Shown: piece by piece, positions 1-64,000 of the stretch
How the letters are laid out: each line of letters begins with the position of its first letter
How positions within the stretch are numbered: the first letter of the stretch is position 1
Assembly: GCF_014284255.1 (NCBI RefSeq)
Contig: NZ_JACOFV010000004.1
Span: forward strand, 124,001-188,000
Direction: 5' to 3'
Source of the DNA: Cognatundibacterium jejuense
GTDB taxonomy: Bacteria > Pseudomonadota > Gammaproteobacteria > Burkholderiales > Burkholderiaceae_D
DNA length: 64,000 nt
Notes under the pieces: model-generated
What the model was told of the DNA's origin: nothing
What the model saw: the letters and a program-made list of their open reading frames with translations, nothing else
Database searches by the model: none
Made by a program: the position numbers and the translations under genes

Positions 1-73
1 ATTTTTCCGATATAGTGGAAAAAATAAAATTCAATATAAACAGCATATTTTTTATGTTCGTTATCAATTATTT

Positions 74-96
74 CTTGTAGGATTTTTTCCTACGAG
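74..96 (+). promoter_or_regulatory. Hairpin in the flhDC upstream region
   Basis: Arms at 74-82 and 88-96 pair over nine positions, one of them G-U, around a five-T loop. The surrounding DNA is very AT-rich. It lies about 130 bases upstream of the flhD start, so it could be part of the flhDC leader or belong to an upstream unit outside the window. No function can be assigned from sequence alone. Confidence 0.4.
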
Positions 97-124
97 ATTA
101 TTCCTATTTTTCTGGAATTAAATC

Positions 125-152
125 CCGTGTATTGCCTATACACGGCGTTTTT
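125..152 (+). terminator. Terminator-like hairpin upstream of flhD
   Basis: A perfect 8-bp stem (125-132 with 138-145) and 5-base loop is followed by CG and five T residues (148-152), the layout of an intrinsic terminator. It ends about 70 bases before flhD. It may terminate an upstream gene outside the window, or act as an attenuator in the flhDC leader. The sequence does not decide between these. Confidence 0.5.
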
Positions 153-222
153 GCGTGCGCTCACAATCTGTCTCACTGGCAACGGAATATGGCCTTTGAA
201 AAATGGAACGGAGGGTGGGAAC

Positions 223-540
223 ATGACACAGAACGATATGATGGCTGAAATTCGCGACGCAAACCTGAGCTACTTAATGCTGGCGCAGCAAATGATACGT
301 GCTGATAAAGCTACTGCTATCTTCCGCCTCGGCATCGGAAAAGAGATCGCGGACTTGATCGAAGGTTTGAATAATTCACAAATCTTGAAATTGGCTGGTT
401 CAAATATGATGCTGGCCCGCTTCCGGTTTGAAGATAGTTCAATTCTTTGTATGCTGACCAACTACAACAAAGAACGTGCACTCGCGCATTCACATGCGGC
501 AATCCTGATGGCTGGACAACCAATTGAAGAAATTCATTGA
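223..540 (+). CDS. flhD: Flagellar transcriptional activator FlhD
   Basis: FlhD pairs with FlhC in the FlhD4C2 complex that activates class II flagellar genes with sigma-70 RNA polymerase. The 105-residue product is close to the usual 105-120, and the N-terminal helix ending DANLSYLMLAQ is typical of the family. I chose the ATG at 223 because a strong GGAGGGTGGGA site lies just before it. The frame is open further upstream to 127, but that extension covers the hairpin region and is not family-like. flhC follows 33 bases downstream, as expected for an flhDC operon. The two hairpins upstream make post-transcriptional or attenuation control possible. Confidence 0.95.
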   Translation: MTQNDMMAEIRDANLSYLMLAQQMIRADKATAIFRLGIGKEIADLIEGLNNSQILKLAGSNMMLARFRFEDSSILCMLTNYNKERALAHSHAAILMAGQPIEEIH

Positions 541-573
541 GTTGTTTCGATATTCTTTTGGATGGAGGCTGTG

Positions 574-1128
574 ATGGCTATTAAAAGTGTAGTGACTGAG
601 GCGCATGAAATTCAATTGGCTGTAGATCTGGTCAATCTTGGCGCGAGATTGCAGTTGCTTGAGTCAGAAACATCTCTGTCTCGAGAACGTTTGCTCAAGA
701 TTTATAAAGAGTTGAAGGGCGTTTCTCCACCAAAAGGGATGTTGCCTTTTTCTACGGATTGGTTTGTCACCTGGCAGCCAAATATTCACTCTTCTTTGTT
801 TATGAATATTTACAAATACCTCAATGAGCATGCCGAGGTGTTTGGTGTTGAAGCAATCGTCAAGGCATATCGTCTGTACCTCGAGCAAGTTGGTTGTGCT
901 TCTGCTGATGATGCGGTACTTTCATTGACGCGTGCGTGGACTCTGGTGAGATTTTTTGAGGGAAAAATGCTAACATTTGCAAAATGTTGTGAATGTGGCG
1001 GGCATTTTGTTGCGCATTCTCTTGATTTGCACGATCATTATAAGTGTGGTCTTTGTCATGTCCCTTCGAGAGCGGGCAAGACTAAAAAGGCTGAAGACGC
1101 CGATTCTTCTTTGGAGATGGTGGCTTAA
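574..1128 (+). CDS. flhC: Flagellar transcriptional activator FlhC
   Basis: FlhC is the DNA-binding partner of FlhD and carries a structural zinc site. Four cysteines fit the zinc ligands: C138 and C141 in CCECGG, and C158 and C161 in YKCGLC, which match the E. coli ligands C137, C140, C157 and C160 with a shift of one. The 184-residue length is normal for the family. I chose ATG 574 over an in-frame ATG at 562, because the GGAGG at 564-568 is then a well-spaced ribosome site instead of coding sequence. The C-terminal tail after the zinc motif is short, charged and probably disordered. Confidence 0.95.
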   Translation: MAIKSVVTEAHEIQLAVDLVNLGARLQLLESETSLSRERLLKIYKELKGVSPPKGMLPFSTDWFVTWQPNIHSSLFMNIYKYLNEHAEVFGVEAIVKAYRLYLEQVGCASADDAVLSLTRAWTLVRFFEGKMLTFAKCCECGGHFVAHSLDLHDHYKCGLCHVPSRAGKTKKAEDADSSLEMVA

Positions 1129-1146
1129 TAATCTTTGGGAGGGGTC

Positions 1147-1956
1147 TTGGAATTAGCGTCATCCAACAGTCGCGAAAGCCATGTTCCTCCGGAGATTAAA
1201 AAAATAAATTCTCCGGCTGTACGCGCACTTCTCATTCAAGTTGCATCACTTGCCGTATGTGTGACGCTTGCCTTTGCAAGTAAACACTTGTTGGGCTACT
1301 TAATTCCATTCTTCGTACTTCTTGCGTTGCAATCCACTGCATCCTTAAGCCTTGCTTACGTCTGTGGGCTGGATTGGTGGTGGTGCGTCATCGAATTCTT
1401 TTTTCCTGTTGCAGTTGTTTTTGCACTGTATATACGGCTTCCACCGATAATCAGCTTGTTGTTGTTTTTTGTTTTGTTTCTGATTTTCGGTTCAACTTTT
1501 CGTACTCGCGTACCTTATTATCCATCAGAAGCTACTTTGCCAGCTGCCATCCTTGAGTTGCTTCCTGACGAGCAAGATGTCAAATTTTTAGATGTTGGTA
1601 GTGGTTTTGGTGGCTTACTTTTTGACTTGTCAAAGGCGCGTCCCCAATGGTCTGTCGCTGGTGTGGAGATTGCAATGTTTCCATGGTTAGTAAGCGTTGC
1701 GCTTGGGAAATTTTATGACATTAAAAATTTGAAATTTTCCCCGGGGAAATACGAAGACCTTGATTTTTCAAAATTTAATGTTGTTTTCTCTTATTTATCG
1801 CCGGTTGTCATGTCAGAAATATGGATGAAGGTGCAAAATGAGATGTCGCCTGGCACTCTTTTTTTAAGCTACGAATTTTGTGTTCCTGATGTTCCGGCCT
1901 TTGCTGAGATACAAACGGCGGAAAATGCACCTGTGTTGTACGTTTGGAAAATTTAA
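1147..1956 (+). CDS. Membrane-anchored class I SAM-dependent methyltransferase
   Basis: The N-terminal half (about residues 25-125) is a run of three or four hydrophobic membrane segments. The C-terminal half is a Rossmann-type methyltransferase with motif I as FLDVGSGFGG, an acidic motif II (VAGVEI) and a hydrophobic strand near FNVVFSYLSP. The substrate cannot be predicted. It lies between flhC and motA, 18 bases after flhC, so it is probably co-transcribed with flagellar regulators. The start is uncertain: no ATG is available, and TTG 1147 behind GGGAGGGG fits best, with TTG 1135 as the alternative. I see no signs of decay. A role in flagellar biology is inferred from position only. Confidence 0.75.
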   Translation: MELASSNSRESHVPPEIKKINSPAVRALLIQVASLAVCVTLAFASKHLLGYLIPFFVLLALQSTASLSLAYVCGLDWWWCVIEFFFPVAVVFALYIRLPPIISLLLFFVLFLIFGSTFRTRVPYYPSEATLPAAILELLPDEQDVKFLDVGSGFGGLLFDLSKARPQWSVAGVEIAMFPWLVSVALGKFYDIKNLKFSPGKYEDLDFSKFNVVFSYLSPVVMSEIWMKVQNEMSPGTLFLSYEFCVPDVPAFAEIQTAENAPVLYVWKI

Positions 1957-2096
1957 TGTAGCAATGGGGTATTTAATTCTCTGAATCAACCTTTTTTAAC
2001 TCTTATTTGTTGCATTTCGAGTGCCTCCTATGGATTGGACTGCTATGATAGGAGAAAGTTATTTAAGCGTAGATTTTCCTTCAAGGAGTAAGTTCC

Positions 2097-2957
2097 GTGT
2101 TAGTCATCGTTGGCTATATTGTCGTTATGGGTTCGGTGTTTGGCGGCTTCGCAATGGCCGGTGGCCATTTGGCAGTCTTGTTTCAGCCATTGGAGTTGTT
2201 AATGATTGGGGGCGCGGCTGTTGGTGCTTCCCTGGTAGGAAATAATGCCAAAAGTCTCAAGGCAACTTTGAAGGCTGTGCCAGGTGTTTTTAAAGGGTCC
2301 AAATATACCAAAGCTTTATACATGGAATTGATGACTATGTTGTTTGACGTCCTGACGAAGGTGCGCAAAGAAGGTTTAATGTCAATTGAAGGTGATATCG
2401 AGAAGCCAGAAGAAAGTCCGTTGTTTAGTAAGTACCCTGCGATTGTACATGATCATCATATGATGGAATTTATTGGTGATTATTTACGGTTGATGGTATC
2501 GGGCAATATGGACGCGTTTCAGATCGAAAATTTGATGGATAATGAGTTGGAAACTCATCACCACGAGGCTGCTGTTCCTGCTCATTTCATTGCAAAGTTA
2601 GGTGACGGTCTTCCGGCATTTGGTATTGTTGCTGCTGTGATGGGGGTGGTGCATACGATGGAGTCAGTGGGTATTCCACCTGCTGAACTGGGGATATTGA
2701 TTGCGCATGCTTTGGTTGGTACGTTTTTGGGTATTTTGCTGGCGTATGGTTTTGTTGGTCCTTTGGCTGGGCTGATGGAGCAGCAAATGGATGAATCTTC
2801 TAAAACTTTTCAATGTATCAAAGTGACTCTGCTGGCAAGTTTGAATGGGTATGCGCCTGCCTTGGCGGTTGAGTTTGGTCGCAAGGTTCTGTATTCAACT
2901 GAACGTCCGACGTTTAGTGAGCTTGAAGAGCATATTAAGCAGTCCAAGTCAAAATAA
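2097..2957 (+). CDS. motA: Flagellar motor stator protein MotA
   Basis: MotA forms the proton-conducting stator with MotB and contacts the rotor protein FliG. The 286-residue product begins MLVIVGYIVVMGSVFGG and has the usual pair of N-terminal membrane segments, a large cytoplasmic loop (about 60-165) and two C-terminal membrane segments. The conserved Pro-rich stretch around SVGIPPAELG precedes the last segments. The start is GTG 2097 with AAGGAG at 2083-2088, a good spacing. motB follows 21 bases downstream. The 140 bases before the gene hold no clear sigma-28 promoter. Confidence 0.97.
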   Translation: MLVIVGYIVVMGSVFGGFAMAGGHLAVLFQPLELLMIGGAAVGASLVGNNAKSLKATLKAVPGVFKGSKYTKALYMELMTMLFDVLTKVRKEGLMSIEGDIEKPEESPLFSKYPAIVHDHHMMEFIGDYLRLMVSGNMDAFQIENLMDNELETHHHEAAVPAHFIAKLGDGLPAFGIVAAVMGVVHTMESVGIPPAELGILIAHALVGTFLGILLAYGFVGPLAGLMEQQMDESSKTFQCIKVTLLASLNGYAPALAVEFGRKVLYSTERPTFSELEEHIKQSKSK

Positions 2958-2978
2958 TATGACTGGAGAAGGTTAATT

Positions 2979-3908
2979 ATGGCAAACGAAGAATTACGCC
3001 CCATCATTGTTAAGCGCATTAAAAAAGTGGCTGGCGGTCATCATGGTGGTGCGTGGAAAATCGCATACGCAGATTTTGTGACGGCGATGATGGCATTTTT
3101 CTTGTTGATGTGGTTGCTTGGTTCGACAGCAAAGGGGAATTTGCAGGGTATCGCTGAGTATTTTCAGACACCTTTAAAAGTGGCTATGGCTGGTGGTGAT
3201 GGTAGTGGTGATAGTTCGAGCGTGATTAAAGGTGGTGGTAAGGATCTCAGCTTGCGAGAAGGGCAAAATCGCAAAGGAGACATTGAAGCGCAAAAGAAAT
3301 CGTATAACCTGCAAGCAGCAGAGGCAGCGTTAGCAAAAGCAGATGCCGAGAGATTGAAGGGCTTGAAAGCGCGGATTGAGGCAGTGATTGAATCAAACCC
3401 TACCCTTAAACAATATAAAAAACAGCTCTTGCTCGATATAACAACTGAAGGTTTGCGGATACAGATGGTCGACGAGCTGAATCGTCCGATGTTTGCCTCC
3501 GCTAAAGCGGAATTGCAACCTTATACAAAGGAAATCTTACACGAAATTGGTAAGGCGTTAAATGAAGTTCCGAATAGAATTAGCTTGTCTGGACACACCG
3601 ATGCTGCCCCTTATGGTATGGGTGAAAAAGGATATAGTAATTGGGAGTTGTCAGCGGATCGAGCAAATGCATCACGACGTGAGTTAATTTACGGCGGTAT
3701 GGATGAGTCTAAAGTGTTGCGTGTAGTCGGCTTATCATCTTCTGTTTTGTTTGATAAAGATGATGCCTTAAATCCGATTAATCGTCGCATCAGCATTATT
3801 GTTATGAATAAAAAAGCCGAAGAGTCTGCATCACAGGATGGTGGATCAGTTGAAGTAACTAGCCAGGCAGATTCGAGCACGGAAGTTTCTGTCAGTCGGG
3901 AAAAGTAG
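2979..3908 (+). CDS. motB: Flagellar motor stator protein MotB
   Basis: MotB anchors the stator to peptidoglycan and lines the proton channel with MotA. The single membrane segment (about 28-47) contains the essential proton-binding Asp at position 32 in AYADFVTAMMAFF, the same position as in E. coli. A linker and plug region follow, then an OmpA-like peptidoglycan-binding domain (about 170-290) with the SGHTDAAPYG motif and NRRISIIV. The length of 309 is standard. The C-terminal 25 residues are Ser-rich and probably disordered. Confidence 0.97.
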   Translation: MANEELRPIIVKRIKKVAGGHHGGAWKIAYADFVTAMMAFFLLMWLLGSTAKGNLQGIAEYFQTPLKVAMAGGDGSGDSSSVIKGGGKDLSLREGQNRKGDIEAQKKSYNLQAAEAALAKADAERLKGLKARIEAVIESNPTLKQYKKQLLLDITTEGLRIQMVDELNRPMFASAKAELQPYTKEILHEIGKALNEVPNRISLSGHTDAAPYGMGEKGYSNWELSADRANASRRELIYGGMDESKVLRVVGLSSSVLFDKDDALNPINRRISIIVMNKKAEESASQDGGSVEVTSQADSSTEVSVSREK

Positions 3909-3957
3909 TGCTTGAAATTATTTCATTGGCTTAGATTATGCGGATAGGATGCTGAAG

Positions 3958-4506
3958 ATGTCCAAAAAGAAAATGTTGGGCTCCCACGTTAAAGAATTGC
4001 TGTCTGGCGTGTCAGACCATGGAAGCGCCCATTTGTCAGAAGTGGAGACAGATCTTGCGCAAACCGCATTGTTGCTTGGTGAGGCAATAGAAAAACTCGG
4101 AGTCAGTTTCCTAGCTTTGCATTCTGCTGTGTTGAAAGAGCAGGATGAAATTTCCATGATTATTGATGCGGGATCTATTTCTGAAGATAGCATTGATCGC
4201 TTAAAAACTATTCAACAAGAAATAGCGCAACATATCAATTCAGCTGTAACTTGCTTGCAATTCCAGGACCTTACTAGTCAACTTATTTCACGTACGATGC
4301 AGCGTTGTGAGGGGTTGCGTGAAGTGTTGACTGCTCTCGGTGTGGTTGGGGATGATCTTGCTACTGATACAGAAAGTGATGATATTGCCCATTTGTTGAA
4401 AGAGACGACGTTGCGTTTGGAAAAACAGAGTGCGGATCTGAAGGATTTGTTGAGAAAAGCGGTTCACCAAAAGCATCTGGATAGTGGTGATATTGAATTA
4501 TTTTAG
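3958..4506 (+). CDS. Short CheZ-like protein, putative CheY-P phosphatase
   Basis: CheZ dephosphorylates CheY-P by inserting a Gln amide into the CheY active site, helped by an Asp. This 182-residue helical protein contains LQFQDLTSQLISR, which aligns with QDFQDLTGQVIKR of CheZ. The D-x3-Q pair (D104 and Q108 from this start) matches E. coli D143 and Q147. The C-terminus is acidic and ends in ELF, which resembles the CheY-binding tail of CheZ. Outside these parts similarity to the true cheZ at 12.6-13.2 kb is low, and the N-terminal arm is shorter. It lies between motB and a cheY gene. ATG 3949 is an equally possible start. Function as a phosphatase is inference; it could instead be a CheY-binding sink or adaptor. 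Confidence 0.7.
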   Translation: MSKKKMLGSHVKELLSGVSDHGSAHLSEVETDLAQTALLLGEAIEKLGVSFLALHSAVLKEQDEISMIIDAGSISEDSIDRLKTIQQEIAQHINSAVTCLQFQDLTSQLISRTMQRCEGLREVLTALGVVGDDLATDTESDDIAHLLKETTLRLEKQSADLKDLLRKAVHQKHLDSGDIELF

Positions 4507-4521
4507 TTTGAAAAAACCCTC

Positions 4522-4536
4522 AAGGCATTTTGCCTT
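4522..4536 (+). promoter_or_regulatory. Short hairpin before cheY copy 1
   Basis: A 6-bp inverted repeat (AAGGCA and TGCCTT) with a three-T loop lies between the CheZ-like gene and cheY. No T tract of useful length follows, so it is too weak to call a terminator. It may affect message processing or relative expression. Confidence 0.25.
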
Positions 4537-4558
4537 TAATTGGTAAAACGGAGTAATT

Positions 4559-4924
4559 ATGGCCAAGACAATTTTAGCAGTTGACGATTCTGGCTCTTTG
4601 AGACAGATGGTCGCTTTTAGTCTGAAAGCTGCGGGATATCAAGTCATTGAAGCTGTAGACGGGCAAGATGGGCTTGAAAAGGCACGTAACCAAGTCGTTG
4701 ATTTAGTTTTGACTGACCAAAACATGCCACGCATGGATGGTCTTACTTTGATTAAGTCTTTAAGAGGTCTGGCAACATACCAACGGGTGCCAATTCTAAT
4801 GCTGACAACTGAGTCCAGTGATGACATGAAGGCAAAGGGGCGTGCTGCGGGAGCGAATGGTTGGTTAGTTAAGCCTTTTGATCCTCAAAAATTAACGGAA
4901 GTAGTAAAAAAAGTAATCGGCTAA
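4559..4924 (+). CDS. cheY: Chemotaxis response regulator CheY, copy 1
   Basis: This is a stand-alone receiver domain of 121 residues. The acidic pair D9/D10, phosphoacceptor D53, T83 and K105 are all present, so it should accept phosphate from CheA. The aromatic switch position equivalent to E. coli Tyr106 is Trp102 (GANGWLVKPF). It differs clearly from the second CheY at 12.2 kb, which is nearly E. coli-like. Sitting directly upstream of cheA and downstream of a CheZ-like gene, it may serve as an alternative output or a phosphate sink. A GGAG ribosome site precedes ATG 4559. Confidence 0.93.
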   Translation: MAKTILAVDDSGSLRQMVAFSLKAAGYQVIEAVDGQDGLEKARNQVVDLVLTDQNMPRMDGLTLIKSLRGLATYQRVPILMLTTESSDDMKAKGRAAGANGWLVKPFDPQKLTEVVKKVIG

Positions 4925-4976
4925 GTAATGTCGCTTTGCATTTTTGTCGTGCCAATGTAAATCTCGGAGTTTAATA

Positions 4977-7031
4977 ATGACGATTGACATGAGTCAGTTT
5001 TTCCAAGTCTTCTTTGATGAGGCGGATGAGCTTCTGGCAGAGAAGGAAAAATTGTTGCTTGCGGTCGATATTTCCGCTCCTGATCCAGAGGATCTGAATG
5101 CTATTTTTCGTGCGGCGCATTCAATCAAAGGTGGCGCGTCGACATTCGGCTTGAATGACATGACAGAAGTCACGCATGTCTTAGAGTCGTTGCTGGATAA
5201 AATCAGAAAAGGTGAAATGGCGTTAACGGGTGATCACGTTGACGCTTTTTTGATCGCCAAAGATATTCTTAAGATGCAATTGGACGGTCATCGCTTAGGG
5301 ACGCCGGTTGATCAAGATGCGGTAGCGGATGTCAGGATGTTATTGCAGTCGCTGTCGCAGGACGTTCCATCGTTTACTCCGCCTCCGCCTCCGCCAGTCG
5401 AAGTCGTTGATCATGGCTCCATTGTTTATAAATCTGCTTATAGAATCGAACTACCAAATGTCAGTGAAGGTGATGCCAGTGCTTTGATGGCTGAGTTGGG
5501 TTTACTTGGCATGATATTACGCGGCGATGCTCATGCTGACAAGGTCGTCCTTCACTTGCGAACCAATGAAGGTAAAGATGACATTATCTCCATTTGCTCG
5601 TTTATTTTAGATCCGGATTGCCTTTCGATCACCGAAGAGGCATTGCCAGAACAAAGTGCTCAAAAGCAGGATGCGCAATCAGAAGAAGATTTGGGTTATG
5701 GGTTTTTCGAGCCCCTTGAATCGATGTTCCCGCCTCTTGAAGGTCAATCCGAAACGAACAATGGGCCGGATAATTCAAGTTCTTCAGTTTCTAATATCGT
5801 CAATCCGCTTGTAAATATTGAGAAGAAAGTCGCTGTAAAAAAAGAAAGTGAAAAAAGCCACACTTCTCAAGAGTCTTCTACGATCCGGGTTGGGATCGAG
5901 AAGGTAGATCAACTGATTAATCTGATTGGTGAGTTGGTAATAACCCAGGCGATGCTAGAGCAACGCACCCAGGATCTGGATCCGATTGCTAATGAGCGAC
6001 TGCTCAATAGTGTCGCGCACCTCACGCGCAATACGCGTGATTTGCAAGAAGCAGTCATGTCGATTCGTATGATGCCGATGGACTATGTATTCTCGCGTTT
6101 CCCACGCATGGTCAGAGATCTGGCAACAAAACTCGGCAAAAAAGTTGAATTCGTTACTTATGGTGCCTCGACAGAGTTGGATAAGGGCTTAATCGAGCGC
6201 ATTGTTGATCCGCTGACTCATTTGGTAAGAAATAGTATCGATCATGGTATCGAAATGCCTGCTGCACGGAAAGAAGTCGGTAAGAGTGAAACTGGTCGTC
6301 TTTCTTTGTCTGCTGTTCATCAAGGTGGGAACATCGTAATTGAAGTCAGTGACGATGGCGGCGGTCTGCATCGCGAAAGAATCTTAGCTAAAGCGCGTCA
6401 GAATGGTTTAACCGCTCCTGATTCGATGTCCGATCCCGAAGTGTGGCAACTCATTTTTGCTCCAGGATTTTCCACGGCTGAAATTGTTACTGACGTTTCT
6501 GGTCGTGGTGTCGGTATGGATGTGGTTAAACGTAATATTGCTGCGATGGGCGGCGTGGTAGATATACGTTCCGCAAAAGGTTATGGCACCACGATTATCA
6601 TTTCTCTTCCTTTGACGTTGGCGATTCTTGACGGTATGTCGATTAAGCTTGGTGAAGAGATTTATATCTTGCCGTTAGGTTTTGTTGTTGAATCCTTGCA
6701 GCCCGCGAAAGAGGATGTCAAAGAAGTTAATGGTAAAGGCAAAGTAATTAAAGTCAGGGATGAATATTTGCCGCTCGTTCCGCTCTACCAAAAATTTGAC
6801 TTGGAGCCGAAATTTTTAGACCCATCAGAAGGTATCGTGGTGATTGTTGAGGTCGATGGTAAAAAAGCGGCGCTGTTTGTTGATGATCTGGTTGGTCAGC
6901 AACAAGTAGTTGTCAAAAACATTGAATCCAATTACAAGAAAATCCCGGGTATATCTGGGGCTACTATCTTAGGTGATGGTGGTGTTGCTTTCATTCTAGA
7001 TGTGTCGGCACTCCTGAGATCAGTTAAATGA
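4977..7031 (+). CDS. cheA: Chemotaxis histidine kinase CheA
   Basis: CheA is the central kinase of the receptor array and phosphorylates CheY and CheB. Visible domains of the 684-residue protein are: the P1 Hpt domain with phosphorylated H48 in [11 protein letters not shown]; a proline run near 137-143; a P2-like segment (about 150-225); a charged linker; the P3 dimerization helices starting near 303; the P4 kinase core with N-box [11 protein letters not shown] (about 412), G1 DDGGGL (about 458) and G2 GRGVGMD (about 509); and the P5 CheW-like domain (about 560 to the end). I chose ATG 4977 with CGGAG at 4965-4969. An upstream open frame to 4944 gives an extension not found in the family. Confidence 0.97.
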
Positions 7032-7068
7032 TATCGAAACAGTAACTTATTTATATGAAGGACAAGAA

Positions 7069-7584
7069 ATGACGCAAGGTGCACAATCTATTAATGACCA
7101 AAATTCACACGGCGGACACGCAGAAGCAGATATTGCCGGGCATGAATTTCTCGCATTTACTTTAGGTAATGAGGAGTATGGTATTCATATTTTGAAAGTG
7201 CAAGAAATTCGTGGTTACGAGGCGGTAACGCGAATTGCCAATGCGCCAGAATTTCTTAAAGGCGTCATCAATTTGCGTGGGATTATCGTGCCAGTAGTTG
7301 ATATGCGCATTAAGTTTAATTTGGGAAGTCCGACATACGATCAGTTTACGGTGGTCATTATTCTCAATATCGAGGGCCGTATCGTAGGGATGGTGGTCGA
7401 TAGCGTGTCTGACGTGACGACTTTAATGCCGGACCAGGTTCGTCCTGCGCCGGAAATGGGGACAACATTTAACACTGAATTTTTGATTGGGTTGGGAACG
7501 TTGGAAGACAGGATGTTGATTTTGGTTGATATCGACAAATTAATGTCGAGTCCAGAAATGGGTTTGGTTGACCATTCAGTTTAG
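7069..7584 (+). CDS. cheW: Chemotaxis coupling protein CheW
   Basis: CheW links receptors to CheA. The 171-residue protein is one CheW domain with typical motifs: [27 protein letters not shown] and VPVVDMR, followed by a second beta-barrel half with VVDSVSDV. An N-terminal tail of about 25 polar residues precedes the domain. The gene is 37 bases after cheA, with AAGGAC before ATG 7069. Confidence 0.97.
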
Positions 7585-7646
7585 ACCAGTGGCCATTGAA
7601 CTTTTCTTTGGCTAGCTGAAGTAGTAACTTTTTTGGAGATAAGTGT

Positions 7647-9359
7647 ATGAATTTGCGCAATTTAAAAATTGGTGCACGATTAGGAATCGGTTTTGCACTT
7701 ATCTTGGGTGGAATTGTTGTAGTAATGCTTTTCGTTAATGCAATGAGTTCCTCTAATCGAACAGAAATGACTGAGCACCTCAGTCTGGCGAGTCAAAAGC
7801 AAGCATTGGCAAATGCAATGAAAAACTCCCTTTATGAAGCTGGTATCGCTATGCGTAATATCGGCATTCAGTCCGATGTCGGAGAGATGCAAAAAGAAGA
7901 GGGAAAAGTAAAAGCTCAGCGAAAAGTTTACCAGGAAGCAAAAGAAAAAATTTCTCTCCTCGGTCTGAGTGATGAAGAAAAAAGTATCTTGAGTGATGTA
8001 GAAAAGCTCGACAAGCAAAGTGAGCAACCGTTCAAAGATGCAGTTGGGCAAGCATTGGCATTTAATGGCGAAGGAGCCGTCAAGATCATTACGACAGTTC
8101 TTGAGCCGTTAAGCAGTAAGTCAATTGCAGGAATTAATAAGCTAGTTGAGTTGCAAGATGCTACTTCGAAAGATGTTTTTGAATCGTCGGCCAAGACGGG
8201 GGCAAGGCTCACGTATAGTTTATATTTGATCTTGCTATGCGCCTTGGGATTGGGTGCGTTTTTTGCCTGGATATTGACGAATAGTATTACTAAGCCATTG
8301 ACCGAAGCGTTGGAATTAGCAGAGACAGTAGCAAGCGGGGATTTACGTAGCCAGGTCACGGTAGAAGGTAGTGATGAAGTCGCGCTTTTGCTAGCTGCGT
8401 TGAAAAACATGAATGATAGTTTGGCTGCTACTGTTGGTCAGGTTCGTAATGGGACTGAAACAATTACTGTGGCGTCTCAGGAAATCGCCTCTGGAAACGC
8501 CGACTTGTCTAGTCGAACTGAATCTCAAGCTAGTTCTTTGGAAGAAACGGCAAGTTCGATGGAAGAGCTGACTAGCACGGTACGTCAAAATGCAGATAAT
8601 GCACGTCAAGCAAATCAACTCGTCGTTTCAGCATCAAGTGTGGCAGTCAAAGGGGGGGCGGTAGTCGGGCAAGTTGTCAGTACCATGGGATCAATCAAAG
8701 AAAGTTCTCGCAAGATTGTTGACATTATAGGTGTTATCGACGGAATCGCATTTCAAACCAATATTTTGGCCTTAAACGCCGCAGTAGAGGCCGCGAGAGC
8801 CGGAGAGCAGGGACGTGGATTTGCAGTGGTTGCTGCCGAAGTACGTAACCTTGCACAGCGAAGCGCCAGTGCGGCGAAGGAAATTAAGTCCCTGATAGGT
8901 GACTCTGTTGACAAAGTTGACCAAGGTAGTAAATTGGTTGATGAGGCTGGTAAAACCATGAATGAAATAGTCACTAGCGTCCAACATGTTGCCGACATTA
9001 TGAGTGAAATTACTGCTGCAAGTCAGGAGCAAAGCGCAGGTATTGAGCAAGTTAACCTCGCCATTACGCAAATGGATGAGATGACCCAGCAAAATGCCGC
9101 TTTGGTTGAGCAGGCAGCAGCAGCGGCTGAAAGTATGGAAGAGCAAGCAATCGCCCTGGGTCAGGCGGTCAGCGTATTCAAAGTGAATGCGACGTCCCAA
9201 GTTAAAACATCTTTTGCTCCAGTTAAAAAGACTACCGTTAGTCAGAGTCCAAAAATAAAAGCGAAGGCGATCAGTTCAAATCTTTCTAGTGCAAAAGCAT
9301 CAAAACCAAAAGCTGAGTCGGCTCCAGTGGGTGACGGTGATGCCTGGGAAGAGTTCTGA
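7647..9359 (+). CDS. Methyl-accepting chemotaxis protein (transmembrane chemoreceptor)
   Basis: The 570-residue receptor has TM1 at about 10-31, a periplasmic four-helix-bundle-type sensor (about 32-190), TM2 at about 190-212, a HAMP domain, and a cytoplasmic signalling coil. The highly conserved tip [20 protein letters not shown] is near 366-386. The C-terminus ends in AWEEF, a variant of the NWETF-type tether that recruits CheR and CheB. The ligand cannot be predicted. Its place between cheW and cheR suggests it is the principal receptor of the operon. The C-terminal 60 residues before the tether are Lys/Ser/Ala-rich and act as a flexible linker. Confidence 0.96.
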
Positions 9360-9439
9360 TTTCCTTGTTTATTGCTGAGTTTAATCGACGGTAGAGTAGC
9401 GAAATTTGCTCTTGTCTGGAATTGAGAATAAGGAAAAAA

Positions 9440-10330
9440 ATGGCGGCGAAAGAAAAGTCTGAAGGGTCTAAAGAATTTGAGTTTCATGCGCGTGACTTTG
9501 ATCGTGTCAGAGATCTTATTTATAAACGAGCTGGAATTTCTCTCGCCGACAGCAAACAAGAGATGGTGTACAGTCGCCTAGCCAGGCGTTTGAGAGCGAC
9601 TGGTATCAATTCGTTTTCAGATTATTTGAACACGCTTGAAAGAGAGCATGAAAGTGATGAGTGGGAAGCTTTTACGAATGCATTGACGACCAACTTAACA
9701 TCATTTTTTCGCGAGGAGCATCATTTCCCTATTTTGGCGGAGCATGCCAAGAATAAGAAGGAGTCCTTGCAAATTTGGTGTTCCGCAAGTTCTACCGGTG
9801 AAGAGCCTTATTCGATTGCGATGACGCTCTGTGAAGCTTTTGGGAGCTTGCGCCCACCAGCTCAAATTATTGCTACCGATATCGATACCAACGTTTTAAA
9901 TACGGCTTCAAGAGGTGTCTACAATATAGACAGAATAGAAAAATTATCTGCTGATCGTGCAAAAAAGTTTTTTCTTAAAGGTAAAGGTGCTCAAGAAGGC
10001 TTGGTTCGCGTCAGGCAAGAATTAAGAGATATGATTACTTTCAAACAGCTAAATTTATTAGAAAATAGCTGGGCTTTGAAGGGGCCATTTGATGCAATTT
10101 TTTGCCGCAACGTAATGATTTATTTTGACAAGCCGACTCAAGGAGCAATTTTGAAGAGATTTGTTCCTTTGATGAAGCCAGATGGTTTGTTATTTGCGGG
10201 ACATTCAGAGAATTTTCTTTATGTGTCAGATGACTTTAAGTTGAGAGGCAAAACTGTGTACGAACTTGCCAGCTTGCATTCTGCCCATGGAAAGGGTGTC
10301 GCAAATCATGCGCACAAAGGTGGCCTATGA
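9440..10330 (+). CDS. cheR: Chemotaxis protein methyltransferase CheR
   Basis: CheR uses S-adenosylmethionine to methylate glutamates on chemoreceptors. The 296-residue product has the helical N-terminal domain (about 10-90), then the methyltransferase domain with motif I as WCSASSTGEEPYS (about 112-124), the ATDID acidic motif, and FDAIFCRNVMIYF typical of CheR. ATG 9440 is preceded by AAGGA at good distance; an upstream TTG at 9422 is less likely. Its last four bases overlap cheD, which implies translational coupling. Confidence 0.96.
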   Translation: MAAKEKSEGSKEFEFHARDFDRVRDLIYKRAGISLADSKQEMVYSRLARRLRATGINSFSDYLNTLEREHESDEWEAFTNALTTNLTSFFREEHHFPILAEHAKNKKESLQIWCSASSTGEEPYSIAMTLCEAFGSLRPPAQIIATDIDTNVLNTASRGVYNIDRIEKLSADRAKKFFLKGKGAQEGLVRVRQELRDMITFKQLNLLENSWALKGPFDAIFCRNVMIYFDKPTQGAILKRFVPLMKPDGLLFAGHSENFLYVSDDFKLRGKTVYELASLHSAHGKGVANHAHKGGL

Positions 10331-10935
10331 GTCAATTGAGTGAAGAGCACTTCGCGACGAATGTCTATTACGATCGAACATTTGACTGTGATGCAGCAAA
10401 AATTTTACCAGGTGAGTTTTATTTCACAAATAAGGATATGCTGATTGTCACAGTGTTGGGTTCCTGTGTGTCAGCGTGCATTCGTGATCGCGTCTCGGGT
10501 GTTGGTGGTATGAATCATTTTATGCTTCCCGATACGGGTGGTGATGCTGATAACCCTGTATCGGCTTCGATGCGATACGGCACCTACGCGATGGAGGTCT
10601 TGATTAATGAGTTGCTCAAGGCTGGAGCAAAACGTGAGAATATGGAAGCAAAGGTTTTTGGTGGTGGAAACGTTTTGCGCGGATTTACAGCGATCAATGT
10701 CGGGGAGCGAAATGCCAAATTCGTGCTCGATTATTTGAAGGCGGAGCGGATGCGTGTTATTGCTGAAGATCTGAACGACATTTATCCTAGAAAAGTCTAT
10801 TTTTTTCCAAAAACAGGCAAAGTGCTTGTTAAAAAGTTGAAAGTTGAACACAACGATACGCTGAAACGTCGCGAACAGGATTATGCAAGTAGGCTGAAGT
10901 CGACGTCGGTTGGTGGTGAGGTGGATCTGTTTTGA
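10327..10935 (+). CDS. cheD: Receptor glutamine deamidase CheD
   Basis: CheD deamidates receptor glutamines to glutamates and in several species also modulates CheY-P signalling. The expected catalytic residues are present: C47 in LGSCVSACI and H64 in GGMNHFMLP, with T42 upstream. The length of 202 is normal. It overlaps cheR by ATGA, and cheB follows 50 bases downstream. The Lys/Arg-rich C-terminal part (about 170-195) is likely exposed. Confidence 0.96.
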   Translation: MSQLSEEHFATNVYYDRTFDCDAAKILPGEFYFTNKDMLIVTVLGSCVSACIRDRVSGVGGMNHFMLPDTGGDADNPVSASMRYGTYAMEVLINELLKAGAKRENMEAKVFGGGNVLRGFTAINVGERNAKFVLDYLKAERMRVIAEDLNDIYPRKVYFFPKTGKVLVKKLKVEHNDTLKRREQDYASRLKSTSVGGEVDLF

Positions 10936-10985
10936 TCCAAACGCCATTGTTCCTAACAGCAGGCTCGTGAATACGGGGTTTTACA

Positions 10986-12062
10986 ATGAAGATTAAAGTT
11001 TTAATTGTTGATGATTCAGCTCTGATTAGAAGTGTCATGACTGAAATCATTGGTAGTCAACCAGATATGGAAGTCGTTGGTGTTGCACCAGATCCACTAG
11101 TGGCTCGTGAATTGATTAAGCAAACCAATCCAGATGTGTTGACGTTGGACGTTGAAATGCCAAAAATGGACGGGCTGGACTTTCTTGAGCGTTTGATGCG
11201 TTTGCGTCCTATGCCCGTGATTATGGTTTCTTCGCTGACAGAGCGCGGTTCAGAGATAACGATGCGTGCTTTGGAGTTGGGGGCGGTGGATTTTGTTACA
11301 AAGCCTAAGTTGTCGATTCAGAGCGGAATGCTGGAATACGCAGAACTTATCGCGGACAAAATCAGGATTGCGTCCAAGGCAAGAATCCGTCCGCGAACGA
11401 TGAGCGTTGCAGGTCAACAAAAGTCTACGCAGGATTCCTTGCCGATGGTAAGAAATCCTTTGACCAGTAGTGAGAAACTCATCATTATTGGAGCGTCAAC
11501 GGGTGGTACTGAGGCTATTAAGAGTTTTCTGGTTCAAATGCCTTCAGATTGTCCTGGTATTCTCATTACACAGCATATGCCAGAAGGTTTTACCCGGTCT
11601 TTTGCTAAGCGACTTGATGGCTTGTGTAAGATTTCGGTATCTGAGGCAGCAGGGGGGGAGCGTGTGTTGCCCGGGCATGCTTATATCGCACCTGGACACT
11701 CACATTTATTGCTAGGACGTAGTGGTGCAAACTATGTTACCCAACTTGATACCGGTGAACCGGTTAATCGTCACAAACCTTCGGTCGATGTATTGTTCCG
11801 GTCAGCAGCAAGTTTTGCCGGTAAGAACGCGGTCGGTGTTATATTGACAGGTATGGGTAAAGATGGTGCTGCAGGCATGCTTGAGATGAAAAACGCCGGC
11901 GCATATAATTTTGCGCAAGATGAGGCTAGTTGTGTTGTATTTGGGATGCCTAGGGAAGCAATAGCGGCTGGCGCAACACATGAAGTTGCTTCTTTGAATG
12001 ACTTGCCTGCAAAAGTGTTACATTATCTTGCAACGCAAGGAAGCCGTGCTTTAAGGGTTTAA
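10986..12062 (+). CDS. cheB: Protein-glutamate methylesterase CheB
   Basis: CheB removes receptor methyl groups when phosphorylated by CheA and thus sets adaptation. The receiver domain (1-125) has D9/D10 and phosphoacceptor D55. After a linker, the esterase domain (about 160-350) shows the catalytic triad S171 ([10 protein letters not shown]), H197 (TQHMPEGF) and D293 ([10 protein letters not shown]). The length of 358 fits the family. It completes the adaptation set with cheR and cheD. Confidence 0.97.
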
Positions 12063-12115
12063 TCGATAAGAAATCATGCTTAACTGCAATTTCAACACCT
12101 TTTAAACTTAATTTG

Positions 12116-12123
12116 ACCGATAA
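12116..12123 (+). promoter_or_regulatory. Possible sigma-28 -10 element before cheY copy 2
   Basis: ACCGATAA closely matches the FliA -10 consensus GCCGATAA and lies about 40 bases upstream of cheY copy 2. I could not find a matching TAAA-type -35 at the expected distance, so the call is weak. If real, cheY copy 2 and cheZ would have their own late-flagellar promoter. Confidence 0.3.
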
Positions 12124-12161
12124 TACTAATAACTGTAATTAAAGAAATAGTGGAGTGATTC

Positions 12162-12557
12162 ATGGCCGATCAAAATCTGAAATTTTTAGTTGTAGATGAC
12201 TTTTCTACCATGCGCCGCATCGTGAGAAATTTGCTGAAAGAATTGGGTTATTCCAATGTCGATGAAGCAGAAGATGGCGCAATGGGGCTCGCCAAATTAA
12301 AAAATGGCGACTTCGATTTCGTTATCTCCGACTGGAATATGCCAAATATGGATGGGTTGACTATGCTTCAGCATATTCGCGCTGATCCAGCTTTGTCAAA
12401 ATTGCCAGTATTAATGGTAACGGCCGAAGCGAAAAAGGAAAACATTATTGCTGCGGCTCAGGCAGGTGCTAATGGTTATGTCGTTAAGCCTTTTACGGCT
12501 GCGACTTTGGATGAGAAGCTTTCGAAAATTTTTGAAAAGCTGGGTAAGCCTGCATAA
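12162..12557 (+). CDS. cheY: Chemotaxis response regulator CheY, copy 2 (motor-type)
   Basis: This 131-residue receiver domain is very close to enterobacterial CheY. It has D12/D13, phosphoacceptor D57 in ISDWNMP, the Thr of VTAEA, the switch Tyr in GYVVKPF and its Lys. CheY-P binds FliM at the flagellar switch. The cheZ gene follows after 4 bases, the classical cheYZ arrangement. The sequence strongly suggests that this copy, not the one at 4.6 kb, is the motor regulator. Confidence 0.97.
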
Positions 12558-12563
12558 GCAGAA

Positions 12564-13217
12564 ATGCAAAGTACTGGGGTCAATATGGGTCAAAATATAA
12601 ATCAAAATACTCAGCAAGAAGATCTCCTGTCAAGAGTCGGGCACATGACGCGGCTATTGCATGATAGCTTGCGCGGTTTGGGTCTGGATAAGTTGTTAGA
12701 GCGGGCAGCAGAAGATATTCCTGATGCGCGAGACAGGCTTGACTACGTGGCTCGCATGTCGGAGCAAGCTGCTCAACGCGTATTAAATGCGACAGACATC
12801 GCGATTCCTTTGCAAGAAGAATTGGATGTTGGTGCAAAAAAAATTAACTCGTCTTTGCAAGCATTTGCTTTGCAGCCTGCAACTCCTGAACAATATCAGG
12901 AACTAACGCAAGAGATGATCCAGTATTTGACGTTGGTAAGTAATAATAGTGCTGAAACCAAAGCCCATTTGATGGAAATCATGATGGCGCAAGATTTTCA
13001 GGATCTTACCGGACAAGTCATCAAGAAAGTAACCGTGTTGGCTCAGAATCTTGAGCAGCAGCTCGTGCAATTGCTTATCGATTATTCTCCAGGTGACAAG
13101 AAGAAAGAAGTGGCAGATGGATTGTTAAATGGGCCGCAGATTAATCCTGAAGGGAAAGCTGATGTTGTCGCCAATCAAAGTCAAGTGGACGACCTTTTGG
13201 ATAGTTTGGGTTTTTAA
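12564..13217 (+). CDS. cheZ: CheY-P phosphatase CheZ
   Basis: The full-length CheZ of 217 residues has the long helical hairpin and the catalytic motif AQDFQDLTGQVIKK. D147 and Q151 correspond to E. coli D143 and Q147. The C-terminal CheY-binding peptide QVDDLLDSLGF is present after a flexible linker. It is directly downstream of cheY copy 2. The start may be ATG 12564 or ATG 12585; neither has a strong ribosome site, and the second gives 210 residues. Confidence 0.96.
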   Translation: MQSTGVNMGQNINQNTQQEDLLSRVGHMTRLLHDSLRGLGLDKLLERAAEDIPDARDRLDYVARMSEQAAQRVLNATDIAIPLQEELDVGAKKINSSLQAFALQPATPEQYQELTQEMIQYLTLVSNNSAETKAHLMEIMMAQDFQDLTGQVIKKVTVLAQNLEQQLVQLLIDYSPGDKKKEVADGLLNGPQINPEGKADVVANQSQVDDLLDSLGF

Positions 13218-13258
13218 AATTTTTGTTTTCGACAAATTATATTAATAGCAAAGTCGAC

Positions 13259-14476
13259 ATGATTGAAGATAATTTTATTTTACGCGAACCTTTACTTGAT
13301 CCCAAGCAGCGAGTAATAGGTTTTCAGTTTTCATGGCTACAAAAAGATCCGAACGCCGAAACTAGCTTAGAAAACCTCAATCATTTGCTTGAGTTTGTTG
13401 CTGGTCACCTCAACGATGACGATAAAGGTTTTTTATTAGGTGACAGTCTGCTTTTTCTAGAGGCCGCACCTGAGCTGTTGCAGGCTGAAGGTTTGAGTTT
13501 ATTTCCTCCTAAAAACACAGTGCTTATTTTGCATAAGAAGTATTTTGCAAATGAAGCGACTCTGGAGGCGGTTAAAAAACTACGCACGCTGGGCTTCGGA
13601 ATTTGCTTACGCGGGGCTGAAATTACAACGCTGGAGCGTTCGTTTTTTGCCTACGTTTCGCATATAGAAGTAAAGCTAAACGCATCCAACTTTGCATCAC
13701 AAGCAAAGGTTTATGCTAGCCTAAAGCAGTCAGCGGTAAAAATGGTCGCTCGCAACGTAGCAACCTGGCAGGATTTCGACGCGTGTTCCGCTTTAGGGTT
13801 GGATAGTTTTGTAGGTAAGTTGCATTTGACACCACGTCCGAGTTCTGCGCCTAAGGCGCTGAACTCGTCACAGACGACTATTTTGCAATTGATGGAGATG
13901 GTCAGAAAAAATGCGGATGTTCAGCAGTTAGAGTTGGTGGTCAAGAGAGATCCGACTTTGGCATATAAATTGCTGCGCTACATTAACTCTGCAGGATTTG
14001 GTTTGCGAACTGAAGTGCAGTCTTTAAAACATGCAGTACAAATGCTGGGATATAGTCCTTTGTACCGATGGTTGACGGTATTACTGGCAACTGCGAGTAG
14101 CAGTGGGTATTCGCCTGTTTTGTTAGAAACTGCAATCGTCCGTGGTCGCTTCGCTGAAGTGCTCGGGCAAATGAAGATGTCAAAGGCTGAGGCTGAAAAT
14201 TTATTCGTGGCCGGTATGTTTTCGCTATTAGATCGCTTGCTTGGTTTGCCAATGCAAGAAGTTTTGTCTTCTATTCAACTTCCGGATGTTGTTACTGATG
14301 CGTTGATTTCAAGAGGCGGTATTTATGGCCCTTATCTGGCATTGGCTGAGGCAAGTGAATTAAATAGTACTTTGGTTGGGTCTTTGGCTGAATCAGTCAA
14401 AATATCGGCTGAGGACGTGAATGCCGCGCATTTGGCATCACTAGTTTGGGCCAAAAACGTTGCATCGGCTGCGTGA
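13259..14476 (+). CDS. Degenerate EAL-type plus HDOD domain protein
   Basis: The 405-residue protein resembles the YuxH-type class. An N-terminal EAL-like region (about 5-190) begins REPLLDPKQRVIGF but lacks the EAL signature and other metal-binding motifs, so cyclic-di-GMP hydrolysis is unlikely. The C-terminal HDOD domain (about 195-385) has PTLAYKLLRYINSAGF and SLKHAVQMLGY. HDOD proteins act in signalling, but the partner is unknown here. It is 41 bases after cheZ and is the last gene before a strong terminator, so it probably belongs to the chemotaxis transcript. ATG 13259 was chosen over a TTG at 13223. Confidence 0.8.
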   Translation: MIEDNFILREPLLDPKQRVIGFQFSWLQKDPNAETSLENLNHLLEFVAGHLNDDDKGFLLGDSLLFLEAAPELLQAEGLSLFPPKNTVLILHKKYFANEATLEAVKKLRTLGFGICLRGAEITTLERSFFAYVSHIEVKLNASNFASQAKVYASLKQSAVKMVARNVATWQDFDACSALGLDSFVGKLHLTPRPSSAPKALNSSQTTILQLMEMVRKNADVQQLELVVKRDPTLAYKLLRYINSAGFGLRTEVQSLKHAVQMLGYSPLYRWLTVLLATASSSGYSPVLLETAIVRGRFAEVLGQMKMSKAEAENLFVAGMFSLLDRLLGLPMQEVLSSIQLPDVVTDALISRGGIYGPYLALAEASELNSTLVGSLAESVKISAEDVNAAHLASLVWAKNVASAA

Positions 14477-14495
14477 TTGTTTGTAATGCTTGAAT

Positions 14496-14523
14496 ATGGC
14501 AAGCGTGAGCGCTTGCCATTTTT
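14496..14523 (+). terminator. Intrinsic terminator of the chemotaxis block
   Basis: A perfect 10-bp stem (14496-14505 with 14510-14519) and TGAG loop is followed by a T run. It lies 20 bases after the EAL/HDOD gene and marks the end of the flagellar and chemotaxis region. Confidence 0.9.
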
Positions 14524-14662
14524 GTTTGGACTTACCCAAAAAGCAACTCAACGGAATGATGGTTCGTTGTTGTACAATTTGTACCGCACGACTGACAAGC
14601 TCGTTGAGGAAAATTTTGCGTAAGTCCTATTTGTTGTGGTCATTTTGTTGAATTGTTATTGA

Positions 14663-16339
14663 ATGCAAGTACAGAAAACACCTCTATTTCCTGATATGCC
14701 ACGTTGGTTGGTATGGGTAGTGGCTATCTATTTCGTAGGGTTTAGATTGGGTGGATATGCTGTGCTCGATAATAATGAAGGCTTATACGCCGAAATTTCG
14801 CGAGAAATGCTGCATTCCGGAGACTGGGCACAGTGGATCATCCCGCATCTGAACGGACTTTCCTACATGGAAAAACCACCCTTGTTGTATTGGTTGACCG
14901 CCATGTTTTTTGGAATGTTTGGTGAGGCGGAGTGGGTGGTCAGATTAGTGCCAGCTTTGTCGTGTCTTGGATGTGTTGGACTCATTTTATGGTTTGCGAG
15001 ACAAGTGAACCGAGAAACTGCCGGTAAATTTGCAGCAATCGTTTTCGTATCCGCTTTGGGTGTGACCGCAATGGCGAGAACGCTGATGTTTGACATGTTG
15101 CTCACTGTGTTTTTAACCGGTGCAGTGATGCATGCTTATCTCTATCTCGAAAGCAGGCAACAGTCTTTACTGTACCGTACGATGGCGTTGCTTGCATTTG
15201 CGTTGCTAGCTAAGGGATTTGTGTCGCTGATATTGTTTTCAGCGATCATTGGGTCTTACATATTGATAAGTTCAAGCTCGATCGGTGATTTCTTTCAGCG
15301 TCTGGGTCTGTGGTTTAACTGGCGCGGATTGTTGGTATTTTTTGTTATTTCCGCACCATGGCATATCGCCGCCATGATGACAGAGCCGATTTTTGCCTGG
15401 TTTTATTTTATCAATGAACACATATTGCGTTTTCTCGGAAAGCGCGAACCACACGATTATTATGCAGGGGCATGGTGGTACTACATTCCACGGGTGTTGA
15501 TATTTTTATTTCCTTGGTCGTTACTCTTACCAAGTTTGCTCTTCGCTAAGGGGCAAGTGCTTCAGGATAAGAAGCTACATTTGTTTCTCTTTATGGCATG
15601 GTTGATGCCCGTGCTGTTCTTTTCTAGTTCTAGTGCTAAAGCAAATTACTATTTGGTTGCGGTCATGCCCGTGGCTGCTATGCAATTGGCGTTTATGGTC
15701 GAAAGTAAAATAAAAGCAGCAAGCTGGAGGATGTTGGTACCCGGGATTGTTTTGATTGCATTCTGTTCGTTCGCAATTTGGTGGTTGCTCACTGCAAGCC
15801 ACGACAGTATGAACGGGTTGTTAATTGGTGGCATTGACGCATCAAATTTTGTTTTGTATAGCTTGATCGGATTACTCATCGCTGTTCTGGTTAGTATGGT
15901 AGTGGCGTTTAGCGTGACAAGGATAGGGGTGTTTGCTTATCTGTTATTGCCGGTGTTGAGCTTGCCAATATTGTTGGAAACATTGACTGCATTGGATGAT
16001 GTTAATTCAGCGCGTTCGACGATTAGCTTTTTGCAGAAAAATAATGCTGCATCTGAGGTTTATTTATTCCATGTATTTGAACAGCAATCCTCGGTTCCAT
16101 TTTATTTAAAAAAGCCAGTTAAAATCGTTGAGAGTCATAGCAGTGATTTGTTTTGGGGAAATAAATTACATAAAAATAACATTGTCATTGATGATGCTGA
16201 ATTCATGAAAGTGATGACGACTGGAACGGTATCTTTGCTTGTTGTGAAGCAAGATTTGGATGAATTCAAGCAAAAAAATTATTCCAAACAGTTCAAATTG
16301 ATCGCACAAATCGGAAACACTTCCATTTTTTCAAATTAA
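14663..16339 (+). CDS. GT39/ArnT-like membrane glycosyltransferase
   Basis: This is a polytopic inner-membrane protein of 558 residues with about 10-12 hydrophobic segments. The first periplasmic loop carries the acidic DNNEGLYAE motif (D36 to E39) typical of PMT/ArnT-type enzymes, followed by MEKPPLLYWLTA. These enzymes transfer a sugar from a polyprenyl-phosphate donor to lipid A, protein or another acceptor. No lipid A amino-arabinose genes are nearby, so ArnT activity proper cannot be claimed. The C-terminal domain (about 440-558) is soluble and probably periplasmic. It stands alone between a terminator and purL. Confidence 0.85.
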   Translation: MQVQKTPLFPDMPRWLVWVVAIYFVGFRLGGYAVLDNNEGLYAEISREMLHSGDWAQWIIPHLNGLSYMEKPPLLYWLTAMFFGMFGEAEWVVRLVPALSCLGCVGLILWFARQVNRETAGKFAAIVFVSALGVTAMARTLMFDMLLTVFLTGAVMHAYLYLESRQQSLLYRTMALLAFALLAKGFVSLILFSAIIGSYILISSSSIGDFFQRLGLWFNWRGLLVFFVISAPWHIAAMMTEPIFAWFYFINEHILRFLGKREPHDYYAGAWWYYIPRVLIFLFPWSLLLPSLLFAKGQVLQDKKLHLFLFMAWLMPVLFFSSSSAKANYYLVAVMPVAAMQLAFMVESKIKAASWRMLVPGIVLIAFCSFAIWWLLTASHDSMNGLLIGGIDASNFVLYSLIGLLIAVLVSMVVAFSVTRIGVFAYLLLPVLSLPILLETLTALDDVNSARSTISFLQKNNAASEVYLFHVFEQQSSVPFYLKKPVKIVESHSSDLFWGNKLHKNNIVIDDAEFMKVMTTGTVSLLVVKQDLDEFKQKNYSKQFKLIAQIGNTSIFSN

Positions 16340-16397
16340 GTCAGAGATTTGTGCTGATTTAATTCGCGCTGTTCTGGAGTGCGCCTTGGCATCAAGG

Positions 16398-16403
16398 TAT
16401 AAT
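16398..16403 (+). promoter_or_regulatory. Likely sigma-70 -10 box for purL
   Basis: A consensus TATAAT lies about 75 bases upstream of purL. The -35 region at 17-base spacing is poor (TGGAGT). I saw no PurR-like palindrome between the box and the gene. Confidence 0.5.
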
Positions 16404-16476
16404 CACGGTTTTCTCGTCCAACCTGCGATAGTTAGAGAGAAACTGTCTCGCGCTATTGCCCAATACCTCTCACGCC

Positions 16477-19400
16477 ATGTTGATATTGTCAGGCTCTAAT
16501 GCCCTGTCTGCTTTTCGTACTTCCAATCTTCTTAACCGTCTGCAAGAAGTTGATGCCAATATTGTTGGTGTCACTGCAAGATATCAACATTTTGTTGATG
16601 TCAGCTCTGCGCTTCAAGAAACTGAAATTGATCGCCTGAAAGCGCTGCTGGTGTACGGCGAATCATTCAGCGGAACCGAGGAGGGTGAGACTTTTGTCGT
16701 GATCCCGCGTCTCGGTACGATTTCTCCGTGGGCTAGTAAAGCGACTGAAATTGCCCTCAACTGCGGCATGCCTCAGATTCGCAGGATTGAGCGTGGTGTC
16801 AGTTATTTTGTACAAATGAAAACTGGCTTTTTTGGCGGCACGAAAGAGATCAAGCAAGCGAACCGTGATGTGATAGCTGCATTGTTGCATGATCGCATGA
16901 CAGAAATGGTCTTGTCGCATACCAATGAAGCACAGGCATTGTTCAGTACGTTGGAAGCTAAGCCATTGGCATTTGTCGATATTCTGGTTGGTGGCAAACA
17001 AGCATTACTCGAAGCCAATACAACGCTGGGGCTTGCGTTGTCGGACGATGAAATCGACTATCTGGTTGATGCATTTAACACGGTAAAGCGTAATCCTACT
17101 GACGTCGAGTTAATGATGTTCGCACAGGCGAATAGCGAACATTGCCGCCATAAAATTTTCAATGCAGACTGGACCATAGACGGCGTCACTCAAGACAAGT
17201 CTTTGTTCAAGATGATCAAAAATACCCACGAATTACACCCTCAAGGGACGGTGGTAGCATATAGCGACAATTCATCGATTATCGAAGGCGCAACGGTTCA
17301 ACGTTTTTATCCAAAGAATGGTGAGCAGGGCAGTGTTTATCAGGCATCTGAAGAACTGACTCACATTTTGATGAAGGTGGAAACGCATAATCACCCGACC
17401 GCGATCTCCCCATTCCCTGGTGCTTCCACTGGTGCTGGTGGTGAAATTCGTGATGAAGGTGCAACAGGTCGTGGTGCAAAGCCAAAAGCTGGCTTGTGCG
17501 GTTTTACGGTCTCCAATTTGCACATTCCTGGTCATGTACAAGCTTGGGAAAATGCCAGCGATTGCAATACCGGCGAAAAGTCTGCTGCAGTTTACGGTAA
17601 GCCAGATCGCATCGCATCTGCTTTGCAAATCATGGTCGATGGACCATTAGGTGGCGCGGCATTTAATAACGAATTTGGTCGTCCAAACCTGGGCGGTTAT
17701 TTCCGTACCTATGAACAAAACGTTGCTGGTACCATCTACGGCTATCACAAGCCGATTATGATTGCAGGTGGTATTGGTAATATCTCCGCCAAACACACAC
17801 TCAAAAATGATTTGCCGGTTGGTAGTCTGTTGATACAACTTGGTGGACCAGGCATGCGTATTGGTATGGGCGGTAGTGCTGCCTCATCGATGGCAACTGG
17901 TACCAATACGGCGGATCTTGATTTTGACTCGGTACAACGTGGCAATCCGGAGATGGAACGTCGTGCGCAAGAGGTGATCAATTCCTGCTGGCAAATGGGT
18001 GATGACAATCCGATTTTGTCGATTCATGACGTTGGTGCTGGTGGCTTGTCGAATGCATTTCCTGAAATTACGAATGATGCCAAGCGTGGTGCGATTTTCG
18101 ATTTACGTAAAATCCATCTCGAAGAAAGCGGCATGGCTCCAAAAGAGATTTGGAGTAACGAATCGCAAGAACGCTACGTCATGGCAATCGCCTCAGAAAG
18201 CCTTGAATTATTCCGCAGTTTCTGTGAGCGTGAACGTTGCCCGTTTGCCGTCGTTGGTACCGCCACTGAAGAACGCCAATTGAAGGTGATCGACCCTGAA
18301 CATAACAATTCTCCGGTTGATATGCCAATGAATGTATTGTTGGGCAAACCACCTAAGATGCATCGCATTGTTGAGCGTGTTCAAAAAGCATTTGCGCCTT
18401 TGGATTTGACTGGCATCGATTTGCGTGACGCTGCGCATCGCATTCTGAGTTTACCAACTGTTGCCGATAAGTCTTTCTTGATTACGATTGGTGATCGTAG
18501 CGTTGGCGCAACCACCGTGCGTGATCAGATGGTTGGTCCATGGCAGGTGCCTGTTGCTGATTGCGCAGTCACTACCATGAGTTTTGAAGGCTATCTGGGT
18601 GAAGCGATGTCCATGGGTGAGCGCACTCCGTTGGCCGTTATTGATGCACCAGCGTCGGGCCGTATGGCAGTGGGTGAGGCAATTACCAACATCGCAGCAG
18701 CACCAATCAAAGAAATTTCAGATATCAAACTCTCCGCCAATTGGATGGCTGCATGTGGTCAACCAGGGCAAGATGCAGCGCTGTTTGATACAGTGAAAGC
18801 AGTCGGCATGGAATTGTGCCCGGCGCTGGGTATTAGTATTCCAGTCGGTAAAGACTCTTTATCCATGCGTACTACATGGAAAGAAGATGATCAGAATAAA
18901 TCGGTCATGTCACCGGTATCGTTGATCATTTCTGGTTTTGCTCCTGTCTACGATGTTCGCAAGACATTGACGCCACAAATTCGTCTCGATCAGGGCGATA
19001 CCAGTCTGATTTTGATTGATCTCGGCCGAGGTAAAAACCGTCTCGCCGCATCTTGCTTTACGCAAGTGATGCAAGCAATCGGTGATCAAGCACCTGATGT
19101 GGATAGTGCCGAAGATTTGAAAGCCTTCTTCGCAGCGATTCAACAATTAAATCGTGAAAATAAAGTCCTGGCGTATCACGATCGTTCGGATGGTGGCTTG
19201 TTTGCGACGCTGTGTGAAATGGCATTTGCTGGCCGCGCAGGCTTGTCGATTAATCTCGATATTCTGACGATGGAAGCGGAACATGCAGCCGATCAGGGTG
19301 ACGCTAAAAATTGGGCAGGGCAGGTTGCTGAGCGTCGTAACGATTTGACGTTACGCGCTTTGTTCAATGAAGAGCTCGGTGCGGTAATACAGGTTCGTAC

Positions 19401-20478
19401 AGAACAACGTTCTGAAGTCATGGATGTATTGCGTGCACATAATTTAGGTGCATGTAGCCACATCATCGGCAAAGCACACCAGGGCGACAATATAGGCTTC
19501 ATGCGCGATGCCAAAGAAATCTTTACTGAGGCACGGTCTTCATTGCATCAAATCTGGAGTAAAACCAGCTGGCAGATCGCGCGTATGCGTGACAACCCCG
19601 CTTGTGCAGATGCAGAGTATGCCCGCATTCTGGACGTGCAAGATCCAGGTATGCAGCCAAAGATCAGCTTTGATATGCAAGCGGATATTGCTGCACCATT
19701 TATCGCAAAAGGTGTTCGTCCAAAAGTGGCAATCCTGCGCGAGCAGGGCGTCAATTCCCACATTGAAACTGCCTATGTGATGCATAAATCAGGATTCGAA
19801 TCTGTTGACGTCCATATGAGCGATTTGATTGCCGGACGTGTTAAATTAGCGGACTTTAAAGGTTTAATCGCAGTCGGTGGTTTCTCTTACGGCGACGTAT
19901 TAGGTGCAGGTGAAGGTTGGGCCAAAACCATCTTGTTTAACAGCATGATGTCTGAACAGTTCTCAGCGTTCTTCCATCGCAACGATACATTTGGTCTGGG
20001 CATCTGTAACGGATGTCAGATGATGAGTAACTTGAAGTCGATTATTCCTGGCGCAGAAGCGTGGCCTAAATTTACCCGCAATAAATCGGAACAATTTGAA
20101 GCCCGCTTTGCAATGGTAGAAGTGCTCGAATCAAATTCCATTTTGTTTGATTGCATGGCGGGTACACAGACCCCAATCGCTGTCGCACACGGTGAAGGCT
20201 TTGCTGATTTCTCAACCACTGGTGACATCACTAAAGTGCAAGCGGCAATGCGTTTTGTCGATCATCGTGGACAAGCAACAGAGGCGTATCCATACAACCC
20301 GAACGGTTCTCCGCAAGGCATTACTTCGGTCACCAATGCAGATGGTCGTTTTACAGTCATGATGCCGCACGCGGAACGCGTATTCCGCTCCGCTATTCAT
20401 TCATGGCATCCAGATGACTGGGCAGAAGACTCACCTTGGATGCGCGTTTTCCGTAATGCGCGTAAATGGGTGGGTTAA
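16477..20478 (+). CDS. purL: Phosphoribosylformylglycinamidine synthase
   Basis: PurL converts FGAR, glutamine and ATP to FGAM in step four of purine synthesis. The 1333-residue product is the large single-chain type. It has an N-terminal PurS-like domain, two AIRS-like ATP-binding halves (motifs [13 protein letters not shown] and [10 protein letters not shown]) and a C-terminal glutamine amidotransferase domain. The nucleophile Cys is in GICNGCQ near residue 1179, and HAERVFR follows near the end. I chose ATG 16477; the upstream TTG at 16456 adds residues not typical of the family. It is monocistronic with a terminator directly behind. Confidence 0.98.
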
Positions 20479-20514
20479 AGTTTTCACTTGCTAAGACAAT
20501 GTAGTTTGTTGAAT

Positions 20515-20551
20515 AAAAAAGCTCTCGCACAAATTGGCGAGAGCTTTTTTT
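20515..20551 (+). terminator. Intrinsic terminator of purL
   Basis: An 8-bp GC-rich stem (20521-20528 with 20537-20544) is flanked by A and T runs that extend the pairing and give a T tract. It lies about 40 bases after the purL stop. Confidence 0.92.
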
Positions 20552-20893
20552 GCAAAATCGAAATGCAAAACTTAAACTAGGTAACTTGAGATGTGCCCGT
20601 ATATCAATTGTCCAGTTAATGGTGGTGAACTGGTGTTGATTGTTCGCGGTGATTGGCTCAGTTGTGCCCTGATTAGCCGGTCGACATTCTCCAATGCGGA
20701 CGTTCAAATCTTTTCAAATTTTGGCATTTGGCAGCAAAGATCATAATGTAAGCTTTCGACCAATGGTTGCGGCCGCATCTCGTCGGCGCCAGATTCACCA
20801 AATGCCGACGCGCGTTCAAACGACGAATAAACTGCCTTATAGTTTTTTTGCAAAGACTTCAAAGCGAACAACAAAATACACTATTACTCGTGA
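20552..20893. other. Intergenic stretch without a supported gene
   Basis: About 340 bases lie between the purL terminator and the 3' end of the DUF6624 gene. A 51-codon frame (20591-20746, plus) and a 67-codon frame (20694-20897, plus) exist, but neither has a good ribosome site or a family I recognise. The base composition is unlike the flanking genes, with a GC-rich patch near 20770-20820. It may be a dispersed intergenic repeat or a decayed element; I cannot confirm either. Confidence 0.4.
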
Positions 20894-22042
20894 TTAGTTT
20901 GTAGCAGCAGGGGTGTAAAGCTTCAATAATTGCGCCTTGTATTCGGCGATTGGCTCTAGTCCTACCTGAGCGCGTCGTTCATCGAGATGAGCCTCGTCTT
21001 CGACTGGTTGCAATTCGACTTTGCCATCCTTGATTTCAGCCTGCGATCCATACCGTTGCTTCTTTCCTTCCACAATCAATACGCGGTCAATACTTAGTGC
21101 CACTGTCGACCAAGCGAGGCCACCACGTTCTGCCTCTGCCTTCAACCATGGTAAGCATTGCTCCAGCAACGGACCATCTTCATGTTGCACGATCAACCAC
21201 GCGGCTTTAGCACCGGCAGTCCCAACTAATTCCGCGCCTGGCCAACCTTTAGTCGCAATAATTTCTCTCAGGCGCGCTACATTGCCTGTATCTACTTTTT
21301 TTGTCTCCTCCGAGTGCGACTGATCCTGTGCCTGAATCCAGTGCATACGGGCGTCTTGGTCTGCAGCTGCCATTTTTTCGAGTTCAACCGCTAGGGCAGG
21401 ATCGCTGCCGCGTTCCCGGAAAATTGCGAAATCAACTTTCGCTTTAGGACTAGGGACTACGACCATTTTTCCTAATGAGCTCCAATCCGGTGCGATGACA
21501 GCTAACTGATATCGTCCAGGGGCAAGGCTGATCTGAAAGTGACTATCGTGCACTTCGCCGTAAAACGTATCACCGGCATCATTGCTCACCCTATTTGCCG
21601 CGACAATCAATCCCTCCGGGATTAGCCCTGAAGGCGCATGTATTTCTCCTTCAAAAGTCGATGCGCTAGTTCCCAGTTGAAAAATCTGCTTGTCGAGCGT
21701 CCCGGTTTCAGGTACCGACAAGAGTCCAAGAAAGGCGGAACCCAGCTTTGGAAAGGTCGCCGTTGCGCCATATGAGCCACCCGGGAGATCATTGAATTTG
21801 AAGTGGCCTTCCGCGTCTGTGTGCGTGATATGACGTACCCGGTGCCCATCAACCATCTGCGGCTTCTCGGGTGTTGCGGCAACAATGGCATTAGCAAGCG
21901 GTTTACCGTTTGGGTCTTTTACAACCCCGGTCAGCTCGCCTGCGAAGGTCGCGGTTGAGATAAGCAGCAAGGGAATCAAGGCAATCGAAACAAGACGGGG
22001 AACTGGATATATCATGAGGTAGCTATGTTGAAAAGTGGACAT
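20894..22042 (-). CDS. Exported carboxypeptidase-regulatory-like / DUF6624 protein
   Basis: The 382-residue product starts with a signal peptide ending near STATFAGE. A carboxypeptidase-regulatory-like beta-sandwich follows (about 35-120: GVVKDPNGKPLANAIV and DAEGHFKFNDLPGG), then a second sandwich-like segment. The C-terminal part (about 245-360) fits the DUF6624 family, with AWLIVQHEDGPLLEQCLPWL and DRVLIVEGKKQRYGSQ. The role is unknown; periplasmic location is inferred from the signal. An internal ATG at 22015 could also start the signal peptide. It lies downstream of the ABC/peptidase pair on the same strand but is separated from it by a terminator, so it is probably its own unit. Confidence 0.75.
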   Translation of the reverse strand: MSTFQHSYLMIYPVPRLVSIALIPLLLISTATFAGELTGVVKDPNGKPLANAIVAATPEKPQMVDGHRVRHITHTDAEGHFKFNDLPGGSYGATATFPKLGSAFLGLLSVPETGTLDKQIFQLGTSASTFEGEIHAPSGLIPEGLIVAANRVSNDAGDTFYGEVHDSHFQISLAPGRYQLAVIAPDWSSLGKMVVVPSPKAKVDFAIFRERGSDPALAVELEKMAAADQDARMHWIQAQDQSHSEETKKVDTGNVARLREIIATKGWPGAELVGTAGAKAAWLIVQHEDGPLLEQCLPWLKAEAERGGLAWSTVALSIDRVLIVEGKKQRYGSQAEIKDGKVELQPVEDEAHLDERRAQVGLEPIAEYKAQLLKLYTPAATN

Positions 22043-22296
22043 TGGTCATTACTTGTACTTCATGTGTGAGCTCTGTGAACTAAAGCTGCCCGGCAAAATT
22101 AATATTACATTATCGGATTGCGGCTTTGCCTGACTGACGGTTTCGTGCCGATTCCGAGCAATACTCCCTAACCGCGAATGACTCAAAAGTGGCACATTAC
22201 TGGCAGTCGTCGTATGGAAATCGAAATTGTTTTCACGATAACAGTTGCGCGCGGTGTTGACAATCGGTGCTGCATCAGACCCGGGCTGCTAAAATG

Positions 22297-22323
22297 AAAA
22301 GAGGAGGGCGTGCCTCCTCTTTT
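22297..22323 (-). terminator. Terminator of the ABC-peptidase operon
   Basis: A perfect 11-bp stem (22297-22307 with 22313-22323) and 5-base loop lies just past the stop of the permease-peptidase gene. Read on the minus strand it is followed by TTTTCATTTT. The remaining bases from 22043 to 22296 are the upstream region of the DUF6624 gene, where I see no clear promoter. Confidence 0.85.
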
Positions 22324-22343
22324 AACGCGCAAGTAAAAAAAAC

Positions 22344-25300
22344 TTATGATTTGCTATTGAGTATATCGACTTTAACCAGATTGTCATCCGGCGTTCTGTC
22401 TATGTACTTGTTGTCAGGGTCGATGCCAGCTTTTGCAGGCTCACCTTTGACAATAACCGTGAACGACATGTTTTTACGATCAATAAATCGACGTTCGCGT
22501 AACAAGGGGTTGCCATCTTTGTCGTCGACACCGATATCCATCCATTCATGCAATGGGACTTCTTTCTCAGCGCCTAATTCGTCTGCTTTGAACTTTCCAG
22601 CTTCGATTTTCATGCTGACTTCATACTTGCTATCGCTTAATGGCTTAGCAGTTGCGGACAGTGCACGGTTTTCAAACAAAATAATAGAATCAAACAAATC
22701 GTCGATCAGCGATTGTTTGTCGGCTGGTGTCACCTTACGAATCGCATCAACTAAGACTCGGCTATTTGGATAAGGTGCACCTTTCCCGCCATATTGATTA
22801 ATCACATCTCTTAAGGCTTCGTTGACTTTATCTTCGCCAATCTGATCCTGCAGCAGATACATGACAACGCTACCTTTGCGATAGTGCAGGTATTGTTGAT
22901 TTTCGTTTAAAGCTAAAGGCAGCTCTTTTTTGCGCTCTTGTCCGCGCCCCATGAGGTAACGGTCTAATTCAAATTTCAGGAATCGGCGCATTTTCGCATC
23001 ACCATATTGATGCTTCATCACCATCAGAGCTGAATACTGTGCCAGCGTTTCTGAAAGCACGGTAGCCCCTTGCGTATTTCCGGCAAGAACCTGATGTGCC
23101 CACCATTGATGCGCTACCTCATGAGCAGTAACATAAAACGGATAATCAAGATCTTTTGGGTCACTATCGTCTACCTTGGCAATAAATCCTATCGATTCAG
23201 AAAAAGGAATCGTATTCGGAAAAGCCTGCGCGAAACCTTCGTACCTTGGGAACTCGATAATCCTGACCATGTTGTGTTGGTAAGGGCTATAGTTTTTGGT
23301 GTAGTAGTCGAGCGATTTTTGTACGCCTAGGATCATACGATCGAGGTTGTATTCGTGTCCCTTTTGGTAGTCAATCTCAATAGCAACATCGTTCCACTGT
23401 GCTTTTTTAACTTCGTATTTTCCCGATTGGAAAGCATAGAAATTCCAGATCGGTTTATCTAGACTGTAATGGAAGTAGCGACGTCCATCTTTGCTCCATT
23501 CGCGGTCGAATTTACCAGGAGCTATCGCCATCTGATCCGCATTGGTTGAGACGACAGCGTCAAAGTTGATCAGGTCAGCATCATTCGAGATATAGTTATT
23601 TTGGAGCGCTTTGACGTCGTCGCGTGCCGCCATGCGTTCTTTCTCTTTCAAACCCAACTTACGCCTATCCTTATCTTCAACCAGTTCGACGCCTGCTTGA
23701 TAGCCGATGTGTGGCATCAATTGGCTATTGAAGAAAGTACCGTTATTGAGGACTGTTTTGCTTTGGCTCATGCCTAAGAACGTTTTTGGGTCAGCAGTAA
23801 GTTCAAAATGCAGTGCCATTTTTTCACCGGCCAGCAAGGGCTGCTTTAGCGTATAGCTGTAGAAGCCATGGGCGCGATCATTGATTTTTGTCGTGTTTTC
23901 TCTATCGAATTTGAAATCATTAATTTTGACCTCATCATCTTGCGTGATAAATATCTCATTAATCGTGGTGTTGCTACGATTCGTCAAAACATAATCACCG
24001 CTGATATGAGCGCTACGATTGTCCGGGAAAATATCGACATTCATTTTGACGTCGGTAATGCGCGGTTGCGGCACAGCTTCAAATTGCTTGTATTGCTTCT
24101 CGTAATTTGCCTGATCCGTTTGTTTGCCGTAAGTATTTTTGTAAGTATTCAGAACGTTATAGAAATAAAACAAAATGCTGCCCGTACCAATAAAGCAAAT
24201 CGCACCAACGGCCGCAATAAAGCTTGTCGAGCTACCAGAATTTAACTTGGCAAGGCGAACCCGGCCGCGCCAGTCGGTTGTCGTTCCACGCACCCAGAAC
24301 AACATTGAAGCTGCGACCAGAATCAGTGCAGCGCCAGCCCAATAGGCCTCGGTCCAACGGAAGCGAGGCAGGAAGTGGCCATAGCCGTTCATTGCGGAAT
24401 AAGTGATGCTTGGAGTATTTCCGTAGACCAGCATAGGATGCTCAAAGCCAAGACCTGGTAAAGATACCTGTCCTACGTAATAGGCAATCATCAAGAAATA
24501 GCCAACGTATTTATTATTGACGATGACTTGAATTGCCATCGCTAACACGGCAACTAGCATGTAATCTGGCCACTGCATCAGGAATAATTGATACACGTAT
24601 TCTGATATTTCGTAATTGTGATAACCCTTAATGGTTTGGAACGCAATCCCGAATACCATCAGTACAAACAGCAAAATGCCTTGCAATAAAATGAGTGAAC
24701 TTAGCTTAGACAGAAATGGAAGTGCATTGGGAATGGGCAGGGTATCAAATAACTGTGATATTTTTGCATCGCGCTCACGCCATACCAATTCGCCAGCATA
24801 AAACGTGGTAATGATCAGCATAAAGAGCGCAAAGCTTCCACTTAGTACTTCCAGCACAGCGTAAGTCACAGGATAGGTCGATGTGCCGAACATTTTTGTA
24901 ATAACCGGTGCGGTCGATGCCATAAACAGGATGCCGCACAAGGCAATCGCGATGAAGTAAATATTTTTTACGGTCTCACGCAGATTCAATTTTGTTTGTG
25001 CAACAAATATGTGCCACAAGCTCATTTTGGAGAAGTTGGTGTGCACTACTTGAACTTGTTTAATAACTGGTGCTGCTTGAGCTAATTCTTTCTTTTGCTT
25101 ACCACTGATATTGGCGGCAGAAAAATTGAAACGCCAGAAGCATAGTCCCATCATGATGATGCCAAAGGCACCCCAAATCAGGCGATTGGTCAGATAGATG
25201 CCGCTTAGAGGAACCAATCGGGTGTTTTTGTCTGCGACACTCCAATATTCGGTGAGATGACTAATAGCTCTGGAACCAAATGGGTCAATCAACGCAGCAA

Positions 25301-25919
25301 GCGTCTTATTATCCAAATCACCGAGCAGGTGGCCAGATGCTAAATAGCCGATGAGTAAGAATACGCTTGCCACATAAACTGGCAACATGCGACGTAGCAG
25401 CGCACCCATCGTGAAAAACAAGGCGCCAAAAATCAAAAAATTTGGAATTAAAGAATAGAGATAAGGGAGTATGTAAGCCATCGGTTGATTCGGTCCAAGA
25501 CGCACCGCTTCAAGGCCCGGTAAGTAGCAGCCTAACCATGCACCAAGCCCGACGCTGGAAAAAATGGCGATCAACGTCAAAAAAGCACCGAGGAAACGTC
25601 CAGATAAATATTGATATTTGTTAATTGGTGACGTGTAAAAGAAATGCCAGATATTGTTTTCGGTATCTTGCTGGATAGCGCGACCCATCATCGCGGCAAC
25701 GATCACCGTTCCAAAGAAGCCTAAAAATGTAATGGTCTGCGAAACCGATGAAGGCGCGTTAATATATGTTTTACCTCCAAAGCTGACCGTTGCACCCGAA
25801 AATACTCCACCCGCTGCCGCCATCCACAGCATCGCCAATGAGAAAAACATGAGAAAGTAAACGTAGGTAGATATGCTGCGGAATTTTTGCCGCAGCTCAA
25901 AAGACATGATAGCTAACAT
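22344..25919 (-). CDS. ABC-2-type permease fused to M1-family metallopeptidase
   Basis: The 1191-residue protein joins an ABC-2 membrane region (about 1-590, with two sets of six or so hydrophobic segments) to an M1 aminopeptidase-like domain (about 625-1190). The peptidase has the zinc motif HEVAHQWW near residue 933 and a downstream Glu in LSETLAQYSALM, which together match gluzincins. The peptidase part follows a membrane segment near 585-600 and is probably periplasmic. ATG 25919 has AAGGAG five bases upstream; a GTG at 25925 overlaps that site. The ATPase gene is 9 bases upstream. Such fused proteins are known in Gram-negative genomes, but substrate and purpose are unclear. Confidence 0.88.
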   Translation of the reverse strand: MLAIMSFELRQKFRSISTYVYFLMFFSLAMLWMAAAGGVFSGATVSFGGKTYINAPSSVSQTITFLGFFGTVIVAAMMGRAIQQDTENNIWHFFYTSPINKYQYLSGRFLGAFLTLIAIFSSVGLGAWLGCYLPGLEAVRLGPNQPMAYILPYLYSLIPNFLIFGALFFTMGALLRRMLPVYVASVFLLIGYLASGHLLGDLDNKTLAALIDPFGSRAISHLTEYWSVADKNTRLVPLSGIYLTNRLIWGAFGIIMMGLCFWRFNFSAANISGKQKKELAQAAPVIKQVQVVHTNFSKMSLWHIFVAQTKLNLRETVKNIYFIAIALCGILFMASTAPVITKMFGTSTYPVTYAVLEVLSGSFALFMLIITTFYAGELVWRERDAKISQLFDTLPIPNALPFLSKLSSLILLQGILLFVLMVFGIAFQTIKGYHNYEISEYVYQLFLMQWPDYMLVAVLAMAIQVIVNNKYVGYFLMIAYYVGQVSLPGLGFEHPMLVYGNTPSITYSAMNGYGHFLPRFRWTEAYWAGAALILVAASMLFWVRGTTTDWRGRVRLAKLNSGSSTSFIAAVGAICFIGTGSILFYFYNVLNTYKNTYGKQTDQANYEKQYKQFEAVPQPRITDVKMNVDIFPDNRSAHISGDYVLTNRSNTTINEIFITQDDEVKINDFKFDRENTTKINDRAHGFYSYTLKQPLLAGEKMALHFELTADPKTFLGMSQSKTVLNNGTFFNSQLMPHIGYQAGVELVEDKDRRKLGLKEKERMAARDDVKALQNNYISNDADLINFDAVVSTNADQMAIAPGKFDREWSKDGRRYFHYSLDKPIWNFYAFQSGKYEVKKAQWNDVAIEIDYQKGHEYNLDRMILGVQKSLDYYTKNYSPYQHNMVRIIEFPRYEGFAQAFPNTIPFSESIGFIAKVDDSDPKDLDYPFYVTAHEVAHQWWAHQVLAGNTQGATVLSETLAQYSALMVMKHQYGDAKMRRFLKFELDRYLMGRGQERKKELPLALNENQQYLHYRKGSVVMYLLQDQIGEDKVNEALRDVINQYGGKGAPYPNSRVLVDAIRKVTPADKQSLIDDLFDSIILFENRALSATAKPLSDSKYEVSMKIEAGKFKADELGAEKEVPLHEWMDIGVDDKDGNPLLRERRFIDRKNMSFTVIVKGEPAKAGIDPDNKYIDRTPDDNLVKVDILNSKS

Positions 25920-25928
25920 ACTCACTCC

Positions 25929-26846
25929 TTAAGCGACGCGGACATTGCTGTTGTGATTGACATGTACATCTGTTTTGAGAAGACCTGCCATCGCCGCGAA
26001 GTAGACATCTTCTAGGTTGCCATGTGCTTGAGTAAATCCGTCTGCAGGTTGGTGGTCAGCGTAGACGTGGATTAAAGTGCGACCTGATGTGAGGCGACTA
26101 GATATGACACTGTAATTCTGTTGGAATTGAGTAAGCTCGGATTTTTCTATGAAGCGCTTCCAGATTTTGCCTTGAATCGAATCAATTAAGGGTAAGGGCT
26201 GTCCTTTTAAAATCACTTGTCCCTTATTAATTACCGCCATGTTATTGCAGAGGTCGGCGACGTCTTCCACTATATGTGTGGACAGAATCACGATTTTGTC
26301 ATTACCAATGTCGGACAGAAGGTTATGGAAGCGTACTCGTTCTTCCGGATCGAGACCTGCAGTAGGTTCATCGACGATGATCAATTTTGGATTGCCGATC
26401 AGTGCCTGCGCAATACCAAAACGCTGACGCATACCGCCAGAAAAACCGCCTACGTGTTTGTTTTTTACATTATATAAATTGGTCTGATGAAGTAGGGCTT
26501 CAACGACTTCCTTGCGCTCTTTTCGGTTATCGATCCCCTTAAGTAACGCAAAATGTTCCAGCAAATCGTAGGCACTCACTTTGGGGTAAAGACCGAAATC
26601 CTGTGGCAGATAGCCGAGTAGGCGACGAATGTCATCTTTATGGGTGCGGATATCAATGGCGTCCAGATGCGCCGTTCCCGAATCTGCATCTTGCAGTGTC
26701 GCGAGGGTGCGCATTAATGTTGACTTGCCGGCGCCATTTGGGCCGAGTAAGCCAAACATGCCGGCTGGGATAGTCAGGCTGATATCGTTTAAAGCTTGTA
26801 CACCATTACTATATTGTTTAGAAAGATGTTGTATGCGAAGTTCCAT
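25929..26846 (-). CDS. ABC transporter ATP-binding protein
   Basis: The 305-residue ATPase has Walker A GPNGAGKST (35-43), a Q-loop in YLPQDFGLYP, the signature FSGGMRQR (about 135), Walker B LIIVDEP and the D-loop AGLDPEE, and the switch His in STHIVED. The last 90 residues form a DrrA-like C-terminal extension. It energises the downstream permease-peptidase, whose start is 9 bases after this stop. No third component is present. Confidence 0.93.
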   Translation of the reverse strand: MELRIQHLSKQYSNGVQALNDISLTIPAGMFGLLGPNGAGKSTLMRTLATLQDADSGTAHLDAIDIRTHKDDIRRLLGYLPQDFGLYPKVSAYDLLEHFALLKGIDNRKERKEVVEALLHQTNLYNVKNKHVGGFSGGMRQRFGIAQALIGNPKLIIVDEPTAGLDPEERVRFHNLLSDIGNDKIVILSTHIVEDVADLCNNMAVINKGQVILKGQPLPLIDSIQGKIWKRFIEKSELTQFQQNYSVISSRLTSGRTLIHVYADHQPADGFTQAHGNLEDVYFAAMAGLLKTDVHVNHNSNVRVA

Positions 26847-27077
26847 TTTGCGTCCCTGGTTGTTATTTTGAAAAGATATCTCATCATCCTTATGGGATTT
26901 TGAGATGTCAAGAATTTAATCTAAAGTAATGAAGATTTCTACCGCGATAAGACGAAACTCATTTTTATGTGGATAGAATCCAAAAAAATCGTCATAGAAT
27001 TCGAAGTTCTTGTATGAAATAACCAAGGAAAGTGATTCCTGATTTTATAAATGCCTCCACGGCTGAGTTGTTTGCGC

Positions 27078-27083
27078 TATAAT
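27078..27083 (+). promoter_or_regulatory. -10 box of the SRP RNA gene
   Basis: A consensus TATAAT ends seven bases before the predicted 5' end of the 4.5S RNA, the correct distance for transcription start. The -35 region is not consensus. Confidence 0.7.
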
Positions 27084-27090
27084 TGCCGCT

Positions 27091-27186
27091 GGCGGGCCCC
27101 TGCGCATTGCGGCATGGCCAATCTGGTCAGGTCGGGAACGAAGCAGCCACAGTCATTTCCCGCAAGTGCCGCAGACCAGGCTCGCC
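27091..27186 (+). ncRNA. ffs: 4.5S signal recognition particle RNA
   Basis: This about 96-nt RNA scaffolds Ffh in the bacterial signal recognition particle. The conserved apical region GGTCAGGTCGGGAACGAAGC is at 27125-27144, close to the E. coli GGUCAGGUCCGGAAGGAAGC. The ends GGCGGGCC and GGCTCGCC pair to close a long hairpin with one G-U pair. In many betaproteobacteria this gene lies next to dnaX; here dnaX is 4.6 kb downstream with four protein genes in between. The flanks, 26847-27077 and 27187-27453, hold nothing else I can support. Confidence 0.95.
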
Positions 27187-27453
27187 AACTTAGTATTTGG
27201 TCTTTCCATCTCAATCTTCCTGCTTACTTTTCTGTATTGCGCTTCTGTTTTATTTCTCCCCTTAATTTCCCTTTGTTTTTCATTGCACTTCTCTAATTAG
27301 CTTGTCTTTTGAGATTTTTTAATTAATCTGATAAATGAATTTGTACATCTATTGTTTTGCAAATTTAGATCGGTACTTGTTCTCACAGTAAAATTTTCCA
27401 AGGGTATTGCTTGGGCATTATTTTACTTTCGACATACATTCAGGGAGGCAAGC

Positions 27454-27915
27454 ATGTTACTTCTACGTAGAAGCATATTCATTAGTTTATTTAGCTTGTT
27501 GTTGGTTTCGCCAGTATTTGCAGCTGGCGATAGAGCTAGCCCAGATGAGGCAGTGGCGATGGTTAAAAGAGGTCTGAGCTATATTAAAGAAAATGGTAAA
27601 GAAAAAGCCTTTGTCGAGTTTGCCAATAAATCCAACAAGGATTTTCATGACCGTGATTTGTACCTTTTTGCCTATGATCTCAATGGCGTAAACTTGAGTC
27701 ACGGAAATAATCCAAAAATGAATGGCAAGAATATGATTGACTTGAAGGTCGGAGATAAGTTTGTCGTCAAGGAAATGTTGGCGGTTGTGAAGAGCGCAGG
27801 GAAGGGATGGGTAGAGTATCAGTGGCCTAATCCCGTGACAAAAATGCTCGAAACTAAATCAACTTATGTAGAAAAAGTGGATGATTATTTTATTGGTTGT
27901 GGCGTGTATAAATGA
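27454..27915 (+). CDS. Secreted single-Cache-domain protein
   Basis: The 153-residue product has a clear signal peptide (cleavage after SPVFA near 23). One sCache_2-type sensor domain follows, with DEAVAMVKRGLSYI, DRDLYLFAYDLNG, HGNNPKMNGKN and a C-terminal GCGVYK. Cache domains bind small ligands and are usually part of receptors, but this one has no membrane anchor or signalling domain. It may be a soluble periplasmic binding protein or act with a separate receptor. ATG 27454 has AGGGAGG upstream; the upstream in-frame extension to 27352 would bury the signal peptide. Confidence 0.85.
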   Translation: MLLLRRSIFISLFSLLLVSPVFAAGDRASPDEAVAMVKRGLSYIKENGKEKAFVEFANKSNKDFHDRDLYLFAYDLNGVNLSHGNNPKMNGKNMIDLKVGDKFVVKEMLAVVKSAGKGWVEYQWPNPVTKMLETKSTYVEKVDDYFIGCGVYK

Positions 27916-28411
27916 AGTGCTGTCATCATGATCTTCCAAGAAATTTTATAAAAAAATCGATGGTAAGATAGCATTTTTTGCTGGTTTTAATTTCAACATA
28001 AGTTATATTTTTTCTTATTTCCACATCGAAACAGATCTTATTTGTTGATGTGATCAATAGCGGCGTAATGGAGTTGAAGGTGTTGCCGTGAGCTATATAT
28101 CGTACTTTGCCATAATAGCCCTTAAGACGATTCCTTCATATTCATAGGAAGTGGCGATAAGCGCAAAATTGCCGAGTAATCCCCTATCAATAATAATTTC
28201 ACCAACTTACCCAATACAATCATTGGGTAGTGATTCGCTTTGTGTGGTCGGTATCTTGGCCCCATATCTATGGACTGGGTCGGTGTTCGGTGTTGTTGCT
28301 GTTATCCAGTTCTCGTGGTGTTATTTCATTTCTTATGTTGGTTTGTTGGATATCAAGACCATTGGCAAATAAAACGTAATGATGTTTGAAATTATAAGTG
28401 CGGAGACTTGA
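27916..28411. other. Long intergenic region before the channel gene
   Basis: About 500 bases contain no convincing gene. An 8-bp inverted repeat with a 6-base loop is at 28208-28229 (TACCCAAT and ATTGGGTA). A 73-codon frame starting GTG 28151 and ending at 28372 has a hydrophobic C-terminal half (VVAVIQFSW, YFISYVGLLDIKTIGK) that looks protein-like, so it could be a small gene or the 3' remnant of a membrane protein gene. No family is recognised. Confidence 0.35.
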
Positions 28412-29245
28412 ATGAAAAATAGACGTCAAAAAAATAAGCAGCAAGTTAATGCTTCTGCTTTAAGTCAGCGCTTTTTTTCTTTTCTATCGCGACCGCTATT
28501 GCTGGCTGGCTTACTGTTGAGTATTCCGGCATTTTATTTGTTACTCGATGGTGAGACAGATTCGCTGCGTTTTTATGGACGTCTAAGCTACGCTTGTTCA
28601 GCATTATTGATGTCCTTGGATACCATGATTCAATGGCGCCGAAACCGCGTAGGACGTCATCGTAGTGGCAAAATGGCTCTGGATATAGGTATTATCTGTG
28701 GCTGTATTCTTAGTGCCTTGCCCGCACCATCTGATTGGGGCGTGGTGCAATGGTTGTTGCGACTTGCTTTGTGCGCAGCCATCGTGTTGCGCATCGCTAC
28801 GTTAGTGCTGCAGCAGGTCAGGCCTGGGCATCTGGCGAAAATGATGTCCTTAGCAGTACTTATGCTGACTTCAGCGGGTGCTGGATTTTATTGGTTGGAA
28901 CCAAATGTCAATACGTATTCGAATGGCGTCTGGCTGGCCTTTACGACTGTAGCGACAGTGGGTTACGGCGACATTGTTCCATCGACGCCAGCGTCTAAAA
29001 TATTCGCGGTTTTTATTGTGCTTTTTGGCTACGCTATGTTCTCGATCGTAACGGCAAATATTGCGGCTCTATTTGTGGGGGAGGAAGAAGCGGCGCTTGA
29101 GCGCGAACTACACGCAGATATTCGCGCTTTAAGTCGCGAGGTGGCGGGTTTGCGTGAAGAGCTGAGAAGCCGTGATGCGCTGTATGCAAATTTGTTGCAT
29201 GGATCTGGGCAGGTCGAGTCAACTCTGCAGAGCAGTCAACGATGA
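28412..29245 (+). CDS. Potassium channel protein, ion-channel family
   Basis: The 277-residue inner-membrane protein has about six hydrophobic segments. A pore loop with the K+ selectivity filter TVATVGYGD lies at about 185-200, between the last two membrane helices (Ion_trans_2 type). The first four segments may form a reduced voltage-sensor-like unit, but I see no regular S4 arginine pattern. The C-terminal 45 residues are a charged heptad-like helix (EAALERELHADIR) that may form a coiled coil for tetramer assembly. There is no RCK domain. The gene is monocistronic and convergent with aidB. Confidence 0.85.
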   Translation: MKNRRQKNKQQVNASALSQRFFSFLSRPLLLAGLLLSIPAFYLLLDGETDSLRFYGRLSYACSALLMSLDTMIQWRRNRVGRHRSGKMALDIGIICGCILSALPAPSDWGVVQWLLRLALCAAIVLRIATLVLQQVRPGHLAKMMSLAVLMLTSAGAGFYWLEPNVNTYSNGVWLAFTTVATVGYGDIVPSTPASKIFAVFIVLFGYAMFSIVTANIAALFVGEEEAALERELHADIRALSREVAGLREELRSRDALYANLLHGSGQVESTLQSSQR

Positions 29246-29304
29246 AATTTGATTGCTCCGCATTGAATGTACGTCTGCTGTGTTTGATTTTTTTTAGCGG
29301 GTTT

Positions 29305-30981
29305 TTAAGGTGTAGCTGGTTGTTGAAATGGTGGAAATGCACGGTAAAGGATGCTTTGTTGTAATTCAATGCTAACCGCACAATTGAGTGTGCCGTAGAC
29401 CTTGCCTCCGTGCGCATCGTATCTGCTACGCGAAAAAGCATCGGCAATTGCAGTAGGTGCCAGTTCGTGCATAAGCAGGCTTTGTGCAGCAAGAACTAAT
29501 TTTTGTGTAAATCGTCTGGCGTTCATTTCCTGGTGTTCTGGGGTTGCACTCAAATCAGTGGTGAGATCGCTTGCCATTTTTCTGACCGTCGCGGATGTTG
29601 ATGCATTCAATTCGGCGATCAGCAATTGCATTCCTTCTGGGTCTCTTTCTATCGCTCGTAATACGTCCAGGCACATGACATTGCCAGATCCTTCCCAAAT
29701 CGAGTTGACCGGGGCTTCTCGATACAGTCTTGCCATGGGGCCGGTTTCTACATAACCATTACCACCCCAGACTTCCATGCATTCACCGGTGAATTCTAAT
29801 GCGCGCTTACAGATCCAAAATTTTGCCGCAGGTGTGAGGATGCGTTTCCATGCTTTTTGTAGCGGGTCATCTGGATGATCCAGGGCTTGCGCTAATTTCA
29901 GCATCAGATAGCTTGCAGCCTCACTTTCCAATGCTAGATCACAAAGCACGTTGCGCATCAAAGGCTGCTCGATCAGAAGTTTGCCAAACGCCTGACGATG
30001 GCGAGCGTGGTGCATCGCTTGGCTCAGTGCTTGACGCATCAGCGCGGCACTGCCGATCACGCAATCGAGTCGGGTCAGGTTGGCCATTTCGATAATCGTT
30101 GGAATCCCTCTTCCTTCGGCGCCGACCATGATGCCAAAAGCGTCCATAAATTCTACTTCGCTGCTGGAGTTGGATTTATTACCGAGTTTGTCTTTGAGTC
30201 TTTGTATGTGAATGGAATTTTTGCTGCCATCAAGTCTCCAGCGTGGAACAAAAAAGCAGGATAAACCTTTCTCTGTCTTCGCCAGTACCAGATGCGCATC
30301 ACACATGGGTGCAGAAAAAAACCACTTGTGGCCAGTCAGCAAATAAGCCTCACCACGTCCTTCCTTGCCATTGTTGTTTATTGGGCGGGCGATCGTGGTG
30401 TTGGTGCGCACATCAGAGCCGCCTTGTTTCTCGGTCATGCCCATGCCGATCAGGATCGATTTTTTTTGTGCAATAGGTATATCGTTGGCATCATGTTCGT
30501 TACTAAATAACTTGTCCTTTAGTAGTGAAAAAAGCACAGGTTCATTTTTAAGCACTGGAATGGCAGCGAAAGTCATTGTCGTCGGGCAAAGTGAACCCGA
30601 TTCAACTTGCGCTTGCATGAAATAGCCCGCAGCGCGCGCTACATGGGCACCTGCTTTGGGATTTGCCCATGGTGCGGCGTGCAGGCCTTGCTGGCGCAGT
30701 AAGCCAAGGAGTTGATGCCAGCTCGGATGAAAGTCGACGCGGTCTACACGCTCGCCGATACGGTTGTGGGTGTGTAGTTCTGGCAGGTGCCGGTTGGCAA
30801 GTTCGCCGAGTTGTAGTGTGCTGGCGCGACCGAGTAGTTCACCGGACTGTTGTAGTGTTTCAGTTTGCCAGTCGGCGCCAAAATAACTGACCGCATGCAT
30901 TAATGCGCTGTCCTGAGTGAAAATATTGTAGTCTTGCAGCTCCGGAACCTGATTGCTTATTTCATGAGTGTGCCATTGCAT
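29305..30981 (-). CDS. aidB: AidB-like acyl-CoA dehydrogenase family protein
   Basis: The 558-residue flavoprotein belongs to the AidB branch of acyl-CoA dehydrogenases. Recognisable features are the AidB-like N-terminus with NQVPELQDYNIFTQDSAL, MTEKQGGSDVR near 185-195, GHKWFFSAPMCDAH, and EVWGGNGYVE with LYREAPVNSIWEGSGN. In E. coli AidB is part of the adaptive response to alkylation and binds FAD and DNA; true substrate turnover is weak. Here it is divergent from a TetR gene with 113 bases between. AAGGAG precedes the start. The C-terminal domain after about residue 440 is present, so it is full length. Confidence 0.88.
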   Translation of the reverse strand: MQWHTHEISNQVPELQDYNIFTQDSALMHAVSYFGADWQTETLQQSGELLGRASTLQLGELANRHLPELHTHNRIGERVDRVDFHPSWHQLLGLLRQQGLHAAPWANPKAGAHVARAAGYFMQAQVESGSLCPTTMTFAAIPVLKNEPVLFSLLKDKLFSNEHDANDIPIAQKKSILIGMGMTEKQGGSDVRTNTTIARPINNNGKEGRGEAYLLTGHKWFFSAPMCDAHLVLAKTEKGLSCFFVPRWRLDGSKNSIHIQRLKDKLGNKSNSSSEVEFMDAFGIMVGAEGRGIPTIIEMANLTRLDCVIGSAALMRQALSQAMHHARHRQAFGKLLIEQPLMRNVLCDLALESEAASYLMLKLAQALDHPDDPLQKAWKRILTPAAKFWICKRALEFTGECMEVWGGNGYVETGPMARLYREAPVNSIWEGSGNVMCLDVLRAIERDPEGMQLLIAELNASTSATVRKMASDLTTDLSATPEHQEMNARRFTQKLVLAAQSLLMHELAPTAIADAFSRSRYDAHGGKVYGTLNCAVSIELQQSILYRAFPPFQQPATP

Positions 30982-31007
30982 GTCGTCTCCTTGAGTTGTT
31001 CTTATGT

Positions 31008-31022
31008 ATTAACAATGTTAAT
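31008..31022. promoter_or_regulatory. Palindromic candidate operator between aidB and tetR gene
   Basis: ATTAACA-A-TGTTAAT is a perfect 7-bp inverted repeat around a central A. CTTA and TAAG flank it at 31001-31004 and 31025-31028, nearly in the same symmetry. It lies in the 113-base divergent space, where a TetR-family dimer would be expected to bind and control both genes. Confidence 0.55.
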
Positions 31023-31094
31023 GCTAAGTTTTAAATTCAGTGTAACGTTTAAATCTTTGCCGTATGTTCGTGTTTGTAATTCGAAAAAATATAA

Positions 31095-31718
31095 ATGAAT
31101 GATGTCGCGGAATCACTAAAATCAAGGCGCAGGCCGGTGCAGCAGCGTTCAATGTTGACTCAGGGAGCAATTCTGGAAGCTTTTGTTCGGCTTTTGGTTG
31201 AGAAGGGTTATTCCAGTCTGACCATGCGCGATATCGCTTTGGTGGCAGGTATAGGGGTAGGTACTTTGTATGAGTATTTTCCTGGTAAGAGATCGATTGC
31301 TGCGCATTGTATGCAGCAGCGTTTTTTGAATGTAGGCGTATGTATGGAGGCTTGGATAGTAGAAAGGCAGGGCAGGCCATTACTTGAAGGGATGCAGTAT
31401 GTGCTTGATCGTTTGATTGAATTGCACGCAAAGCAAGTTGAAGAATGGTCAGCCTTGATTTTATTAGAGAGACAAATCTCTGATAGGAGGGCTTTTAATG
31501 CTTTGTATCTTAAAATAGCGGATATTTGGGGGATGCTATTTCGCGCTAGTTGCGATCTTGATCAATATCCGGGCAAACTGCCAGAGTTGGTGCATGCGGC
31601 GGTCTATGGCGTGTTATATCAAACTCTAATGTTGTCGCCCCAAAAGTTGAAAAATCCAGAATTTTCTATGCAGTTAAACGCTTTGGTGATGGGATATTTG
31701 CAAATTCCATCATGCTGA
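31095..31718 (+). CDS. TetR-family transcriptional regulator
   Basis: The 207-residue protein has the TetR helix-turn-helix at about 24-72: GAILEAFVRLLVEKGYSSLT, MRDIALVAGIGVGTLYEYF and PGKRSI. The C-terminal ligand domain (about 80-205) has no recognised specificity. It is divergent from aidB, and a palindrome in the shared promoter region suggests that it represses aidB and itself. It ends 37 bases before dnaX and could read through into it. Confidence 0.88.
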   Translation: MNDVAESLKSRRRPVQQRSMLTQGAILEAFVRLLVEKGYSSLTMRDIALVAGIGVGTLYEYFPGKRSIAAHCMQQRFLNVGVCMEAWIVERQGRPLLEGMQYVLDRLIELHAKQVEEWSALILLERQISDRRAFNALYLKIADIWGMLFRASCDLDQYPGKLPELVHAAVYGVLYQTLMLSPQKLKNPEFSMQLNALVMGYLQIPSC

Positions 31719-31755
31719 TCACTTTTCCGCTTTCTGAATAGGGTAAAATCTCAGA

Positions 31756-33951
31756 ATGTCTTATCAAGTTCTCGCCCGAAAATATCGTCCCAAAAGCTTT
31801 GAAACGCTGGTGGGGCAAGAGCACGTGGTCCGTGCTTTAACTCATGCGCTCGAGCAGCAGCGGCTGCATCACGCCTATTTATTTACAGGAACACGTGGGG
31901 TAGGTAAAACGACCCTGTCACGGATACTGGCTAAATCTTTCAATTGTGAAAAAGGTATCACTGCAAACCCGTGTGGCGTATGCGATGCTTGTACAGCAAT
32001 TGATGCGGGGCGTTTTGTTGATTACATAGAAATGGATGCGGCGTCAAATCGCGGCGTCGATGAAATGGCGTCCTTGCTGGAGCAGGCGATTTATGCACCG
32101 TCGAATGCACGTTTTAAAGTGTATATGATCGACGAGGTGCACATGCTCACCAATCACGCATTCAATGCAATGCTGAAGACTTTGGAAGAGCCGCCTGAAC
32201 ACGTCAAATTTATTTTAGCGACGACCGATCCGCAAAAAATCCCGGTGACGGTGTTGTCGCGCTGCCTACAATTTAACCTCAAGCAAATGCCGCCTGGCCA
32301 CATTGTTGGTCATCTGGAAAATATTCTCGGGCAAGAATTCATAGAATTTGAGCAACCTGCTTTGCGCTTGTTGGCGCAGGGTGCGCATGGCTCTATGCGT
32401 GACGCTTTGTCTCTGACAGATCAGGCAATCGCATATGCCGCTGGCAAAGTCAGTCTTGAAGCAGTGCAGGGCATGTTGGGAGCATTGGATCAGTCCTATC
32501 TTATTCGCTTGCTGGACGCCTTAGCTGTCAATGATGGTAAGAGTTTGCTCGATGTCGCGGACGAAATGTCGGCAAGAAGTTTGTCTTACAAAGCGGCCTT
32601 GCAGGATTTGGGTACCTTATTGCATCAGATTGCTGTCGCACAAATGGTACCGGCTGCTGTCGGGGATGACTTGCCTGAACGCGAGCATGTATTGCGACTG
32701 GCAAATACGTTTAGCAAAGAAGAGGTGCAGTTGTTTTATCAGATTGCGGTACACGGCCGCAATGAATTGGCTTTGGCGCCGGACGAATATGCTGGTTTTA
32801 GCATGACCTTGTTGCGTATGCTGGCATTTCGGCCTGTCGAGGGCGGGGCTTTAGTTTCAGTCAATGATGTCGGTAGCCCACCTGCGCTTAACGTCAATCG
32901 CGGAACCGTTGTGCCAGCAAACGCAACTGCTCCATCTACTCGTGTTGCAGCGCCGGGGGCGTCAGCCGCATTGTCGGTATCAACGGCTGCTAAGGCCGTG
33001 GTTACCCCAGTAAATGCGGCGGCTCCTGTAGCCACTCCTGCTAGTGTTGCAAAACCTGTGAGTCCGGCGATGGCCGCTTTGGCAGCCGCACGGGCTGCAA
33101 GTGCCAAAAGTGCGGGGGCAAAACCTGCCACAGTAAATCCGGAACCTCTTGAAAGAGTTGAGCCTGCTGTTGCTTCTATGGCTCCTGCCATCGATGTACA
33201 AAAAACGCCGGCACCATTGACTCCATCAGCACCAACGACACAAGCGACGCCATCGGCACCAGTCTCGAGTGAATCTACGATAGCGAGAGCCGTTCCACCT
33301 GCGCCAGTGATGAATCGTGTCGCTCCAGTTACGGTGATGTCCGAGATGCAGCCAGTCGAGATGGATGACATGCCACCACCCTGGGATGAGGATGTATTTG
33401 AAGCCTCTGCGCCAGCTACAGTTCCGGTAGCCAGGCAGCGTCCAGCTGTGATAACTTCTCAAGCTGAAACTTTGACGGACCCCGTACCGCAGCATTTGGC
33501 TGAGATGCCAGCAGTTGAGCCTGTCAGCGCTGATCGTAGCTTATGGAGTGGCGTGGTACCTGCCCTGGAATGGGATGGGCAATGGCCAGTGCTAGCTGCT
33601 AGTTTGCCCGTACGCGGCGTGGCGCAACAATTGGCACAGCAAAGTGAATTGATAAACTGCAGGCAGGATGGCAATGCATTTGTATTTGAAATTCGCGTAC
33701 CTTTGCCGACGCTGTTGTCCGCAGGTAGCGTAGATAAACTGTCTGCTGCGCTATCGGATCGTTTCTCGAAAACTATTCGGGTGGAAACAAAAATCGGTGC
33801 GGTCGAACTCACCGCCAATGCGAGGGCGGTTGCTGAGCGTGAAGTGCGTCAGCAACAGGCAGAGCAAGCGATTCAGAATGATTCGTTTGTCCAGACCCTA
33901 ATGCGCGAATTTGGTGCTGCAATTGTGACCGGTAGTGTTCGTCCAGCTTAA
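31756..33951 (+). CDS. dnaX: DNA polymerase III subunit tau (and possibly gamma)
   Basis: DnaX is the clamp-loader ATPase. The 731-residue product has Walker A GTRGVGKTT (about 44-52), a four-Cys zinc module from about 64 to 79 (FNCEK, CGVCDAC), the DEVH box, and SRC sensor motif VLSRCLQF. Clamp-loader domains II and III follow to about 370. A long Ala/Pro-rich linker (about 375-570) leads to the C-terminal tau region, which contacts DnaB and the alpha subunit. I found no A-AAA-AAG slippery heptamer, so gamma may not be made by the E. coli mechanism. ybaB and recR follow, the standard order. Confidence 0.97.
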   Translation: MSYQVLARKYRPKSFETLVGQEHVVRALTHALEQQRLHHAYLFTGTRGVGKTTLSRILAKSFNCEKGITANPCGVCDACTAIDAGRFVDYIEMDAASNRGVDEMASLLEQAIYAPSNARFKVYMIDEVHMLTNHAFNAMLKTLEEPPEHVKFILATTDPQKIPVTVLSRCLQFNLKQMPPGHIVGHLENILGQEFIEFEQPALRLLAQGAHGSMRDALSLTDQAIAYAAGKVSLEAVQGMLGALDQSYLIRLLDALAVNDGKSLLDVADEMSARSLSYKAALQDLGTLLHQIAVAQMVPAAVGDDLPEREHVLRLANTFSKEEVQLFYQIAVHGRNELALAPDEYAGFSMTLLRMLAFRPVEGGALVSVNDVGSPPALNVNRGTVVPANATAPSTRVAAPGASAALSVSTAAKAVVTPVNAAAPVATPASVAKPVSPAMAALAAARAASAKSAGAKPATVNPEPLERVEPAVASMAPAIDVQKTPAPLTPSAPTTQATPSAPVSSESTIARAVPPAPVMNRVAPVTVMSEMQPVEMDDMPPPWDEDVFEASAPATVPVARQRPAVITSQAETLTDPVPQHLAEMPAVEPVSADRSLWSGVVPALEWDGQWPVLAASLPVRGVAQQLAQQSELINCRQDGNAFVFEIRVPLPTLLSAGSVDKLSAALSDRFSKTIRVETKIGAVELTANARAVAEREVRQQQAEQAIQNDSFVQTLMREFGAAIVTGSVRPA

Positions 33952-34032
33952 TGCAGATCACTTTATCTATTATACAAACCGAATAAACCGAATTAAATTT
34001 AATTTATTCCTTTCTTTTCAGGAGATATTCTT

Positions 34033-34359
34033 ATGATGAAAAACCAACTCGCAGGATTGATGAAGCAAGCTCAGGCTATGCAAGACAACATGAAAAAAGC
34101 CCAGGATCAATTGGCTTTGATTGAAGTTGAAGGTCAGGCTGGCGCCGGTTTGGTTAAGGTTGTGATGACTTGCAAAAACGATGTAAAACGCGTCACTATC
34201 GATCCATCCTTGTTGGGTGATGATAAAGATATGCTAGAAGATTTGGTTGCAGCTGCTTTTAACGATGCGGTACGCAAAGCAGAAGCGACTTCCCAAGAAA
34301 AAATGGCTGGACTGACAGCGGGTATGCCGTTACCACCTGGCTTTAAAATGCCATTTTGA
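34033..34359 (+). CDS. ybaB: Nucleoid-associated protein YbaB/EbfC
   Basis: The 108-residue YbaB/EbfC protein is a small dimeric DNA-binding protein. The family motif is visible: [16 protein letters not shown], then [25 protein letters not shown] and the Met/Pro-rich C-terminus. An AGGAG site at 34020-34024 serves ATG 34033 or the adjacent ATG 34036. It lies between dnaX and recR, and its stop overlaps the predicted recR start. Confidence 0.95.
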
Positions 34360-34967
34360 GCGTCAAAAACGTGAAAAAAAGCGGTAGCCTTGAAAATCTA
34401 TCTGAGGCTCTGCGCCGTTTGCCCGGCGTTGGGCCTAAGTCTGCCCAGCGCATGGCGTATCATCTTCTGCAACATGATCGTGAAGCTGCATCAGCCTTGG
34501 GGCATGCGTTACTAAATGCGGTAGATCGCATTCAGCATTGCGCCGCCTGCAATACCTTTACTGAAATCGATGTTTGCGAAACTTGTCAGAATCAAGAACG
34601 TGATACACATCTGTTATGTGTGGTCGAGACTCCTGCAGATCAGATGATGATAGAGCAAACTTTAACCTACAAGGGTTTGTACTTTGTCTTGATGGGGCGC
34701 TTATCTCCTTTGGACGGTATTGGACCTAAAGATATTTATCTCGATAAGCTTATCACCCGCGCTACCAATGGCACAGTCACTGAAGTCGTGTTGGCCACCA
34801 ATTTCACTAACGAAGGTGAGGCTACTGCGCATTACATCAGTGAAACTTTGAAGGCGCGCGGATTAAAAGTGAGTCGTCTGGCGCGTGGTGTTCCTGTTGG
34901 TGGCGAACTTGAGTATGTTGATGCTGGAACCATTGCGCGTGCGATGTTGGACAGACGAGCTACCTGA
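34356..34967 (+). CDS. recR: Recombination mediator RecR
   Basis: RecR works with RecF and RecO to load RecA at gaps. The protein of about 203 residues has the helix-hairpin-helix [20 protein letters not shown] near 18-37, a C4 zinc finger (CAAC and CETC near 62-78), and a Toprim domain with [13 protein letters not shown] and [11 protein letters not shown]. The start is not ATG: TTG 34356 overlaps the ybaB stop, while GTG 34371 would give 198 residues. Overlap suggests translational coupling. Confidence 0.96.
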
Positions 34968-35045
34968 GCCGGCTGTTCTGTTTAATGTGCGCTGAAGTTC
35001 AACTTATTCCTAAATTTATCGCAATTTTTTGTCAGGCTTATCCCT

Positions 35046-36287
35046 ATGGCAGCGCAAAAACATGGTCCTTTGGCAGGAATTAAAGTTCTCGAATTAGGTA
35101 CGCTGATTGCTGGGCCATTTTGTTCGCGAATGTTGGCAGAGTTTGGTGCTGAGGTTATTAAGATTGAATCGCCGGAAGGTGGCGATCCCATACGCCAATG
35201 GCGTGTTCTAAAGGATGGTACGTCTTTATGGTGGAGCGTACAGGCGCGTAACAAAAAGAGCCTGAGTCTCAATATGAAAAGCCCCGAAGGACAAGAAATT
35301 GCACGGCGCCTTGCCTTAGATGCCGACATCATCATCGAAAATTATCGCCCAGGTGTTTTGGAAAAATGGAATCTCGGTTACGAGTCCTTAAAGGCAATCA
35401 ATCCAGCGACCATCATGGTGCGGCTATCTGGTTATGGACAAACAGGTCCGATGCGGGATCAACCCGGCTTTGGGGCAATTGGCGAAGCTATGGGAGGTTT
35501 GCGTTATGTCTCTGGTCATCCTGATCGCCCACCGGTAAGGGTTGGCATCTCCATTGGCGATTCTGTTGCAGCTTTGCATGGTGTGATAGGTGCAATGATG
35601 GCACTGCGGCACCGCGACGTGACCGGTGGTCGTTGGAACGGTAAGCGCGCTGATCAGTGCGTTGCGGGGCAAGGGCAGATGGTTGATGTCGCCTTGTATG
35701 AATCGGTGTTTAACTTAATGGAATCGTTAGTGCCTGAGTTTGATGTCGCTGGCGTCGTGCGTGAACGCACAGGAGGTGCTTTACCTGGTATTGTTCCGTC
35801 CAATACATATACAACCAAAGATGGTGAAAATATCGTTATTGCCGGAAATGGTGATGCAATTTTCCATCGTCTGATGAAGGCAATACAGCGCAATGATCTG
35901 GCGGACGATGTTCAGTTGATGCGTAACGATGGACGTGTTCCACGTACTGCTGAAATTGATGGTGCGATTCAAGTTTGGTGCGATACCCAGACAATAGACT
36001 CCCCTTTGTCAATATTGCAGGCTGCTGATGTTCCCGTCGGTAAAATTTATTCTGTGCGTGACATGCTGTCCGATCCGCAATTTTTGGCGCGGAATATGTT
36101 TGAGCAGCATCATTTTGAAGATGGGACGGCGGTTAAAGTACCAGCGATGACACCCAAGATGTCCGAGACACCTGGCGTTACGCAATGGCTAGGTCCGAAG
36201 TTGGGCCAACATAATGAAGAGATTTTGCATCAGCTTGGGTATACGAACGAGCAAATCGCAGAATTCGCTCATAAAAATATCATATGA
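35046..36287 (+). CDS. Family III CoA-transferase (CaiB/BaiF type)
   Basis: The 413-residue enzyme moves CoA between carboxylic acids through an Asp-bound anhydride. Motifs are GIKVLELGTLIAGPFCSRML, AEVIKIESPEGGDP, ARNKKSLSLNMKSPEG and RLSGYGQTGPMRDQPGF, and the likely catalytic Asp is in GISIGDSVAAL near residue 172. The substrate pair cannot be assigned, and no acyl-CoA dehydrogenase or ligase partner is adjacent. It is 78 bases after recR with no terminator seen, so it may be partly read through. Confidence 0.88.
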   Translation: MAAQKHGPLAGIKVLELGTLIAGPFCSRMLAEFGAEVIKIESPEGGDPIRQWRVLKDGTSLWWSVQARNKKSLSLNMKSPEGQEIARRLALDADIIIENYRPGVLEKWNLGYESLKAINPATIMVRLSGYGQTGPMRDQPGFGAIGEAMGGLRYVSGHPDRPPVRVGISIGDSVAALHGVIGAMMALRHRDVTGGRWNGKRADQCVAGQGQMVDVALYESVFNLMESLVPEFDVAGVVRERTGGALPGIVPSNTYTTKDGENIVIAGNGDAIFHRLMKAIQRNDLADDVQLMRNDGRVPRTAEIDGAIQVWCDTQTIDSPLSILQAADVPVGKIYSVRDMLSDPQFLARNMFEQHHFEDGTAVKVPAMTPKMSETPGVTQWLGPKLGQHNEEILHQLGYTNEQIAEFAHKNII

Positions 36288-36362
36288 ATCCACATGCTAT
36301 GCATTGAGCGTAGACGACGATGTTTAATATCTTTAAGTAACCAGTAAGGCTGAGGCAGGAAA

Positions 36363-36512
36363 ATGAATCGACAGCTTCTTAAGCAATTTTTGATTGCCCT
36401 TATATTATTTTTATTGGGCTATTTTTCGTTTAATTACAATTTGTTTGCTGCGGAAATGGATTCCTTATTGCCGCAGCAAACAACTCTTACAGGTTTATCA
36501 TTAGCCCAGTGA
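36363..36512 (+). CDS. Possible 49-residue single-span membrane protein
   Basis: The short frame encodes a basic start (MNRQLLKQ), a hydrophobic segment of about 18 residues (FLIALILFLLGYFSF) and a short polar tail. AGGCAGGA lies just before ATG 36363. It starts 76 bases after the CoA-transferase stop and its last 12 bases overlap the 3' end of the convergent marC gene. No family is recognised. Its composition fits a small inner-membrane protein or a signal peptide with a short tail, but it may also be chance. Confidence 0.4.
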   Translation: MNRQLLKQFLIALILFLLGYFSFNYNLFAAEMDSLLPQQTTLTGLSLAQ

Positions 36513-37103
36513 TTTAATATATTCCCTGATGCCTGTAAGCAGCATTTCAATCGACATGGCTGCAAGGATTAAGCCCATCAGGCGTTCAAACGCTGTCATG
36601 ACCTGCGCACCCAAAACGCGTTGCATGCGTTCTGCGCCAAGTAGAACAACCAGCCAGACAATTGCGACTGCAGTTAATGCACCAAGATGAACTAAGATCT
36701 CTGAACTGTTATCAGAAGAAAATAATAAAACGGTCGCAAGTGAGGATGGTCCCGCCAAAGCAGGAATAGCTAGAGGCACGATAAAAGGTTCGTGATTTTC
36801 CTCGGTGCCACCAAAAACGCCACCTTCCTGAGGGAAGACCATGCGCAGCGCAATTAAAAACAAAATGACACCGCCGCCAATGCGTATGGATACTTCTGAT
36901 AACTGCAACGCAGTTAAAAAGCTTTTTCCAAAAAACATAAACAACAGTAGCAAAATGAATGCAATCGCGCATTCGCGCACGATCACACGCCAGCGGCGTT
37001 CAGGTGAAACGTGGGATAAGGCACTCACGAAGATTGGAACGTTGCCGAAAGGATCCGTTACTAAAATCAACAGTATCAGTGTCTGCAAAAAATCTTTGGC
37101 CAT
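36501..37103 (-). CDS. MarC-family integral membrane protein
   Basis: The 200-residue protein has six predicted membrane segments and the MarC/UPF0056 pattern: LILLILVTDPFGNVPIF at the start, ALRMVFPQ in the middle and FVVPLAIPALAGPSSLAT-like sequence (here FIVPLAIPALAGPSS). The family was named for multiple antibiotic resistance, but this role has been withdrawn for E. coli MarC and the function is unknown. It is monocistronic. The region 37104-37473 upstream holds no gene I can support; it is AT-rich and includes the promoter region of the small gene at 37474. Confidence 0.88.
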   Translation of the reverse strand: MAKDFLQTLILLILVTDPFGNVPIFVSALSHVSPERRWRVIVRECAIAFILLLLFMFFGKSFLTALQLSEVSIRIGGGVILFLIALRMVFPQEGGVFGGTEENHEPFIVPLAIPALAGPSSLATVLLFSSDNSSEILVHLGALTAVAIVWLVVLLGAERMQRVLGAQVMTAFERLMGLILAAMSIEMLLTGIREYIKSLG

Positions 37104-37473
37104 GAATTTCTTTTTCTAAAAACGGTGAGCCAGCGGCTATTCAGATGTGAATGCCAGTATCAGCATTGCATCACTCGGACTCATCATTGGTGTTGATCGT
37201 GATAGGGGGCAAATTTTGACGCAAAATAAGAGGAAAATAATTTCGTTTATTGTCAAAAATACCGTAAAAATAAGCATATTGCAGCAAAAAACCTGCCATT
37301 TTCGTGCTTAAAACTCGTTAATGTCAATTATAGTGCATCTTAGTGCTGACTAACGAAATGCATTACTGAACGCAGCGCGAAGAATTAGCGTTATTATCTT
37401 GCACGTCAAGACGCGAACGATCGTCTTATTTTAAAGTGCGGGTTGATAATTCGCATGTCGAATCAGAATTTTT

Positions 37474-37674
37474 ATGGTGTTTCATATGGACAAAGCAAGC
37501 GAGCGCCCCGATACGCCTTGTGTTGCGGTTTGTTCTACAACTTTTGATGACGTATGTCGTGGTTGTGGAAGAACGGTGGTCGAAGTGGCAGAGTGGGTGT
37601 TTATGAATCAGGAGCAAAAAGAAGTTGTGTGGCAAAGGATACTTGCTGAAGGTTATCCGCGGCGAAATAAATAA
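37474..37674 (+). CDS. DUF1289 small cysteine-rich protein
   Basis: The product has 66 residues or 62, depending on whether ATG 37474 or 37486 is used. It has the DUF1289 pattern of four cysteines, TPCVAVCSTTFDDVCRGCGR, followed by VVEVAEWVFM. The Cys spacing suggests a metal or Fe-S site. The molecular role is unknown. It precedes the molybdenum hydroxylase subunit by 104 bases, and these may or may not share a transcript. Confidence 0.85.
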   Translation: MVFHMDKASERPDTPCVAVCSTTFDDVCRGCGRTVVEVAEWVFMNQEQKEVVWQRILAEGYPRRNK

Positions 37675-37778
37675 AAAAGTGATAAGTTTGTTCCTTTTTT
37701 TTTTGTGTGCAGAATTCGGGTTGGAATAAAAGCAGATTGAAGTTTAAATAAAAAAATGCATTAAACGGAGACTTGAGA

Positions 37779-40046
37779 ATGACAGAAGAAAAAAAATCAG
37801 GAAGGCGTCGCTTTATCTTGGGAGGTCTCGGCGTCGCAGGTGCGCTGATCGTCGGTTGGGGTTTTATGCCACCGCGTCAACGTCTGCATGGGGCGCATGA
37901 TCTGCCCGTTGACCAAAATGAAATCGCCTTAAATGGTTGGATCAAAATTGCTAAAGATGGCATGGTCACAGTCGCTTTGCACAAAAGTGAAATGGGGCAG
38001 GGAATACATACTGCCTTGCAAATGTTAGTGGCTGAAGAGTTAGATGTCGCCATGTCGCAGATAAAGACGATGGCGGCACCTATCGATAAAATTTACGGCA
38101 ATGTAGCTATGTTGGCAGATGGTTTGCCGTTTCATCCGGATGATAACGGCACAATCAAGCATATTGCGCAATGGATGACCTCTAAAACCGCGCGCGAACT
38201 TGGATTGCAAGTCACTGGTGGGTCGTCTAGTGTTAAAGATGCGTGGTTGCCAATGCGTGAAGCTGGTGCAGCAGCGCGTGCAATGTTGGTTGCCGCCGCG
38301 GCAAAAGAATGGTCCGTACCAGTGGGAGAGTGCCTCACTGAAAACGGCGTTGTTTTACATTCTTCTGGTAAAAAACTCTCCTACGGTGAATTGGCTGCAA
38401 AAGCAGTTGAATCGCAGCCAGGTCTTGTAAGTTTAAAAGATCCTAAAAATTTCCGCATCATTGGTCGTCCGCAAGCGCGAACAGACACGACGGCGAAGGT
38501 AAATGGTACTGCACAGTTTGGTATTGATGCACATCCTGAAGGGATGGTCTATGCTGCATTGAAATTGAGCCCGACAATTGGCGGCAAGATCAAGCGTATC
38601 GATGCTAAGTCAGCATTGGCAATGGCGAATGTATTAAATGTGATTGATCTCTCCAAATCGCTGGATGATCGTTCCGTTTCTGGCGTTGCTGTGGTGGCTA
38701 AATCTTACTGGGAAGCCAGAAAAGCAATAGGCGCCGTTGTTGTTGATTGGGATGCAGGAGTGCATAGTCAACTTTCAAGTGAAACCGTGTTTAAAGAACT
38801 GGCGCAAAAACTTGATGCAGAGGCTGGTTTTACTTATTACCAGCAGGGTGATGCAGAGGCGATGCTTGTTTCAAAGGCGGCGACAAAAACGATCTCAGCA
38901 GAATATCGGGCGCCATTTCTTGCGCATGCAACGATGGAGCCGATGAATTGCACTGCGCAATTTAAGAATGGTCAATTGGAGCTGTGGGTATCGACGCAAG
39001 TGCCAAGCATTGCTGTCGACGTAGCTGCGAAATTGGCCCGAATTTCTGCGGAAAAAGTGCATTTGAATATGTGCTTCTTAGGCGGTGGCTTCGGCCGCCG
39101 TCTGGAGGTGGATATGGTGTTGCAAGCTGTGGCGATCGCCATGCAGACCAATGGTTTGCCAGTCAAGTTGATCTGGAGTCGCGAAGAAGACATGGCGCAC
39201 GACATGTATCGACCTGCAGCGATGGCGCGTTTTAATGCTGCGCTGGATGACAAGGGTAATGTCGTTGCTTACCAGAATAAATCGGCTTCTGGTTCGGTAA
39301 CACATCAGGTTTTGCAGCGCACTTTCGGTGTTCCAGGGGCAGGGCCTGATAAGACAACGGCGGAAGGCGAGTTTGATATGCCTTACCAATTTGCGAATCA
39401 AAAAATTTCTCATGTGATTGTGCCGACACCAGTGCCACTCGGTTATTGGCGTTCGGTGGGGCATTCTCACAATGCTTTTTTTAAAGAAAGTTTTATTGAT
39501 GAGTTGGCTCATGCTGCTGGTAAAACACCGGTTAGTCTCCGACGCGAACTGTTGAGTAATAACCGACGTCACCTGGTAGTGCTGGATGCGGCGATGAACA
39601 AAGCGGGGCAGGCACCTGAAGGGCGTGCGCACGGGATTGCTTTGCACCGTTCATTTGGTAGTATCGTAGCGCAGGTGGCCGAGGTCTCTGTGCAAAACGG
39701 ACAAATTCGCGTGCATAAAGTCGTTTGTGTCGTTGACTGTGGGATTGCAGTCAATCCAAATATCATTACTCAGCAAATGGAATCGGCGATTGTATTTGGT
39801 CTGAGCGCTGCGCTGCATGGCGAAATAACGATTAAAGAGGGTAAGGTTACCCAAAGTAATTTCCATGACTATGCAGTGCTGCGTATGAATGAGACGCCAC
39901 AAATTGAAGTCGAAATTATCAAAAGTGCGGAACCGCCCGAAGGAATAGGTGAGCCAGGCGTGCCGCCAATTGCACCGGCGGTGGCTAACGCGGTGTTTGC
40001 TTTGACCGGTCAGCGCTTACGAAGTTTGCCATTGAAATTAGCTTAG
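37779..40046 (+). CDS. Molybdenum hydroxylase large subunit, IorB-like
   Basis: This is the molybdopterin-binding subunit of the xanthine dehydrogenase superfamily, closest in form to isoquinoline 1-oxidoreductase beta. The 755-residue product has a twin-arginine signal (GRRRFILGG), so it is exported folded. Cofactor motifs include EMGQGIHTALQMLVAEEL, GGGFGRRLEVD and the catalytic Glu in GIGEPGVPPIAPA near the end. The substrate is unknown. The 2Fe-2S partner subunit is not adjacent, and neither is a cytochrome subunit. ATG 37779 has CGGAG eight bases upstream. Confidence 0.9.
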   Translation: MTEEKKSGRRRFILGGLGVAGALIVGWGFMPPRQRLHGAHDLPVDQNEIALNGWIKIAKDGMVTVALHKSEMGQGIHTALQMLVAEELDVAMSQIKTMAAPIDKIYGNVAMLADGLPFHPDDNGTIKHIAQWMTSKTARELGLQVTGGSSSVKDAWLPMREAGAAARAMLVAAAAKEWSVPVGECLTENGVVLHSSGKKLSYGELAAKAVESQPGLVSLKDPKNFRIIGRPQARTDTTAKVNGTAQFGIDAHPEGMVYAALKLSPTIGGKIKRIDAKSALAMANVLNVIDLSKSLDDRSVSGVAVVAKSYWEARKAIGAVVVDWDAGVHSQLSSETVFKELAQKLDAEAGFTYYQQGDAEAMLVSKAATKTISAEYRAPFLAHATMEPMNCTAQFKNGQLELWVSTQVPSIAVDVAAKLARISAEKVHLNMCFLGGGFGRRLEVDMVLQAVAIAMQTNGLPVKLIWSREEDMAHDMYRPAAMARFNAALDDKGNVVAYQNKSASGSVTHQVLQRTFGVPGAGPDKTTAEGEFDMPYQFANQKISHVIVPTPVPLGYWRSVGHSHNAFFKESFIDELAHAAGKTPVSLRRELLSNNRRHLVVLDAAMNKAGQAPEGRAHGIALHRSFGSIVAQVAEVSVQNGQIRVHKVVCVVDCGIAVNPNIITQQMESAIVFGLSAALHGEITIKEGKVTQSNFHDYAVLRMNETPQIEVEIIKSAEPPEGIGEPGVPPIAPAVANAVFALTGQRLRSLPLKLA

Positions 40047-40309
40047 TCTGTGGCGTCAATTTGTAACATTGCGTGGACGCTAATAGATACTCTGGATGAG
40101 TATATTTTTTTGCTCTTATATTGTCCTTATATAGTGCTGAGTGTAGATTGAATATTCTAAATTAATGGGGGAGTATCGTCACTTATGGTTTTTTTTGTTA
40201 TTTTTAAGTAACAAATACTAGGTGTGCTATATTCCCGATTTATACTTCCGTGCGCACTAAGTACCGGATGATGTGGCTTATTTAAATTTCATTTTTAATA
40301 GAAGCGTTT

Positions 40310-40783
40310 ATGTTGAATTCTGAATCTATTGCAGTATCCAAGTCCTACACCCACCAGAAGCACCAACGCTCGCGTGGTTTCACGTTGATCGAGATTATGG
40401 TTGTTGTGGTAATTATGGGAATCTTAGCTGCGTTGGTAGTGCCAAAATTAATGGGTCGTACCGATGATGCGCGTATTGCTGCTGCAAAGCAGGATATTTC
40501 TACCCTCATGCAGGCATTGAAGTTATATCGTCTTGATAATCAACGCTATCCAACAACAGAGCAAGGCTTGCAAGCTTTGATTTTGAAACCGAGCTCTGGT
40601 CCGGCTGCAAATGGATGGAAAACCGGTGGTTACATCGATAAGTTGCCAAAAGATCCTTGGGGTAATCCTTATCAGTACCTTTCGCCTGGGCTGAAGGGTG
40701 AGGTTGATGTGTTTTCTTATGGTGCTGACGGTCAGGCAGGTGGTGTTGGAAATGATGCTGATATAGGTTCCTGGGACTTATAA
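40310..40783 (+). CDS. gspG: Type II secretion major pseudopilin GspG
   Basis: GspG is the main subunit of the periplasmic pseudopilus. The prepilin site RG/FTLIEIMVVVVIMG follows a leader of about 23 residues, longer than usual, and Glu5 is present. The C-terminal domain has DNQRYPTTEQGLQALI and DPWGNPYQY, with acidic calcium-binding residues near the end (SYGADGQAGG). It is the first gene of the 12-gene secretion operon. The 260 bases before it contain only weak -10-like sequences. Confidence 0.97.
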   Translation: MLNSESIAVSKSYTHQKHQRSRGFTLIEIMVVVVIMGILAALVVPKLMGRTDDARIAAAKQDISTLMQALKLYRLDNQRYPTTEQGLQALILKPSSGPAANGWKTGGYIDKLPKDPWGNPYQYLSPGLKGEVDVFSYGADGQAGGVGNDADIGSWDL

Positions 40784-40793
40784 AGTCTGATAC

Positions 40794-41258
40794 ATGAAAA
40801 CTCGACGCCGCAGGCAACACGGCTTTACGCTTCTGGAGTTGCTCGTAGTAATGGTAATTGCTGGAGTGATGCTTGGTGTGGTCAGTTTTAATGCTATGCC
40901 GAGCCAGCGGCAGCGATTAGAAAATGACGCTAAGCGTATTGCGTTGCTATTGCAGTTGGCACGAGATGAAGCTATTTTGCGCAATACACCGGTGGCCTTT
41001 GATGCTGATCAATACGCTTATCGATTTCTGGTACGTGAGGACAGGGTGTGGTCGCCGCTCAAGGATGATATGTTGCGCGAGCGTGATTTTGAATTGTCGC
41101 CTGTCGAGTTGCATATTGAACCTGCCCAAAATCAGACTGGCGTCAGAATTATTTTTGGACGCGAACCAGTTGATAAGCCCTTCGTGCTGACGCTTAAAGT
41201 GCCTGATGGCAGTGTCAAAATTTCGGCTGATGGTATCGGTCATTTTTCAGTGGAATAA
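40794..41258 (+). CDS. gspH: Type II secretion minor pseudopilin GspH
   Basis: The 154-residue pseudopilin has a short basic leader and cleavage site HG/FTLLELLVVMVIAG with Glu5. GspH sits near the pseudopilus tip complex with I, J and K. The body matches the GspH domain with RIALLLQLARDEAILRNTPV. It starts 10 bases after gspG. Confidence 0.93.
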   Translation: MKTRRRRQHGFTLLELLVVMVIAGVMLGVVSFNAMPSQRQRLENDAKRIALLLQLARDEAILRNTPVAFDADQYAYRFLVREDRVWSPLKDDMLRERDFELSPVELHIEPAQNQTGVRIIFGREPVDKPFVLTLKVPDGSVKISADGIGHFSVE

Positions 41259-41259
41259 G

Positions 41260-41640
41260 ATGCGCCTGAACATTTCTCGTCAATCTGGATTTACCTTGCT
41301 TGAAGTTTTGGTAGCATTGGTGATCGTTGGGACAGCATTGGGGGCGAGTTTGCGTGCTGTTGGTAGCCTCACTCAAAACAGTAACGATTTGCGCGTCTCC
41401 TTGATGGCAACCTGGTCTGCAGAAAATCGTCTCGCGCAAATTCGTCTTGCGCGTGAATGGCCGCCTTTGGGTGATAGTAATTTTGATTGTCCACAGGCCG
41501 ACTTGCATCTGGTATGCGAAGAACATGTTATTGCCACGCCCAATCCCTCTTTCCGACGCGTCGAGGTACTTGTGTTCGAGAACAATAAACCTGATCGACG
41601 CATCATCAAATTGACGCAGGTGGTTCCGAATGCACTGTAA
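41260..41640 (+). CDS. gspI: Type II secretion minor pseudopilin GspI
   Basis: GspI nucleates the tip complex with J and K. The 126-residue protein has SG/FTLLEVLVALVIVG with Glu5 and the typical WSAENRLAQIRL segment. ATG 41260 lies one base after the gspH stop. The frame is open farther upstream, but that part overlaps gspH and would mask the prepilin leader. Confidence 0.93.
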   Translation: MRLNISRQSGFTLLEVLVALVIVGTALGASLRAVGSLTQNSNDLRVSLMATWSAENRLAQIRLAREWPPLGDSNFDCPQADLHLVCEEHVIATPNPSFRRVEVLVFENNKPDRRIIKLTQVVPNAL

Positions 41641-42337
41641 GTCGCGGCGCTTTAGTCAAATTACCGGGTTCACTTTAATTGAATTGCTGGTAGCAATTAC
41701 CATTTTGGGAATAGTTGCCGTACTCGGATGGCGTGGATTAGATTCTATTGTTCGTGCCCGCCAGACTTTAAACGGTGAAATGGACCAAACACGTGGGATA
41801 CAAATTGCGTTTGCGCAGATAGAAAATGATTGTGCTCATGTGATGGACGCTAATATGCTTCCGGGAAACAGCGTATTAACCGCTGCGGGCAGTAAGTTAA
41901 TGATCATTCGGTCTGTGTTCGAAGATAACCTTCCAATACGTTTTCAGGTGGTTGTTTTTAACGTGGTTGATGGCGTACTCTCCCGGCGTGAATTAAGCCC
42001 TACTCGCGAGACAGCAGTGTTATTGGCTCAATGGCAAAGTGCTGCCGAAGATTTAGATGGGACGCCTTCAATACCGTTGCAAAGCAAAGTAGAGTCGTTT
42101 TCTCTGCGTACCTGGAAAGTCGGAGAAACTGGCTGGCGCATGAATGGCGACAATGTGGTGAATGCTGGTGATACGGCAACTTCTGCGAACCCTGTCATTC
42201 CACCTAATCCAGCTAATCCTGCAAACCCTTCAGGTGCAAGTGCAAAGAGCGCGACCTTGGCAGGCGTTGAGGTTTCTATGCAGGTACAAGGTCGTGAGGC
42301 TCCTATGACGAAAATTTTCTTGTTAGGGGCAAACTGA
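41630..42337 (+). CDS. gspJ: Type II secretion minor pseudopilin GspJ
   Basis: The 235-residue pseudopilin has TG/FTLIELLVAITILG with Glu5 and the GspJ pattern RGLDSIVRARQTLN. It overlaps gspI by 11 bases and gspK by one. Near residue 185-200 there is a Pro/Asn-rich repeat (PPNPANPANP) followed by an Ala/Ser stretch, an insert in the C-terminal domain that looks flexible. Confidence 0.93.
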   Translation: MHCKSRRFSQITGFTLIELLVAITILGIVAVLGWRGLDSIVRARQTLNGEMDQTRGIQIAFAQIENDCAHVMDANMLPGNSVLTAAGSKLMIIRSVFEDNLPIRFQVVVFNVVDGVLSRRELSPTRETAVLLAQWQSAAEDLDGTPSIPLQSKVESFSLRTWKVGETGWRMNGDNVVNAGDTATSANPVIPPNPANPANPSGASAKSATLAGVEVSMQVQGREAPMTKIFLLGAN

Positions 42338-43431
42338 TGCGAGAATTGATTCAATCTACCCGGCAACTTGATCCTCGCTATCCAATGCGACAAACCGGTG
42401 TCGCCGTTGTTACCGCATTGTTGTTGACTACGTTGGCTATCACTATTGTCGCTAGTTTGTTTTGGCAGCAGCAAGTGCAGGTTCGTTCAATTGAAAATCA
42501 GCGAATGCAACTGCAGAAAAAATGGATTCTACGCGGTGCGATTGACTGGGCACGATTGATTTTGCGTGAAGATGCGCGCCATTCAACAGCAGATTATCTG
42601 GGTGAGCCTTGGTCGGTAAAACTCGAAAACACACGCCTTGATCAATATGTGGAAGATGGAAGTACCGATGCTAAGGACAGTGATGCAACACTCTCAGGTC
42701 AGATCGTCGATGCGCAAGCATCCTATAATCTGAATAACCTAGCCACCAATGGTAAGGTCGATCCAAGAGAGATTGCAGTGTTTTCGCGATTATTGACCAA
42801 TCTGCGTCTGCCCGGTGGGTTGGCAGCCACTGCTGCAACCGCCATTGCTCAAACTCAACCAAAATTAACGCAAGCCTTAAATCCTGATTCCACTGGTGCA
42901 GCTACTAGCACGAGTAATGGAGCAACTCTTGCTGCGAACAATCCTGTCAATAATCCTGCCAGTGGTGCCGTCGAGACAAATACGACATCCTCTAGTAGTA
43001 ATACTTCAGTACAATTCTTGCGATTTACTCAAGTTGATGATTTACTTGCGGTTCCGGGATTTACGCCGGATATGTTGAGGAGCTTGCGACCTTTTGTCGT
43101 TGTTTTGCCCAGGACCGGTGGAATTACGCCAGTGAACGTAAATACCGCGCCAGCTGAGGTGATTTCTGCAAGAATCGATGGTGTAAGTATGGGAGACGCA
43201 GCACAAATGATTGCAAGTCGGGATACCGCTTTTTTTGCAAATGCCGCGGACTTTACGCATAGATTTAGTGATAAAACAAAAAATATTGGCCCTTCAGACG
43301 TTGATATTAAAACGGGGTTTTTTATAGTAAACGGAAAAGTAAAGATGAGTCGCTCTGCACTAGATGTCAGTGCGTTGGTGTCGAGAGCGACTGATGGAAC
43401 AACAACGGTACTTTGGGTAAGAGAAAATTAA
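42337..43431 (+). CDS. gspK: Type II secretion minor pseudopilin GspK
   Basis: GspK caps the pseudopilus tip. The 364-residue protein has the larger alpha domain usual for GspK and the N-terminus QTGVAVVTALLLTTLAITI without Glu5, as expected. The region about 180-225 is very rich in Ala, Thr, Asn and Ser and low in complexity. A helix-hairpin-helix-like segment follows (VDDLLAVPGFTPDMLRSL, then VNVNTAPAEVI). ATG 42385 is an alternative start with a more usual leader length. Confidence 0.94.
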   Translation: MRELIQSTRQLDPRYPMRQTGVAVVTALLLTTLAITIVASLFWQQQVQVRSIENQRMQLQKKWILRGAIDWARLILREDARHSTADYLGEPWSVKLENTRLDQYVEDGSTDAKDSDATLSGQIVDAQASYNLNNLATNGKVDPREIAVFSRLLTNLRLPGGLAATAATAIAQTQPKLTQALNPDSTGAATSTSNGATLAANNPVNNPASGAVETNTTSSSSNTSVQFLRFTQVDDLLAVPGFTPDMLRSLRPFVVVLPRTGGITPVNVNTAPAEVISARIDGVSMGDAAQMIASRDTAFFANAADFTHRFSDKTKNIGPSDVDIKTGFFIVNGKVKMSRSALDVSALVSRATDGTTTVLWVREN

Positions 43432-43437
43432 AAAATA

Positions 43438-44694
43438 ATGGCAAGCACACTCTATATTTCTTTGCCCTCAAGGGTGGCGGTTCAAGCGAAACCCGATTGG
43501 CTCTCGCAAGCGCTGCCTTTTGCTTTGTTCTCAGCAGAAGGTCAGTTGTTACAGCAAGGCCATAAAAATTTTACAGAATTAAAATCTCTGGCTTCCGGTG
43601 CACGCCAACTGAGCTTGCTTTTTGCAGCGAGCGACGTCAGTTTGCTGAGCACTCAAGTACCGCCTATGTCTGCCGCGAAATTTAAGATGGCACTTCCGAA
43701 TTTGCTGGAAGAGCAGATCGCTGGTGATCCCTCTGACGCAGTTTTGGTTGCGAGTCCTGTTGCAGATGGTACGGCCACCATCGCCGTTGCTGATCGCCAT
43801 TGGGTTGAACAATTGGCGGCAATGGTAAAAGATTGGCCAGTAAAGAAAATTACCGCGTATCCCGCACAACTTGCGATCGCCATTACAGGTGAGCCTCAAC
43901 AGGCCGTTGCAGTTTTAGAACGCAAGGATGGCGCCTTGAGCTTGTTGTTGCGTCAAGCTTCACTCCAGGGTATGGGTTTAAGTCTGGCAGAGGATGAGCA
44001 GGAAAATGCGATCAGTATGCTGGGCATGCTTGCGCCAGAGTCTCATATAGATTTGTATGTCTCCGCAAATGAAGTCGATAGCTATCAGGCAAGTCTCAAA
44101 CAACAAAATTTGGGTGAGCGTTTCGCTGTCCAGGCAATTGGGTGGGTAGTCAGAGTTGGTGGTATCAATGCGCAGACACCGGATTTAATGTCTGATATAT
44201 CCGATATTCATAAGCCTGCCATCGATTGGTCGCGTTGGCGTTGGCCTTTACGTCTGATGGCAATGATTTTGCTCGTCAATATTATTGCACTAAACCTCGA
44301 ATGGTTTAGTTTGAAACGGTCTGCAAAAAGCTTGAATGACGCTTTAGTTCAGACATATAAAACTAGTTTTCCGAAAGAGACAACGATTCTTAATCCGCTC
44401 GAACAAATGCGTCAGAAAGTGAACCTTACAAAAAAAATGGTGGGGCAATTTGCTGCCGATGATTTTGTCGTCTTGTCTGCTCAGTTTTCGCATGTGTGGG
44501 ACAGAGTGATGCTTGGTAAGCCAACGGCGATTGTGTCCATTGAATATAAAGAGCATGGTTTGGAAGTGAAAGTAAAATCAGTTGCTGCTATACCGGTGGA
44601 GCCGTTGAAGGCGGCATTGGCAGAGCAATCTATGCGCTTAAAAATCACCTCTGATGGTGTGTTGCATGTGACTCAGGGCGAGGTGAAAGAATGA
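43438..44694 (+). CDS. gspL: Type II secretion assembly platform protein GspL
   Basis: GspL links the cytoplasmic ATPase GspE to the inner-membrane platform. The 418-residue protein has an actin-like cytoplasmic domain (about 1-250), a single membrane span near 270-288 (LRLMAMILLVNIIALNL) and a ferredoxin-like periplasmic domain. The last four bases overlap gspM. Confidence 0.93.
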   Translation: MASTLYISLPSRVAVQAKPDWLSQALPFALFSAEGQLLQQGHKNFTELKSLASGARQLSLLFAASDVSLLSTQVPPMSAAKFKMALPNLLEEQIAGDPSDAVLVASPVADGTATIAVADRHWVEQLAAMVKDWPVKKITAYPAQLAIAITGEPQQAVAVLERKDGALSLLLRQASLQGMGLSLAEDEQENAISMLGMLAPESHIDLYVSANEVDSYQASLKQQNLGERFAVQAIGWVVRVGGINAQTPDLMSDISDIHKPAIDWSRWRWPLRLMAMILLVNIIALNLEWFSLKRSAKSLNDALVQTYKTSFPKETTILNPLEQMRQKVNLTKKMVGQFAADDFVVLSAQFSHVWDRVMLGKPTAIVSIEYKEHGLEVKVKSVAAIPVEPLKAALAEQSMRLKITSDGVLHVTQGEVKE

Positions 44695-45191
44695 AACATC
44701 AATTAGTCCAACAATTTGAATTGTTTTGGAGTGAGCGCGATCAGCGTGAGCGCAAAATGTTGTCTTCTGCTGCCGTCGTCATCGTTTTGACTTTGGTGTA
44801 TCTTATATTCTTAGATCCAGCCATCAGCGGTAGGCAAAAATTGCAAACGCAAATACCTGTTTTGCGGCAGCAAGTGGCTGAAATATCGGCCCTAAGCGGT
44901 CAGCAAATAAAATTAGCCGCCAGTTTGTCGCAGATCGTTGAGCCAGTGACGAAGGACATTGTCGAAGCAAGTTTGTCGGCTCGCGGTATCAAAACACAGT
45001 CACTCAGTGTAACGGACGATATTGTTAGAATTCAAATTCAGACAGTGGCTTATTCTAATATGATGGATTGGTTGCTTGAGTCGCAACGAGCATCAAGGCT
45101 GACTGTAGAGGAAGCGAAAGTTGTGGCTTTACCAGAAAACGGACAAGTGTCGGCCACGTTAATTCTGAAGCAGCAGCGCGGTGGGTTGTAA
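44691..45191 (+). CDS. gspM: Type II secretion platform protein GspM
   Basis: The 166-residue bitopic protein has a short cytoplasmic N-terminus with SERDQRERKMLSSA, a membrane span near 25-43 and a periplasmic coil plus ferredoxin-like domain. It pairs with GspL. ATGA overlap with gspL suggests coupled translation. Confidence 0.92.
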   Translation: MKHQLVQQFELFWSERDQRERKMLSSAAVVIVLTLVYLIFLDPAISGRQKLQTQIPVLRQQVAEISALSGQQIKLAASLSQIVEPVTKDIVEASLSARGIKTQSLSVTDDIVRIQIQTVAYSNMMDWLLESQRASRLTVEEAKVVALPENGQVSATLILKQQRGGL

Positions 45192-45192
45192 C

Positions 45193-45984
45193 ATGGTGTC
45201 TCCGGGTTCGGTTTCAATGAAAATTGTCTGGGTAGTGATTGCGATTCTAAGTGTTATTGGCACAGTGTTTTGTTTTCTTCCAGCTAGTTGGATGGGCGTG
45301 TTGATAGAGCGCCAGACTCAAGGGCGCTTGAGTCTGTGTGATGTACAGGGTTCTTTTTGGAATGGTTCTGGTTTTATTGGCGTTGCGGCAGGAATTAATG
45401 ATCCAGTGACGCCATTGTTTCCGGGACGTTTCTCCTGGAAAATTTCGCCCTTAATTTTATTGACGCAGTTAGATATGGAATTGCAAAATTCGCAGGCTTT
45501 ATCCATTCCTGTGAAGCTTACTGGTAATTTTTCTGAGTGGCATGTAAGCCCATCCGTGTTAGTTTTACCGACTGAAAGATTGGAAGGTTTAGGCGCGCCG
45601 CTTAATACGATAGGGCCGTCCGGTAAATTGCATTTATCGTGGAATAATTTGCAGTTCGTCAGAGATGGGTCGATATTGAATGCGCAAGGGCAGTTGCAAT
45701 TAAATCTCTCAGAAATGGCGTCAAAGTTATCGCCAGTGAGACCCTTGGGTAGTTATAGAATGGCTTTTGATTTGCAAGGAACAAATGCAAATATCAATTT
45801 GGTCACGGAAGCTGGGCCAATGATGCTGAGTGGGAGTGGTGCCCTAAAGGCGGGCCACTTTCAGTTCTCTGGCAAAGCCTGGGCACAAGAAGGACAAGAA
45901 ACAAAGTTGGCAAATTTGTTGAATTTGCTGGGGCAACGCCGTAAAGACGGCGACAAAGATGTCATCGCGTTAGAGTTCAAATGA
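45193..45984 (+). CDS. gspN: Type II secretion protein GspN
   Basis: GspN is an optional inner-membrane component with a large periplasmic domain. The 263-residue product has one N-terminal membrane span and the family signature RLSLCDVQGSFWNGSGFI. Its exact role is not settled. ATG 45193 is one base after the gspM stop; a Met at 45217 is an alternative. Its stop overlaps gspD. Confidence 0.9.
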   Translation: MVSPGSVSMKIVWVVIAILSVIGTVFCFLPASWMGVLIERQTQGRLSLCDVQGSFWNGSGFIGVAAGINDPVTPLFPGRFSWKISPLILLTQLDMELQNSQALSIPVKLTGNFSEWHVSPSVLVLPTERLEGLGAPLNTIGPSGKLHLSWNNLQFVRDGSILNAQGQLQLNLSEMASKLSPVRPLGSYRMAFDLQGTNANINLVTEAGPMMLSGSGALKAGHFQFSGKAWAQEGQETKLANLLNLLGQRRKDGDKDVIALEFK

Positions 45985-48149
45985 AAACATTTCCATTAAA
46001 AAGCAAGGCAGCTATGATCCGCAATTCCTTCCGTAAACCACTGCATCACTTTTCCGCGATCACTGGTGCGGCTGTGTTGAGTGCAGGTTGTATTTTTAGT
46101 GCTGCAGCCCTGGCGCAGGCGCCAGACAAGAACACAGCTGATTTAAATTTTGTTGGTGCTGATATCGAATCCGTCGTTAAAGCTATCGGGCACTATACAG
46201 GGACCACTTTCATTATCGATCCTCGCGTAAAAGGACAGGTGAATCTGGTTTCCGAAAAACCGCTGACGAAAGATCAGGCATTTAAGCTACTTACTTCGAC
46301 TTTACGTTTGCAAGGCTATGCAGTGGTCTATGCCGATGGATATTACAAGGTTGTTCCGGAAGCAGACGCAAAATTGCAGCCAGGACCAACGCAATCGATA
46401 CAGAATGAGAGAGGGGAGCCAGTTAAAGGGGATCAGGTAGCAACACAAATCTACCAATTGAATTATGAATCTGCGGCAAATATTGTGACGGTATTGCGTC
46501 CTCTGATTTCGCCAAATAACACTATCAATGCAAACCCAGGTAACAATACCGTCGTTATTACAGATTATGCAGATAATCTAAAGCGGCTGAATAAAATTAT
46601 TGCTGGTTTGGATGTGCCTGCAACCGTTGATTTGGATGTTATTCCAGTCAAGCATGCAATGGCGACTGATATTGCGGCGATGGTCAGCAAGTTGACTGAA
46701 AATAACGCGGGTCCTGCAGATGCCGGAAAAGCAGTGTTGATGGCCGATCCGCGTACTAATTCATTGTTGCTTCGTGCACCTTCTCAAGCGCGGGCGAATT
46801 TGATTAAATCCCTGATTACTAAACTTGATCAGCCTACTGCCTTGCCCGGCAATGTTCATGTTGTGTACTTGCGTAATGCGGAAGCTGTGAAATTGGCGCA
46901 AACACTGCGCTCTATCGTTACTGGCGATACCAGTGAGCCACAATCCAATAGTGGCTTATCAAATACAGGATCATCACCAAATGCTAATACTGGTTCTGCG
47001 CAAAATGGCTTTAGTATTGGCGGAAACAGCACAGGTACGAGCAGCGGCTCGTTACCCATCAGCAGTACTAGTAAATCTGGTGGTGGCGGTAACAGCGCAG
47101 CGGGATACATACAAGCGGATGCGGCAACGAATACACTCATTATTACGGCCAGCGAAGCGGTTTATAAAAACCTGCGGACGGTTATTGATCAGCTTGATGC
47201 CCGTCGGGCACAGGTATATATCGAAGCATTGATCATTGAAGTTAATGCGAATAAAGAAAATGATTTTGGCGTTCAATGGGCGGGTCTGTCGGGGAACTCG
47301 AATAGTAGTTACCGTGTTGGCGGCGGTAGTATTTTTTCTACCGGTAACAATAACCTCGCAAACTTAGCGACCAATTCGTCTCTTCCAAGCAATGGTTTGT
47401 CTCTCGGAGTTTTCAAGCAAATCGGTGGTAAATTGACTCTTGGTGCATTGGCTCATATGGTCGATAGTGGTGACGGAACAAATATCTTGTCGATGCCAAA
47501 TCTGGTTACTTTGGATAACGAAGAAGCAAAAATTATCGTTGGCCAAAATGTCCCATTTATCACTGGTCAATTTACAACTTCCGCTGCGACCGGTTCCGCT
47601 GGGGTTAATCCATTCCAAACGATTGAACGTAAAGACGTCGGTTTAAAGCTTACTATCAAGCCTCAAATTTCTGAGGGTGGTACAGTGAAGCTTGCCATAT
47701 ATCAAGAAAGTTCAGCGGTGGTTGCAAGTTCTGCTACCAATCCATCTGGTCCGACAACAACGCAACGTTCGATTGCCACTAATGTGTTGGTTGAAGATGG
47801 TTCGATTTTGGCTCTGGGCGGTTTGATTTCTGACACCGTTGGAGATACAACAGAAAAAGTGACAGGTTTAGGTGATATACCGATTATCGGCAATTTATTT
47901 AAGTATCAAACGGCAACTCGCAATAAAACAAACTTAATGGTGTTCCTGCGCCCGACGGTGATACGTTCTGCTGAAGATAGTAATAACGTTTCCGTTGATC
48001 GTTATGACTACATGCGTACGCAGATGCCAGTGCCAAAAGGCGGCAGTGCCGCTGCATTGTTACCAGAAATGGAAAAGGGCAAACTGATGACGACGCCGAT
48101 GACGATTCCGGTTCCGGTGGCGAAGACGAATAATCCAGAAAGTAAATAA
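45981..48149 (+). CDS. gspD: Type II secretion outer-membrane secretin GspD
   Basis: GspD forms the outer-membrane channel. The 722-residue protein has a long signal region ending near AAALAQA (about residue 45), N0 (DLNFVGADIESVVKAIGHYT), N1-N3 ring domains, and the secretin core (about 400-650) with VPFITGQFTT and the C-terminal VLVEDGSILALGGLI and KVTGLGDIPIIGNLF. The N3 region has a Gly/Ser/Asn-rich insert of about 55 residues (about 315-370). The last 60 residues may be an S-domain-like tail, but no gspS pilotin gene is in the window. Confidence 0.97.
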   Translation: MKTFPLKSKAAMIRNSFRKPLHHFSAITGAAVLSAGCIFSAAALAQAPDKNTADLNFVGADIESVVKAIGHYTGTTFIIDPRVKGQVNLVSEKPLTKDQAFKLLTSTLRLQGYAVVYADGYYKVVPEADAKLQPGPTQSIQNERGEPVKGDQVATQIYQLNYESAANIVTVLRPLISPNNTINANPGNNTVVITDYADNLKRLNKIIAGLDVPATVDLDVIPVKHAMATDIAAMVSKLTENNAGPADAGKAVLMADPRTNSLLLRAPSQARANLIKSLITKLDQPTALPGNVHVVYLRNAEAVKLAQTLRSIVTGDTSEPQSNSGLSNTGSSPNANTGSAQNGFSIGGNSTGTSSGSLPISSTSKSGGGGNSAAGYIQADAATNTLIITASEAVYKNLRTVIDQLDARRAQVYIEALIIEVNANKENDFGVQWAGLSGNSNSSYRVGGGSIFSTGNNNLANLATNSSLPSNGLSLGVFKQIGGKLTLGALAHMVDSGDGTNILSMPNLVTLDNEEAKIIVGQNVPFITGQFTTSAATGSAGVNPFQTIERKDVGLKLTIKPQISEGGTVKLAIYQESSAVVASSATNPSGPTTTQRSIATNVLVEDGSILALGGLISDTVGDTTEKVTGLGDIPIIGNLFKYQTATRNKTNLMVFLRPTVIRSAEDSNNVSVDRYDYMRTQMPVPKGGSAAALLPEMEKGKLMTTPMTIPVPVAKTNNPESK

Positions 48150-48152
48150 GCC

Positions 48153-49583
48153 ATGTTAGAAAACCGCTTGTTGCCGTACGGGTTTGCGCGTGATTTTTTG
48201 GTACTTGCAAGTCGCGATACGTCCTTGCCAGATGCACCGGTTGAGATATCTGTTTCTCAGAAAACGGCTCCAGCGGCTATTGCTGAGGTTGGTCGAAAAT
48301 TTGGAAAAATCAAGCTTAATGTGCTCACTCCTGAAGCACTCAACGACTTGATCGCAAAAGCTTATGCGGGTTCTGGTGGCGATGCAGCTGATGTCGTTGG
48401 TGAAGTTGAGTCTGATCTTGATTTGGCAAAATTGATGCTGGATATGCCCGCAATCGAAGACTTGCTTGAGTCCGCAGATGATGCTCCAGTCATCCGAATG
48501 ATCAATGCCTTATTGACGCAGGCTTTGCGCGATGGCGCATCTGATATTCATATTGAGCCGTTTGAGCAAATTTCAGTCGTTCGTTTCCGTGTCGATGGTT
48601 CCCTGCGTGACGTGGTTCGCCCACGTAAAGCGATTCATGCCTCCCTGATCTCTCGTATCAAAATCATGGCGCAGCTGGATATTGCCGAGAAGCGTTTGCC
48701 GCAAGATGGTCGTATTACACTGCGTATCGGTGGTAAGCCGGTGGATGTACGGGTATCAACTTTACCAACTGGTCACGGAGAGCGTGCTGTATTGCGTTTG
48801 TTGGATAAAGAAGCGGGGCGTCTTGATCTCAGTAATTTGGGGATGAGCGATGATGTGTTGCAGAGTTTTGATAAACTGATTTCGCAGCCCCACGGTATTG
48901 TGTTGGTGACCGGACCTACTGGGTCTGGTAAAACAACGACTCTTTACGCGGCTCTGTCACGCGTGAATGCAGGTACAACCAATATTCTGACGGTCGAAGA
49001 TCCAATTGAATATGAGTTGGCTGGTGTAGGGCAAACGCAGGTCAATGCGCGCATCGATATGACGTTTGCGAAAGCCTTGCGTGCCATTTTACGTCAAGAT
49101 CCTGATGTCATTATGATTGGTGAAATTCGCGATCTTGAAACGGCGCAAATCGCGGTTCAAGCGTCGTTGACTGGTCATTTGGTGTTGGCGACCTTGCATA
49201 CTAATGATTCTGCAGCTGCGGTAACGCGCTTGCTGGATATGGGGATAGAACCCTTCCTGTTGTCTTCCTCCTTGCTCGGTGTAGTAGCTCAGAGACTCGT
49301 GCGTAAATTGTGCGTACATTGTCGTCGTGAGGAGGGCGGAAGATGGCATGCCGTCGGTTGCGAACATTGCGGACACACAGGCTATCAAGGGCGTCTGGGG
49401 GTGTATGAGCTATTACAGACCACTGAAGAAATTCGCGCACAAATTCATCATCAGGCTTCTGAGGCTGAGATTCGGGCCGCTGCCCAGCATAATGGCATGA
49501 AAACCATGCGCGAAGACGGTGATCGCTGGATTAAAAACGGTGTGACAACGCAAGAAGAAGTATTGCGCGTAACTAAGGAATAG
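48153..49583 (+). CDS. gspE: Type II secretion ATPase GspE
   Basis: GspE drives pseudopilus assembly. The 476-residue ATPase has Walker A GPTGSGKTT (about 254-262), the Asp and His boxes (TVEDPIEYEL, LRAILRQDPDVIMIGEIRD and HLVLATLHTND) and a four-Cys zinc module (CVHC and CEHC near 388-410). The N-terminal domain binds GspL. It starts 3 bases after gspD. Confidence 0.97.
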   Translation: MLENRLLPYGFARDFLVLASRDTSLPDAPVEISVSQKTAPAAIAEVGRKFGKIKLNVLTPEALNDLIAKAYAGSGGDAADVVGEVESDLDLAKLMLDMPAIEDLLESADDAPVIRMINALLTQALRDGASDIHIEPFEQISVVRFRVDGSLRDVVRPRKAIHASLISRIKIMAQLDIAEKRLPQDGRITLRIGGKPVDVRVSTLPTGHGERAVLRLLDKEAGRLDLSNLGMSDDVLQSFDKLISQPHGIVLVTGPTGSGKTTTLYAALSRVNAGTTNILTVEDPIEYELAGVGQTQVNARIDMTFAKALRAILRQDPDVIMIGEIRDLETAQIAVQASLTGHLVLATLHTNDSAAAVTRLLDMGIEPFLLSSSLLGVVAQRLVRKLCVHCRREEGGRWHAVGCEHCGHTGYQGRLGVYELLQTTEEIRAQIHHQASEAEIRAAAQHNGMKTMREDGDRWIKNGVTTQEEVLRVTKE

Positions 49584-49588
49584 AGACT

Positions 49589-50809
49589 GTGCCTGCATTT
49601 CGATATGAAGCAATAAACGGCGATGGGGTTACCAGCAAAGGGGTACTTAACGCCGATAGTGCTAGAGCAGCGCGCAGTGATCTGCGAGCTCAGGGCTTAG
49701 TTCCTGTGAGTGTTGAATCCATTCTTAATCAAGCCGATGCTGGTGGCGCAAAGAAACGAGCTTTGTTTGCGGAACGCTTATCTAGTGTTGAACTCGCTTT
49801 ATTTACGCGCCAATTAGCAAGTCTGTTGGAAGCCGGGCTGCCATTGGAGCAATGTCTTTCTGCTTTGCTTGAGCAATCTGAACGTACTTTTATCCGCGAT
49901 ATCATTGCCTCCATTCGGTCTGAAGTAATGGCCGGTGCTGCTTTGTCAGATGCCTTAAAACAGCATCCAAATGATTTTGCTGAAATCTATTGTGCTTTGG
50001 TTGCTTCCGGCGAGCAGATTGGCCATTTGTCGCGCGTGTTATCGCGTCTGGCGGACTATATTGAACGTCGGAATGCGTTGGTGCAGAAAGTTAAATTGGC
50101 TTTCACGTATCCAGCTATCGTGACGGTCGTGGCATTTGCGATTGTTATCTTCTTGCTGACCTACGTGGTTCCGCAGATTGTTTCAGTATTTGCTAATACC
50201 AAGCAAAAATTACCGTTCTTGACGGTAATGATGCTGGCGATTTCTGATTTTGTGCGCGCCTATGGTTGGTTGGTTGCATTGATTGTTGTTACTGCTTTTG
50301 CTTTGTGGCGTACAGCCTTAAAAAATCCAGACGTTAAAATGCGTTGGCATAAGTGGTTGTTGACTGCACCGGTTTACGGAAAGTTTGAGCGTAGCTTAAA
50401 TACCGCGCGATTTGCTAGTACTTTAGCGATTACTACGGGTTCTGGAGTGCCAATTTTGCGGGCATTGCAAACCAGCCGTGAAACGCTCTCTAACGTCGCT
50501 ATGCGTGAACAGGTCGAAGACGCAACAGCAAGTGTACGTGAGGGTGTTGGACTTGCCCGTGCATTAGCTGCGCACAAGCATTTCCCACCGATGTTGATAC
50601 ATATGATACGTGCCGGTGAAGTGACTGGCGAACTGCCCGCTATGCTGGAGCGCGCTTCGAGTGCGCAGGAGCAGGATCTTGAGCGACGCGCGTTGACTAT
50701 CGCAGGCTTGCTTGAGCCGGTATTGATTCTGGCTATGGGTGCTGTCGTGTTGTTGATTGTGTTGGCGGTGTTGATGCCAATTATTGAAATTAATCAGCTG
50801 GTACGCTGA
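49589..50809 (+). CDS. gspF: Type II secretion platform protein GspF
   Basis: GspF is the polytopic core of the inner-membrane platform. The 406-residue protein has two repeated GspF domains with LFTRQLASLLEAGLPLEQCL and FASTLAITTGSGVPILRAL, and three membrane spans. The start is GTG 49589, five bases after gspE. Confidence 0.96.
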   Translation: MPAFRYEAINGDGVTSKGVLNADSARAARSDLRAQGLVPVSVESILNQADAGGAKKRALFAERLSSVELALFTRQLASLLEAGLPLEQCLSALLEQSERTFIRDIIASIRSEVMAGAALSDALKQHPNDFAEIYCALVASGEQIGHLSRVLSRLADYIERRNALVQKVKLAFTYPAIVTVVAFAIVIFLLTYVVPQIVSVFANTKQKLPFLTVMMLAISDFVRAYGWLVALIVVTAFALWRTALKNPDVKMRWHKWLLTAPVYGKFERSLNTARFASTLAITTGSGVPILRALQTSRETLSNVAMREQVEDATASVREGVGLARALAAHKHFPPMLIHMIRAGEVTGELPAMLERASSAQEQDLERRALTIAGLLEPVLILAMGAVVLLIVLAVLMPIIEINQLVR

Positions 50810-50820
50810 TAAGGAATGAA

Positions 50821-51417
50821 ATGAAGCGCTTGCCTCTTTTGTGTAGCTTTTTAGCTTTTATTTTGTTGTGCGTGTCTTTGAGTTTTTGGGGGATACGGGT
50901 ATTTAAGCCTGCTGATCGCAGTGTCGCGCGACCAGCGCTGGATAATAATATTGAACCCGGAGCAGGGCAGTGGGGTGGTATTTTCGGAGGTGCTCAGGCT
51001 GATCAGGCTATTGCCAGTAATTACGAGCTTAAAGGGGTAATTATCGCCAAGAAATCGAATGAAAGTCTGGCGATCGTTGTTGCCAATGGAAAGCCAGCGC
51101 AAACTATTCCTCTCAATGCTGAAATTGCTCCAGGTATTATTCTTAAAGAGGTGGCGGATAAATATGTCATGATCTCGGAGTCCGGTGTGATGCGACGTGT
51201 TTCCTTGCCGGAAAACGCGATAATTAATGTGATTCCAGGCTCTGTAAGAGTGCAACCGGGTGATATGCCACCAGTCTCACCGATTGCACCCATTGCTTTT
51301 CCTGCTCGCTCGAACCAAATTACCCCTTCACCTGGGAATGCGCCAGTTCAACCCATGATTAGCGCTGGATTCCCTACTGCTTCACTTCCATCGATGGGTG
51401 GCGGAACCGAAAAATGA
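50821..51417 (+). CDS. gspC: Type II secretion protein GspC, short form without PDZ
   Basis: GspC connects the inner-membrane platform to the secretin. This 198-residue protein has the N-terminal membrane span (about 6-26) and the HR domain (about 60-145; NYELKGVIIAKKSNESLAIV). After that a Pro-rich tail ends the protein and there is no PDZ or coiled-coil domain. Placing gspC last in the operon, after gspF, is unusual compared with the common C-D-E order. Identification rests on the HR domain and position. Confidence 0.85.
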   Translation: MKRLPLLCSFLAFILLCVSLSFWGIRVFKPADRSVARPALDNNIEPGAGQWGGIFGGAQADQAIASNYELKGVIIAKKSNESLAIVVANGKPAQTIPLNAEIAPGIILKEVADKYVMISESGVMRRVSLPENAIINVIPGSVRVQPGDMPPVSPIAPIAFPARSNQITPSPGNAPVQPMISAGFPTASLPSMGGGTEK

Positions 51418-52232
51418 AGGGCAGTACAGCGTTTCTACCTATTGAAATACAATTAGCGCTGAGAACAGTGCACGAATCCTGGCGCGATCCTGTTGAACTT
51501 GGGTTGGCTGCAATGCACGCCGCTGACCCCACATATTTTGAGCAACTCTGTTCGAATGGATTTTTGCCGACCGACGGAAGATTATTTGCGGCATTCGAGC
51601 TACCAATCGAGGATGTTAGATATGTATTGATTGGCGAGGGGCCATATCCGCGCGAGGATAGCGCTACTGGTGTTTGTTTCATGGACGGTGCAGTGAAACA
51701 AATCTGGTCCCCTGATGGGGCTGGCTTGTCTAAAAAAGTTAATCGTGCAACTTCTTTGCGTAACTTTATAAAAATGTTATTGGTTGCTGATGGTCGGCTT
51801 GATGAAAGTGTCACGAGTGGTGAAATAATGCGTGGTATTGCTCAAACTGCATTGGCACCAGATTCCGGTTTTATTCAGACATTGCCTGAATTGCAGCAAA
51901 ATCTACATAAAAATGGTTTTCTTCTATTAAATGCTTCACTGGTTTTCCGTACCTCTGTGGCACCCGCCAGGGATGGTAAATCATGGCAGATTTTCTTGCA
52001 GACTATATTTGCAGCATTACACTCTCATTCTGTTTCATTTGGAAAAGTGCCATCCTTGATTTTGTGGGGTAAGATTGCTGAGCAACTCCAAAGAATTCAT
52101 GAGACTTCGTTATTTCCGCAAATTGTGGCTGAACATCCTTACAACCTGAGTTTTATTAAAAATCGCACGATGCAGAATTTTTTCAGGCCTATGCAATTGC
52201 TAAAAAGTTGCTCAAAGGAAAAATTTTGTTAG
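51414..52232 (+). CDS. UNG-superfamily protein lacking the catalytic Asp
   Basis: The 272-residue protein aligns with uracil-DNA glycosylase motifs. GEGPYP (74-79) replaces the family's GQDPYH, which removes the catalytic Asp (G76 in its place). The uracil-contacting Asn (N173, LLLNASLVF) and the active-site His (H241, EHPYNLSF) remain, as does LILWG. Standard base excision is therefore unlikely by the usual mechanism. It overlaps gspC by ATGA and so probably shares its transcript, although no functional link with secretion is known. It may bind DNA or uracil, or have a changed chemistry. I see no decay in the frame. Confidence 0.7.
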   Translation: MKGSTAFLPIEIQLALRTVHESWRDPVELGLAAMHAADPTYFEQLCSNGFLPTDGRLFAAFELPIEDVRYVLIGEGPYPREDSATGVCFMDGAVKQIWSPDGAGLSKKVNRATSLRNFIKMLLVADGRLDESVTSGEIMRGIAQTALAPDSGFIQTLPELQQNLHKNGFLLLNASLVFRTSVAPARDGKSWQIFLQTIFAALHSHSVSFGKVPSLILWGKIAEQLQRIHETSLFPQIVAEHPYNLSFIKNRTMQNFFRPMQLLKSCSKEKFC

Positions 52233-52331
52233 AAATGGTAAGCTTTTAGTGGCTTAGTGTGGGGCTTTGTAGAATAATTTGGCGTTAGTGTTTGCGTGAT
52301 TTCACCGGACAGATTTTTGCCTAAGTGGTTT

Positions 52332-53561
52332 ATGTTAAAAAAAATTGAAGTGACACAATTAAGAATCGGAATGTACCTCCATGAGCTATGTGGTTCGTGG
52401 ATAGATACGCCATTTTGGAAGAAATCCTTCGTTCTTGCTGATCCAAATGAATTGGCAGAAATTCAAAAGACAAAAATCCGTGAAGCATGGATAGATACCA
52501 GTAAGGGATTGGATGTCTATCAAGAACAGGAGTCGGGGACTGTTGAACCGGTTAAACCCGAAATTCCTGTGCCAAAACCAGTTGTTACACGTCAAACCGG
52601 ACCGGTCTCTATGGGTGATGAGCTAGGTCGCGCGTCAATGATTGTGAGTAAATCAAAAGAGGCTGTATTTTCCATGTTTAGCGAGGCACGCATGGGGAAA
52701 GCCGTTGATGTCGGTAATGCTAAGGAAATGGTTGAAGAGATCGCGGACTCAGTCATGCGTAATCCTGGTGCCTTGATTGGTCTGGCTCGTCTGAAGACCA
52801 AGGATGACTACACTTACATGCATTCGGTGGCCGTATGTGCTTTGATGGTCTCGCTGGCAAAGCAATTAGGATTAAGTGACGAGGAAACTCGCGAGGCAGG
52901 TCTGGCAGGATTGTTGCATGACATCGGTAAAATGATGATTCCTGCCGAGATTTTGAATAAACCCGGAAAATTAACCGACGATGAATTCGTTGCTGTGAAA
53001 GCGCATCCGGTGGCAGGTCACAAAATGTTATTAGAAGCAAAAGGCGTTAGCGCTGTGGCGCTTGATGTTTGTCTGCATCACCATGAAAAAATGGATGGAA
53101 CCGGATATCCTTATGGATTGCAGGGGGAGCAGATTAGCTTGTTGGCCAAAATGGGTGCGGTGTGTGATGTCTATGATGCGATTACCTCAAATCGACCGTA
53201 CAAGCAAGGCTGGTGCCCAGCGGAGTCAATACGCAAGATGGCCGAGTGGAGTAAAGGTCACTTCGACGAAAAGATATTTCAGGCCTTTGTGAAAAGTATT
53301 GGTATTTATCCGGTTGGGACCTTGGTTCGGTTGGAATCCGGGCGTTTAGGTGTCGTGGTTGAGCAGCAAGTTGGTAAGTCGCTGCTCGCCCCGAAAGTCA
53401 GGGTATTTTTTTCCATCAAATCAATGTCGTATATTGCGCCGGAGTTGCTTGATCTGGCGGGTCCTGGTTTGCAAGATAAGATAGCTAACCGTGAGGATGT
53501 GTCGAAATGGGGCTTAAAAGATATTAACCGCTATTGGTTGGGTGAAGCGGCGCCATTTTGA
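52332..53561 (+). CDS. HD-GYP domain phosphodiesterase with DUF3391
   Basis: The 409-residue protein has an N-terminal DUF3391 region (about 1-130; MLKKIEVTQLRIGMYLHEL) and an HD-GYP domain (about 140-330) with LLHDIGKMMIP, HHHEKMDGTGYP and the GYP-side motif SNRPYKQGW. This domain normally hydrolyses cyclic di-GMP. All visible metal-ligand motifs are intact. ATG 52332 was chosen by family N-terminus; a GTG at 52296 would extend it by 12 residues. A terminator follows the gene. Confidence 0.9.
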   Translation: MLKKIEVTQLRIGMYLHELCGSWIDTPFWKKSFVLADPNELAEIQKTKIREAWIDTSKGLDVYQEQESGTVEPVKPEIPVPKPVVTRQTGPVSMGDELGRASMIVSKSKEAVFSMFSEARMGKAVDVGNAKEMVEEIADSVMRNPGALIGLARLKTKDDYTYMHSVAVCALMVSLAKQLGLSDEETREAGLAGLLHDIGKMMIPAEILNKPGKLTDDEFVAVKAHPVAGHKMLLEAKGVSAVALDVCLHHHEKMDGTGYPYGLQGEQISLLAKMGAVCDVYDAITSNRPYKQGWCPAESIRKMAEWSKGHFDEKIFQAFVKSIGIYPVGTLVRLESGRLGVVVEQQVGKSLLAPKVRVFFSIKSMSYIAPELLDLAGPGLQDKIANREDVSKWGLKDINRYWLGEAAPF

Positions 53562-53579
53562 TCTGCAATTCAAAGTCAC

Positions 53580-53608
53580 AAAACTCCGTCTTTGTAAGAC
53601 GGAGTTTT
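53580..53608. terminator. Bidirectional terminator
   Basis: A perfect 13-bp stem (53580-53592 with 53596-53608) with a 3-base loop is flanked by A residues on one side and T residues on the other. It separates the HD-GYP gene (plus) from the convergent quinone reductase gene (minus) and should serve both. Confidence 0.92.
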
Positions 53609-53625
53609 ATTTTTTGAGGAGCCAT

Positions 53626-54606
53626 TTATCTCTCGGGACGAATCACGATTTTTCCGGTAACTTTGCGTGCTGCCAGATCATTGAGTGCCTGCGCGGTTTC
53701 GTTTAAGGCGTAACGAGCAGAAATATGCGGCTTGATTTTTCCTTGGTGAAGCCAGCCGATTAATTCTTTCATCGCGGCCAGATTATTTTTGGGCTCGCGT
53801 TTAGCAAATTCACCCCAAAATACGCCGACTAAAGAGGCGCCTTTGAGAAGCATTAAATTGAGTGGTAGTTTAGGAATTTCACCATTTGCAAAGCCAACTA
53901 CCAGATAGCGTCCGCGCCATGCAATTGAGCGGAACGCCGGTTCGGCATAGATGCCGCCTACTGGATCGTAAATGACGTCCGGTCCTTTGCCTTCGCTGGC
54001 CTGTTTAATCGCTTCACGCAGATCGACATTGCTGTAATTAATTAACACGTCCGCACCGTGTTGACGGCAAATTTCTAATTTTTCGTCAGTAGAGGCTGCC
54101 GCAATGACTTTCGCACCTAGTGCTTTTCCTATTTCTATTGCAGCAAGGCCAACCCCACCTGCGGCACCTAATACCAGCATCGTTTCACCAGCTTTAAGTT
54201 GTGCCCGATCAACAATTGCATGGTGGGACGTCCCATAAGTAAGCGTAACCGCAGCTGCCGTATCAAAATCCATTCCTGGAGGCATAGGCATGACGGCGTT
54301 GGCGGGTGCAACAACCTGTTGTGCAAAAGCACCGTAGCCGATGAAGGCGATGACTTTGTCGCCTTTTTTCAGATGAGTAACTCCATCGCCAACGGCATAA
54401 ACTTCTCCGGATAGTTCGCTACCAGGAGTGAACGGCAGTTCGGGCTTAAATTGATATTTATTCTGTATGATCAAGACATCGGGGAAATTGACGCCTGCGG
54501 CCTTGACTTGTATTCCGACTTCACCGAATCCCGGTGTTAAATCTGGCAAATCCATAATTTCCAAGGTTTCAGGAGCGCCCCACGATTTACAAACAACAGC
54601 TTTCAT
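53626..54606 (-). CDS. NADPH:quinone oxidoreductase, zinc-free MDR family
   Basis: The 326-residue enzyme is a medium-chain dehydrogenase/reductase of the quinone-reductase type. It has ETLEIMDLPDLTPGFGEV, the GVNFPDVLIIQ segment, PGSELSGEVYAVG and the nucleotide-binding motif LGAAGGVGLAAIEIG. The cysteine zinc ligands of alcohol dehydrogenases are missing. The physiological substrate is unknown. It is monocistronic. Confidence 0.9.
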   Translation of the reverse strand: MKAVVCKSWGAPETLEIMDLPDLTPGFGEVGIQVKAAGVNFPDVLIIQNKYQFKPELPFTPGSELSGEVYAVGDGVTHLKKGDKVIAFIGYGAFAQQVVAPANAVMPMPPGMDFDTAAAVTLTYGTSHHAIVDRAQLKAGETMLVLGAAGGVGLAAIEIGKALGAKVIAAASTDEKLEICRQHGADVLINYSNVDLREAIKQASEGKGPDVIYDPVGGIYAEPAFRSIAWRGRYLVVGFANGEIPKLPLNLMLLKGASLVGVFWGEFAKREPKNNLAAMKELIGWLHQGKIKPHISARYALNETAQALNDLAARKVTGKIVIRPER

Positions 54607-54713
54607 TTATCGCCTCCATTTTTAAATAGTACGACCGTTTAATTTTTTGATTATGCCGCAAAAAAGTCACATCGGCAGAAATTTGTTTTTGCGCTTCGGT
54701 TAGAATGTGGATT

Positions 54714-55451
54714 ATGAAAATCTTAATTAGTAATGATGATGGTTATCTGGCTCCTGGCATCGTGATGCTGGCATCTGCTTTAGCTGAATTTGCTGATGTG
54801 ACAGTGGTGGCTCCAGATAGTAATAGATCGGGTGCATCGAATGCGTTGACCCTTGATCGACCTTTGACTGTGCAACGTGCCGCGAATGGTTTTTATTTTG
54901 TGAACGGTACGCCGTCGGACTGTGTGCATATTGCGCTGACCTCCATTATGAAAGAGATGCCTGACTTGATCGTTTCTGGTATCAACCAAGGTCAAAATAT
55001 GGGAGACGATACCCTGTATTCGGGGACTGTGGCAGCTGCGACCGAAGGTTTTTTATTTGGCATCTCTGCGATTGCCTTTTCCCAAGTCAATAAGGGGTGG
55101 GCGCATCTGGATGTTGCAACTAAGTATGCGTCCGATCTGGTGAAATTTGGTTTTCCTGAGTTGCCGCGACCTTATTTGCTGAACGTCAATATTCCAAATC
55201 TTCCGCTGCATGAAATTAAAGGGATACGCGCCGCCCGTTTGGGAAAACGCCACGCTTCGGAGCCAGTCATTCCTATGTTGGATCCACAAGGAAGGGAAAT
55301 ATTTTGGATCGGGCCTCCGGGGGGGATCCGTGATGGCGGTGAAGGTACTGATTTTGACGTCACTTCAAAGGCATATGTTGCAGTAACGCCATTGCAAGTG
55401 GATTTGACTAACTTTAAACATCTGGACATGCTCGCCATGACTTTTGAATGA
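54714..55451 (+). CDS. surE: 5'-nucleotidase SurE
   Basis: SurE is a metal-dependent nucleotidase of stationary-phase survival. The 245-residue protein has the N-terminal [11 protein letters not shown] with the Asp pair, the conserved [12 protein letters not shown] region, [11 protein letters not shown] and [23 protein letters not shown] 54714 gives the standard N-terminus; an ATG at 54705 adds three residues. It overlaps pcm by ATGA and opens the classical surE-pcm-nlpD-rpoS cluster. Confidence 0.97.
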
Positions 55452-56302
55452 CGACGGCAAAAGAAAAGCGTTTTCCACTTCCTTTGTCTTCGGTCGTAGA
55501 ACGTAAGGATAATGCAGGGCGCAATCGCATCGCTACCAGTGTTTCTACGCAGACAGCGATGCAAAATTTAGGGCGTGATACGAATTCGACACCACGTACA
55601 AATCCGGTGTCAGCTTGGAATTCTACAAAAGAACAAAAGCCTGTCGTGCTTAATACCTCGGATAGTCCTTTGGTCTCCGAGGCTGTCAGGCGCGCGATGG
55701 TCGCCAGGGTGGCTCAGCAGGGAGTGAAAGACACTACTGTATTGGAGGCATTGCGAACTATACCGCGCCACTTGTTTTTAGAGTCTGGTCTTGAAAGTCA
55801 GGCATATATAGACGCTTCTTTGCCTATTGGCCATCATCAAACTATTTCGCAGCCATATATCGTTGCCCGAATGTTAGAGATTCTGCGTAATGATGTGAAG
55901 CTCGACAAGGTGCTTGAGATCGGTACCGGTTGCGGCTATCAGGCCGCAGTCTTATCTTTAATTGCTAAGGAAGTGTATTCCATCGAAAGAATTAAGGCAT
56001 TGCACGAGCTGGCAAAGAATAATTTGCGGCCTATGCGCATTGCCAATATTCGTTTGCATTATGGCGATGGGATGCTTGGTTTGCCTCAGGCCGCGCCTTT
56101 TGACGGTATCATATTGGCTGCAGCGGGTATGGAAGTGCCGCAAGCGTTATTGGTTCAGCTAAAAGTCGGCGGGCGACTAATTGCTCCTGTCGGTGGTCGG
56201 CACCAGGTATTGCAACTCATTGAGCGGGTTTCTGAGCATGAGTGGAGCAGCGCAGTTGTTGAAAATTGTCATTTTGTGCCTTTACATTCTGGCGTCGTCT
56301 GA
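55448..56302 (+). CDS. pcm: L-isoaspartate O-methyltransferase Pcm
   Basis: Pcm repairs isoaspartyl residues in damaged proteins using SAM. The methyltransferase core (about 78-284) has [13 protein letters not shown], motif [14 protein letters not shown], and VYSIERI. The length of 284 is about 75 residues more than usual: the N-terminus is a polar, Ser/Thr/Asn-rich extension that is probably disordered. The ATGA overlap with surE supports this start, but an internal start at the ATG at 55706 ([10 protein letters not shown]) would remove most of the extension. Confidence 0.95.
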
Positions 56303-56371
56303 TTATTTGGGGTAAATGTGGTTATTGATAAAAGTAAAAATTCTGGTCTGGAATTCAAGGGCAATTTTGTA

Positions 56372-57334
56372 ATGAGAATGAAAAAAATAGATGACGTTAA
56401 AAACCTTGTTGGCCTCGGTTGCATAAGTTTTTTGATGTCTGCTTGCACGACGACTCCCAACAAGGCGCCAGTTGTTGAGCGTGCCTCAGTTCCGGTAACC
56501 GAGGCTAGTGTTGTGATTCCGGTTGCGAAACCAGTTGTCCGACCACCAGAGATTACTAAGGGAAGCTATGTTGTAAAGCGTGGCGATACTCTGTATCGAA
56601 TTGCGCTAGATCACGGGCAAAGTTATAGTGATTTAGTGGTGTGGAATAGCTTGAAAAATCCTAACGATATCAAGGTTGATCAGGTGTTGCGAGTCGCTCC
56701 GCCAGATGCGGCTAATGGTATCCAGGGTGTGCAAACAGTCGCTGTGTCTGGTACGTCTATTGATGTAAAACCTTTATCGCAGCCTCCTTCATCGAGCAAC
56801 AAAAATAGCCCTAAGGGTGATAAACGTCCTTATTCAGAGACTGTACTGGCTGAATTGCAAAAACCAGAGAGTGGCACACCTACGGTTGTTAAAAACGACG
56901 TTGTAAATCCTGTTGTTCCATTAAAGTCAGCGGAAAAGGCGCCCGATAAAGTTGTTGCAGATAATGAGGCGGTTGATTGGATGTGGCCAGTGGATGGTAA
57001 GGTGTTGACTGGATTTGACGATGCAAAAAATAAGGGTTTGGATATTTCGGGTAAGATGGGGCAAGAGGTGCTGGCAGCCGGTGCTGGGAAGGTGATGTAT
57101 GCTGGAAGTGGAATCCGTGGCTATGGTAATTTAGTAATTATTAAGCATAGCAGTAGCCTGCTTTCGGCGTATGCTCACAATAAATCTATTCTCGTAAAAG
57201 AGGGGCAAGCTATTACTAAAGGGCAAAAAATTGCAGAAATGGGAAATTCTGATAGTGATACTGTTAATCTGCACTTTGAGATTCGTCTGCAGGGAAAACC
57301 AGTTGATCCTATGAGATATTTGCCGGCGCGTTAA
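56372..57334 (+). CDS. nlpD: NlpD-like lipoprotein, amidase activator
   Basis: NlpD activates the septal amidase AmiC and is not itself a peptidase. The product of about 320 residues has a lipoprotein signal with lipobox LMSAC, a LysM domain (about 65-110; YVVKRGDTLYRIALDHG), a Pro/Ser/Lys-rich linker and a C-terminal M23/LytM domain. The HxxxD zinc motif has become NKGLD, as in E. coli NlpD, so it is catalytically inactive. Met at 56378 is an equally good start; a GTG at 56318 is less likely. rpoS promoters often lie inside nlpD. Confidence 0.94.
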   Translation: MRMKKIDDVKNLVGLGCISFLMSACTTTPNKAPVVERASVPVTEASVVIPVAKPVVRPPEITKGSYVVKRGDTLYRIALDHGQSYSDLVVWNSLKNPNDIKVDQVLRVAPPDAANGIQGVQTVAVSGTSIDVKPLSQPPSSSNKNSPKGDKRPYSETVLAELQKPESGTPTVVKNDVVNPVVPLKSAEKAPDKVVADNEAVDWMWPVDGKVLTGFDDAKNKGLDISGKMGQEVLAAGAGKVMYAGSGIRGYGNLVIIKHSSSLLSAYAHNKSILVKEGQAITKGQKIAEMGNSDSDTVNLHFEIRLQGKPVDPMRYLPAR

Positions 57335-57507
57335 TTTGCTTGTTATGCATGCTGTCTGGATGCACTTTGTCACATAAATAGTGTTGTAAAATGATTAAAA
57401 TGTGGTAATAATTTGCCATTAACGGTAGTAGAAATTTGATGATCACAGGCAGTGTGCGGTTATGAGGTATTTCCGAGTTTAATCATATTTACTATTCAGA
57501 CAAAATT

Positions 57508-58560
57508 ATGCAAAAAAGTGCGATCAACCAAAAGTTGGACGTTTCCTCCTATGAGGAGGCGGAGGCATTGTCGATTGAAGTAGATGATGGTATTGATGTG
57601 GATGCACTGACGGACGCTGCTGAGGTGGGTGCTGATACTGATGATCGTGAGGCTCAGGCAGTTGATCCTGTTTCGCTTATTGTTGCGCCAATTGATGAGC
57701 TGAAAAACGTATTGGCGGCTGAGCTTTCGACCGATACGACGCAATATTATTTGAATCAAATTGGTACCCGGCCCCTTTTTGATTCCAAGGAAGAGTTACA
57801 CTTTGCTACTTTAGCTAAGCAAGGAAATTTCGAGGCTAGGCAAAAAATGATTGAACACAACCTTCGCTTGGTTGTGTCAATTGCGAAGCACTACATTAAT
57901 CGCGGCGTTGCTCTTTTGGATATGATAGAAGAGGGTAATCTTGGGTTGATGCATGCGATCGATAAGTTTGAACCTGAGCGTGGCTTTCGTTTTTCGACCT
58001 ATGCGACCTGGTGGATACGACAGAGTATTGAGCGGGCCATCATGAATCAGGCGCGCACAATACGCTTGCCAGTGCATATGGTGCGTGAGCTCAATCAAAT
58101 CTTGCGTGCTAAATACCATTTGGAGTCGCAGCGACGAGATGGTCGGGATGCTAATTTGGAAGATATCGCCTTGTTGGTGGATCGGCCGGTTGACGAGGTT
58201 CAGGATATTTTGGCCTTGTCAGAACATGCGACGTCGCTCGATACTCCTTTGGATAATGATCCGCAATCCAGTTTAATGGATATGTTGCCTGGTGATAGCG
58301 ATGATGGTCCTGATATTCGCGCTGAGCATCATGAGATGACTGTCTTGGTGCGTGATTGGTTGGCAAAATTGCCGGATAAGCAACGTATTGTGGTCATTCG
58401 GCGATTTGGTTTGGATAATGATGACCCTGCTACCTTAGAAACATTGGCTGATGAAATGGGGATAACCCGTGAGCGGGTACGTCAGATCCAGCAAGAAGCC
58501 TTGATTAAATTGAAGCGGTCGTTCTTGTCTAGAGGTGTAGGTAGAGACTCTCTAATCTGA
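57508..58560 (+). CDS. rpoS: RNA polymerase sigma factor RpoS
   Basis: RpoS is the stationary-phase and general-stress sigma factor. The 350-residue product has a short region 1.1, region 1.2 ([18 protein letters not shown]), region 2 with [18 protein letters not shown] and [17 protein letters not shown], region 3, and the region 4 helix-turn-helix ([20 protein letters not shown]). The N-terminal 60 residues are very acidic. The 170 bases upstream are AT-rich with no strong hairpin seen. Confidence 0.97.
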
Positions 58561-58611
58561 AGAGGTGTTCACTTATTTGCGAATAGCGCGGGTGAAACGC
58601 CGCAGTTCTTT

Positions 58612-58617
58612 TATAAT
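58612..58617 (+). promoter_or_regulatory. Possible -10 box for rlmD
   Basis: A consensus TATAAT lies about 58 bases before rlmD. No good -35 is found at normal spacing, so this is tentative. Confidence 0.35.
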
Positions 58618-58674
58618 TCCGCTTTTGATCTTTATCTTTTACATGGCGCGACTGAAGTTGGCGCCGATATTCCC

Positions 58675-60012
58675 ATGAATAAAATAGAAATACGTTCTTT
58701 TGATATGGACGCGCGTGGTGTTGGTCATTTGCAAAATGAAGATGGTACGCAAGGAAAAGTGGTGTTTGTTGAAGGTGCATTGCCAGGTGAATTGGTTAGC
58801 TTTAGTTCTTACAAAAAGAAGCCAAGTTGGGAGGTAGCAACTTTATCTGAGGTGCATCGGACTTCATCGCAAAGGGTGGATCCAAAATGTGAATTCTTTG
58901 GTACTTGCGGCGGTTGTTCTATGCAGCATCTTGAGCCTGATGCACAAGTGGCAATGAAGCAACGCGTTTTGGAGGATAACTTGTGGCACATCAGCAAGGT
59001 AAAGGCTGAAACCATGATGCGCCCAATTTACGGTCCAACCTGGGGTTATCGCTATCGTGCGCGTCTGTCAGTGCGCCATGTGATTAAAAAAGGCACGGTG
59101 TTGGTTGGTTTTCATGAGAAAAAGTCGCGTTATGTGGCGAATATGGAAACTTGTAAGATCTTGCCGCCCCACGTTTCGGCAATGTTGATGCCTTTGCGTG
59201 AGTTGGTTGCCTCTTTGTCTATCATTGAGCATTTGCCGCAAATTGAGTTGGCCATCGGTGAAGGGGTGACTGCAATGGTGTTGCGCATCATGGCGCCATT
59301 GGCCGCAGATGATGAGGTGAAGTTAAAAGCTTTTGCTGATCACCACAAGGTGCAATGGTGGTTGCAAACGAAAGGTCCTGAAACTGCCGAGCCATACTAC
59401 CCTTCAACTAGCGATCTGCATTACCTGCTACCAGAATTTGGTGTCAAGATGCCGTTTAAGCCTACCGATTTCACGCAGGTGAATCATCATATTAATCGTG
59501 TGCTAGTGGCAAAAGCGTTGCGCTTGCTGGATCCGCAAAAAGATGAGCGTATTGCTGATTTATTTTGTGGTTTAGGTAATTTCACTTTGCCTATTGCTAC
59601 ACTTGCAAAACAGGTAGTTGGGATTGAGGGGAGTTCTACGCTGACTGATCGTGCGCTCGAAAATGCTGTTCACAACGGTTTATCTGAAAAGACCTCATTT
59701 AGCACGCGCAATTTGTTCGAGGTGACGGCGGAGGATTTTGTTAAGCTGGGTAAATTCGATCGCTTTTTGATTGATCCCCCTCGTGACGGTGCGATGGCGG
59801 TGTGTCAGGCTTTGGTAGATTTAACGCAAGTTGCGCCCGACCTCAAGCCTAAGCGACTGGTCTATGTATCTTGCAGTCCATCAACTTTGGCACGCGATGC
59901 CGGCATTTTGGTCAATGGCGCTGGTTATCGTTTGAGTTACGCAGGAGTTGTTAATATGTTTCCGCATACCTCCCACGTTGAGTCTATGGCGGTCTTTGAT
60001 TTGGTTTCTTAA
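58675..60012 (+). CDS. rlmD: 23S rRNA (uracil-1939) methyltransferase RlmD
   Basis: RlmD makes m5U1939 in 23S rRNA. The 445-residue enzyme has an N-terminal TRAM-like domain, a 4Fe-4S site (CEFFGTCGGC near 76-85 plus a later Cys in ETCKIL), the SAM motif IADLFCGLGNFTLP, DPPRDG, and the catalytic Cys in YVSCSPSTLARD. It is full length. Confidence 0.95.
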   Translation: MNKIEIRSFDMDARGVGHLQNEDGTQGKVVFVEGALPGELVSFSSYKKKPSWEVATLSEVHRTSSQRVDPKCEFFGTCGGCSMQHLEPDAQVAMKQRVLEDNLWHISKVKAETMMRPIYGPTWGYRYRARLSVRHVIKKGTVLVGFHEKKSRYVANMETCKILPPHVSAMLMPLRELVASLSIIEHLPQIELAIGEGVTAMVLRIMAPLAADDEVKLKAFADHHKVQWWLQTKGPETAEPYYPSTSDLHYLLPEFGVKMPFKPTDFTQVNHHINRVLVAKALRLLDPQKDERIADLFCGLGNFTLPIATLAKQVVGIEGSSTLTDRALENAVHNGLSEKTSFSTRNLFEVTAEDFVKLGKFDRFLIDPPRDGAMAVCQALVDLTQVAPDLKPKRLVYVSCSPSTLARDAGILVNGAGYRLSYAGVVNMFPHTSHVESMAVFDLVS

Positions 60013-60078
60013 ACTGGCAAATATATGCTTGGTATTTTTACGGTCTTTCTTTAAAGACATGTTGTATCAAGTGTTTCA

Positions 60079-60087
60079 TGCTAAAAT
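60079..60087 (+). promoter_or_regulatory. Extended -10 promoter element for ndk
   Basis: TGC followed by TAAAAT matches an extended -10 element. It is about 60 bases before ndk and supports the start at 60149 over an upstream in-frame ATG at 60098, which would be nearly leaderless. Confidence 0.4.
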
Positions 60088-60148
60088 CTAGGGTTAGATG
60101 AATTCTAGAGTTTTTGTCTTAACCCTTTCTTTTTATTGGAGTTTTCAG

Positions 60149-60574
60149 ATGGCTATCGAACGTACATTATCTATTATTAAACCTGACGCAGTTGCAAAAA
60201 ACGTGATTGGTCAAATTGTCAGCCGTTTTGAAACTGCTGGTTTGAAAGTTGTTGCTGCTCGTTTGACGCAATTGTCCCGCGCTGAAGCTGAAGGCTTCTA
60301 CGCTGTTCACGCTGCACGTCCATTCTTCAAAGATCTGGTTGATTTCATGATCTCTGGTCCAGTATTTGTACAAGTATTGGAAGGCGAAGGCGCGATTTTG
60401 AAAAACCGCGACCTGATGGGTGCAACTGATCCTAAGAAAGCTGAAAAAGGCACAATCCGCGCTGATTTCGCTGAATCTATCGATGCAAACGCAGTTCATG
60501 GCTCTGACGCTGCTGAAACAGCTGCTGTTGAAATCGCTTATTTCTTCCCAGTACTGAACGTGTACTCACGTTAA
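60149..60574 (+). CDS. ndk: Nucleoside diphosphate kinase
   Basis: Ndk transfers phosphate from ATP to other nucleoside diphosphates through a phosphohistidine. The 141-residue product is standard length. [15 protein letters not shown] opens the protein, and the catalytic His is H117 in NAVHGSD. TTGGAG is upstream of ATG 60149. Codon choice looks biased toward a highly expressed pattern. Confidence 0.97.
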
Positions 60575-60615
60575 TTTGTATTAAGTAGTATTTAAAGAAA
60601 TTGAAGTAATTGATG

Positions 60616-60643
60616 CCCCGTCTCGCAATGCTGCGATTCGGGG
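60616..60643 (+). promoter_or_regulatory. Hairpin in the ndk-rlmN gap
   Basis: Nested stems CCCCG/CGGGG and TCGCA/TGCGA enclose a 4-base loop, separated by a 2-by-2 internal loop. No T run follows, so it is unlikely to be a terminator. It lies 17 bases before rlmN and could affect its translation. Confidence 0.35.
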
Positions 60644-60659
60644 TGTAAGAAAGAAACAC

Positions 60660-61817
60660 ATGACGGCACTCATAAATTTATTGGATCTAGATCCGGAACA
60701 GCTCGTTGCGTATTGTGGCGAATTGGGTGAGAAGCCGTTTCGTGCAAAGCAGTTGCAACGATGGATACATCAGTTTGGTGCAAGCAGTTTTGATGAGATG
60801 ACAGATCTCGCAAAATCCTTGCGCGAAAAACTTGCTACCAGAGCGGTGATAACTGCTCCCGCGGTGATTAGTGACCACACTTCGCTCGACGGTACTCGTA
60901 AATGGTTGGTAGATGTGGGGCAGGGAAATGCTGTTGAAACGGTGTTTATTCCTGAGGAAAATCGGGGTACTCTGTGTATCTCTACGCAAGCCGGATGTGC
61001 GGTAAACTGCCGCTTTTGTTCCACCGGCAAGCAAGGATTTAATCGTAATCTGACTGTGGCGGAAATCATTGGTCAGCTATGGATGGCTGAGTTTGAGTTG
61101 CGTCGTACTAAAGGCATCCCTATGGGGCCTAAGGGTGAGCGCCAGATTACGAATGTAGTCATGATGGGTATGGGTGAGCCCCTGTTGAATTTTGAGCCTA
61201 CTGTTACCGCGTTGCGCTTAATGCTTGATGATAATGCCTACGGTTTATCTCGTCGTCGTGTGACGCTCTCCACAAGCGGAGTGGTGCCGATGATGGATAA
61301 GTTGTCGCAAGAATGCCCGGTGGCGTTAGCTGTGTCTTTGCATGCGTCAAACGACACTCTGCGCGACGGTTTAATTCCGTTGAATAAGAAGCACCCGTTG
61401 TCAGAATTAATGGCTGCATGTAAGCGTTATCTCGCGTTTGCGCCACGCGATTTTGTGACGTTTGAGTATTGTATGCTCGATGGCGTGAATGACACTGATG
61501 CGCATGCGCGTGAGTTGATACAGTTGGTGAAAGATGTTCCTTGTAAGTTCAACTTGATTCCGTTTAATCCATTTCCTGAATCTGGCTTGAAGCGTTCTGC
61601 AAATCCGCGAATTAAAGCGTTTGCGCAGGTCTTGTTGGATGCTGGCATTGTTACGACAACGCGTAAAACACGTGGGGATGATATTGATGCCGCCTGTGGG
61701 CAATTGGCGGGTGAGGTGAAGGATAGAACCCGTGTGCAAGAGCGCATGCAAAAGATGGCCGAGTATCAGAAGAAGTTTGGTGAGAATTTTGGTAAGATCG
61801 TGGAGATCACTCAGTGA
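60660..61817 (+). CDS. rlmN: Dual-specificity 23S rRNA/tRNA methyltransferase RlmN
   Basis: RlmN is a radical-SAM enzyme that methylates A2503 of 23S rRNA and A37 of some tRNAs. The 385-residue protein has the CxxxCxxC cluster in [11 protein letters not shown], a GMGEPLLN motif and the C-terminal catalytic Cys in AACGQLAGE. The length and start at ATG 60660 fit the family. Its stop overlaps the next gene. Confidence 0.97.
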
Positions 61818-62617
61818 AAATTTTTGGATCGTATCGTTGGATGGGAAGAGTTGCTCTTCTTTCTTTTTTTCTTGTTTTGTCTGCTTGTGCCTCAAAACAG
61901 TTGGAGGGGCCTTCGGATGATTCAAATCTTTCTGTTGAAAAGCAGGATGCACAAAAACGTGCTTCTATCAGAATGCAACTGGCAATCAGTTATTACCAGC
62001 AAGGGCAATATAAAGTTGCTCTTGATGAGATCAAGCATGCGTTAGCTATTTCCCCTGATTTAGTCGATGCCTACAGTGTTCGAGCCTTGATATTTATGGG
62101 TACTGGCGAAAAAAAATTAGCTGAAGATAACTTTTTGTATGCATTGAAACTTGCTCCGGATAATCTGGATATTGCGAACAATTATGGTTGGTTTTTGTGC
62201 CAGAATAAGCGCGAAAAAGAGGGGCTGGTTTACCTCCAGAAAGTGCTCCAAAGTCAGACTTATGCTTCTTCAAAAGCATACAACGCTGCAGGTATGTGTA
62301 GCTTGAATATGGGTGATAATGCGGCGGCCGAAAAATATTTTATGCAAGGGTTTGGGGTTGATCCGGCGAATTCAGGTTTAAATACTAACCTGGCAAGAAC
62401 TTTATTTTTACGTGGTGAATATGCAAAGGCCAGGTTTTATATTGGTCGCGTCATACAGCAGGATGTGCTGACACCTGATGTTTTGTGGCTTGCCATAAAA
62501 ATTGAGCATAAGTTGCGTGATGATGCTGCATTAAATAGTCTGTCTGCGCAATTGCGAAAGCGTTATCCAGACTCCCCTGAATTTAGTCTCTTGCAGAGAG
62601 GTTTGTTTGATGAATGA
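61814..62617 (+). CDS. pilW: Type IV pilus biogenesis lipoprotein PilW/PilF
   Basis: PilW (PilF) is a TPR lipoprotein that helps the PilQ secretin assemble. The 267-residue product has a lipobox LSACAS and about five TPR repeats (for example [20 protein letters not shown] and [17 protein letters not shown]). The start is GTG 61814, overlapping the rlmN stop. The rlmN-pilW-rodZ-ispG order is widely conserved. Confidence 0.92.
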
Positions 62618-63644
62618 GGTTGGCTTAAATCCTTTATCTGAATCGATGGCTTCTGGTTTAGTTGAGGAGAAACCAGTTGAGCTTCTTGATACTGCTGGTG
62701 CGAAGTTGTCTGCTGCACGTCAGCAATTGGGATTGAGCCTTGAGCAAGTGGCAGAGCAGCTTAAGCTATCGCATAGACAAGTTCTGGCGATCGAAAGTAA
62801 TGAATTTGATAAATTACCCAAGATGGTGATTGTCAGGGGCTTCGTCAGATCATATGCAAAATTGCTGCGGGTTGATCCTGCGCCGATCATTGCTTGTCTT
62901 CCGGGGGAGGTAAGTTCCGTTGAATTAGATACGGATTTGCGGCCAACTCTAGCGACGCCTTTTCTTGAGTCTAAATCTCATTTTCTCGGCAGGGCCGAGA
63001 ATCATAACAAGAAGTACATGTTAGGTGCTGGCATTTTGGCTGTTGCTGCACTCTTGTTTGTTCTTGCGCAGCATTTCGAGCAGGCGGAATGGTTTAAATC
63101 ATTGTTTGCACATTCAGATGCTGCGAAACCAGTAGTGGAGCAGGTTTCTGCATCACTTCCTCAAGTTGATAATGTGACGCTGCCAGCGTCTCAGATCGAC
63201 GTGTTTCCACCGGATGTCGTTGCTCAGGCAGGCACGGTGGTAGAGCGTGTTGCTGCTTCCGAAGCGGTGGTAACACAGACGGCGTCACCACCAACGCCAG
63301 CGCCGGAAGTGAAAAGTGTGCAGTCAAGTGTGATGCCTGCGACCAATGTCGTGGCTCCTGCTTCCAGTGTGCCTGTTGTCGCGTCGAGTGGTAGTGCGTT
63401 ATCTGCGAATAATAAGTTGCATCTGAAGTTTCGCCAGGATTCATGGCTGCAGGTGAAAAAAGAGTCTGGTGAGGTAATTACATCTCATTTGGCAAGGGCT
63501 GGGACTGAAGAGTTTTTTGATGTGAAAGAGCCGGTTCAGTTGAGATTGGGAAATGCGCATGGTGTTGATGCGGTCCTACGCGGCGTTGCACTTGAAATTG
63601 TCCCTCCTAAAGATACGAATGTCGTTAATTTAAGCGTGAAGTAA
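62610..63644 (+). CDS. rodZ: RodZ-like cell-shape protein
   Basis: RodZ anchors MreB to the membrane. The 344-residue protein has an N-terminal Xre-type helix-turn-helix (about 30-100; [21 protein letters not shown]), a membrane span near 131-152, a Pro/Ala/Val-rich periplasmic linker and a DUF4115 domain at the end. It overlaps pilW by eight bases. Classification is from architecture and position. Confidence 0.92.
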
Positions 63645-63646
63645 GC

Positions 63647-64000
63647 ATGAAACCATTTTTATCGGAAATCGCTTCCGGGCCTTTGGCAAGGCGTTCTAGT
63701 CGCACTGCAAAAATTGTCTATGGCAAGAAAGAAGTATTAATCGGCGGCAATGCTCCAGTCGTTGTGCAATCGATGACAAACACGGATACTGCTGATGTCA
63801 TTGGAACTGCGATTCAGATTAAAGATCTGGCGCGGGCCGGCTCTGAGTTGGTGCGAATTACAGTTAATAATCAGGAGGCCGCAGCGGCGGTGCCTGCAAT
63901 CCGTGAACAGCTCGATCGTATGGGCGTGGATGTTCCGTTGATTGGTGATTTTCACTATAACGGACATATATTGCTTAGGGATTATCCCGAATGCGCCCAA
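63647..64000 (+). CDS. ispG: 4-hydroxy-3-methylbut-2-enyl diphosphate synthase, 5' part
   Basis: IspG catalyses the penultimate step of the MEP isoprenoid pathway with a 4Fe-4S cluster. The first 118 codons are in the window and the gene runs off the end. The family's [17 protein letters not shown] and [16 protein letters not shown] are present; the Fe-S cysteines lie beyond the edge. It starts two bases after rodZ. Confidence 0.95.

Follow-up and report, generated by a model that had tools for sequence, protein, structure and literature searches.

The protein encoded directly behind gspC in the window (the whole stretch of 64,000 nucleotides that was analysed) is a homologue of the uracil-DNA glycosylases (UNGs), and it carries a Glu-Gly pair in motif A where family 1 UNGs have Gln-Asp. 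We consider it probable that this protein, whose predicted fold is that of the Nitratifractor-UNG-like 'unconventional family 1', acts as a uracil-DNA glycosylase and works without the motif-A aspartate. In the UNG lineage the Asp of GQDPY is usually regarded as essential. Since the motif-A Asp of family 1 UNGs is held to activate water, an UNG that lacks it could be very slow. The features of the gene and its surroundings are collected in Table 1.

Table 1. Positions of the putative glycosylase gene, its conserved motifs and its neighbours in the window.
Feature	Positions	Strand	Basis or remark
UNG-fold protein with Glu-Gly motif, 272 aa, ATG start	51414..52232	+	ORF, homology, fold
Motif A, GEGPYPR, residues 74-80	51633..51653	+	Alignment with 5x3g, conservation; E75-G76 in place of Gln-Asp (family 1 UNG)
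NRATSLRN, residues 110-117	51741..51764	+	Alignments; conserved, common to Nitratifractor UNG
Motif 3, LLLNAS, residues 170-175	51921..51938	+	N173 invariant, presumed uracil-contacting Asn
Motif B, HPYNL, residues 241-245	52134..52148	+	H241 invariant, presumed catalytic His
ATGA overlap of gspC stop and glycosylase start	51414..51417	+	ORF coordinates
gspC (type II secretion system protein C), upstream neighbour	50821..51417	+	PF11356; adjoins only in Undibacterium-type loci
HD-GYP-type protein (DUF3391 and HD_5), next gene downstream, likewise within the genus	52296..53561	+	Pfam

Homology, predicted fold and active-site residues

The window protein had no match in Pfam, even at an E-value of 1, and none to the family 4 model TIGR00758 (UDG_fam4) at E-values up to 1. 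The NCBIfam ung models matched it with 34-57 bits against cut-offs of 143-237; the top model gave 57.3 bits (cut-off 162) and the family 1 UNG model TIGR00628 gave 51.3 bits, below its cut-off of 185.75. Among the 36 members of the protein's alignment, 19 matched PF03167 at E ≤0.01. The closest solved relative was the UNG of Nitratifractor salsuginis (5x3g/5x3h; phmmer E 2.2e-46, residues 13-264), the two entries being, by their titles, the UNG and its Y81G mutant, and a profile comparison gave an E-value of 4.3e-74. An AlphaFold2 model made with 40 sequences showed the UNG fold with a pLDDT of 94.1 and a pTM of 0.90. For this model 5x3g came first both in Foldseek (E 1.6e-23) and in VIA-align (Z 31.5, rmsd 2.2 Å, 245 residues, 39% identity), followed by family 1 UNGs with Z-scores of 15.3-17.4, which made up the rest of the 50 best rows. 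It is confirmed that the window protein is an UNG homologue beyond chance. A sequence-only reading of this DNA had proposed an UNG fold; both the predicted model, with 5x3g as its top match, and the profile match bear this out, with the NCBIfam ung models staying below their cut-offs.

The Nitratifractor enzyme is reported by Li et al. (2017, FEBS J 284:4017) as an 'unconventional family 1 UNG'. UNGs of this type excise uracil and are resistant to Ugi. The Nitratifractor protein has in common with the window protein the full-length fold and the motifs NRATSLRN, PYPR and EHPYN, but differs in motif B, which is HPYNH instead of HPYNL, and in motif A, where its Gln-Asp faces the Glu-Gly of the window protein. 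The alignment with 5x3g sets GEGPYPR against GQDPYPR, so that two residues have changed, Gln to Glu and Asp to Gly. The sequence-only reading had named the loss of Asp, which stands, and had passed over the exchange next to it.

Despite this altered loop, which is also the difference from family 1 UNGs such as E. coli Ung (TIGR00628; GQDPY against GEGPY), the window protein shares with them the predicted fold and the four uracil-pocket residues Tyr, Phe, Asn and His. Motif B of family 1 UNGs is HPSPLS, where the window protein has HPYNLSFI. Ten residues (E75, P77, Y78, P79, R80, F89, D91, N173, H241 and N244) were invariant in all 36 rows of the alignment, in which identity to the window protein ranges from 37 to 66% among the other rows; the conservation of the presumed uracil-contacting Asn and active-site His, read earlier from the single sequence, thus holds throughout. 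The same ten were invariant in all 85 loci L076-L160, a set that includes the window itself (L156), and position 76 was Gly in 84 of these and Ser in one.

The doublet was recounted in a core running from motif A to HPYN with the doublet itself left unspecified. Such a core was present in 168 of 200 loci, giving 122 distinct clade cores, all of which carried either EG (95) or ES (27). The five matching loci that lacked it (L027, L028, L064, L066 and L069) were canonical ung loci. The search that yielded eighty of the loci used a pair of patterns, and as GE[SG]PYPR was spelled out in one of them, these eighty are biased towards the E motif; protein and profile searches, free of this bias, gave 39 EG loci including the window's own and all 27 ES cores, every one of them E-type. 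GESPYPR was found in all 23 same-class relatives outside the window's bacterial family (L004-L026), in three genomes of another class and on a Legionella plasmid, whose copy is annotated 'uracil-DNA glycosylase family protein'. When distant relatives were included, Q was paired with D or N, M once with D, and E with G or S; two actinobacterial copies had QN, and five other distant relatives had QD (four) or MD (one). The doublets QG, QS, ED and EN occurred neither among the 122 distinct cores nor among the distant relatives compared. These actinobacterial copies, relatives of the Nitratifractor UNG on Embleya and Nonomuraea megaplasmids (L164, L165), have GQNPYPR, with Asn for the catalytic Asp beside Gln, and an UNG relative on an Ilyobacter polytropus plasmid (L200) has GMDPYPQ, in which the Gln is changed. 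In the article text of open-licence PMC papers, figures excluded, the strings GESPYP, GEGPYP, GQDPYPR and GESPYPR were absent.

The Glu-Gly doublet, the missing motif-1 Asp and the catalytic His are common to the window protein and the family 4 enzymes (TIGR00758; Tth UDGa). However, family 4 UDGa has a 4Fe-4S cluster, whereas the 36-row alignment of the window protein contains no invariant or near-invariant Cys; an alignment of 40 rows from the bacterial family has one near-invariant Cys (C88), and such a cluster needs four. Family 4 UDGa also has Gly after GEGP, where the window protein has Tyr, and an Asn (N89 in Tth UDGa) for which the window clade has no invariant equivalent, Val182 of the window protein standing at that position, nine residues past N173. 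UdgX shares the Glu of motif A (GEQPG); it is described as family-4-like, with an R-loop His that links to DNA (PMC10359453).

Origin of the doublet and distribution of the gene

In an IQ-TREE phylogeny of 49 rows, the EG proteins formed a single clade with a support of 100/100. The E-type rows and Nitratifractor together made up a 41-row group (95/85) with an open backbone, and the canonical UNGs lay outside it. Four doublet changes suffice on this tree, the least possible number being three. Nitratifractor (QD, end branch 2.31) was placed within the E-type group at an open fork, so that its QD could be either ancestral or the outcome of a reversal. The simplest story would be the order QD, then ES, then EG, in which the placement of Nitratifractor is unsure.

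The ratio dN/dS was 0.07-0.21 in nine pairs, one of which (window and L030) is saturated at a dS of 2.9; the glycosylase gene is under purifying selection. Together with the invariant pocket residues, these values rule out decay into a pseudogene, and the loss of the Asp is therefore not a matter of decay.

At E 1e-5 the EG gene had a match in the window's bacterial family in 355 of 392 genomes, one match among the 355 (G375, 9.3e-6) being too weak for certainty; for good genomes the figure was 321 of 346. Within the genus it was present in 40 of 43 genomes. At the level of the class, 26 of 369 genomes gave a match, two of them canonical ung and one the window, while a profile search at E 1e-12 of the phylum sample matched 5 of 398 genomes including the window. 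Among 145 genomes sampled from the bacterial family, canonical ung scored above the cut-off of its model in 12; the model matched 127 of the 145 in all, the weaker matches including the EG gene itself. Nine of the 12 carry the EG gene too. The other three (G440, G474 and G501) gave no EG match; they look complete and have canonical ung. A replacement of the EG gene by canonical ung in these three is suggestive only, and many further genomes that lack the EG gene gave no canonical ung. The EG gene is likely to supply the UNG-type enzyme of the bacterial family, where canonical ung is rare.

A family 4 UDG scored above the cut-off in five of six tested genomes without the EG gene. The exception was G686, a genome of the same genus and 97% complete, in which neither an EG-type gene nor a match to the family 4 UDG model was found. 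A family 4 UDG is present in the window genome as well (L001; 167.5 bits, TIGR00758 cut-off 125.3), so that uracil repair there need not rely on the EG gene. A third protein of the UDG superfamily in this genome (L002) has the motif GQAPG and scored above the Pfam cut-off and below the cut-offs of all NCBIfam UDG models that it matched.

We also considered a phage origin and rejected it, as the window protein had no match among the phage records at E 1e-5 and the two phage relatives examined have GQDPYP. The protein's alignment likewise found no relative among the viral contigs. The Nitratifractor sequence matched 33 phage records at E 0.01, with 25-31% identity in the 20 rows listed; the two of these that were read, both crAss-like phages (L196, L197), encode UNG-like proteins, one of them annotated as hypothetical, with GQDPYPQ and not the Glu motif. 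PHROG 12143, of unknown function, matched the window protein at E 4.6e-8 and may be the group of these crAss-like phage proteins.

Gene neighbourhood and the type II secretion genes

The genes upstream of the putative glycosylase gene encode, by Pfam, the type II secretion proteins L, M, N, D, E, F and C. In this run of gsp genes gspC stands at the end; in many type II secretion operons it comes first. The four-base overlap noted in the sequence-only reading is real (ATGA, with gspC ending at 51417). The link to the secretion operon drawn from it fared less well: gspC lies upstream in all 29 other same-genus loci that were fetched (39 other genomes had a match), with the exact ATGA overlap in nine of them and a different spacing, or one beyond the resolution of the test, in the rest, but it is upstream in none of six loci from three other genera.

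A survey of the best 80 of 524 relatives gave a similar picture. The closest named relatives in it were from Undibacterium, to which the window genome most likely belongs. In 19 of the 80 the gene was linked to gspC; 16 of these loci are from Undibacterium and three from unnamed bins of Burkholderiales or Betaproteobacteria. In 36 others uvrB was the gene immediately before it, no more than 200 bases away, and 24 of the 36 also had iscR and iscS downstream. The remaining 25 loci, several of them on contigs that end early, had iscR and iscS downstream, and in two (L095, L144) uvrB was about 1 kb upstream. None of the 61 loci outside the gspC-linked group, in which the gene follows uvrB, precedes the isc genes or does both, had gspC upstream. 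The uvrB of the window genome is on a different contig, with a GGDEF-type gene (ORF as read here) after it, and in the 11 kb around this uvrB nothing matched the glycosylase. Same-class relatives outside the family had varied neighbours, for example ubiG, response regulators and rng-like genes (names read from the sequences), and the 21 loci compared, which include the Legionella plasmid and one locus of another class, had no stable partner gene, the commonest neighbour cluster occurring in eight.

The gspC context on the one hand and the uvrB and isc contexts on the other indicate that the gene has moved at least once within the bacterial family, and that outside the Undibacterium type it often stands beside a repair gene. 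The adjacency to uvrB suggests repair and shows no function. That the protein belongs to the type II secretion machinery, or is co-regulated with it, is very improbable: the overlap and the constant gspC neighbour within the genus speak for such a role, and both the larger number of relatives directly behind uvrB and the varied neighbours outside the family against it. A secretion function as the ancestral role was rejected, as gspC adjoins in one genus type only. On this evidence, the glycosylase gene is not part of secretion, and gspC is its context and no functional partner.

Proposed chemistry and alternative explanations

Family 4 offers a precedent for a glycosylase without the aspartate. 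These enzymes have Gly or Ala at the Asp position next to Glu (PMC5387724, PMC10359453) and are described as robust uracil glycosylases in PMC5387724. According to that paper, Tth UDGa, with the doublet E41-G42, excises uracil robustly, both the E41 main chain and the H155 side chain touch O2 of the uracil, and a water-positioning role is proposed for N89, which follows the uracil-binding Asn by nine residues. In the kinetic data given there, k2/Km drops by roughly three orders of magnitude with E41Q and by roughly two with G42D, whereas the double swap from EG to QD entails only a 5-fold loss (PMC5387724). As family 4 is active without the Asp and the same Glu-Gly pair occurs in the window clade, the loss of the Asp need not end activity. 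The alignments show a matching natural exchange of the doublet within the UNG lineage; by mutation the coupling is known from family 4 only.

The likeliest function of the protein is that of an ordinary uracil-DNA glycosylase with family-4-like, Asp-independent chemistry in a family-1-like fold, and we infer that it excises uracil. In the proposed mechanism, uracil would be flipped into the pocket and stacked on Phe89, Asn173 would read its N3 and O4, and Tyr78 would keep a 5-methyl group out of the pocket. O2 would be held by His241 and the Glu75 main chain, by which the leaving uracilate would be stabilised. The sugar would pass through an oxocarbenium-like state, and the attacking water would not be activated by any Asp. 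Glu75 and Gly76 would jointly set the geometry of the loop, like Glu41 and Gly42 of family 4 UDGa. The role of each residue, like a housekeeping role in base-excision repair, is what we infer. With no invariant equivalent of N89 in the alignment, the analogy with family 4 is incomplete.

The missing Asn, together with the loss of the family 1 water-activating residue in all 122 distinct clade cores, would fit a catalytically weak or dead member of the fold, serving as a sensor or reader by binding to DNA with uracil or damage, much as the sequence-only reading had thought possible. We regard this as unlikely. One would expect the leaving-group His to have been given up in a dead enzyme, but His241 is as unvarying as Asn173, Tyr78 and Phe89 in all 36 rows and all 85 loci. 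Family 4 enzymes are active without the Asp (PMC5387724), and UdgX, with GEQPG, is stated to excise uracil too (PMC10359453). The hint of a non-enzyme that had been taken from the loss of Asp alone does not survive the comparison with the active Glu-Gly and Glu-Ala enzymes of family 4 described in PMC5387724.

The altered loop could also admit a different base, such as hypoxanthine, xanthine, a 5-substituted uracil or a modified phage base. The superfamily has broad-specificity members elsewhere (passages of PMC8307549), and the window genome already has its family 4 UDG, both of which fit a glycosylase for another lesion. This is nevertheless quite improbable in our view, as the uracil-reading Asn and the stacking Phe are invariant, and so is Tyr78, whose family 1 equivalent separates uracil from thymine (PMC5387724). 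The conservation of Tyr78 argues for a pocket of predicted uracil size and not for one that takes hypoxanthine or xanthine.

Returning to an active uracil-DNA glycosylase as the preferred reading, we would tentatively suggest, with rather more reserve than for the activity itself, that a clade of the UNG lineage dropped the water-activating Asp, convergently took on the Glu-Gly/Ser doublet of family 4 and became the main UNG-type enzyme of the Oxalobacteraceae. If this is true, the clade would deserve a UDG family or subfamily of its own, and the motif-1 doublet, not the Asp alone, would be the catalytic unit that is exchanged in evolution. The clade has swapped Gln-Asp for the exact pair that was found to be coupled by family 4 mutagenesis in the data of PMC5387724. 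With the Asp usually regarded as essential seemingly given up and the other pocket residues retained, it may offer a natural test of the UDG mechanism.
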